From Terriglobia bacterium (GTDB taxonomy: Bacteria > Acidobacteriota > Terriglobia > UBA7540), in contig JAIQEZ010000051.1 in NCBI GenBank assembly GCA_020073545.1, positions 1 to 32,405 of the forward strand: a DNA stretch of 32,405 bases. Reading direction: 5' to 3'. Each line of letters starts with the position of its first letter. Positions within the stretch are counted from its first letter, which is position 1. The position numbers and the translations under genes are program-made. This document shows positions 1 through 32,405 of the stretch, piece by piece. The notes below the pieces were generated by a model, which made no database searches, was not told where the DNA came from, and saw only the letters and a program-made list of their open reading frames with translations.

Positions 1-380
1 TCGAAGATTGAATGCTGTCCCGCCAACCCCCTGCGGCTTCTGCAGAGGATTTCAGAATATCGTGACTGTTTTGGATGCGCCGGTCGACCAGTGGCGAAAC
101 GCGCCGCTCGCAGATCGGCGCGGCAACAGCGGTCACTGTACTTCGAAAACGTCTGCAGCTCGCACCCACCAAGCCCGGCCGCCAAGAATGGATGTTGGAT
201 TCGGTATCAGGGCCAAGGCTGCACCTCCGCTACAGCACTCCAAGGCGCCTCCGGCGCACTCAACCCGCCGACTATTTTCATGGCAGCAAAGTCCAATCTT
301 GCACTGGCCGTTTCCCGCTTCCCAAGTCTTGGAGGTTTGGCGCACGCTTTGAGGCGTGGCCGATCGCCATATTCAGCCAC
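1..380. other. Non-coding stretch downstream of hpnI
   Basis: No convincing gene is visible. The open frames here lack a plausible ribosome site and have the Arg/Ala/Pro/Ser-rich composition of chance frames in high-G+C DNA. It follows the hpnI stop on the minus strand, so any further gene of that operon, such as the hpnK deacetylase, would lie to the left of the window. Confidence 0.5.
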
Positions 381-1583
381 TCAGGGCGCGGCGGTTCCCT
401 CTCCCCGCGCCGTTGATCCTGAGGGGATGTCTTTCGGAGAAACTGCGGGAATCAAGCGCCCTCCCGTCATATAGTATTCCGCTCCTCGCCAGCGGACGCG
501 GTTTCGGAAATGGCTGCCCAGCCAGATGATGAAGGAGAAGGCATCCCAGAGCGGGACCAGCCACCACCGCCGTTTGAGCCGCGAGTCGCGCAGTCCCCGG
601 ACTCCAACCGTCCATGCCACTGCGGCGCGCAGCATCAGGTAGGCTGCTACGAAGCTCAACGCGCAGAGGCGTGTAGGGGCAAGAATCGCGGCGAGCAAGG
701 TCCACGGCAAACCCAGGGTGGCGCCATATCCCAGGTATCCCAGGGGCCTTGACTGGTGAGCTATCATCCCCCAGCGCAGATGATGGTCGAAGAATTCGCG
801 CAGACTCTGCACTGGGCACATCGTCTGGACGGCGCCATTCACCAGCTCGACCCGGTGTCCCCGCGCGGCAATGCGACTGCCCAGCGCGTGATCGTCCGCA
901 GCGACATCGGCGAGCGCCTCAAAGCCACCGATTTCCGCCAGGCACTCGCGCCTGACCGCCATCGTCGCGCCCAGTGCGAAGCGCACTCCTTCCAGTTGCC
1001 GGGCCACCAGCACGGAAGCCATGAAATCGCTGCTCAGGTTGATGGCCTCCAGTTTCGACCACAGGCAGCGCGGCGCAATTCCCGTGTAGAGACTCGTGAC
1101 CGCCCCGACTCGCGCCTCGCGGAATGGCGCTGCTACCGACCGCAGGTAGCCCGGACCGACGCGAATATCAGCGTCAGAGACGACGAGCACGCTGTGCTTT
1201 GCAGCCCGAGCCAGACCGCAAAGCTTGCTGACTTTGTCGTTGGAACCACACCTCTCAGCCACGACCACGAGGCGAATGGAAAGCCGGGGAAAATCCGCGA
1301 TCAGTTTCCGGATCTCAGGGACAACCGGGTCCCGCTCGCTCGAAACGCCGAACAGAATCTCGTATTCGGGGTAATCTTGCCGGCAGAAGCTCGAGAAGTT
1401 TTCGTAGGCTTCCGGCTCAAGCCCCTGGACGGGTTTCAGGATGCTGACGGGCGGAGTGAAATCGCCAGGCGCCGAGTCGTGCCGGCTGAAAAAGCGGCGC
1501 GCCGAGAGGATGACCGCCAGGTAATACAACGAAGGCATCGCCGCGGTCACCAGAATCGCCCACTTGAGTATAGTCAGGAACAA
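381..1583 (-). CDS. hpnI: Hopanoid glycosyltransferase HpnI (GT2/GT21-like)
   Basis: A 400-residue membrane glycosyltransferase of the ceramide-glucosyltransferase-like group. In characterised hopanoid producers HpnI transfers N-acetylglucosamine to bacteriohopanetetrol; HpnK then deacetylates it and HpnJ forms the cyclitol ether. Visible here: an N-terminal membrane segment (about 1-28), the PVSILKP stretch near 45-51, a DAD motif at 137-139, the acceptor-region ADD at 229-231, an HHLRW element at 267-271 resembling the (Q/R)xxRW processivity motif, and two to three C-terminal membrane segments (about 285-355). The start is TTG at 1583, supported by AAGGAG seven bases upstream; this ribosome site overlaps the stop of the preceding small transporter, implying translational coupling. 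Family assignment rests on motifs plus the hpnJ neighbour. The exact sugar is inferred. Confidence 0.85.
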   Translation of the reverse strand: MFLTILKWAILVTAAMPSLYYLAVILSARRFFSRHDSAPGDFTPPVSILKPVQGLEPEAYENFSSFCRQDYPEYEILFGVSSERDPVVPEIRKLIADFPRLSIRLVVVAERCGSNDKVSKLCGLARAAKHSVLVVSDADIRVGPGYLRSVAAPFREARVGAVTSLYTGIAPRCLWSKLEAINLSSDFMASVLVARQLEGVRFALGATMAVRRECLAEIGGFEALADVAADDHALGSRIAARGHRVELVNGAVQTMCPVQSLREFFDHHLRWGMIAHQSRPLGYLGYGATLGLPWTLLAAILAPTRLCALSFVAAYLMLRAAVAWTVGVRGLRDSRLKRRWWLVPLWDAFSFIIWLGSHFRNRVRWRGAEYYMTGGRLIPAVSPKDIPSGSTARGEGTAAP

Positions 1584-1595
1584 TTCGCGCTCCTT

Positions 1596-1964
1596 CTACC
1601 CAAAGCACACCAGCGTCACGCCCGCGGAGACCAGCCCGATCCCCGCCCAGCGCCGCGGCGTCAACCGCTCCCCCAGCAGATATTTCCCACCGAGCGCGCC
1701 GGTTACATAGCCGAGCGCCGTGGCGGGAATCACAAAACTCACCGCTTCCCAGGAGAGCAAGGCGAGCAGCGAGCAAAACGCCAGCGCCATCTGCGCGATG
1801 CCAACCCACATCCAGCCCTCGCGGAAAGCTCGGCCCAGGACGCGCAGAATCGCCAGGGGAGCGAAATTCTTCACTTCGCCGACACGTTTCATGGCATGTG
1901 CGGCGGCAAGGTCGCCGCCCGTCCCGGCGAGCACTAGAATCACGAGCGCCACAGCGGTGCGCAT
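1596..1964 (-). CDS. Small DMT/EamA-like membrane protein, second of a pair
   Basis: A 122-residue, four-helix hydrophobic protein with the look of the drug/metabolite transporter superfamily (half-size EamA or SMR-like, as in EmrE or ArnE/ArnF). Helices lie at about 3-22, 48-70, 75-95 and 100-121. The stretch SWEAVSFVIPATALGY matches the third-helix region typical of these proteins and parallels SWADFSYVLPATAS in its neighbour. The start is ATG at 1964, two bases after the stop of the first member, and the gene ends 12 bases before hpnI. Half-size DMT proteins usually work as homo- or heterodimers, so the two products probably pair. Sitting between two hopanoid-modifying genes, the pair is a candidate for moving a hopanoid or its sugar precursor across the membrane; that role is inference. 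Confidence 0.75.
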   Translation of the reverse strand: MRTAVALVILVLAGTGGDLAAAHAMKRVGEVKNFAPLAILRVLGRAFREGWMWVGIAQMALAFCSLLALLSWEAVSFVIPATALGYVTGALGGKYLLGERLTPRRWAGIGLVSAGVTLVCFG

Positions 1965-1966
1965 GG

Positions 1967-2383
1967 TCAATCCTTCTTCGTCGTGTTCGCAGGCGTGCTC
2001 CCGACGAGCACGACTCCCAGGCAAATCAACCCGACTCCCAGCCAGCGCAGGCTGGTCACGGTTTCACGCAGCAGGAAATGCCCGAGTAGTGGAATGAAGA
2101 AATACATGGAAGCGGTGGCAGGCAAAACGTAGCTGAAGTCTGCCCATGACAACACCAACATGAACGCGGCAAGAAACAGCAGCATGCTCACGATCCCGAG
2201 CCAGATCCAAAGGCTCGTGAATACCTTTAGAAAAACGGCGTGCAAAGTCGCCGTCGACCAGTCCGGGATGGCGCCGATCTGCTTCATCCCTGCGCTGAAA
2301 AACAGGTTTCCCGCCGAGCCGGAAACCACGAGCACGGCCACCAGGATGGATGTCTTTACGAAACGGGTTTTGGAGGGTGTCAT
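1967..2383 (-). CDS. Small DMT/EamA-like membrane protein, first of a pair
   Basis: A 138-residue protein with four predicted membrane helices (about 11-32, 55-76, 82-102, 107-128) and a short polar C-terminal tail. It resembles half-size members of the drug/metabolite transporter superfamily and its downstream neighbour (shared SW-x(4)-F/YV-x-PATA region, and a basic loop before helix 4, RETVTSLRW here and GERLTPRRW there). Its ATG overlaps the hpnJ stop by four bases (ATGA, 2380-2383), so the two genes are almost certainly co-translated. Two divergent copies side by side suggest a heterodimeric transporter. No substrate can be read from the sequence; a role with hopanoid side-chain synthesis is inferred from position only. 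Confidence 0.75.
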   Translation of the reverse strand: MTPSKTRFVKTSILVAVLVVSGSAGNLFFSAGMKQIGAIPDWSTATLHAVFLKVFTSLWIWLGIVSMLLFLAAFMLVLSWADFSYVLPATASMYFFIPLLGHFLLRETVTSLRWLGVGLICLGVVLVGSTPANTTKKD

Positions 2384-3846
2384 GAATGTGAGGTCGCGTT
2401 CGGGATACCGGCAGGAGAGCCTTTGCGGGCGTACCGCCAGCGCTCGGAGCGGATGCGCAAATACTCTACTGCCTCTTCATACAGGCGCTTGCGGTCGTGG
2501 GAATCCCACAGCGCCTTGCGGACGATGCGCCACACCACGCGCGGACGAAAGTAGTACGCATCATAGAAGTGATTCATCCCCGCCATCATCTCTTCAACGC
2601 TCAGGCCAGGATAAGACAGATGCGGCAACTGGTGTCCGCCCTCATCGGCGCGTGTCTCCGACGCCAGGTAACCGTTTTTCACAGCGTAGTCGTACAACTC
2701 CGTCCCCGGGTAGGCGTGAACCACGGACACTTGCACCGTTTCCGGGTCAAGCTCTTTGGCGTACTCGATGGTGCGCTCGATGGTCTGCTCCGTCTCCCCA
2801 GGAAGGCCAATGATAAAGTCCGCGTGCACCGCCAGGCCCACTTGCCGGCAATTCTTGACAAAGGCGCGGCCCATTTCGACGGTCGTGCCCTTCTTGATGT
2901 TCTTCAGGATTTGGGGATCACCCGACTCGAAACCGACAATCAGCAGGCGGGCGCCCGCCTCCGCCATGGCCTTCAGCGTTTCGTAATCACTGTGAACGCG
3001 CGCATTGCATGACCAGCGAAAAGCCAGCGGCCGGAGTTTCGCACAGAGATCCAAGACCCGATCCTTGCGGATGTTAAAGGTATCGTCGTCGAAGAAAAAC
3101 TCCTTGGCCTGCGGAAACAGCTTGAGCGCTTGCCGGACCTCGGCCGCAACATTGTCTGACGAGCGCACCCGCCAGGCGTGGCCAGAAAGGGTCTGTGGCC
3201 AATGGCAGAAGGTGCACAGCGCCGGGCAGCCTCGGCTCGTGTAGAAAGCCACGTACGGGTGGAGCAGAAAAGGAATGTTGTAGTTCTCAATCGTCAGGTC
3301 GCGCTTATAAACCTCCGTCGCAAAAGGCAGCCGGTCCAGCTCCTCGGTCTCCAGCGGCGGCCGAGCTGGGTTATGAATGACCTGGCCATCCTTACGGTAG
3401 CTGACACCGCTGATGGTTTCGAGCGGTTTCCCCTGCGCGAACTCCACTACCGGAAGGTCAAACTCGCCGCGCACCACGAAATCAATGTCCGTGCTGGCGC
3501 GAAGGCTCTCCGTGGGCCGAGTCTGAACGTCCGGACCCACGAAGGCCACCTTTAGATCCGGCTTGGCCTCCTTCATCCGCCGCACGATGCGAACGTCACT
3601 CTCGAAGCCCACGGCGGAAGTAAACAGCACGAGGAAATCGTAATCGCTGGCGATACGCACCGTCTCCGCCTGCGTGATTTTGTGTGGCGGGGCGTCCACG
3701 AGGCGGCTGCCCGGTAACATGCCGGCGGGATAACTCAGCCACACCGGATACCAAAAGGAGTTGATTTCCCGGGTGGCAGGCCACCGCGAACCCGCCCCTC
3801 CGTCGAACTTGTCGAAGCTCGGCGGATTCAGGAAGAGCGTCTTCAT
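2380..3846 (-). CDS. hpnJ: Hopanoid radical SAM protein HpnJ
   Basis: A 488-residue B12-binding-type radical SAM enzyme. HpnJ proteins are required for the cyclitol ether head group of composite hopanoids. The N-terminus (MKTLFLNPPSF, then GGAGSRW at about 16-22) is characteristic of HpnJ. A cobalamin-binding-like Rossmann region covers about 40-150, followed by the radical SAM core with the CxxxCxxC cluster motif at C207, C211 and C214 (CPALCTFC). GFESGD and FIIGLPGET are further radical SAM landmarks. The start chosen is ATG at 3846, where family members begin; in-frame ATGs at 3858 and 3864 would add four or six residues, and 3858 has a G-rich stretch upstream. The gene leads a four-gene operon with two DMT-type proteins and hpnI. 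No hpnK is present in the window. Confidence 0.9.
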   Translation of the reverse strand: MKTLFLNPPSFDKFDGGAGSRWPATREINSFWYPVWLSYPAGMLPGSRLVDAPPHKITQAETVRIASDYDFLVLFTSAVGFESDVRIVRRMKEAKPDLKVAFVGPDVQTRPTESLRASTDIDFVVRGEFDLPVVEFAQGKPLETISGVSYRKDGQVIHNPARPPLETEELDRLPFATEVYKRDLTIENYNIPFLLHPYVAFYTSRGCPALCTFCHWPQTLSGHAWRVRSSDNVAAEVRQALKLFPQAKEFFFDDDTFNIRKDRVLDLCAKLRPLAFRWSCNARVHSDYETLKAMAEAGARLLIVGFESGDPQILKNIKKGTTVEMGRAFVKNCRQVGLAVHADFIIGLPGETEQTIERTIEYAKELDPETVQVSVVHAYPGTELYDYAVKNGYLASETRADEGGHQLPHLSYPGLSVEEMMAGMNHFYDAYYFRPRVVWRIVRKALWDSHDRKRLYEEAVEYLRIRSERWRYARKGSPAGIPNATSHS

Positions 3847-4000
3847 GACAGACGACATGCACATCCCCCGCTGGACCAGGAACCTGATTGCCCTACGACC
3901 TGCAGGCGGGCCGCCCTGCCTATCTTACTCGAAACGCCTGAACCAAAACAGTGCTCCTCGCAGTTCCCTGGCAAATGCGTGTAAAGGATCGACGAAGTGT

Positions 4001-4028
4001 TTCAAAACGCGTCGGCGGGGTGTACACT
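4001..4028 (+). promoter_or_regulatory. Candidate promoter of the serine hydrolase gene
   Basis: TTCAAA (4001-4006) and TACACT (4023-4028) are separated by 16 bases and resemble a sigma-70 promoter. Transcription would begin about 70 bases before the ATG at 4106. It lies in the 259-base divergent region shared with hpnJ. Confidence 0.4.
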
Positions 4029-4105
4029 CGCGGCGGGCGTTCCCAAGGGGAAGGCCTAGTGATTTTTCCACCCATTCGAATTCGCTGGTCACACAAGGAG
4101 CAGGC

Positions 4106-5464
4106 ATGAGGAAAGAACTCGGTCTAGGTTTCCTGGTCTTTGTCTTGTTGTTTTCTCTAGTGGGTCTCGTCCAGTCTCAGACGCCCACGCACTCCAAAGC
4201 CAACCCCACCATCGCCGCACGCGCGGCCACGTCGGCGAGCCCGAGCGCGGCCCCCGAGGACGTGGGCCTTTCGTCCGAGCGCCTGGAGCGCATCGCGAGC
4301 GCCATCCAGAGAAGCATCGACGACGGGCGCATCGCCGGCGGCGTCAGCCTGGTGGCGCGGCACGGCAAGATTGCTTACCTGAAAGCGGTCGGCATGGCTG
4401 ACCGTGACGCCAAGAAGCCCATGCGCACGGACAGCATCTTCCGCATCTGTTCCATGTCCAAGCCCCTCACCAGCGTCGCCGTCATGATGCTTTACGAGGA
4501 GGGGCGGTTCACCCTGAACGAGCCGGTCTCCGACTTTCTCCCGGAGTTCAAGAACATGAAGGTCCTCGACCCGCCTTGGCCGCAGGACAAGACTTCCCCG
4601 CCGGGAGCGCTGGTGGATGCCAAGCGCCCCATCACCATCTTCCATCTGCTCACGCACACCTCTGGACTGACGTATGGCGGCGCACGCCTAAGCAAGGCCT
4701 ACCGCGACGCGGGCGTCACTACCGGCCTGATTCAGCAGGAAGGCACGATCGCCGAGGGAGTGAAAAGGTTGGCGACTGTGCCCCTGCTCTTCCAACCCGG
4801 AGATGTCTGGGAATACAGCCTGGCGGACGACGTGCTGGGTCGGTTGGTGGAAGTGGTTTCCGGCATGCCCTTTGACAAGTTTCTCGAGGAGCGCCTCTTC
4901 AAACCCCTGGGAATGAAGGACACGTGCTTCTTCCTGCCAGAAGAGAAAGTGGCGCGGTTGGCAACGACCTACACGTACTATGCGGGCAAGGGGCTGCAGC
5001 CGATTCTGGACGGGCAGGTCGTAAAAGAAAGTGACTCCGATACCGGTTACTCCGCGGACTATCCCTACCGCGGGCCAAAAACCTACTTCTCCGGAGGCGC
5101 CGGCCTTTGCTCGACAGCGGAGGATTACTATCGCTTCTGCCAGATGATGCTGAATGGCGGCGAGCTGAACGGCGTGCGCATCATCAGCCGCAAGTCCGTG
5201 GAGTTGATGAGCCAGAACCACGTGCAAGGCAAACTCGACGACTTCGGCTACGGCCTGGGGTTCGGTGACACCAGCGAACCCAAACAACTGACGGAACTCG
5301 GCTCCGTGGGCACCTATTACTGGGGCGGTTTTTTTTACACCACTTTCGTGATCGACCCCAAAGAAGACCTGATCGCCATCTTCATGGGGCAGCTCCACCC
5401 CACGGGAGGACTGAACCTCGACTCCAAAGCCATCCGGCTGGCGTACCAGGCCATCAAGGATTGA
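4106..5464 (+). CDS. Exported serine hydrolase, beta-lactamase/EstB family
   Basis: A 452-residue protein with a signal peptide (about 1-24) and the serine beta-lactamase-like fold (PF00144; class C lactamases, esterase EstB, D-aminopeptidases). The catalytic SxxK is S116-M-S-K119. The second motif is a Tyr at about 237 in [13 protein letters not shown], which replaces the YxN of true class C enzymes. A GG-FF segment near 410 stands where the third KTG/HxG motif falls. The Asn-less second motif and general resemblance favour an esterase or peptidase acting in the periplasm over a drug-hydrolysing lactamase; the substrate is unknown. The start is ATG at 4106, with AAGGAG at 4095-4100 five bases upstream; longer in-frame upstream starts lack this site and would hide the signal peptide. 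Confidence 0.85.
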
Positions 5465-5542
5465 GCGCGCCGACGCGAGCGCCAACTGTTTTGCGCCCCT
5501 CCCCATGGGTGTAGGGACGTGCGGACCCCAGGAGCACACGTC

Positions 5543-6352
5543 TTGCTGAACGGAAAGCGAATCTTCGTCGTGATGCCCGCCTACAACGCTGTCCAGACGC
5601 TGCGGTGGACTTCGGCCGAGCTGCCGCGGGACATCGTTGACGACGTACTGGTGGTCGACGACCACAGTTCCGACGCCACCGTGCAATTGGCGCGCGAGCT
5701 GGGCCTGACCACCTTCGTGCACCACCAAAACCTCGGCTACGGTCGCAATCAGAAAACCTGTTACCGCGAAGCCTTGCGCCGGGGCGCCGACGTTGTGGTG
5801 ATGCTGCACCCCGATTACCAGTATTCTCCCCGGCTGGTCACCGCCATGGCCAGCCTGATCGCCTATGGCGAGTACGACGTGGTGCTGGGCTCCCGGATTC
5901 TCGGCCACGGGGCGCTGGCTGGCGGCATGCCACTGTATAAGTACGTTGCCAACCGGCTGCTGACCTTCTTCCAGAATCTCCTGCTCAATTACAAGCTCTC
6001 GGAATACCACACCGGCTACCGGGCTTTTTCGCGGGAAGTGCTCCAGGCCCTGCCCCTGGAAGAGAATTCCGATGATTTTGTCTTCGACAATGAGCTGCTG
6101 ACGCAGGCGATTTACCTGCGCTATCGCCTGGGGGAGGTGTCTTGCCCCACCAAATACTTCCCCCAGGCGTCGTCGATCAATTTCGTCCGCAGCGTAAAGT
6201 ACGGGCTGGGGGTAGTGGCCACCTCGCTGAAGTTTCGGCTGCAGAAAATGGGCCTCGGGCGGTTCCGCATCCTCAATCCGCGCGGGCGAAAACTGCTGGA
6301 GCACTATTACCATGAGGTCAGGGATTCCAGCCCGCAGGAGGGCCACTCCTAA
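5543..6352 (+). CDS. Family 2 glycosyltransferase (DPM1-like)
   Basis: A 269-residue GT2 enzyme of the dolichyl/polyprenyl-phosphate sugar synthase type. It begins with the nucleotide-binding strand [11 protein letters not shown], followed by [10 protein letters not shown] at about 41-50, and a DxD-like HPDYQY at about 92-97. [12 protein letters not shown] is the conserved acceptor-site segment. No long C-terminal membrane pair is present, so it is probably cytoplasmic or membrane-peripheral and uses a lipid-phosphate acceptor. The start chosen is TTG at 5543 because AGGAG (5530-5534) lies eight bases upstream and family members start just before this strand; a GTG at 5519 would add eight residues. 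It follows the serine hydrolase by about 80 bases and could share its transcript. Sugar and acceptor are not known. Confidence 0.85.
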
Positions 6353-6471
6353 GGAAGCGGCGCGAATAACCTTTTCATAGACGTCAGCGAGGACGCCGAC
6401 ATCATGAAGAACACTGCCGTGGGACGCGCGTGCTACCGGGCGGTGGGCCATGCCGCTCCTATGGGGAACAA

Positions 6472-6500
6472 TTGCTCCGGGAGCCGACAACCGGTAGAAT
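6472..6500 (+). promoter_or_regulatory. Candidate sigma-70 promoter for the PilZ-like gene
   Basis: TTGCTC (6472-6477) and TAGAAT (6495-6500) are separated by exactly 17 bases. A transcript would carry about a 120-base leader before the ATG at 6630, which has only a weak ribosome site (GGCGGACGG). The rest of the 6353-6629 gap shows nothing recognisable. Confidence 0.45.
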
Positions 6501-6629
6501 ATCAGTAGGAGCCCTTACCTGAAGGACGGGAACCACGACTCGGTGCTGCGTGGGTGGTGATTTCCGAGCTGAAGGCGCGCCGGGTCCGGCCAGGGGTCCC
6601 GGCGGCGACCGACTGGCGGACGGTCGTAT

Positions 6630-7511
6630 ATGGACAACCACCCCTTCTCACACACGGCGACTTCGCAAGAATCGCCCTCAAGCCTGAGGCGGAGTACGCG
6701 GATTGAATTCGTCACCCCCGTATTCCTTTCCGGCCGGGATGCCGCTGGCGAGCGATTTCGCGAGCTGACTCAGACTGTGCTGGTGAACCTGCACGGCTGC
6801 AAGCTGCGGACGTCCTATCATGTCCTGGTCGGGATGGTCGTTACGCTGGAATGTCCCAAGGCGGGCACGACGGGCAAGGCGGTCTGCGTTAAGGTTTGGG
6901 ATGCGCCGGCGGGAGTAGTCGGGCACGAGATTGCCGTCCAACTGATTAGACCCCGGAACTTGTGGAGCGTGCCCGACCCGCCTGCCGACTGGGAAACCGT
7001 CGCCAAGACCATGGTGGAGGGACCCACGGTTCAAGCAGAATCCCCCACCCAGGCTGCGGCGCCTCCCTCACCCGCTGCACCCCCTCCCTCGCCCGTTGCA
7101 CCCCCTCCCGTTCCCCTGGCGGAGACATCCCCTCTCGGAACCCTTACGGTCGACCTGCGGCTGGCTGAACTCGAGGGACGCTCCGCACAACTGCTGGAGT
7201 CCTTTCTCGATATCATGTACAGCCAAGCTGAGGAGATTACACGCACCTGCCTGGAGGAGTTGCGCCAGCAGGTGGAGGTCCTCCTCCGGGATGCGGAGGA
7301 GCGGCTGCGGCAGAGCTTCCATCAATCCTACGAAGCGTCGGCGTCATCTCTGACGGGCCTGGAGGGTGATCTTATCGACCAAATGACCTCCCGCAGCGCT
7401 CAACTGATCCGCTCCGCAGAGGAAGCCTTGCGAGCTCGCTCCCGCGAACTGCTTGGCACCCAGGACAGACCCGCTCCAGCGCAGCCTTCCAAACAGGCCT
7501 CGCAGAAGTGA
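6630..7511 (+). CDS. PilZ-like domain protein with proline linker and coiled coil
   Basis: A 293-residue cytoplasmic protein in three parts. Residues about 18-112 look like a PilZ beta-barrel, the cyclic-di-GMP receptor fold: R20-x3-R24 (RRSTR) fits the RxxxR ligand motif and is followed by beta-rich sequence. The second PilZ motif, normally (D/N)xSxxG, reads VNLHGCKL, so the Ser is missing and nucleotide binding is uncertain. Residues about 135-165 form a Pro/Ala-rich linker of repeated APPPSP-type units. Residues about 170-280 are strongly charged and helical with heptad character, suggesting a coiled-coil output or oligomerisation domain. It stands alone with its own apparent promoter. The function is not known; a signalling or scaffold role is inferred from the architecture. 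Confidence 0.65.
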   Translation: MDNHPFSHTATSQESPSSLRRSTRIEFVTPVFLSGRDAAGERFRELTQTVLVNLHGCKLRTSYHVLVGMVVTLECPKAGTTGKAVCVKVWDAPAGVVGHEIAVQLIRPRNLWSVPDPPADWETVAKTMVEGPTVQAESPTQAAAPPSPAAPPPSPVAPPPVPLAETSPLGTLTVDLRLAELEGRSAQLLESFLDIMYSQAEEITRTCLEELRQQVEVLLRDAEERLRQSFHQSYEASASSLTGLEGDLIDQMTSRSAQLIRSAEEALRARSRELLGTQDRPAPAQPSKQASQK

Positions 7512-7895
7512 TCCGCCTTTTCGATCCCACACGGAACTGCCTCGCCCGGCGTCGTACTTAAGTCTTTGTCCATCGGGTCTTGCCCGGCTAACTTCGCAAG
7601 CATGGAATGGAGGGCCGGGTGTGCGCGCATGTTGTGGGCCAAGTCGCGCATCCTCTTTGATATAATAAGAAAGTTGAGGCAGAGGGGGCAGTCCGTCTTT
7701 AGTTTGCATGATTCAGGTTGGTTCGGGGCTTACTTGCAGTCGAGATGCTTTTGCCTTACACCGCTTCTCTATCCGGTATTTGTGCGGCAGTGGGGGCACC
7801 TCACGGCTTTGACTTCCCGACTTCGTCCCGATGCATGCAAAAGTGGGTAAGCCACGGTCTGATCCGATCTCAAGAGGCACCTTAAGAGGAGTTCG
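7512..7895 (+). other. Intergenic region upstream of korA with candidate -10 element
   Basis: These 384 bases contain no convincing gene. A TATAAT hexamer at 7661-7666 is a perfect -10 sequence, but no good -35 lies 16-18 bases upstream. If used, the korAB leader would be about 220 bases long. Open frames in this stretch have no ribosome site and no recognisable product. Confidence 0.35.
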
Positions 7896-9740
7896 ATGGC
7901 AACCACTCACGTTGAGCCCAAAGAAGCTGCGGCGCCCGCGGGCCAGGCGCGCAGCGTGAACGACCTGAGCATTCAGGTGGCAACCGTAAACGGCTCTGGC
8001 AGCCAGACCGCCAACTTGGTCTTGCTCCGAGCGATTTTCCAGATGGGAATTCCGGTCTCAGCGAAGAATCTTTTCCCTTCCAACATTGCCGGGCTTCCCA
8101 CTTGGTTTACGATCCGGGCCTCCAAGCATGGTTACATCGCACGCCGTAAGGACAGCGAGTACGTGGTGGCAATGAACCCGGAGACCGCCGAGGAAGACGT
8201 GCAAGGCCTCAAACCCGGAGCCGCCTGCGTTTACGACGAGCGGCTGAATTTGAAGCGCCTGCGCGATGACGTAATTTTCTATCCCGTGCCCTTTGATCAG
8301 CTCGTGACGCCGATTTGCCCGGATGCCCGGTTGCGCAAGTTGGTCCGCAACATGATTTACGACGGCGTCCTGGCCAAGCTGCTGGGCATCGACATGGAGG
8401 AAATCCACACGGCGCTCCAGAAGCAGTTCCGGAAAAAGGCCAAGGCGGCGGAGCTCAACTGGAACGCCGCTCGCGTCGGCTATGAATTCGCTGAGAAGAA
8501 CCTGGTGAAGGCGGATCCGTACTTCCTGGAGCGCATGAACGCCACGCAAGGCAAAATCCTGATTGAAGGCAACGCGGCGGCGGCCCTTGGTTCGATGTTT
8601 GCGGGCGTCACGGTGGTGACCTGGTACCCCATTACGCCCTCCTCGTCGCTCTGCGAAACGCTTATCGAGTACATGAAGCGCTATCGCCTTGACAAAGAAA
8701 CGGGGAAGGCGACGTTTGCCATTGTGCAGGCGGAAGATGAGCTGGCCGCCCTGGGAATGGCGCTTGGGGCGGGCTGGGCCGGGGCGCGCTCCATGACTTC
8801 GACGTCCGGGCCAGGCATTTCCTTGATGGCGGAGTTCGTGGGTTTTGGTTATTACGTGGAAGTCCCCGCCGTCATCTTCGATGTCCAGCGCGTGGGACCC
8901 TCGACGGGCCTGCCCACGCGCACCGCGCAGGGCGACATCCTCTCGACCGCCTTCCTTTCGCACGGCGACACCAAGCATCCGATGCTGCTGCCTTGCTCCG
9001 TGAGCGAATGCTTCACCATGGCGACTGAAGCCTTCGATCTCGCCGAGGAGCTGCAGACCCCCATTTTCGTGATGTGCGACCTCGACTTGGGTATGAACAC
9101 CTGGATGTCAGACCCCTTCCCGTATCCCGCCAAGCCGATGGCGCGCGGCAAAGTGCTGAGCGCCGAGGAAGTGCGGCGCATGGGTGGCTTCGAGCGCTAC
9201 AAAGACGTGGATGGTGACGGCGTCGGCTACCGGACGCTCCCTGGCACGCCGGACCGCCTGTGCGGGTGGTTTGCCCGCGGCAGCGGCCACAATGAGAAAG
9301 CCATTTACAGCGAGCGGCCCGAGGTCTATGTGAACAACGTCGACCGGCTGGCCCATAAGTTTGAAACCGCACGCCTGAAAGTGCCCGGCCCCGTCATCAT
9401 CGAATCCGAGAGACACAAAGTGGGCATCATCGCTTACGGCACCAGCCATTGGGCCGTCGAGGAGAGCCTCGACCAGTTGCGGCGCGAGCACGATATCGAC
9501 GCGAGTTACTGCCGCCTGCGCGCATTTCCCTTTCATCCTCAGGTTCACGATTTCCTTCACCGTCACCAACGCGTGTACGTCGTCGATCAAAACCGCGACG
9601 CGCAGATGCTGGGCCTGCTCCGGCTGGAATGCGACGCTGACGAAATCAGAAAGTTGCGCAGCGTCCGCCATTACGACGGCTTGCCCATCGACGCGCGCAC
9701 GGTTACTGACCAAATCGCTACCCAGGAGGCTGCGAACTAA
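7896..9740 (+). CDS. korA: 2-oxoacid:ferredoxin oxidoreductase, fused gamma-alpha subunit
   Basis: A 614-residue subunit of a thiamine-diphosphate enzyme that oxidatively decarboxylates a 2-oxoacid to acyl-CoA and reduces ferredoxin (or runs in reverse). Residues about 25-190 form the gamma domain (GSGSQTANLVLLRAIFQMG opens it). The alpha domain starts near 222 (EGNAAAALG), with YPITPSSSL at about 244-252 carrying the substrate-contacting Thr. TSTSGPGISLM and the later QRVGPSTGLPTRTAQGD are conserved alpha-subunit blocks. A gamma-alpha fusion with a separate beta subunit is the usual arrangement of the 2-oxoglutarate-type (Kor) enzymes, but pyruvate or branched-chain acids cannot be excluded. 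The start ATG is backed by AAGAGGAG. The beta subunit follows directly, with one base between genes. No ferredoxin gene is adjacent. Confidence 0.9.
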   Translation: MATTHVEPKEAAAPAGQARSVNDLSIQVATVNGSGSQTANLVLLRAIFQMGIPVSAKNLFPSNIAGLPTWFTIRASKHGYIARRKDSEYVVAMNPETAEEDVQGLKPGAACVYDERLNLKRLRDDVIFYPVPFDQLVTPICPDARLRKLVRNMIYDGVLAKLLGIDMEEIHTALQKQFRKKAKAAELNWNAARVGYEFAEKNLVKADPYFLERMNATQGKILIEGNAAAALGSMFAGVTVVTWYPITPSSSLCETLIEYMKRYRLDKETGKATFAIVQAEDELAALGMALGAGWAGARSMTSTSGPGISLMAEFVGFGYYVEVPAVIFDVQRVGPSTGLPTRTAQGDILSTAFLSHGDTKHPMLLPCSVSECFTMATEAFDLAEELQTPIFVMCDLDLGMNTWMSDPFPYPAKPMARGKVLSAEEVRRMGGFERYKDVDGDGVGYRTLPGTPDRLCGWFARGSGHNEKAIYSERPEVYVNNVDRLAHKFETARLKVPGPVIIESERHKVGIIAYGTSHWAVEESLDQLRREHDIDASYCRLRAFPFHPQVHDFLHRHQRVYVVDQNRDAQMLGLLRLECDADEIRKLRSVRHYDGLPIDARTVTDQIATQEAAN

Positions 9741-9741
9741 T

Positions 9742-10791
9742 ATGGCGACTACCGCCGTTCCCGCTTCGCCGGCCGCGAAGACCAACCGCATTGGCCTGGA
9801 AATCGTCCAGTACAAGGGCAACAAGAGCACCCTGTGCGCGGGCTGCGGCCACAACGCGATTTCCGAGCGCATCATTGAAGCCTGTTTCGAAATGGGTGTC
9901 GAACCCCACCGCGTCGCCAAGCTTTCCGGAATCGGCTGCTCCTCGAAGAGCCCGGCCTACTTCCTGAACTCCGCCTACGGTGTGAACGCGGTCCACGGAC
10001 GTATGCCCTCCGTGGCCACGGGAGCCCTGCTGGCCAACCACCACCTGATCGCGCTGGGCGTGAGCGGCGACGGCGACACCGCCTCGATCGGCATCGGCCA
10101 GTTCGTGCATTTGATGCGGCGCAACCTGCCCATCCTTTACGTCATTGAGGACAACGGCGTGTACGGCCTCACCAAAGGGCAATTCTCGGCCACCGCGGAT
10201 GTCGGCTCCAAACTCAAGACCGGAGTCGCGAACGACCTGCCGCCCATCGATACCTGCGCTCTGGCCATCCAGCTCGGCGCCACGTATGTCGCCAGGTCTT
10301 TTTCCGGCGACAAGAAGCAATTGCTGGCGCTCCTCAAGGGCGCGCTCGCGCATCACGGAACTTCCATGCTCGACGTGATCTCGCCCTGTGTCACCTTCAA
10401 CGATCACGAAGGTTCCACCAAGTCCTACAGCTATGTGAAGGACCACGATGAACCGATCGCGGACGTGAGCTTTGTCCCGTTCTTCGAAGACATTTCCGTG
10501 GAGTATGATCCGGGGACGACCACCGACATCACTCTACACGACGGTTCGCACCTGCTGCTCCGCAAGCTCGCTACGGACTACGACCCCACCAACAAAGGAG
10601 AAGCGCTGCGCGCGCTCACGGAAGCTCACGACAAGGGCGAAATTGTGACCGGACTCTTCTATGTCGATACCGAACGGCCGAGCTTCATTGACCTATTGAA
10701 TGTCGTCGATGAGCCGCTGGCGACGCTGCCGGAGTCCAAGGTGCGCCCGCCCAAGGAAGTCCTGGACCAGGTGATGCAGTCGCTGATGTGA
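9742..10791 (+). CDS. korB: 2-oxoacid:ferredoxin oxidoreductase beta subunit
   Basis: A 349-residue catalytic beta subunit that binds thiamine diphosphate and a 4Fe-4S cluster. The cluster ligands are all visible: C32 and C35 (CAGCGH), C66 (SGIGCSS) and C216 (SPCVTFND). The diphosphate-binding motif runs from GDGD at 109-112 to DNGVYGLTKGQ at 137-147. The gene starts one base after the korA stop and is followed by a hairpin at 10807-10826, so korAB forms a two-gene transcription unit. The absence of an in-line ferredoxin-like delta domain means electrons leave to a soluble ferredoxin encoded elsewhere. Two-subunit enzymes of this form are common in aerobic or facultative soil bacteria. Confidence 0.92.
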   Translation: MATTAVPASPAAKTNRIGLEIVQYKGNKSTLCAGCGHNAISERIIEACFEMGVEPHRVAKLSGIGCSSKSPAYFLNSAYGVNAVHGRMPSVATGALLANHHLIALGVSGDGDTASIGIGQFVHLMRRNLPILYVIEDNGVYGLTKGQFSATADVGSKLKTGVANDLPPIDTCALAIQLGATYVARSFSGDKKQLLALLKGALAHHGTSMLDVISPCVTFNDHEGSTKSYSYVKDHDEPIADVSFVPFFEDISVEYDPGTTTDITLHDGSHLLLRKLATDYDPTNKGEALRALTEAHDKGEIVTGLFYVDTERPSFIDLLNVVDEPLATLPESKVRPPKEVLDQVMQSLM

Positions 10792-10806
10792 GGTAAGGTT
10801 GTGCAG

Positions 10807-10826
10807 GGGTACGGCTTGCCGTACCC
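10807..10826 (+). terminator. Probable korAB terminator hairpin
   Basis: GGGTACGG (10807-10814) pairs perfectly with CCGTACCC (10819-10826) around a CTTG tetraloop and is followed by TTTC. It lies 15 bases after the korB stop. The T-run is short, so termination efficiency is uncertain. Confidence 0.5.
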
Positions 10827-10850
10827 TTTCCCAGTAGCAGGACGCAACGA

Positions 10851-10891
10851 GGGTAGGGCAACCTCTCCCGGCGAAGTCGGAAGCCCTACCC
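10851..10891. repeat. Inverted repeat between convergent genes
   Basis: GGGTAGGGC (10851-10859) and GCCCTACCC (10883-10891) are perfect nine-base complements around 23 bases. The arms resemble those of the hairpin at 10807-10826. It lies between korB and the convergent gene ending at 10928. It may be a terminator component or a dispersed palindromic element; no poly-T follows on either strand. Confidence 0.4.
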
Positions 10892-10927
10892 CTACACGGT
10901 CTGCAGCGCGGCGAGCGCTGCCCCGAT

Positions 10928-12124
10928 TCATTTCTTCGGGCAATCAAACACCAATTTGAAACTGTCCGCGCCTTCGCCCGGGGCAACGTCGGCGCGCTCT
11001 TGCTGCTCGTGGCAGCCACGCCGCTTGAGCGCCACGAAGTTGCGGCCGGGGATGAGTTCCATCACGGCCATGCCATCGTCGGCGGTCGCGGCCTTGACGT
11101 CGTCGAGCACCGACCCGTTCGCCCAAGTGGCATCGAGCGTGACCTTATCGGCCGGCTGGCCGGACGTGTCGACTATTTTGAACAGCACGGGTTTGTGCAG
11201 CACTTTCTGCGGTTCGTAGATTTCCGGCGGGTACAGGACAAGTTGCGTGCCCGCGCGGGGCGTCGCGGAGGTAAGTTCCACGTGCTGAAAAACCGCGGTG
11301 TCCGCGGTGGCGCCCTCGTGGCGTGCGGTGACCCAATAGAGGCCGAGGGGCAGATGGTCAAAGGAGAAGCGCCCGTCCGGTCCGGTGATCTGCTGACCGA
11401 TCAGCCGCTCCTGCTCGTCGCTGAGCGAAATTCGTATCGCCGTGCGCGGCTGCAGGTCCGCCCCGACCGCCGATCCCGCCGCTACTCCCACGGCGTCGCC
11501 AGGAGCCGGGCGCAGTTCTATCGCCAGGACGTTGCTAGTTACCTCTCCCTGCCAGAGCGTGGCGCCCAGGTTGCGCTGGAATTCGTCGGCGTTGGAAAAG
11601 CTTGCCTCGTAGATCACCGCCAGTTGGTAAACTCCCCAGATGGGTTTGTGGCCCTCCGCCAACGCCGGCCTCAAAGGTAGGATCGCCTTCTCTTCGTAAT
11701 CATCGCCTGCCGCCAGCTTCACGAGCTTGGGCTTCGGTAATCCAACATACTCGAGCGCCGTTCCTTCCGCCGGCGAGGTCGCCGCTTGCGCAACCGCTGC
11801 ATCTGCCGGCTGCAGCTTGACCTCCAGGGTCGATTCGCCGGAGGTTTCCGCAGGGCGATTCTCGTCGTAAACACGCTCGACCGGGGGGCGTTTGGCGCGT
11901 GCGCGCCGATAGAGCCAGAGCGTGTGAGGGGAGGCATTGTGAAGGTGTAGTGTGATGCGCGCAGGGTAGGGTTCAGTGAGTGCCTGCTGCTCGATGGAGA
12001 TCAGCAACTTCAGTTCGGGCGGGTTGCTTTCGCTTCTGGCCGGCGCCGCAGGCAGGATGGAGGGAAGCCACGCGAAGCCAAGCGCTACAGCAAGCCCAAA
12101 CGTTCCAAATCTTCCCTTTGCCAT
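10928..12124 (-). CDS. Exported protein with carboxypeptidase-regulatory-like domain
   Basis: A 398-residue protein starting at ATG 12124, with a signal peptide (about 1-29, cut near PAAPARS). Residues about 35-225 contain beta-rich sequence, including an Ig-like stretch (YPARITLHLHNASPHTLWLYRR) that suggests a cell-surface fold. Residues about 235-310 resemble a CarboxypepD_reg or SdrD_B-type domain (GPDGRFSFDHLPLGLYWVTA). The C-terminal part repeats a similar beta pattern and holds two Cys near the end. Such domains act as binding or structural modules and carry no catalytic site. The start was set at 12124 because the longer in-frame N-terminus would overlap vapC in a different frame and mask the signal peptide. 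The gene lies 34 bases after the vapC stop. No specific function is recognised. Confidence 0.65.
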   Translation of the reverse strand: MAKGRFGTFGLAVALGFAWLPSILPAAPARSESNPPELKLLISIEQQALTEPYPARITLHLHNASPHTLWLYRRARAKRPPVERVYDENRPAETSGESTLEVKLQPADAAVAQAATSPAEGTALEYVGLPKPKLVKLAAGDDYEEKAILPLRPALAEGHKPIWGVYQLAVIYEASFSNADEFQRNLGATLWQGEVTSNVLAIELRPAPGDAVGVAAGSAVGADLQPRTAIRISLSDEQERLIGQQITGPDGRFSFDHLPLGLYWVTARHEGATADTAVFQHVELTSATPRAGTQLVLYPPEIYEPQKVLHKPVLFKIVDTSGQPADKVTLDATWANGSVLDDVKAATADDGMAVMELIPGRNFVALKRRGCHEQQERADVAPGEGADSFKLVFDCPKK

Positions 12125-12158
12125 CGGGCCTGTATCTCGATCATGCTGCGAAGTGTCT

Positions 12159-12542
12159 TCAGTACCCAAGTCCAAGATCGAGGCCCGCAGCTTCGGCGAA
12201 CGCCCGGAAGTCCCGGTCTCGCGTGAGGAGAGAAACGCCTCGATCGATACAACTCTGGGCAATCAGCGCGTCGCCGAGCCGCGCCTTGCGGCGCTTTGCC
12301 AGCACTTTCGCCCGCAACACTCCTGCCCGTTGCCAATAGCCAGAGCCGATCTCGATTAGAGGAACTTCTGAGAGAGTTTCGGCAACGCCTGAAGGAAGCT
12401 TCGGGTCGCTTAGCAACTCGGTGAGCACAGCCGGCACCATGAGCACCTGCCCGCCTTCCAGCGCCCTATCGAGCAGCAGTGTATCCTCGCCTCCGCTGCC
12501 TTCCAGAAAGGCGACCCACGTGCTCGTGTCGGCCGCGATCAT
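12159..12542 (-). CDS. vapC: VapC-type PIN-domain toxin ribonuclease
   Basis: A 127-residue PIN-domain protein. PIN toxins of VapBC systems are Mg-dependent RNases that cleave tRNA or rRNA. The acidic metal-binding residues are visible: D5 (AADTSTW), E42 (VLTELL), D91 (RLGDALIA) and D109/D111 (LLTRDRDF). Length is normal for the family. The start ATG overlaps the antitoxin stop by four bases (ATGA at 12539-12542), the usual arrangement for coupled antitoxin-toxin pairs. All active-site acids are present, so it appears intact. Target RNA cannot be predicted. Confidence 0.88.
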   Translation of the reverse strand: MIAADTSTWVAFLEGSGGEDTLLLDRALEGGQVLMVPAVLTELLSDPKLPSGVAETLSEVPLIEIGSGYWQRAGVLRAKVLAKRRKARLGDALIAQSCIDRGVSLLTRDRDFRAFAEAAGLDLGLGY

Positions 12543-12742
12543 CGGTCGGCCTTCAGCTCTGCCAAGGTGCGTGTGAAGCGAACCCTGCCTCGGAGTTGGC
12601 GTAGGCGAGCATAAGTCCGCGATGCCGCAACTAGGTGCAGTCCGGTCCGGACGGTCTGGGTGATGCTGGTACCGCTGGCTCGTTGCGCCTTCTCGAGCAG
12701 CTCCTGCGGTACCTCTACGGTGATCTTACGCGCTGTCTCCAT
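12539..12742 (-). CDS. vapB: VapB-type antitoxin
   Basis: A 67-residue protein with an N-terminal ribbon-helix-helix pattern: a short strand (KITVEVP), helix LLEKAQRASG, then the turn and second helix TSITQTVRTGLHLV. The basic, extended C-terminus (about 40-67) would wrap the PIN toxin. It is expected to neutralise the downstream VapC and, with it, to repress the operon by binding the inverted repeat at 12755-12786 just upstream. The family is assigned by fold pattern and gene order; RHH antitoxins are too short and variable for finer naming. Confidence 0.8.
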   Translation of the reverse strand: METARKITVEVPQELLEKAQRASGTSITQTVRTGLHLVAASRTYARLRQLRGRVRFTRTLAELKADR

Positions 12743-12754
12743 GACATCTTATCG

Positions 12755-12786
12755 TACCATATTCGAGACCAGCCTTGAATATGGTA
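12755..12786 (-). promoter_or_regulatory. Inverted-repeat operator and promoter of vapBC
   Basis: TACCATATTC (12755-12764) and GAATATGGTA (12777-12786) form a perfect ten-base inverted repeat with a 12-base spacer. Arm centres are 22 bases apart, about two helical turns, which suits two RHH dimers on one DNA face. On the minus strand the repeat overlaps a candidate promoter (TTCAAG, 17 bases, TACGAT) about 12 to 40 bases before vapB. It is therefore a likely autoregulatory operator. Confidence 0.6.
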
Positions 12787-12804
12787 TTTCCTGCCGAACC
12801 GTTT

Positions 12805-13971
12805 TCACAGTACTCGCAAGATTAGGCACTTCAGGTAATGCGTTTCCGGAACGGTGAGCAGAATGGGATGGTCGCGCGACTGTGTGCGGCGCTCGACGAC
12901 GCTGACGGTGCGGTGGGCGTCGAGCGCGGCGTCAGCGATCACCCCGAGCAAGTCGGCTTCACTCACGTGGTAGGAGCACGAACACGTAAGGAGATAGCCG
13001 CCGGGGTTTAGAATCTTTAGCGCGCGCAAATTCAGTTCCTTGTAACCGCGCAGCGCCGATTCCAGGCTCGCTTTCTGCCGCGCGAAGGCGGGAGGATCGA
13101 GCACTACGGTGTCGAAGCGCTGTTTTTCCTGGTCGGCGGCTTTGAGGAAGTCGAAGCAGTTCGCTTCCTTCCACTCCAGGTTGGTGAATCCGTTCAGGTC
13201 TTGATTCCGGCGCGCCAGCGCCAGCGCATCCGCGGAGGTTTCCACGCCCAGAACGGATTCGCAACGCGACGCCAGCGTGAGCGCAAAACCGCCCGTGTAG
13301 GTGAAGCAATCGAGCGCGCGCCCGCGCGCATAACTCGCCGCCGCGGCGCGATTCTCGCGCTGGTCGAGGAAGCCGCCGGTCTTCTGCCCGCGAAGCAAGT
13401 CAAAGCAGAACTTCACGCCGTTCTCTTCCACGACCACTTCGCGGATTTCCTCGCCTGCCAGCACGCCGGTCTGTTCCGTCAGGCCCTCGAGGGCGCGCAC
13501 CGCGGCGTCGTTGCGTTCGATGATGGAGAGGGGTACGAATCCCTTCCGGAGGATTTCGACGATCGCAGGCTTCAAGCGGTCCATGCCCTGGCTGAGAGTC
13601 TGAATGACCAAGCAAGTCCCGTAGCGGTCGATGATGAGAGAGGGAAGCAGATCGCCTTCGGCAGCTACCAGTCGATAGGCCTGCGCTCCTGCTGCGATTT
13701 GCTCGCGGAAGGCGGCGGCGGCGCGGATGCGCTCGGCGAGGAATGCGTCGTCAAAGGGTCGATCCTCGCGGGTCAGAAGTCGCAGCGCGATTTGCGACTT
13801 GCTGGAGTAAAGCGCCTGCCCCCAAAAGCGCTTCTTGCGGTCGAGCAGGCGCACCACCGCGCCCGGCTCGGCTGCGGAGACGTCGGCAACGTCGGCGCGA
13901 TAGATCCACGGGTGGCCGGAGGCGATGCGCTCGATGCCCCGCGCTGTAATGGTCACTGCGGGCAGACTCAT
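12805..13971 (-). CDS. rlmI: Class I SAM-dependent rRNA cytosine-C5 methyltransferase, RlmI-like
   Basis: A 388-residue enzyme of the RlmI/RlmK (YccW) family that makes 5-methylcytosine in 23S rRNA (C1962 in E. coli). The N-terminal PUA domain spans about 1-75 (ASGHPWIYRADV). An EEHE-like middle domain follows, and the Rossmann methyltransferase domain starts near 200: LDCFTYTGGFALTLA is the SAM-binding motif I, VVLDPPAFAR is motif IV, and LLTCSCSYHVS carries the catalytic Cys. Length is typical. The ATG at 13971 lacks a clear Shine-Dalgarno, and a TATGGT hexamer 11 bases upstream could give a nearly leaderless transcript. The target base is inferred from the family. Confidence 0.88.
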   Translation of the reverse strand: MSLPAVTITARGIERIASGHPWIYRADVADVSAAEPGAVVRLLDRKKRFWGQALYSSKSQIALRLLTREDRPFDDAFLAERIRAAAAFREQIAAGAQAYRLVAAEGDLLPSLIIDRYGTCLVIQTLSQGMDRLKPAIVEILRKGFVPLSIIERNDAAVRALEGLTEQTGVLAGEEIREVVVEENGVKFCFDLLRGQKTGGFLDQRENRAAAASYARGRALDCFTYTGGFALTLASRCESVLGVETSADALALARRNQDLNGFTNLEWKEANCFDFLKAADQEKQRFDTVVLDPPAFARQKASLESALRGYKELNLRALKILNPGGYLLTCSCSYHVSEADLLGVIADAALDAHRTVSVVERRTQSRDHPILLTVPETHYLKCLILRVL

Positions 13972-14192
13972 TTCGTAACTTTACCATACTCCGTTCTCAT
14001 TCCCGCACGGGCGGATCTACACATCGCGGTACGTCCACCCCCGTCTAACGCTCAAATCATGATTCATCTCTGGCAGTTTGTGCGTCGCTCCATGAGCCAC
14101 GCCGAATTTCGCCGGGTAAATTAAAAGGGATGGCAAATCAGCCTGCTCGCGGGCTGAAATCCAAGCCTCCCCAGAAAGGAGGCGACCACGAA

Positions 14193-14264
14193 GTGAAAAG
14201 ACGTTTCATTTTCGTGATCGTTATCCAGGTTGGGGACGAACTAATCGTCCTCATCTGGATATAA
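14193..14264 (+). CDS. Possible 23-residue hydrophobic peptide with strong ribosome site
   Basis: A GTG-initiated 23-codon frame lies ten bases after AAAGGAGG (14175-14182), one of the strongest Shine-Dalgarno sequences in the window. The peptide is basic at its start (KRR), then mostly Ile/Val/Phe/Leu, interrupted by QVGDE. The same frame opens at ATG 14130 for a 44-residue version, but the ribosome site favours the internal GTG. The stop is followed after three bases by a long hairpin (14268-14304) that competes with a second one. This layout suits a leader peptide or a tiny membrane peptide. No homology is claimed, and it may not be translated. Confidence 0.4.
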   Translation: MKRRFIFVIVIQVGDELIVLIWI

Positions 14265-14267
14265 GCT

Positions 14268-14317
14268 GGGTGGCCCCCGCCGACGATACGGCTAGGGGCC
14301 ACTCTTTCGCGGAGAGT
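14268..14317 (+). promoter_or_regulatory. Mutually exclusive hairpins, attenuator-like
   Basis: Hairpin A pairs 14268-14277 with 14295-14304 (GTGGCCCC with GGGGCCAC plus two outer pairs) and continues inward through GCCG (14279-14282) with CGGC (14289-14292) around ACGATA. Hairpin B pairs ACTCT (14301-14305) with AGAGT (14313-14317). Both need 14301-14304, so only one can form fully. No poly-T run follows. The pair sits between the tiny ORF and the lipoprotein gene at 14474. Confidence 0.4.
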
Positions 14318-14473
14318 GTATCGCGTTGGGCACGGAAACTGCTTTATGAGCGGTCGAGCGCCGTGGAGTCCGATTCTCCCACTCTCCGCAAACATATAGA
14401 TAGCCCTCTTCTTCTGGAATATACTTGCGACACAATTTGTGAAGCCAGGACCTCAATCGCTTTGGGGGCTAGA

Positions 14474-15121
14474 ATGAACAGGATCATCGCTTTCGCTATC
14501 ATCCTCTTAGCAGCTCTTTGTGTGGGTTGCCGCCACTCTGAATCCACACCGGAAGAGAGTCCACCACCGTCAGCATCTTGGTTCAATCCGAGCCACCAAG
14601 CTTTGACCGATGCAGTAACAGCGGGGTTTCAGGGACGAGAACCGGAAGGATTTAAAATATATCAAAACGACGACCCTACATTTACGAAATGCTTGCACAA
14701 GGTGAGCGCAGTAATTGTATTCAGCCCCTTATCGGCTGCTCAACGCTTCGGATACGACCGAAGAAAAGAATTTGGTTCGGCACCGACGCTTGGCGATGTT
14801 GCAAGTTACGGAAATTCCGCATCGATTTCGGTTTACTACGGAGCCAGCAGCCCTGACGACCAAGCAAGCATAGCTGTCTCTGTAGGCGATACCCTATACA
14901 AGCCAAGGAAGACTGGGATGTCCAACAGCGAGGCCATATCATGTGAATCTGAGACTATACCGCCAGCTTGGAGCCTCACGATATACACCGTCTTCGAAGG
15001 GCAGAATGCACTTCCTGCATCGGGGAAAGGCAGGGTGATTGTGCGCAGAAACGGAATGGAAGACGCGAACTTCGACATTGATTTTGATTCGATTCCATCC
15101 TCAGTGAGCACCCCACAATAG
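14474..15121 (+). CDS. Predicted lipoprotein of unknown function
   Basis: A 215-residue protein with a lipoprotein signal: MNRIIAFAIILLAAL, then CVGC with the lipidation Cys at about residue 19. A Ser/Pro-rich tether (about 22-36) precedes a folded domain containing Tyr/Phe-rich stretches and two further Cys (near 75 and 157). No family is recognised. The start is ATG at 14474 with GGGGG five bases upstream; longer in-frame starts would bury the signal sequence. It is followed nine bases later by the next gene, probably on the same transcript. Base composition is clearly more A/T-rich than in the neighbouring rlmI and queA, suggesting recent acquisition or weak codon selection. Confidence 0.6.
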   Translation: MNRIIAFAIILLAALCVGCRHSESTPEESPPPSASWFNPSHQALTDAVTAGFQGREPEGFKIYQNDDPTFTKCLHKVSAVIVFSPLSAAQRFGYDRRKEFGSAPTLGDVASYGNSASISVYYGASSPDDQASIAVSVGDTLYKPRKTGMSNSEAISCESETIPPAWSLTIYTVFEGQNALPASGKGRVIVRRNGMEDANFDIDFDSIPSSVSTPQ

Positions 15122-15130
15122 GAGACGCGT

Positions 15131-15619
15131 ATGGTTGCTCAACAGGGAGCAGGCAATATCCAACACATCAAAGGCAGGCATCAGCCTTTTCTCTTATGCG
15201 AGAATGAGCAATGCGAGTTTCATGTAAGGCCCATTCTGCTCCCGGGAACCGGCCTTGCGATTAGATTCTCAGATCGAAAGCAGTTGGCCAAGGTCGATTG
15301 GCAAGCAGCCGTCGCATGTCCGATTGCTGGGCATGTGTCCGTATACAAACAATCAGACATCCACTGGCTGGATCAGCAGGATCGGGCTCCAGACCCAGAC
15401 CTCCTGGATTGGTTTTCTGTGGAAATAGAATGTGCGGCCAAAGACTGCGGGGCTCTGGTCACACTCCATATATCCAGTCCCGTGGGCGCAACCAATACTT
15501 TGAATTTACCCAATCTTTTAGCCACAAAGGTCGCGTATTCAGGGAAACTCCCTTGCGGTCATTATTTTGTCCCCAAGAGGAAGGAGGCCTGCCACCCTCA
15601 AAGGGGCTGGATTGAATAG
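15131..15619 (+). CDS. Hypothetical protein with paired cysteines
   Basis: A 162-residue soluble protein without signal peptide or membrane segment. It has Cys pairs in short-loop arrangements, CENEQC (about 23-28) and CAAKDC (about 101-106), plus CPIAGH near 63 and CGH near 142. Their spacing suggests two zinc-ribbon-like or rubredoxin-like knuckles, but no family is recognised. It starts nine bases after the lipoprotein stop and shares its lower G+C, so the two form one accessory unit. The ORF has credible composition and length; the function is unknown. Confidence 0.5.
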   Translation: MVAQQGAGNIQHIKGRHQPFLLCENEQCEFHVRPILLPGTGLAIRFSDRKQLAKVDWQAAVACPIAGHVSVYKQSDIHWLDQQDRAPDPDLLDWFSVEIECAAKDCGALVTLHISSPVGATNTLNLPNLLATKVAYSGKLPCGHYFVPKRKEACHPQRGWIE

Positions 15620-15632
15620 TCTTACTTGTTCC

Positions 15633-15651
15633 AGGGGAAACTGTTTCCTCT
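15633..15651 (+). terminator. Possible terminator hairpin
   Basis: AGGGGAAAC (15633-15641) pairs with GTTTCCTCT (15643-15651), with one G-T wobble and a tight loop, 14 bases after the stop of the preceding gene. No clear T-run follows, so this is a weak call. Confidence 0.3.
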
Positions 15652-15751
15652 GCTTGGAAATACTCTTTGGTTTGAATTGAGAAGATTCCTAAATTGACAA
15701 GATTCGTCTCAAATGCATAATCGTCCAGGATGCTGATACAATTCCCTCCGG

Positions 15752-16837
15752 ATGCTTCTCGAAGAATTCGACTATACGCTTCCCGCCGAACTTATTGCCC
15801 AAAGGCCGCTCGCCGAGCGTGACGCCTCACGCATGTTGGTACTCGACCGCGCGGCGCAACGATTTGAGGATGGATCGTTTCGCGACGTTTCTCGAATTCT
15901 GCAGCCGGGCGATCTGCTGGTGTTCAATAACACGAAGGTTTTTCCGGCGCGGCTGCTCGGCCGGCGGCGGGGAGTCACCGCGCAGAAAGTCGGAAAAAAC
16001 AATCCTGCGTTGCGCGGGTTCCTGACCGGCGAAACCGAGCTAATGCTGACTCAGCAGGAAAGCGAGGATGTTTGGCAGGGGTTGGTCCATCCTGGCCGCA
16101 AGGTGCGCACCGGCGAAGTGCTGGTCTTTGGTGACGACGAGTTGCAGGCGGAGGTTCTGGGCCGCGGCGACTACGGGGTGCGCCGGGTCCGGCTGCGCGC
16201 CCGGCAGGGAACGCTGGAAGAAACCATCGATCGCCTGGGCCACGTTCCGCTGCCGCCTTACATTCGCCGCAGCGACGAGCCGCACGACCGCACCACGTAT
16301 CAAACCATTTATGCGAAAGTGCGCGGTGCGGTGGCGGCGCCGACCGCGGGATTTCATTTCACGGAGCAGGTTCTGCGCGCGCTCGACGCGCGCGGGGTCG
16401 AAACCTGCGAGATCACGCTGCACGTGGGGCTCGGAACTTTTCAGCCGGTGCGTACCGAGCGCGTCGAGAACCATCGGATGGAGGCCGAGCGATACGAGGT
16501 TTCAGAAACCGCTGCGGCAGCAATCAACCGGGCCCGGGACGAGCGCCGGAGGGTAATTGCCGTCGGGACCACCAGCGTCCGCGCGCTCGAGCACGTGGCG
16601 CGCCAGCATGGCGGCCGAGTCCTGTCCGGCGGCGGCGAAACCAATCTCTTCATCATCCCAGGATTTGAATTCCTAGTGATTCACGGCCTGCTCACCAACT
16701 TCCATCTTCCCCAATCGACCCTGCTTGTGTTGGTTTCCGCGTTTGCCGGCCGGGAACTCGTGCTGCGCGCTTACCGCTACGCGGTGGAAGCACGGTATCG
16801 CTTTTACAGCTACGGCGATTGCATGTTGATCCTGTAG
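15752..16837 (+). CDS. queA: tRNA preQ1(34) S-adenosylmethionine ribosyltransferase-isomerase QueA
   Basis: A 361-residue QueA, which transfers and isomerises the ribosyl moiety of SAM onto preQ1 at tRNA position 34, giving epoxyqueuosine. Family blocks are clear: FDYTLPAELIAQRPLAERD at the N-terminus, GDLLVFNNTKVFPARL, HVPLPPYIRR, APTAGFHFT (about 196-204), HVGLGTFQPVR, GTTSVRALE, ETNLFIIPGF (about 295-304) and LTNFHLPQSTLL. The whole length of the family is covered and no active-site block is missing. It is preceded by a 132-base gap and appears to be transcribed alone. No other queuosine gene is in the window. Confidence 0.97.
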   Translation: MLLEEFDYTLPAELIAQRPLAERDASRMLVLDRAAQRFEDGSFRDVSRILQPGDLLVFNNTKVFPARLLGRRRGVTAQKVGKNNPALRGFLTGETELMLTQQESEDVWQGLVHPGRKVRTGEVLVFGDDELQAEVLGRGDYGVRRVRLRARQGTLEETIDRLGHVPLPPYIRRSDEPHDRTTYQTIYAKVRGAVAAPTAGFHFTEQVLRALDARGVETCEITLHVGLGTFQPVRTERVENHRMEAERYEVSETAAAAINRARDERRRVIAVGTTSVRALEHVARQHGGRVLSGGGETNLFIIPGFEFLVIHGLLTNFHLPQSTLLVLVSAFAGRELVLRAYRYAVEARYRFYSYGDCMLIL

Positions 16838-17040
16838 TTGATCGGTCAGCATGCTGAATGTGCGATTTCCAGCAAACTGCGCAACCCTCAGGCCCGCGCC
16901 TGCATCTGATTTGACTGAAAGCAGAATTTCAGGGTTTTGCTAACCAGATTTGTCGGGGCATGTCAGAACCGTTGTCCGGGGCTTGACGCAAGCCGCCGAA
17001 TTTTACTCACATGAAAGCAGTGGAGATCAGAAGGATGCTT

Positions 17041-17400
17041 ATGCAGAAGAAACGAGTTCCACCTCTCCCGTTTCTGGTGTTGATCCTGGCAGGTGTGGTG
17101 TCACTGGTCAGCATTTATACAGAGCGCAGCTCGCGCGCCAAAATGGCCAAAGAAGATCCCCTGCAAGTGCAGACGGTCGAGCAGGAACGAATGGCGGCAC
17201 TTTATTTTCGGATCCTGTCCTGGCTTTCCGATGTCGCACCGAAAGGGTCTGCGCCGCCGAAAGCTCCTCCGCAACCCCCTCGCGTGTCCCAAGCTGTGAA
17301 GACGTGGCGTGCGCCTACGGACCGAGGCAAGGTTGAACTCTGCGCACTTCCGGCCGAGCCCACGGTCGCGGGGGTCAAACGCCTCGCCCGCAACTTTTAG
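17041..17400 (+). CDS. Small single-pass membrane protein, hypothetical
   Basis: A 119-residue protein with a short basic N-terminus (QKKR), one membrane segment (about 7-25, PFLVLILAGVVSLVSIY) and a polar Pro-rich tail. This predicts an N-in inner-membrane anchor with a periplasmic or disordered tail. The ATG at 17041 has AAGGA five bases upstream; in-frame ATGs at 17011 and 17035 are alternatives. The gene runs convergent to the DUF4139 gene, and the 204 bases between them hold no gene. No family is recognised and the ORF may be lineage-specific. Confidence 0.45.
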   Translation: MQKKRVPPLPFLVLILAGVVSLVSIYTERSSRAKMAKEDPLQVQTVEQERMAALYFRILSWLSDVAPKGSAPPKAPPQPPRVSQAVKTWRAPTDRGKVELCALPAEPTVAGVKRLARNF

Positions 17401-17542
17401 CCGGCCCTTCCAAGCCCCGCCGGGACACTCGCCCCAGAACAATTTCAGGTCTTGCTTCCGGAAATCTCTGGCGGCTTCTGACCTTGCCCGCTTGGCAAAA
17501 TGGAGTCGCTGAGGATTTCAGAGCGTCCCCTCGATCTGAGCT

Positions 17543-17579
17543 ATCAGCACTCGGCATTCAGCTTTAACTGACTGCTGAT
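17543..17579. repeat. Inverted repeat between convergent genes
   Basis: ATCAGCA (17543-17549) and TGCTGAT (17573-17579) are perfect complements around 23 bases, located between two convergent genes. There is no flanking T-run, so a terminator role is unproven. Confidence 0.25.
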
Positions 17580-17603
17580 GGCTTGCCGCTACTCGCTTCA
17601 ACC

Positions 17604-19052
17604 TTACCAATGAATCCGCACGCGATACTTGAGCACGGCCTCGGCGTTGGCAGCGACCGGCACCGTGAAGCGCGCCGCGAAGGCCGCGGTCTTCTCGTAT
17701 TTGAAGCTTGAGTCGAGCATCATCCAGTCGCCGCCGATAGGTTCGTTGACGAGGATTGTGATCGGATCCGGCTTATGGTTGCGGAGCGAGATCTCGTAGG
17801 CCACTTCCACGTTGTGCGGGCCCAGGCGCTGGTAGTCGGTCTGCTTGCGCTCCGCCACCACGTCGAAGGCATTGCCGATGTGGAGGCTCACGGTTTCGTC
17901 CTTGGGCGTGTGGCCGATGCGGTCTTCGCCGATGAATTGCAGGCGGCCCTTGGAATCGCCCTGGTAGACGCGCACCGTTCCGGCGGGCAGGGGAACGCCC
18001 AGGGAATTCACTTCCGAATTTTTGAATTTGAGCAGGACTTTGACCGGTTCTTTGACCGGTTGTCCAGGGCTTATTTGGTTCTGGAAGTAATACTGCTGGC
18101 CGTCGACTTGGAAGATCTTCTCGACGCTGGCGCCGGCGGCGGCGAGCAGGCTGATTTGCTTGGTTTCGTTATTTTGGATGTCGGTGTGACGCTCGAGCGT
18201 GTAGAGGTGATACTCCGAGAGCGCTTCTTGCGCAAACTGCGCTGCTCCCACAGCCTCTGCCTTCATGGCCATGGCGCGCACCATGGGGGCTGGCGGCGCG
18301 TAAACGCGATTCAATTCGCCCGCCACCAGTTGGAGTTGGGCATTGCGGAAAGCCGCGCCGCTCTGGTTCACAATGGTCACCCAGCCGTTCAAATCCGCCT
18401 CCTTCTGATCGGAGTGGACGGTGAGCACGTAATCGGCGCTCCAGTTCATCTGATTCGTCAAGTAAGAAGCTTCCACGGTCTGCTCACCCGCCTTGCGATT
18501 GTCCAGCAACCAGACGAGCGTCGGCTTGCTGTAAAGATTCTCCGGCAAATCCGGGAAGACATAACGGTCCGCTCCCATGCCGGTGATGATCTCGTTGCCG
18601 ACTCTCCAGACGGGTCCCTGGTTGTAGGCGAGGAGCACGGCCTTCACCGGAACTTCCTTGGTGGAATTGTTCTCGCTGATGAGGCGAATCAGGGTCAGTT
18701 CCTTTCCAACGTACTTCTGCAGCAGCTTTTCCGGGCTCAGCAAGTCGTACTCGTAGTTCTGCTCGAGCACGTTCAGCTCTTTCGGAGCGGTGAGGGAAAC
18801 AATGTGGACCGTGGCAGGATTGACCTGCGCGGCGATATCCATGTAGCGCATTTCGATGGTGCCGGCGGGCAGGCGCAGGCGGCGGACATCACGCACCAAC
18901 GCGATGTTCGAGTTATAGACGGTAACCGCCAGCTCCTTCTGTTCTTGCTCGGTGGAGGTTACCGTGGTCTGCGCCAGGACTTCTCCTGTGGCGATCCATC
19001 CCGCCAGAGCCAGGGCGGCGATGAGCCGCAGAGTGGGTTGTGGTTTCACCAT
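17604..19052 (-). CDS. Exported DUF4139 protein
   Basis: A 482-residue protein with a signal peptide (about 1-27, ending GEVLAQT) and a long beta-rich body matching DUF4139-type proteins. Landmarks are the N-terminal VTVYNSNIALVRDVR, the central WSADYVLTVHSDQKEADLNGWVTIVNQSG and the C-terminal pattern of Ig-like strands ending in LKYRVRIHW. These proteins occur in many Gram-negative bacteria and their role is not established; the fold suggests surface or periplasmic binding. The ATG at 19052 has a good ribosome site (GGAAGGTGA). The gene is monocistronic, with a 324-base gap behind it and a convergent partner ahead. Confidence 0.8.
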   Translation of the reverse strand: MVKPQPTLRLIAALALAGWIATGEVLAQTTVTSTEQEQKELAVTVYNSNIALVRDVRRLRLPAGTIEMRYMDIAAQVNPATVHIVSLTAPKELNVLEQNYEYDLLSPEKLLQKYVGKELTLIRLISENNSTKEVPVKAVLLAYNQGPVWRVGNEIITGMGADRYVFPDLPENLYSKPTLVWLLDNRKAGEQTVEASYLTNQMNWSADYVLTVHSDQKEADLNGWVTIVNQSGAAFRNAQLQLVAGELNRVYAPPAPMVRAMAMKAEAVGAAQFAQEALSEYHLYTLERHTDIQNNETKQISLLAAAGASVEKIFQVDGQQYYFQNQISPGQPVKEPVKVLLKFKNSEVNSLGVPLPAGTVRVYQGDSKGRLQFIGEDRIGHTPKDETVSLHIGNAFDVVAERKQTDYQRLGPHNVEVAYEISLRNHKPDPITILVNEPIGGDWMMLDSSFKYEKTAAFAARFTVPVAANAEAVLKYRVRIHW

Positions 19053-19376
19053 GATTCACCTTCCCTATTGAGCGATGCATTCACTCCTTCTCGGAAGCAC
19101 CAAGCGTATCGCTTGTCGGTCAGGAAAGATAGCCGGGCCAGCCCATCTCGGCGATCTGTCGAGCGCTTCCTTGGATAGAACGAGGGCCGGGTGATTTCTT
19201 GCAGAGGACGCGGAGCCGAAATCCGCGCCCCACAGAGCCCGAGGGATCGGGCCCCCGCCGGGAGCATTCGCTGTTGCCGCAGCGGCGATCCCCGCCGTCG
19301 CGCCGTGTGCCTTCTGCACGAGCCGGGCAGGGGGTCGGGAAAGGGGGCGCGAGAGCAGAGGCGGCGGGCAAAATGT
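19053..19376 (-). other. Intergenic region upstream of the DUF4139 gene
   Basis: These 324 bases between two minus-strand genes show no credible gene. A small hairpin, CAAGCG-TAT-CGCTTG (19101-19115), lies about 50 bases before the DUF4139 start. The remainder is G/C-rich without recognisable motifs. Confidence 0.3.
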
Positions 19377-20063
19377 TTACGCGAACGTCGCCCCGATATC
19401 GTCCATGCGAACCTCCGCGAACTCGGGCGCGATCCAGTCCGCGTGTTGCAGCTCGCCCGCGGGCCGGCTATGGGTGAGCGCCAAGCATTTGAAGCCGGCG
19501 GCTTGGGCGGCAACCACGCCCAGCGGCGCGTCCTCGATGGCGAGACATTCCCCCGGCTGCAACGGGACGTCGCGGAAATTCGGCAGGGCGCGCAGGCGAG
19601 AGAAAGCCGTGAGGTAGACTTCGGGATCGGGTTTGGAACGCTGGCAGTCGTCCGCCGTCGCCAGGACGGTGAACCTCTCGCGCAGCCCGAGCTTGCCGAG
19701 CAAGTGCTCGATTTCCACGCGCAGGCTACCACTGGCGATGGCTAAGGGATACGGGCTGGCCACTTCGGTGACGAACTCCACGACGCCGGGCATGGCCGGC
19801 AGGCCGTCGCGAATGATTTCCTGATAGCGGTGGGCTTTCCAGGCGATTAGCTCGTTGCGCCGCGCGGAGTCCACGGCTCGCCCATGGCTGGTGTACAGGT
19901 GTTCGATAATACCCCGGTCGTCGAGCGCGAGGTAGTCGCGGTAGTACTCTTCATCGCTGACCGTCCAACCCTCCTGGGCCGCCATTTGCTGGGTCAGCTT
20001 CAGGATAAGGGGCTCGCTGTCGACGATGATGCCATCGAAGTCGAAGATTATGGCGCGCAGCAA
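19377..20063 (-). CDS. HAD-superfamily phosphatase/phosphomutase (beta-PGM-like)
   Basis: A 228-residue HAD hydrolase of subfamily IA. Motif I is FDFDGIIVDSE near residue 7, giving the nucleophile Asp and the acid/base Asp two residues later. Motif II is IASGS at about 108-112, the Lys motif is in QRSKPDPEVYL near 145-150, and motif III is ECLAIEDAPLGVVAA near 176-184. A helical cap lies between motifs I and II. Relatives include beta-phosphoglucomutase, phosphoglycolate phosphatase and sugar-phosphate phosphatases. The DSE and EDAPLG patterns favour the beta-phosphoglucomutase-like side, but the substrate is not predictable. The start is TTG at 20063, supported by AGGAG ten bases upstream. 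Confidence 0.85.
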   Translation of the reverse strand: MLRAIIFDFDGIIVDSEPLILKLTQQMAAQEGWTVSDEEYYRDYLALDDRGIIEHLYTSHGRAVDSARRNELIAWKAHRYQEIIRDGLPAMPGVVEFVTEVASPYPLAIASGSLRVEIEHLLGKLGLRERFTVLATADDCQRSKPDPEVYLTAFSRLRALPNFRDVPLQPGECLAIEDAPLGVVAAQAAGFKCLALTHSRPAGELQHADWIAPEFAEVRMDDIGATFA

Positions 20064-20297
20064 CTGAGGTAGGCTCCTGGTCAGTCAGAATCGGAGACAC
20101 CTGGGTGACCGAGGCAGCGAGAGCACTTGTTTACGGTTTCCACGCCGCCTGATTCCACACGGTCCTGAAAACGCTATGGTACACTTGGGTTGGAAGCAGC
20201 GACAAGGATGGAATGGCTCGTGCCCTGGATCGGCATGCCTCAATCGTTACCGAAGGAGGCGTGCCGCATCTAAAGAAGCGGGGACCTCTGTCGAAGC

Positions 20298-21023
20298 ATG
20301 ACTCACGGACTTAGCATTCCGATTGCGTTAGTGGCGGGGCTCGTTTCTTTCCTCTCACCCTGCGTACTGCCCCTGGTGCCTGGGTATATTTCCATGCTCT
20401 CCGGGGCCTCGGTCGAGGAGCTGAAGAGCGACGCCAGCGGCCAGCTCATGGGCCGCGTACTGCGCAACTCCCTGGCCTTCGTGGTGGGATTTTCCGTGGT
20501 CTTTGTGGTCCTGGGCGCGTCGGCGACCTGGGTGGGGAAGTTCCTGCTGGCGCAGCGGACGACATTCAACATCATCGCGGGCGCCGTCATCGTTATCTTT
20601 GGATTGCACCTGACAGGCTTGGTGAAGATCCCGCTGCTCTATCGCCAGGCGCGGGTGGATACCGGTGCCCCCCGGCGGGGCTTGGTCGGGGCGTTTCTGC
20701 TGGGATTTGCGTTCGCCTTTGGGTGGACTCCCTGCATCGGGCCGATTCTGGCAGCCATCCTGGCGCTCGCTGCCCAACGGGAGACAGTGTTTCAGGGCAT
20801 GTTCCTGTTAGGAGTTTATTCGGCGGGACTCGCTATTCCCTTCCTCCTCACCAGTCTCGGGCTCGGCACTTTTTTGAGACTGTATGGGGGATTCCGGAAG
20901 CACTTGCAGGTGGTGGAAGTGGCTTCGGGCGTGCTCTTGATTGCGCTGGGAATTCTGATGGCCTTCAACAAGTTGACTATCATTTCCGGCTACTTCTCGT
21001 TTTTGAACCGTCTCGCGTTGTAA
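20298..21023 (+). CDS. ccdA: CcdA-type transmembrane thiol/disulfide transporter
   Basis: A 241-residue, six-helix membrane protein of the CcdA/DsbD-beta family, which passes reducing equivalents from cytoplasmic thioredoxin to periplasmic acceptors. The two redox Cys lie in the hallmark contexts SPCVLPLVPGY (about residue 22) and TPCIGPIL (about residue 147) on helices 1 and 4. It heads a plus-strand cluster with lgt, a TlpA-like thioredoxin and a DsbD-alpha-like domain, which supports a role in periplasmic reduction. The ATG has no obvious Shine-Dalgarno. The 234 bases before it are divergent from the HAD gene and hold no gene; TTCCAC-16-TATGGT near 20153-20180 is a weak promoter candidate. 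Confidence 0.92.
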   Translation: MTHGLSIPIALVAGLVSFLSPCVLPLVPGYISMLSGASVEELKSDASGQLMGRVLRNSLAFVVGFSVVFVVLGASATWVGKFLLAQRTTFNIIAGAVIVIFGLHLTGLVKIPLLYRQARVDTGAPRRGLVGAFLLGFAFAFGWTPCIGPILAAILALAAQRETVFQGMFLLGVYSAGLAIPFLLTSLGLGTFLRLYGGFRKHLQVVEVASGVLLIALGILMAFNKLTIISGYFSFLNRLAL

Positions 21024-21160
21024 GGCCAAGGCGCGCATGGCCGGTGGGGAAATGGAGTTGCACGAACGGCCCTAATGGGCGGTGAGCCTCCGTAGACCCG
21101 GGCGCCGAGCGGCGCAACAGGCCGCAGACCGGTGCGACGGCAGTCGTGAGAGGATAAAGT

Positions 21161-22111
21161 TTGCACCCGATTCTCATCAGCATCGGATCGTTTCATCTGC
21201 CGGCTTACGGCCTCTTGTTGGTGCTGGCGATCCTGGCTGCAGTTTTTACGGCCATGCGCCTGGGACGCCGTGTGGGCCTGGACTCCGGCCAGGTGTTGGA
21301 CTTCTGCACGTGGACCATCCTGGTGGCGCTGCTCGGCGCCAAAGTGCTGATGGTCCTGACGGACTGGAGCTATTACCGCGCCAATCCGGGCGAGATCTTC
21401 AGTCTCTCGACGTTCATGGCCGGTGGGGTCTTCTACGGGGGGTTTCTGGCGGCGCTCTTCTTCACGGTGTGGTACGTACGGGTGCAAAAGCTCGCCTTTT
21501 GGAAACTGGCGGACGTGCTGGCGCCCGCGGTGGTCTTGGGCCAGAGCATCGGGCGGTTGGGGTGTTTCAGCGCGGGGTGCGATTACGGCAAGCCGACGGA
21601 CGCGCAGTGGGGAGTGATTTTCACCAGCAGCTTTGCCCATCAGGTTGCGGGCGTCCCTTTGGATGTTCGCTTGCACCCCACGCAGCTTTACGAATCCTTC
21701 GCAACTTTCGTGATCTTCGGCATCCTGCTGTGGCGATTCCCGAACCGACGCCGCGATGGGGAAGTGTTCCTTGCGTACGTGGGTCTGTACGCCGTGGCGC
21801 GATTCTTTCTGGAATACCTGCGTGGCGACGAAGACCGCGGATTTGTGTTCCATCACCTGCTTTCGACGTCGCAGTTCATCGCGCTGCTGGCGTTGGCGGG
21901 GGTTGCGGCGGCCGTGATCTGGCGGCGCGCGCATCGCGGAGAAGGACTGAGCGATGGACCTGGCAGCAGAGACGAACGATTTGTTCATGAAGCGGGCGCG
22001 GCGCTGCCGCGTGGCAAGTTTGCCCAAGTGCAGACGACTGACGAAGCGATTGCAGCCGCCAAGGTGGCGGCTGCTGCCTCGACGCCCGCATCCAAGCGCG
22101 CCAAGCGTTAA
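21161..22111 (+). CDS. lgt: Prolipoprotein diacylglyceryl transferase Lgt
   Basis: A 316-residue, multi-pass membrane enzyme that attaches diacylglycerol to the lipobox Cys of prolipoproteins. It opens MHPILISIGSFHLPAYGLLL, the usual Lgt start. The signature region is GQSIGRLGCFSAGCDYG near 128-144, with the key Arg-Leu-Gly; the E. coli Asn after Gly is Cys here, a variant I associate with other Lgt-like proteins. HPTQLYES at about 172 is the second block, and RFFLEYLRGDEDRG near 222-235 the third. The 50-residue cytoplasmic tail is longer than usual, with repeated Ala/Lys. The start is TTG at 21161, with AGAGGA seven bases before it. It may serve the lipoproteins encoded here. Confidence 0.88.
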   Translation: MHPILISIGSFHLPAYGLLLVLAILAAVFTAMRLGRRVGLDSGQVLDFCTWTILVALLGAKVLMVLTDWSYYRANPGEIFSLSTFMAGGVFYGGFLAALFFTVWYVRVQKLAFWKLADVLAPAVVLGQSIGRLGCFSAGCDYGKPTDAQWGVIFTSSFAHQVAGVPLDVRLHPTQLYESFATFVIFGILLWRFPNRRRDGEVFLAYVGLYAVARFFLEYLRGDEDRGFVFHHLLSTSQFIALLALAGVAAAVIWRRAHRGEGLSDGPGSRDERFVHEAGAALPRGKFAQVQTTDEAIAAAKVAAAASTPASKRAKR

Positions 22112-22136
22112 TGTGGGAAACTGTGAGGTGTAAGCT

Positions 22137-23039
22137 GTGGAAGAACAGAAGCCAATAGAGAGTTCGCTCCAGGACAAGGCACAGGTGGTGGAGAGTTCAC
22201 CGCAGAACCAGAAAACCGTGAAGAAGCTGAAATTGCTGGGTGGCGCCTTGCTGGGCGTGATTCTGGTCGTGGGCTTATATTTTGTGAACCGCTACTGGAT
22301 ATCGCCCGCTGTGAAGACACAGATGAAAGGCAGCCTGGATCATCCTCTGGCGCCGGGGTTCTCGCTGACCGACATCACCGGCCAGCCGCTGAAGTTGAGT
22401 GACTACCAGGGAAAAGTTGTGATGCTCGATTTCTGGGCGACGTGGTGCGGTCCCTGCCGGATTGAGATTCCTGGATTCATTCAACTGCAGAATCAGTACC
22501 GAGGCCAGGGCTTGGCCATCATCGGGATCTCGATGGACGACGACTCGAAACCCGTGGTTGAGTTTTTCAGGGAACTCCACATGAATTATCCGGTGGCAGT
22601 TGGCAACGACCGGCTGGGAGAGCTTTACGGCGGAGTGCTGGGACTGCCCACGACTTTCTTGATCGGACGCGACGGGCGGATCTATGCGAAACACGTCGGC
22701 GCCACTGACCTTGGCATCTTCGAGGCTGAGATCAAGCAACTGTTGGCATTGAGTGCGAATGGGGAGGCCACGAGCTTTCACCAGGCAGGGCAAGTGTTCG
22801 CGGAGGACAAGATCGAACTGGGCAATCCCACAGAGGTCGATTCGGAAGTTCCCGGCGTTGATCAGACCAAGCTGAGCGCGGAGCAGAAGGAGGCTTTCAA
22901 GAAGCAACTGGCGGACCAGCAGTGCACCTGCGGCTGCAAATTCAACTTGCTGAAATGCCGGCAGGTCGACCGCAAGTGCGGCGTCAGCCTGAAACTGGCT
23001 CGACAACAACTGGAGGCGTTCCTGAAAAACAAGGGGTAA
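22137..23039 (+). CDS. Membrane-anchored TlpA/ResA-like thioredoxin with C-terminal CxCGC module
   Basis: A 300-residue protein with a cytoplasmic N-terminus, one membrane helix (about 33-50) and a periplasmic thioredoxin fold. The redox motif is WCGPC (C104 and C107), with the cis-Pro at about 171 (GLPTTF), as in TlpA/ResA thiol:disulfide reductases. After the fold comes an extra module (about 245-285): LSAEQ, then C263-x-C265-x-C267-x6-C274-x6-C281. The same spacing occurs in the protein at 23593, so it is a shared domain, possibly metal-binding or a second redox site. The start is GTG at 22137, with GAGGTG six bases upstream. Electrons could come from CcdA, two genes before. Substrate (apocytochrome c, a copper chaperone, or other) is unknown. 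Confidence 0.88.
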   Translation: MEEQKPIESSLQDKAQVVESSPQNQKTVKKLKLLGGALLGVILVVGLYFVNRYWISPAVKTQMKGSLDHPLAPGFSLTDITGQPLKLSDYQGKVVMLDFWATWCGPCRIEIPGFIQLQNQYRGQGLAIIGISMDDDSKPVVEFFRELHMNYPVAVGNDRLGELYGGVLGLPTTFLIGRDGRIYAKHVGATDLGIFEAEIKQLLALSANGEATSFHQAGQVFAEDKIELGNPTEVDSEVPGVDQTKLSAEQKEAFKKQLADQQCTCGCKFNLLKCRQVDRKCGVSLKLARQQLEAFLKNKG

Positions 23040-23084
23040 CCAGCCCTAGATCGGGTGATCCTCAACGGGAGAGGTACTCTAATC

Positions 23085-23621
23085 ATGCGGACACTTTTAT
23101 GTGGCGTGGTGCTGGCCCTGATGGCTGCGGGCCTGGGACGGGCTCAATACGACCACTCAGTGTTGGAGGCACGTGCGGTAACGGCGACCGACGCCGCCCA
23201 CTCCAATTCCACTTTGAAAATGGCCGTGGTGGTTCAGGTGGCCGCCGGCTATCACATCAACGATCGCAAGCCCTCGTTGGATTATCTGATTCCCACCGAA
23301 CTCAAGCTGGAGCCCAGCGCCGAGATTACGGTGAAGGATGTGGTCTACCCGAAGGGAACGCTCAAGAAGTTAGCGTTTTCCGACAGCGCGCTCTCCGTCT
23401 ATGAGGGCAAGGTGGTGGTGGGGGCGCTGCTGCAGGTGGCGAAGGGTGTGCCACCTGGGTCCTACTTCGTGAAGGGGAAGTTTGCATACCAGGCCTGCAA
23501 CGATCATGCCTGCTTGCCGCCGACCAGCGTGCCGTTGGAGGTGACGGTGAGAGTCGTTCCGCGCGACGTGCCGTTGAAGCAGGTGGATGCCGATGTCTTC
23601 CAGCGAATCCAATTCGAGTAG
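23085..23621 (+). CDS. Exported DsbD-alpha-like (disulfide corrector) domain protein
   Basis: A 178-residue protein consisting of a signal peptide (about 1-20) and one domain matching the N-terminal alpha domain of DsbD (PF11412 family): strands around VQVAAGYHINDRKP, then ELKLEPSAEITVKDVVYPKG, and ending in YQACNDHACLPPTSVPLEVTV. The active Cys pair is C138-x4-C143, as in the alpha domain of DsbD. In full-length DsbD this domain passes electrons to periplasmic acceptors; here it is encoded alone, with CcdA and a thioredoxin as separate genes. The ATG at 23085 is preceded by GGGAGAGG; an in-frame GTG at 23055 would add ten residues ahead of the signal. The next gene overlaps it by 29 bases. 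Confidence 0.82.
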   Translation: MRTLLCGVVLALMAAGLGRAQYDHSVLEARAVTATDAAHSNSTLKMAVVVQVAAGYHINDRKPSLDYLIPTELKLEPSAEITVKDVVYPKGTLKKLAFSDSALSVYEGKVVVGALLQVAKGVPPGSYFVKGKFAYQACNDHACLPPTSVPLEVTVRVVPRDVPLKQVDADVFQRIQFE

Positions 23622-24024
23622 CGCTCCCGGGCCCGCACCGGGTGAGGGAAAACCGCGTGGCTCCGCCGCTCTGGTTGTGCTGGCACTGGCGTTGCTGGCG
23701 GGGCTGGTGTGGGCGATGGCTCCTCCGCGTGCGAAATTCGTCCCTGCGCCGCTTCGCCCCATGCCTCCCGATTGCCCGAAGAACACACCGGATTTCGTTC
23801 CTTCGGACGCGACCGAAATTCCGGGCATCGATTTGAGGGCGCTCTCGAAGGAGCAACGCAATCGAGTTCTCTTCCGTTTGAACATGGAACCTTGCCCTTG
23901 CGGCTGCAACCTGAGCATCGCCGCCTGCCGGGTCAACCATCCGACTTGCCCCGTCTCGAAGGGCCTGGTGGAAAAGATCATTGCCGAAGAACGAGAGAGG
24001 TCGGGCGCGCTCCCCGGCAAGTAG
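23593..24024 (+). CDS. Membrane-anchored protein with CxCGC cysteine module
   Basis: A 143-residue protein with a Ser/Pro-rich cytoplasmic N-terminus, one membrane helix (about 25-43) and a periplasmic part. Residues about 84-120 carry LSKEQ and then C101-x-C103-x-C105-x6-C112-x6-C119, identical in spacing to the tail of the TlpA-like protein two genes upstream. Five Cys plus an Arg after the fourth suggest a metal site or a redox module. No named family is assigned. The start at ATG 23593 is favoured because AGGTGG (23581-23586) lies six bases before it; ATG 23587 is possible. It overlaps the end of the DsbD-alpha gene in another frame, indicating a coupled operon. Confidence 0.7.
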   Translation: MSSSESNSSSAPGPAPGEGKPRGSAALVVLALALLAGLVWAMAPPRAKFVPAPLRPMPPDCPKNTPDFVPSDATEIPGIDLRALSKEQRNRVLFRLNMEPCPCGCNLSIAACRVNHPTCPVSKGLVEKIIAEERERSGALPGK

Positions 24025-24129
24025 CTGCCTTGGGGACGGGACCGGGGCGGGTGAGGGGTCTCTTCATCCGGCGCAGAATCGCAAACCTGGAAAGAACGAT
24101 CTGCGTAAGCGCACCGATAAGTCACGCGC

Positions 24130-24698
24130 ATGAAAATCGGCGTGGTCTCGGACACGCACGGGTACTTTGATCCGCGCCTGCCGCAACTGTTGGAGGGCGC
24201 CACGGAAATCTTGCACGCCGGTGACGTGGGTTCACCGCAAGTGCTCGACCAGCTCCGCGCCGTTGCGCCGGTCCAAGCCGTGCGCGGCAACATTGATGCG
24301 CTTTCGCTGGGCCTTCCGCCCACGCTCACGCGGCGATATGACGGAGTCGAAATTATATGCTGCACGAGCTGCCCAGGCCGCAGTCGGTGCTGCGTGACTG
24401 GGCCAAGGCTGTGCCGCTCGATGGGAAGCAGGCGGAGCACTGCAACCGATTTCTGCGGACCTTCCCGGAACAGTGTCGCGTCGTGATATTTGGCCACAGC
24501 CACGAGCCGTGCTTGCAGGCCCTCGCGGGCAAGCTTTTCTTTAACCCGGGCAGCACCGGCAAGAAGCGGTTTTCCCTGCCGCGCTGCTGCGGCCTACTCG
24601 AGGTTTCGCCGCAAGGCGTGCGCGCGACATTTCTCAGCCTGGAACGGTATAATGAAGACTTGCCGGGAGATGTCTGGCTGCCCGTCGGAGGACTGTGA
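24130..24698 (+). pseudogene. YfcE/MJ0936-type metallophosphoesterase, frameshifted
   Basis: The 5' part (24130 to about 24350) encodes the start of a small calcineurin-like phosphodiesterase: SDTHG (D8, H10), LHAGDVG and AVRGNID, three of the five metal motifs. The remainder, including MLHELPRP, FGHSHEP and NPGST, continues in a different frame from 24357 to the stop at 24698. Reading across 24351-24358 with one extra base would restore a continuous protein (VEI-Y-MLHEL) of about 189 residues. One base therefore appears deleted in the AAATTATATG run. No -1 slippery heptamer is present in the needed register. It is either a recent pseudogene or a sequence error. It follows the CxCGC gene by about 100 bases. 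Confidence 0.75.
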
Positions 24699-24700
24699 CC

Positions 24701-24838
24701 ATGTGGAAGCTACTGAGGTTTTTGAAGAATACCGGTGAAGTGCTGACGACAGTGGGGGCCGTCCTCGCTGCCGCCATCGTGGCCGTGGAGACCTACCAGG
24801 CCCTGAAGAAGAAAATCGGCGACGCCCACGGCTCGTAG
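24701..24838 (+). CDS. 45-residue single-pass membrane peptide
   Basis: A 45-residue ORF begins two bases after the phosphodiesterase stop, with a strong GGAGG at 24687-24691 nine bases upstream, inside the end of the preceding gene. The sequence has a basic, aromatic start (MWKLLRFLKN), a hydrophobic stretch (about 15-31, LTTVGAVLAAAIVAVE) and a Lys-rich tail. It is probably a small membrane protein translated with its neighbour. No homology is claimed; the ribosome site, tight spacing and membrane pattern are the support. Confidence 0.5.
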   Translation: MWKLLRFLKNTGEVLTTVGAVLAAAIVAVETYQALKKKIGDAHGS

Positions 24839-24840
24839 CG

Positions 24841-24880
24841 GCCAGACTCGAATCGCGAGCCGCGCCTCGCGAGCCAGACT
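24841..24880 (+). repeat. Hairpin flanked by eight-base direct repeats
   Basis: TCGCGAG (24853-24859) and CTCGCGA (24866-24872) form a perfect seven-base hairpin. GCCAGACT occurs on both sides (24841-24848 and 24873-24880). No T-run follows. It may end the upstream operon or be a small insertion footprint. Confidence 0.3.
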
Positions 24881-24980
24881 GCACACACGTCGAATTTGAC
24901 CTGACCCGGAGTTACCATTTGAACGTCCGCGAAAGGTCCGGCATGTTTTTCAGTAGCCTGTCAGCAATTAGGAGCCCGAA

Positions 24981-25174
24981 ATGAAAACTGCGAGTTTTAC
25001 GTACTGGCAAGACGGCGACTACTATCTTGGGTTCCTCAATGACTACCCGATTACCAGACTCAGGCAATGTCGAAGGAAGAATTGCTCAACAATCTAAGGA
25101 GTCTGCTTGTGGATCTGCAATCGGGGGACATCTCTTACATTCGAAAAGTTGAAAAGCTGGTCTTGGCGGATTGA
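24981..25174 (+). pseudogene. hicB: HicB-like antitoxin, frameshifted
   Basis: The first 23 codons (MKTASFTYWQDGDYYLGFLN) match the partial RNase-H-like fold of short HicB antitoxins. At 25047-25050 the frame is lost: one missing base after the Pro codon shifts it, and the original frame ends at a stop soon after. Restoring one base gives DYPDYQTQAMSKEELLNNL and continues to the natural stop at 25172-25174. This is a full short HicB of about 64 residues. Translation in the window ends early, so the antitoxin is likely inactive unless the deletion is an error. AGGAG lies six bases before the ATG. The gene overlaps the hicA start by four bases. Confidence 0.75.
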
Positions 25175-25353
25175 AAAGACACGACCTCATCAAAAAGCTC
25201 GAGGGAATCGGTTGTGTGCTGGTCCGCCATGGGGCGAGCCACGATTGGTACACGAACCCGAAAACGAGAAACTCGCAACCTGTTCCCCGCCACAATTAAA
25301 TTCACGAGGGGCTGGCCAAATCCATGATCAAGAAGCTCAGTGGAGGCGACTAA
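25171..25353 (+). pseudogene. hicA: HicA-like toxin with internal stop codon
   Basis: A TTG start overlapping the hicB stop gives KRHDLIKKLEGIGCVLVRHG, the dsRNA-binding-like fold of HicA mRNA interferases. The active-site His lies in RHGASHDWY, and the family end block QPVPRHN follows. An in-frame TAA at 25297-25299 stands where a Glu codon is expected (GAA to TAA). The same frame then continues IHEGLAKSMIKKL to a normal stop at 25351-25353. The 42-residue truncated product lacks the last helix. Together with the frameshifted hicB this looks like a decaying hicBA locus, with the antitoxin gene first. Confidence 0.75.
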
Positions 25354-25434
25354 GCCATTCTCGTAGTCCTCGCCTGACACCAACGGCCGGCCCAGCACCG
25401 CCAAAAGCGGCGGGGTGCACAAGTCCAGCCTGCT

Positions 25435-26889
25435 CTATTTCCCGCCGGCGCGCAAATGAGCCGCCGCGCGGTGGAGGCGGGAGATAACGCGGTCACGCCC
25501 CAGCGCCAGCATCACCTCAAACAACCCCGGCGCCACCGCCTGACCCGTCAAAGCCACGCGCGCGGCGTTGATGAGCAATCCTGCCTTCACGCCTTTCTCT
25601 TCCGCCAGGCTACGCAGAGTCTTTTCCGTTGCGGCCACGTCAAAGGGTTCTGTCGCCGCCAGGCGCTCGGCGAGCGCGTCGATGAGCGCGGGTAGCGCCG
25701 CATCCTTCCAAAACTTCTTCTCTGCTTCCGGGTCGTAAGTGAACTCGTCAGTAAAGAACGCTCGGAAAGCGCCAGAGAAGTCCTGGAGCGTCCGCGCCCG
25801 GGATTGCAGCAGCAGAACGGTCTGTTTGAACCGCTCTTCCTGCCGAGGCGCGAATCCCGAATCCCGAGCCCCCAGTCCCGCTTTCGTCAGTTCCCGCTCG
25901 ACCAGTGGCCGCAGTTGCTCCGCCGGCAGGTTCCGCACGTACTCGCTATTCATCCACGCCAGCTTCTCAAGATCGAAAACGGCATTCGACTTCGAGACTG
26001 CCGTGAGCTCGAAATCGCGAATCATTTCCTCGCGCGGCACGATTTCCTTCTGGCCGGGCGGCGTCCACCCGAGCAGCACCAGGAAATTGACCAGCGCTTC
26101 CGGCAAGACTCCCTGCTCGCGATAGGCTCCCACCGACGTCGCGCCGTGCCGCTTGGAAAGGCGTTGTTTGTCCGGCCCGAGGATCAGCGGCAGGTGCGCG
26201 AAGGCCGGCACGGGCGCTTCCAGCGCGCGATACATCAGGATTTGTTTGGGCGTGTTCGAAATGTGGTCGGCGCCGCGAATCACGTGCGTGACGCGCAGAT
26301 CGAGGTCATCGGCCACGACGCCAAGGTGATAGGTGGGGTGTCCGTCGGAGCGGAGCAGCACGAAGTCCTCGAGGTCGCGATGTTGCACTTCGATGTGGCC
26401 GAAGACCTGGTCCTCGAAACTCGTCTGGCCGGAATCCGGCACGCGAAAGCGAATCGCCGACGGGCGGCCCTCCGCGCGCCGACGCTCGCGCTCGGCAGCG
26501 GAGAGCGCGCGGCAGGCGCCGTCGTATTTCCACGCGCGGCGCTCGGCCTCGGCCTGCGCCCGCTTAGCCTGCAGTTCCTCCGGCGTGCAGAAGCAAGGAT
26601 AGGCGTGCCCCGAGCGCTCGAGGTTCAGGGCCATCTCGCGGTAACGCGCCAGGCGCTGAGACTGATAGACCGGGCCTTCGTCCCAGGTGAGACCGAGCCA
26701 TTCCAGGCTCTCCAGGATGGCCGTGGTGAGCTCGGGCTTCGAGCGGTCCATGTCCGTGTCTTCGATGCGCAGGATGAAGACGCCGCCCACGTGACGCGCG
26801 AAAAGCCAGTTGTAAAGCGCCGTGCGCGCGCCTCCTACGTGCAGATAACCCGTGGGCGAGGGCGCAAAACGGACTCGGACACCACTCAT
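25435..26889 (-). CDS. gltX: Glutamyl-tRNA synthetase
   Basis: A 484-residue class I synthetase that charges tRNA-Glu. The HIGH-type motif is YLHVGG at about 15-20 in APSPTGYLHVGGARTALYNW, and the KMSKS-type motif is RLSKR at about 243-247. The Rossmann core, the connective insertion and the C-terminal anticodon-binding helical bundle are all present with normal length. The start at ATG 26889 (MSGVRVRFAPS) was chosen because the family begins here; an in-frame ATG at 26961 would add 24 unmatched residues. Upstream on the same strand, 130 bases away, is the SCO1-like gene. Whether the enzyme is discriminating or non-discriminating cannot be judged from this sequence alone. Confidence 0.97.
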   Translation of the reverse strand: MSGVRVRFAPSPTGYLHVGGARTALYNWLFARHVGGVFILRIEDTDMDRSKPELTTAILESLEWLGLTWDEGPVYQSQRLARYREMALNLERSGHAYPCFCTPEELQAKRAQAEAERRAWKYDGACRALSAAERERRRAEGRPSAIRFRVPDSGQTSFEDQVFGHIEVQHRDLEDFVLLRSDGHPTYHLGVVADDLDLRVTHVIRGADHISNTPKQILMYRALEAPVPAFAHLPLILGPDKQRLSKRHGATSVGAYREQGVLPEALVNFLVLLGWTPPGQKEIVPREEMIRDFELTAVSKSNAVFDLEKLAWMNSEYVRNLPAEQLRPLVERELTKAGLGARDSGFAPRQEERFKQTVLLLQSRARTLQDFSGAFRAFFTDEFTYDPEAEKKFWKDAALPALIDALAERLAATEPFDVAATEKTLRSLAEEKGVKAGLLINAARVALTGQAVAPGLFEVMLALGRDRVISRLHRAAAHLRAGGK

Positions 26890-27019
26890 GATCCTTGAGG
26901 ACGGCGAGGGCGCGATCAGCCGATTCAGTCGCGGCCCGCGTTGAACAAGCAGAACCATCATCGTACGCGATTATGCTCGGGAAGGCAAAAAGCGTGACGT
27001 AATGCCGACGGTCGCGACA

Positions 27020-27901
27020 TTAACCCCGTGGCGAGTTTCGAAGATCAATCAGCACCTCAGCGGGCTGCCACTGGTTGCCGCGGTAAAGCTTGCGCACTTT
27101 CCCGTCCGGGCCGATGAGCGCCGTCATAAGCGCGTGCACGATCTGGCCGCGGTCATCCCAATAGTTCACGCCAAAGAATCTCGTAACTTCGCGGACCTGG
27201 TCAGGATTACCGGAGGCAAACTCCCAACGTTCGAAGGGATCGCCGGGGAATTTGCCCACGCGTTCCAGGCCATAGCTGCGTAAGACGGCGGGCGTATCGT
27301 GCTCAGGGTCAATGCTGATGCTCAACAGGTAGGTGGAGGCCGCCAGGGGACTGTCACTGCGGAGTTGGTCCAGGATTTTCGCAAAGTTCTGGCTCAGCAA
27401 AGGGCAATAATCCGGAAGCGGGCAGCGCGTGTAGATGAAAGTCAGCAGCAAAGCTTTACCTCGGTACTGATGGAGGTGAATCCGCTTTCCGTCCTGATTG
27501 ATGAGCTGGAAGTCCGGTACTTCCGCCCCGAGCGGCGGCGGGCGCAAAGCCTCGGGCGGCGCCGGCGAGGGGCTCTCCGGTCTTGCTTCCTCAGTGACGA
27601 CGAGGCCCTCAAGCCAGGCATTCTCTCCTTGCACGACTAGCGTCGCGCGGACGCTTTGGCCCGCTTTGAGAACATCGAAAGCCCATTGATCCCTGAGGAC
27701 AAAGCCCATGGTCATGGCCCCCATGTAACCCTGGATCGCCTCGTGGGCCAGCGTCACCGTGCCACCGCGCCTATCCACGGCGACGACTTTACCCCTCACT
27801 TCGTACCGCTGCTGTGGCAAGGGCTTTTCCTCCTGGCACGCTGTCAAGGCGAAAACCAGGTTCAAACCGATGAGCCAAGCCAGCAGACTCTGCACACGCA
27901 T
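27020..27901 (-). CDS. Lipoprotein with CusF-like copper domain fused to SCO1/SenC domain
   Basis: A 293-residue lipoprotein: signal peptide with lipobox LTAC (about residue 22), then a CusF-like small beta-barrel (about 33-105) containing HEAIQGYMGAMTMGF, whose His and Met residues match copper ligands of CusF-type domains. A Pro-rich linker (about 107-123) leads to a SCO1/PrrC thioredoxin-like domain. Its metal motif reads C-P-L-P-D-Y-C (CX5C instead of the usual CX3C), with the third ligand His in QIVHALMTAL. SCO proteins deliver copper to cytochrome oxidase or act as thiol reductases. The start at ATG 27901 has GGGAGG six bases upstream; an ATG at 27931 would add ten residues. It lies 57 bases after the TonB receptor. 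Confidence 0.85.
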   Translation of the reverse strand: MRVQSLLAWLIGLNLVFALTACQEEKPLPQQRYEVRGKVVAVDRRGGTVTLAHEAIQGYMGAMTMGFVLRDQWAFDVLKAGQSVRATLVVQGENAWLEGLVVTEEARPESPSPAPPEALRPPPLGAEVPDFQLINQDGKRIHLHQYRGKALLLTFIYTRCPLPDYCPLLSQNFAKILDQLRSDSPLAASTYLLSISIDPEHDTPAVLRSYGLERVGKFPGDPFERWEFASGNPDQVREVTRFFGVNYWDDRGQIVHALMTALIGPDGKVRKLYRGNQWQPAEVLIDLRNSPRG

Positions 27902-27958
27902 CACCAACCTCCCGGTCATCATTGTCACCATTTATGCAATCCTCAGTGGCTCCTGCCG

Positions 27959-30175
27959 CTAAAAGTGGAAGCGATAGCGGAGCTCGAAATAGATTTGCCG
28001 TGGGTTCACGAAATGCGTGCCGCCGAACGTGTTGCTGTTGTCGACGAGGTAGCGGCGGTTGCTCAGGTTCAATCCCGTCAAGGCCAGGGACCAGCTTTCC
28101 CCGAATGACTTCCCCAACGAGATGTCAAACGTGTTGTGGCGAGGCAGGTGATCAGGACCGTCGCCGTCGAGGAAGCCTGAACCGTACTGGACGCCCGTGG
28201 TGGCCCAGGCGCGCCGGGGCAGCGTGAGCGAAAGCACGGAACTCAAGGCGTTGCGCTGGTCGTGGTCGAGGAAGAAGTAGCCTGCCTCGGGCGGCGAGAA
28301 ATCGGTAAGCCCGCCGGTCACGGCGCCGAACCCTTCCGCGTGCTGGTGCGAGAAGGCCACGTGAACCTGCGCGCGGCGCAGGAACTTGGGGGACCCCGCG
28401 GTCGCCTCCCAGCCGAAGATGCGTGCTCCCTGAATCGTCAGGGGCAGGAAGATGTTGGAATCCCCGATCACATCGTGGTCGAAGAAGTTTCGCGCGTGAG
28501 TGCGGAAAGCATCCGCGTCGAACACCCAATTACGCAGCGGGATGGTCAGTCCCGCCTCGTACTGCTCGTCGCGCTCGCCGCGTAAGGGAAGAAAACCGAC
28601 TCCCTGCTGGAGTGCGAATTCGAGCAAGGGTCCGGCGATGGCATCGAGCGGCGGAGGCTGGTAGTAGCGCCCGTAAAATCCGTGCAACACCCAGGTCAGT
28701 TTGGGCACGCGCAGGCTGGCTCCGACGCGGGGGTCTGCCGCGTTCTCGCTTAGCAGGCCGTCGTAGTGCGTGAGCCGGATGCCGCCGCTCAGAGAGAGCC
28801 AGGGAGTCGCGCGGTACTGGTCCTGCAGGAACACCGTTTCCACGCCGCCCCAAGGAGCCAGTCGCTCCTGCACGGGAGGCTGGCTGCCGCCGGATGCGCG
28901 CAAATCGAAGAACGTATCGTCGTGCTGTGCGAAAGCTTCCAAACCCACCTGGGCGTTGTGCTTTCCGGCTACGATGCCGAGCGAAGCCTGGCCGCCCAGG
29001 TAGTGCGACACGCGATCGTCGTTCAATACGAAGGGATTGTCACCAGGGCCGCCGAGGTAATTGGCGCGATTGTAATGGTAGAAGGGCGAGACGGTGAGCA
29101 ACGTTCCCTTGCCGATTGTGTGTACCCAGGAAAAGTTGACGAAAGCGTCGCGCTCCTTGTCGAGGTCACGGGTTCCCGCCACCTGGGCGTCGGGGGTGTT
29201 GGGGATCTGGTAGTGGTCACCGCGCACGGAAGCCACCACACGCAACTGGTCGTTGGGCGTGGCGTTGAAGACGATGTCGCCGAAACCGCCGAGTCCGCTT
29301 TCCAGATCGTGGATGACGGCACCCGTAGGGGACGGCAGCCCCAGGTCGGAACGGTTCCCGTTCAAGCTGGCGTAATAGGCGAAACGCACGGTGTGGCTGC
29401 CGACGCTCAGTTGGTCGTTGGTCTGGTTAAAGCTGCCGTAGCTCATCACCAGTTCGGCTTCGTTGTTGTATTCGAAACCTGTGCGCGGGATGACGTTAAA
29501 CACGCCATAGGTGCGGTCCCCATATTCCGCCGAGTACCCGCCGCTGCTCATCTCGATGTAGTCGACGTCCTTGGGATCAAATTGGGGGCCAACGTTGCTG
29601 GCGATGTTGGTGTTGGGCACGTCCACTCCGTCCACCTGCCAGCTCACCTGATGCCCGCCCCGCACGTGAAGCTGGTCGTGAACCACATAGGCGCCGGGGA
29701 GAAAGTCGGTAATCATCGTGAGGCTGTTCGTCTGGTCGGCCCCGGGCGTATGCGCAACCTGCTGCCGGCTAACGAGAGTCTGGGTGGCTGAGGATTCCGT
29801 GTTGATGACCTCCGGCGCCGCAGAGACCTCAACCTTCTCGGTCAGGGCCGCCAGTAGCATCTGGAAATGGATCACCGGAGCGCTGCCGGAGACGACGGTG
29901 ATTGGCTGCTCCAGAGGGCTGAACCCTGTCGCCGTAACCTTCAAGGTGTAGTCGCCGATGGGTACGGCCTCAAATTGAAACTCGCCCTCGGAATTCGATG
30001 GGGCCGTGGCGGACCAGTCGGAAGCTTGGGCATGGAGCGTGGCCTGCGCGCCTTCCATAGGACGATGCTGGGGATCGTGAACGATCCCCCGGACATTTCC
30101 AAAGATCGTGGCCAGCGCCGGCATCAAGCAGAAGAAAACAGCCAGCAACGTGGCCGAGAAAACTCTCTGCCTCAT
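27959..30175 (-). CDS. TonB-dependent outer-membrane receptor
   Basis: A 738-residue outer-membrane protein. It has a signal peptide (about 1-20), a CarboxypepD_reg-like beta-sandwich domain (about 22-105, with VRGIVHDPQHRPMEGAQATL), a plug domain (about 110-260, including LPGAYVVHDQLHVRGGHQVS and QVDGVDVPN) and a beta-barrel that ends in ELRYRFHF; the terminal Phe is the barrel-assembly signal. No classical TonB box is evident to me. The ligand is unknown, but the neighbouring CusF-SCO1 lipoprotein and the Cys/His-rich protein upstream make a copper or other metal complex a reasonable guess. The start at ATG 30175 gives the signal peptide directly; GAGGTG lies unusually close (three bases). 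Confidence 0.9.
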   Translation of the reverse strand: MRQRVFSATLLAVFFCLMPALATIFGNVRGIVHDPQHRPMEGAQATLHAQASDWSATAPSNSEGEFQFEAVPIGDYTLKVTATGFSPLEQPITVVSGSAPVIHFQMLLAALTEKVEVSAAPEVINTESSATQTLVSRQQVAHTPGADQTNSLTMITDFLPGAYVVHDQLHVRGGHQVSWQVDGVDVPNTNIASNVGPQFDPKDVDYIEMSSGGYSAEYGDRTYGVFNVIPRTGFEYNNEAELVMSYGSFNQTNDQLSVGSHTVRFAYYASLNGNRSDLGLPSPTGAVIHDLESGLGGFGDIVFNATPNDQLRVVASVRGDHYQIPNTPDAQVAGTRDLDKERDAFVNFSWVHTIGKGTLLTVSPFYHYNRANYLGGPGDNPFVLNDDRVSHYLGGQASLGIVAGKHNAQVGLEAFAQHDDTFFDLRASGGSQPPVQERLAPWGGVETVFLQDQYRATPWLSLSGGIRLTHYDGLLSENAADPRVGASLRVPKLTWVLHGFYGRYYQPPPLDAIAGPLLEFALQQGVGFLPLRGERDEQYEAGLTIPLRNWVFDADAFRTHARNFFDHDVIGDSNIFLPLTIQGARIFGWEATAGSPKFLRRAQVHVAFSHQHAEGFGAVTGGLTDFSPPEAGYFFLDHDQRNALSSVLSLTLPRRAWATTGVQYGSGFLDGDGPDHLPRHNTFDISLGKSFGESWSLALTGLNLSNRRYLVDNSNTFGGTHFVNPRQIYFELRYRFHF

Positions 30176-30311
30176 TTGCACCTCGTGGTGAATGTACAGC
30201 GACGGAGCGCCAAACGGGGACGGGTGAGGAGCCGCGGGAACTTGAATAAGCACCGGCGGCACTGCCCACGTCCCTCGACGGAAGGCGCAGACGACAGTTG
30301 TCGATGAGGAT

Positions 30312-30680
30312 TCAGAGAGAGGGGCGCGGAGGCTGGTCGAGAGGTCGCGCGTGCGATGGTAACAGGGTCAGGCGAGCAGCGGCGTGGCTAAAACCCCAGG
30401 ACGCTTGGCGGCCCGGCAAACGATGCTCCGTGGGAACGAAAATCAGGGTGCTGAGAAGCGAGTTCAGGAAGCTGTCGCGAGAATCAAGCCCGCATTGCCC
30501 GCCGTTTGCCATGTCGCACATCGCGGCGTGTCCGAGTTCGTGATGATGGCCCGGACACCGGCAGGCATTTGGAGGGCACGCGCACACCTCCACGCCGCCG
30601 CGGATTGAAAGCGACCGCGCGCCGGGTGCAAGCAGAACGGCTATTGTGAAGATGGCCAGTACTCGGCCTGCCATGTACAT
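30312..30680 (-). CDS. Exported Cys/His-rich small protein
   Basis: A 122-residue protein with a predicted signal peptide (about 1-23) and a compact metal-ligand cluster: C33, C35, C40, C42, H45-H47, H51, C55 and C63 (CACPPNACRCPGHHH and following). The rest is Pro/Arg-rich with no membrane helix; the last 35 residues are Arg/Pro-rich and may be disordered. It is transcribed towards the TonB receptor gene, 136 bases away, and then the CusF-SCO1 lipoprotein. No family is assigned; some copper-linked small proteins (DUF2946-like) have a comparable layout, but I see no firm match. The start at ATG 30680 lacks a clear ribosome site, with ATG 30674 as alternative. TAGAAT just upstream is a candidate -10. 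Confidence 0.55.
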   Translation of the reverse strand: MYMAGRVLAIFTIAVLLAPGARSLSIRGGVEVCACPPNACRCPGHHHELGHAAMCDMANGGQCGLDSRDSFLNSLLSTLIFVPTEHRLPGRQASWGFSHAAARLTLLPSHARPLDQPPRPSL

Positions 30681-31170
30681 GCTTTGTGGTTAAAGCCCCA
30701 AAACTGTATTCTACCAGATTTTGGGAAAACCGGCTGATATGCAAGTAGTCGTGCAGTTTCCGAGCGGGCGACGATGTAGGAGTTGAGCGACTTCGCTCTA
30801 CCCTATGGCGTTACTCGCGATTAATGGCAGTGAGTACCATTCAACCCAAACTTCTTCGAAGGGCAGCAATACGGGCAGTGCGCGACGCTCACTTGCCGTG
30901 GAGTCCACCTTCGATTGGCATTCAGCTCGGTGCCCGACACTCACTGGGGCGATGGCGACTTGTCGAAAGCCACCTGCGTTAAATGGTACGTGGAGCGAGA
31001 ATGGCGGAGTTCTGACCGGGCAAGTGAGTTCTTTTCAGCTCGCGGAGGCGTATGAAATCCGTGTGTCCAAACAACATTGAACCGCCGTATGACCACTGTT
31101 TGGTCTTGAGAACTGTCATCGAGAATTCACGATTAATCATCATCCCAGGGTGTTAGACTGCAAGAAAGCC
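30681..31170. other. Intergenic region without a supported gene
   Basis: These roughly 490 bases separate the divergent metal operon and the membrane protein gene. A small hairpin, GAGCGA-CT-TCGCTC (30785-30798), is visible. An open frame at 30805-31080 has no ribosome site and no recognisable composition, so I leave it out. Confidence 0.35.
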
Positions 31171-32001
31171 ATGGCCCTTTTCGATCCGCCCAGTTTGAAT
31201 TACCCGACGCGATGGAAGGATTTCTCGCTCGATAACAAGTTGGCGTTTGTGTACTTCGGGTGCATGACGGTGCTCTTCGCGAATGGCGATGCACTTTCGG
31301 TCAAGCAAGAACTCCTGGCCACAATGATCCTGGTCGCCACCCTACTTTCGCTGTCTATGAGGTACCGACGCCGGATGAATTGGCGCTGGCCAGGAGTCCA
31401 AACAAAAGGCGTGCTGACTGCAGTCGGCATACTTGTGGTAGCAGGTATCTTCGAATTCGCTGTAACACCGCTCGCCCCCAGCTCTGATCCCGGTTTCCTG
31501 CCGTGGCACTTGTTTGGACTGGGGGGTGGCGTGTTTGGGGTACTAGATGCCCTGAAGATCGTTCAACTTTCAAAGTCTGATTTTCTAAGGGAATGTGAAG
31601 CTGTGGGTGCTGCGGATTTCCACGCGAAATCTACCGGTGAGACGATTCCGGTTGTTCCCACGGACCCACTTTGGAAGAGGGCGACTCGAGCCCTCTACGG
31701 CATCGTATTTTTTCTCGTCTGGCTTGCTTGCCTCGCTTCCTTCTATTATTCTGGCGTCGCCGTTCGAGATGGATCGTCCAGGCCTACGCCAACACAGACA
31801 GAGCCGCTGAACAATCATGGGCAGATCGTGTATGTTCAACACTCTCAGAAGGTGTTGGTCGATTCTCTCGAAGAAGTAATGTCTATCGGCTTTCCTTTGG
31901 TCTTCGTGAGTGGGTTTATTCTCCATTTCTTCTTGGGCGTGAGGCTGTTTCCGAACACGCCCACGCTGCGGGAATGCAGAAAGCAACGCCACAGGGACTG
32001 A
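31171..32001 (+). CDS. Multi-pass membrane protein of unknown function
   Basis: A 276-residue protein with about six hydrophobic segments: roughly 25-40, 48-63, 80-102, 111-127, 174-198 and 242-262. A polar loop with the sequence TPTQTEPLNNHG lies between the last two, and the C-terminus is basic (RECRKQRHRD). No catalytic or transport motif is recognised. The start at ATG 31171 gives MALFDPPSLNYP; a GTG at 31150 would add seven residues, and neither has a strong ribosome site. Composition is slightly more A/T-rich than the operons to the left. It stands alone, with non-coding sequence on both sides. Confidence 0.55.
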   Translation: MALFDPPSLNYPTRWKDFSLDNKLAFVYFGCMTVLFANGDALSVKQELLATMILVATLLSLSMRYRRRMNWRWPGVQTKGVLTAVGILVVAGIFEFAVTPLAPSSDPGFLPWHLFGLGGGVFGVLDALKIVQLSKSDFLRECEAVGAADFHAKSTGETIPVVPTDPLWKRATRALYGIVFFLVWLACLASFYYSGVAVRDGSSRPTPTQTEPLNNHGQIVYVQHSQKVLVDSLEEVMSIGFPLVFVSGFILHFFLGVRLFPNTPTLRECRKQRHRD

Positions 32002-32405
32002 ACGTCAGCTTCAGCCGACGGCCCGACCTCGAATCCGATTTGCGCCAGCGCGCAAGATAAGTTGTTACCAGCTCTTTACAGAAGCGACCGAGATTGCGCC
32101 TCCTCGCAGGCCCTATGGGTCCAAGTGGCCGCATGCTCGCCAAACCGGACAAGTGGCCCATCACGTTTAGATCCCTCCGAAACAGCGTTCGAGAAAATAG
32201 CTCCTTGGTAGTCGCTTCATGCTTATCCGGTTGTTTCAGCAAGCCCCAATATGTTGGGGTCAGTCTTGGCTGGGCGGCTTGGAACGGTCCGCCTGGTTCG
32301 CATCTCCTTATAGGTCGTGGACTTGTGCTTGGTCCCGAGTCCCAGCAGGGTTTGGAACGCCGCCATAGGTTGCTTGCGCCGATTATGGCGAAAGACGAAT
32401 TCATC
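32002..32405. other. Right-end stretch without a supported gene
   Basis: These 404 bases contain open frames on both strands, including one minus-strand frame that reaches the window edge, but their composition is irregular, they overlap the preceding gene, and no ribosome site or family pattern is visible. A partial gene entering from the right cannot be excluded. Confidence 0.35.

Follow-up and report, generated by a model that had tools for sequence, protein, structure and literature searches.

A small Cys-rich ORF as a putative metal-sensing leader of a TonB receptor in Terriglobia

Introduction

What is the role of a small exported protein that is rich in Cys and His and encoded directly upstream of a TonB receptor? 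This question is raised by a window of 32,405 nucleotides (the whole stretch of DNA that was analysed), in which a lipoprotein with two copper chaperone folds follows the receptor on the same strand. To our knowledge, detailed knowledge of metal sensing by nascent chains comes from two Proteobacteria, and we know of no study of copper uptake in the bacteria considered here. In the reading proposed here, the small gene acts as a leader ORF (uORF) whose own translation would control both the TonB receptor and the CusF-SCO1 lipoprotein; judged from sequence, this has a probability of roughly three in four. The layout of such a leader is already known from CruR of Bordetella and CutF of Rhodobacter. 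New here is the bias of the first Pro codon of the putative arrest site towards CCT, together with its complementarity to the Shine-Dalgarno (SD) sequence of the receptor gene. The layout recurs before this receptor across a class of Acidobacteriota, so that the leader design would be extended to bacteria that abound in soil, where profile and motif surveys appear to miss leaders.

Gene order and the copper grouping

The genes concerned are the following:

30312..30680, (-) strand: leader ORF, 122 aa, putative nascent-chain metal sensor (dN/dS, homologs)
27959..30175, (-) strand: TonB-dependent receptor, 738 aa (Pfam matches)
27020..27931, (-) strand: lipoprotein with a CusF-like barrel fused to a SCO1 domain with a Cx5CP motif (Pfam)
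25435..26961, (-) strand: gltX (glutamyl-tRNA synthetase), the next gene downstream, thought to be outside the system

ORF and Pfam evidence bears out what an earlier note had read from the DNA, an exported small protein that has six Cys and four His within a stretch of 31 residues, followed by a TonB receptor and a CusF-SCO1 lipoprotein. The receptor matches the TonB barrel (9e-24), the plug (4e-6) and CarboxypepD_reg (7e-17), and the lipoprotein matches SCO1-SenC (PF02630, 1e-20) and CusF (PF11604, 3e-14). Both domains of the lipoprotein carry the residues of their families, His, Met and Met as ligands in CusF (HEAIQGYMGAMTM) and a Cys pair plus a distal His in SCO1. Known CusF-SCO1 fusion lipoproteins share all of these, but their SCO1 cysteines are arranged as CxxxCP and those of the window protein as Cx5CP (CPLPDYCP).

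The order leader, receptor, CusF-SCO1 is kept within the genus (L050, L051, L054, L055) and recurs in a second family of the class (G077, L105), where the leader ORF has diverged. In genus g3 gltX directly follows the receptor instead, and many receptor orthologs lack a copper gene in the downstream DNA that is within reach. Conservation of the three-gene order, which the earlier note had named as a check, holds in the genus and in this second family, but not throughout, and because a copper gene is not always located 3' of the receptor, the term "three-gene operon" is overstated.

The copper grouping proposed in the earlier note is upheld by the domains and by CusF-domain genes that recur behind the receptor in several lineages, which we take as supporting, at the level of sequence, copper as the metal. 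It is quite unlikely that zinc, nickel/cobalt or iron is sensed instead. Such a metal would go along with the orthologs that lack a copper gene, with a receptor that has conserved His without conserved Cys or Met, and with the CutF-like proteins reported before non-copper genes (PMC9973294); against it stand the CusF-SCO1 gene 3' of the receptor in the genus of the window and in G077, and the CusF-domain proteins in the same position in G043, G058 and G086 (loci L139, L140 and L145).

The receptor has 13 conserved His, no conserved Cys and no conserved Met besides the start Met. With its conserved histidines as the defining trait, it may represent a family of candidate receptors for copper. 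For CrtA, two His have been reported (PMC12914433). The OprC-type copper receptor (TIGR01778) is not among the NCBIfam matches of the receptor at E<=1, and no sequence relative was found in the PDB. An identification by structure yielded a generic TonB fold with mostly siderophore receptors as top matches (13-17% identity) and did not single out a copper receptor.

Leader-like features of the small ORF

Within the small ORF three elements can be distinguished:

30630..30677, (-) strand: hydrophobic, signal-peptide-like helix, residues 2-17 (the most confident AlphaFold segment)
30492..30584, (-) strand: Cys/His cluster, residues 33-63, CxCx4CxC..HHH...H...C...C (Cys kept in homologs)
30324..30332, (-) strand: putative translation-arrest site, codons CCT CCG CGC for Pro117-Pro118-Arg119 (Pro-Pro invariance, CCT bias)

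The ORF has not arisen by chance, since it is under purifying selection (dN/dS 0.30 against the sister species) and since nine homologs from relatives of the same family each directly precede a TonB receptor gene that is read in the same direction. All six Cys (33, 35, 40, 42, 55 and 63) are invariant among 10 close homologs; their pairs are spaced CxC, Cx4C and CxC, and His is found at 45, 46, 47 and 51. The protein ends with QPPRPSL, with PP at positions 117-118 of 122, and outside the N-terminal helix it is predicted to be disordered (AlphaFold). Of the broad CutF-like/CruR-like class (PMC9973294) it shows the traits of sequence and position, namely a length below 150 aa, a hydrophobic signal-peptide-like N-terminus, Cys and His in the mature protein that form a putative metal-binding motif, PP among the final 15 residues and a same-strand gene less than 1,000 nt downstream, here the receptor gene at a distance of 136 nt.

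A small same-strand ORF that contains at least four Cys and has PP among its final 13 residues precedes the receptor in 45 of 47 orthologs with readable upstream DNA and only four of 19 distant TonB paralogs (Fisher p 2e-9), a comparison in which both traits are partly selected for, as the search demanded PP and Cys, and in which the loci are not fully independent, as the leaders of one receptor are homologous. Among the four ORFs before distant paralogs, two (L164, L172) resemble real leaders. No leader of this kind was found 5' of three distant receptor relatives on proteobacterial plasmids, and most SCO-CusF relatives distant from the receptor have no leader ahead, with L033 as a clear exception.

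The leaders of this receptor share a mean column identity of only ~22%. The Cys positions, the terminal Pro-Pro and the spacing between them are retained: Pro-Pro is invariant in the 45 leaders, 2-7 residues from the C-terminal end (mode 4), and the distance from the last cluster Cys to Pro-Pro is 53.4 +/- 2.3 aa (40 loci), compared to standard deviations near 7 for the other segments. With ~45 natural variants of one regulator before one receptor, the minimal rules become readable, namely the positions of the Cys, a spacing of ~54 residues that serves as a ruler, and a Pro-Pro close to the C-terminal end. Such traits, kept in a product that is predicted to be disordered, characterize an arrest leader and not a functional domain in the periplasm.

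The small protein is therefore probably not the metal carrier that the earlier note had considered. That an exported carrier or buffer acts in trans with the receptor and CusF-SCO1 would agree with the export, the Cys and His content, the neighbourhood of a receptor and a copper chaperone, and the purifying selection; nevertheless, we regard it as very unlikely in view of the disorder, the rapid sequence turnover, the position directly 5' of the receptor in the same orientation in readable loci, and the signal seen in the terminal codons of the gene. The alternative role of a sensor, also named in that note, is supported, but the protein probably acts in cis as a nascent-chain leader peptide, which had not been proposed.

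The ends of the leaders alternate at the same position between xPP[KR] (QPPR/HPPK) and RAPP/RGPP types, with at least nine changes on the receptor tree, and RAPP is present in two syntenic leaders (L104 and L145). Arrest at RAPP and RGPP has been published, for RAPP also with CruR in vitro, and RxPP is among the published motifs as well, whereas QPPR is outside of them (PMC12992588).

Comparison with known leaders

CruR (BP2923, DUF2946) of Bordetella pertussis precedes bfrG/crtA (PMC9426467, PMC12914433), and like here a small exported Cys protein is encoded by the first gene and a TonB receptor by the following one. Further likenesses are the long intergenic gap, Pro-Pro a few residues from the end, a C>G bubble and a poorly structured product. 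The spacing from the Cys motif to Pro-Pro is 48 in CruR and ~45 in CutF (PMC9426467, PMC9973294), and ~50 aa is common to CruR and the window leader. However, the window leader does not match the DUF2946/CruR family proper: neither it nor any of the 45 leaders (0/45) matches the DUF2946 profile (PF11162), although L059 from the same family of organisms does so as a control, NCBIfam gives no identification either, and the window copy has no CXXC and QPPR instead of the terminal RAPP. The window receptor moreover lacks the OprC model match, the third gene is CusF-SCO1 and not PepSY_TM, and the evidence favours start-site sequestration, not Rho specifically.

CutF of Rhodobacter capsulatus (PMC9973294) is likewise an exported Cys leader with a proline-rich end, and the SD of the next gene, cutO, is shielded in the mRNA. 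There the next gene encodes a multicopper oxidase, here a TonB receptor, and in much of the class studied here the anti-SD strand overlaps the Pro codons themselves. SecM-secA and other RAPP-like arrest leaders (PMC10987492, PMC12992588) share the small secreted protein and a terminal RAxP/RxPP arrest that opens an SD-sequestering helix. In the SecM type export status is the signal, whereas the Cys/His cluster at a fixed distance implies a metal here, and the xPP[KR] ends lie outside the published RAPP/RGPP survey (PMC12992588).

Putative arrest codons and the receptor start site

Three stretches around the receptor start are of importance:

30304..30319, (-) strand: end of the uORF with its stop codon and the bases that follow (CTCTCTG ... 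CCTCAT), the strand predicted from pairing to sequester the receptor start
30176..30311, (-) strand: 136-nt intergenic leader with the SD-like GAGGT of the receptor at 30180-30184
30163..30175, (-) strand: ATGAGGCAGAGAG, receptor start codon and first codons, the partner strand of the predicted helix

The first terminal Pro codon is CCT in 31 of 45 leaders, compared to 5.5 expected from the codon usage of the receptor gene (z 11.8) and to a CCT share of 21% among the other uORF prolines. This CCT complements the SD of the own receptor gene, and the complementarity has its maximum exactly at the terminal Pro codons; synonymous resampling gives p 2e-5. Cognate leader-SD partners outscore swapped ones (0/5000; 7/20000 after deduplication). 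Therefore, stalling of the ribosome could free the start site, and a connection between arrest codons and RNA structure becomes accessible to testing. Alternatively, tRNA effects on stalling could account for the CCT bias. When the footprint of the stalled ribosome is masked, the predicted SD pairing decreases modestly from 0.72 to 0.63, with a drop of >0.1 in 18 of 45 loci.

In the window, masking does not lower the predicted SD pairing, and the SD-proline complementarity is ordinary (z -0.1). Its place is taken by a predicted helix between the last leader codons and the receptor start codon, with predicted base-pair probabilities of 0.82-0.98 and a pairing that is reached by one of 200 shuffles; this helix sits partly ahead of a stalled ribosome. 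The intergenic leader of the window has a fold z of -2.8, but a general intergenic structure was dismissed, as the mean across loci is just -0.9. Rfam gave no match within the window, and a sigma-70 promoter scan found no promoter.

Proposed mechanism

The order of the genes, the conserved features with their spacing, the bias in codons and the complementarity are observations; the arrest itself, copper as its ligand, the sign, and a release that acts on translation and not via Rho are inferences. The signal peptide of the nascent chain would start export, and the ribosome would pause at the terminal Pro-Pro-(Arg). The Cys/His cluster, ~54 residues back, would by then have just left the exit tunnel or have reached the translocon, where a bound metal, most likely copper, could alter the duration of the pause. 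The mRNA under and just past the stalled ribosome would otherwise pair with the receptor start site, so that the stall keeps the start open. As for CruR, the sign expected for an uptake receptor is that low copper leads to a long pause and the receptor is made, while high copper relieves the pause, the helix closes and the receptor is off. More tentatively, and with somewhat less than even confidence, fast-evolving metal-sensing arrest leaders in Acidobacteriota may guard a conserved receptor, with interchangeable ends including an undescribed xQPPR/HPPK type and with Pro codons that double as arrest residues and as anti-SD strand of the receptor start.

The opposite sign, in which metal prolongs the pause and switches on the receptor and CusF-SCO1 as a copper-handling response instead of uptake, appears unlikely. 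CutF acts in this way with an SD-shielding stem-loop (PMC9973294), which is closest to the RNA architecture here, and the copper chaperone folds CusF and SCO have a role in tolerance as well; yet the leader is mainly paired with a TonB receptor, by nature an importer, in which 13 His are conserved, and CruR, the studied leader before a TonB receptor, mediates copper repression.

Rather unlikely, too, is that the same leader peptide acts through Rho-dependent termination between leader and receptor, with a stalled ribosome that shields a rut site until metal frees it and Rho stops transcription. A C>G bubble, as described for cruR (PMC9426467), is indeed present in the loci where the leader ORF ends (+14.5 points over its last 150 nt, compared to +4 in the receptor gene), and the intergenic region of the window (136 nt) is near the 162 nt of cruR-bfrG. 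However, gaps between leader and receptor are often short in the class (45-60 nt), and such termination predicts neither the Pro-codon bias nor the complementarity to the cognate SD. The bubble itself is real, yet it is wholly accounted for by amino-acid composition, as the codon-matched z averages 0.0.

The leader and its gene neighborhood

The locus is laid out on the minus strand in the following order:
30312-30680, minus strand: exported ORF of 122 aa (the leader), first in order
between this ORF and the receptor, minus strand: gap of 136 nt
27959-30175, minus strand: TonB-dependent receptor
27020-27931, minus strand: lipoprotein with a CusF-like barrel joined to a SCO1 domain
next after the lipoprotein gene, minus strand: gltX

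The small ORF is a genuine gene: it has a dN/dS of 0.30 against its sister species, and each of nine homologs in the organism's family sits immediately 5' of a TonB receptor gene. The earlier note had counted six Cys and four His within a stretch of 31 residues of the small protein, which is exact. In the window's genus and in the genomes G077, G043, G058, and G086, the receptor gene is followed by one for CusF-SCO1 or another CusF-domain protein. Many orthologs have no copper gene adjacent to the receptor. In the window lipoprotein the SCO1 copper motif, CPLPDYCP (Cx5CP), has two residues more than the usual CxxxCP, and its relatives L105 and L106 have the longer form as well. A 283-aa ORF (31150-32001, plus strand), with several hydrophobic stretches and no family assigned, runs divergently from the leader. 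At 23587-24024 (plus strand) the window encodes a 145-aa protein that looks membrane-anchored, carries CPCGC and further Cys, and has no Pfam match; with the neighboring DsbD-like (20298) and TlpA-like (22137) genes it possibly forms a separate thiol or copper cluster.

A class of putative arrest leaders

CruR of Bordetella is a DUF2946 protein encoded upstream of the TonB receptor BfrG, ends with RAPP three residues ahead of the stop, senses copper via CXXC and uses ribosome arrest together with Rho to control the receptor (PMC9426467); the arrest was confirmed in vitro (PMC12992588). CutF of Rhodobacter acts via a stem-loop that shields the Shine-Dalgarno (SD) sequence (PMC9973294). The window leader has the sequence features of this broad CutF/CruR-like class, but differs from DUF2946 proteins in that it shows no profile match, no CXXC and no RAPP; all ten close homologs end with PPR plus exactly three residues. 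It is most likely that it is a metal-sensing arrest leader, in which a ribosome pause would keep the receptor start site open and copper would relieve the pause.

As a leader we counted any same-strand ORF upstream of a receptor that has four or more Cys and a PP within its last 13 residues. Such a leader precedes 45 of the 47 receptor orthologs with readable upstream DNA vs. 4 of 19 distant TonB paralogs, PP and Cys being the traits selected for in the search and the loci being related to one another. Two of the four positive paralogs look like genuine leaders of another type. No leader was found by this criterion at L137, one of two receptor copies in genome G010, and L138, the copy in G019. 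The receptor is well conserved within the set, at 42-100% identity, except for L058 (G025:C145), whose receptor is just 25% identical to the window's, yet is preceded by a close leader. This leader is of the window's type (34% identical), so that here the leader is kept and the receptor differs. Mean column identity among the 45 leaders is about 22%; in their alignment, Pro-Pro and three Cys are invariant and a fourth Cys nearly so. A profile search gave no DUF2946 or other convincing family match for any of the 45. A true DUF2946 leader is present in the same family of organisms, at L059 (1492-1842, minus strand, genome G016): it reads CTAC ... GRAPPPA and lies directly upstream of a TolC-like outer-membrane efflux gene.

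The last Cys of the Cys/His cluster lies 53.4 +/- 2.3 residues from Pro-Pro (40 loci; in leaders with additional Cys closer to the end, counted from the last Cys >35 residues before Pro-Pro), and the spans from start to first Cys and from first to last Cys have standard deviations near 7. Such a constant length despite sequence drift would be expected if exit tunnel and translocon together set it; the spacing is 48 in CruR (PMC9426467) and about 45 in CutF (PMC9973294). The end motifs at this one site include QPPR, HPPR, HPPK, PPPK, and PPPR, and at the same position RAPP (L104, L145), RGPP (L141, L142, L144, L147, L149) as well as RSPP and RPPP (L096, L099, L108), with at least nine changes of motif class on the 44-receptor tree. 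As known arrest motifs thus swap with xPP[KR] at an orthologous site, we infer that the xPP[KR] ends do the same job.

RNA signals at the leader end and the receptor start

The terminal Pro-Pro begins with a CCT codon in 31 of 45 leaders. Codon usage of the respective receptors would predict 5.5 (z 11.8), and among the other leader prolines CCT accounts for 21%. CCTCC and GGAGG are complementary. In a scan of the leader, complementarity to the own receptor SD is highest at the terminal Pro-Pro codons (-11.0 vs. about -7 to -8 kcal/mol elsewhere). It is locus-specific, since swapped arms matched the cognate ones in 0 of 5000 permutations (7 of 20000 after removal of close relatives), and cognate pairing exceeds that of synonymous recodings (p 2e-5). 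Predicted SD pairing with the footprint, i.e., the mRNA under a ribosome stalled on Pro-Pro, is 0.53 vs. 0.17 in shuffles; masking the footprint lowers predicted SD pairing modestly from 0.72 to 0.63. A C>G bubble over the leader end equals the prediction from the leader amino acids (codon-matched z about 0) and therefore gives no support for Rho.

The window copy pairs weakly between SD and proline codons. A helix is predicted between the end of its leader (CTCTCTG...CCTCAT, spanning the last codons, the stop and the bases that follow) and the start codon plus first codons of the receptor (ATGAGGCAGAGAG); 1 of 200 shuffles equaled it. That a pause opens this helix is plausible but not assured, because a ribosome stalled on Pro-Pro would not yet have reached part of it.

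Receptor and metal

Our best guess for the metal that would be sensed is copper. Conserved residues of the receptor include 13 His and, start Met aside, no Cys or Met; its predicted structure is a generic TonB receptor fold, and in a profile comparison it did not match the OprC model.

Other leader-like loci

L033 (JABFSC010000003.1, a Deltaproteobacteria MAG) holds three distinct small Cys/His ORFs with PPPR ends in a single cluster (4168-4581, 5201-5812, 7332-7775), one upstream of a CusF-SCO1 gene and another upstream of a TonB receptor, which is the window's layout in another phylum. In the same class, the profile of the window's leader detected a small Cys/His-rich ORF with the end FQPPRI at L069 (1495-1860, plus strand, genome G148). 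A second leader type, His-rich with few Cys and a PPPFQPPR end, lies upstream of a distant TonB paralog at L164, L171, and L172, and L163 was assigned to it by its ending. At L171, CAACCTCC is exactly complementary to GGAGGTTG of its own TonB paralog receptor.
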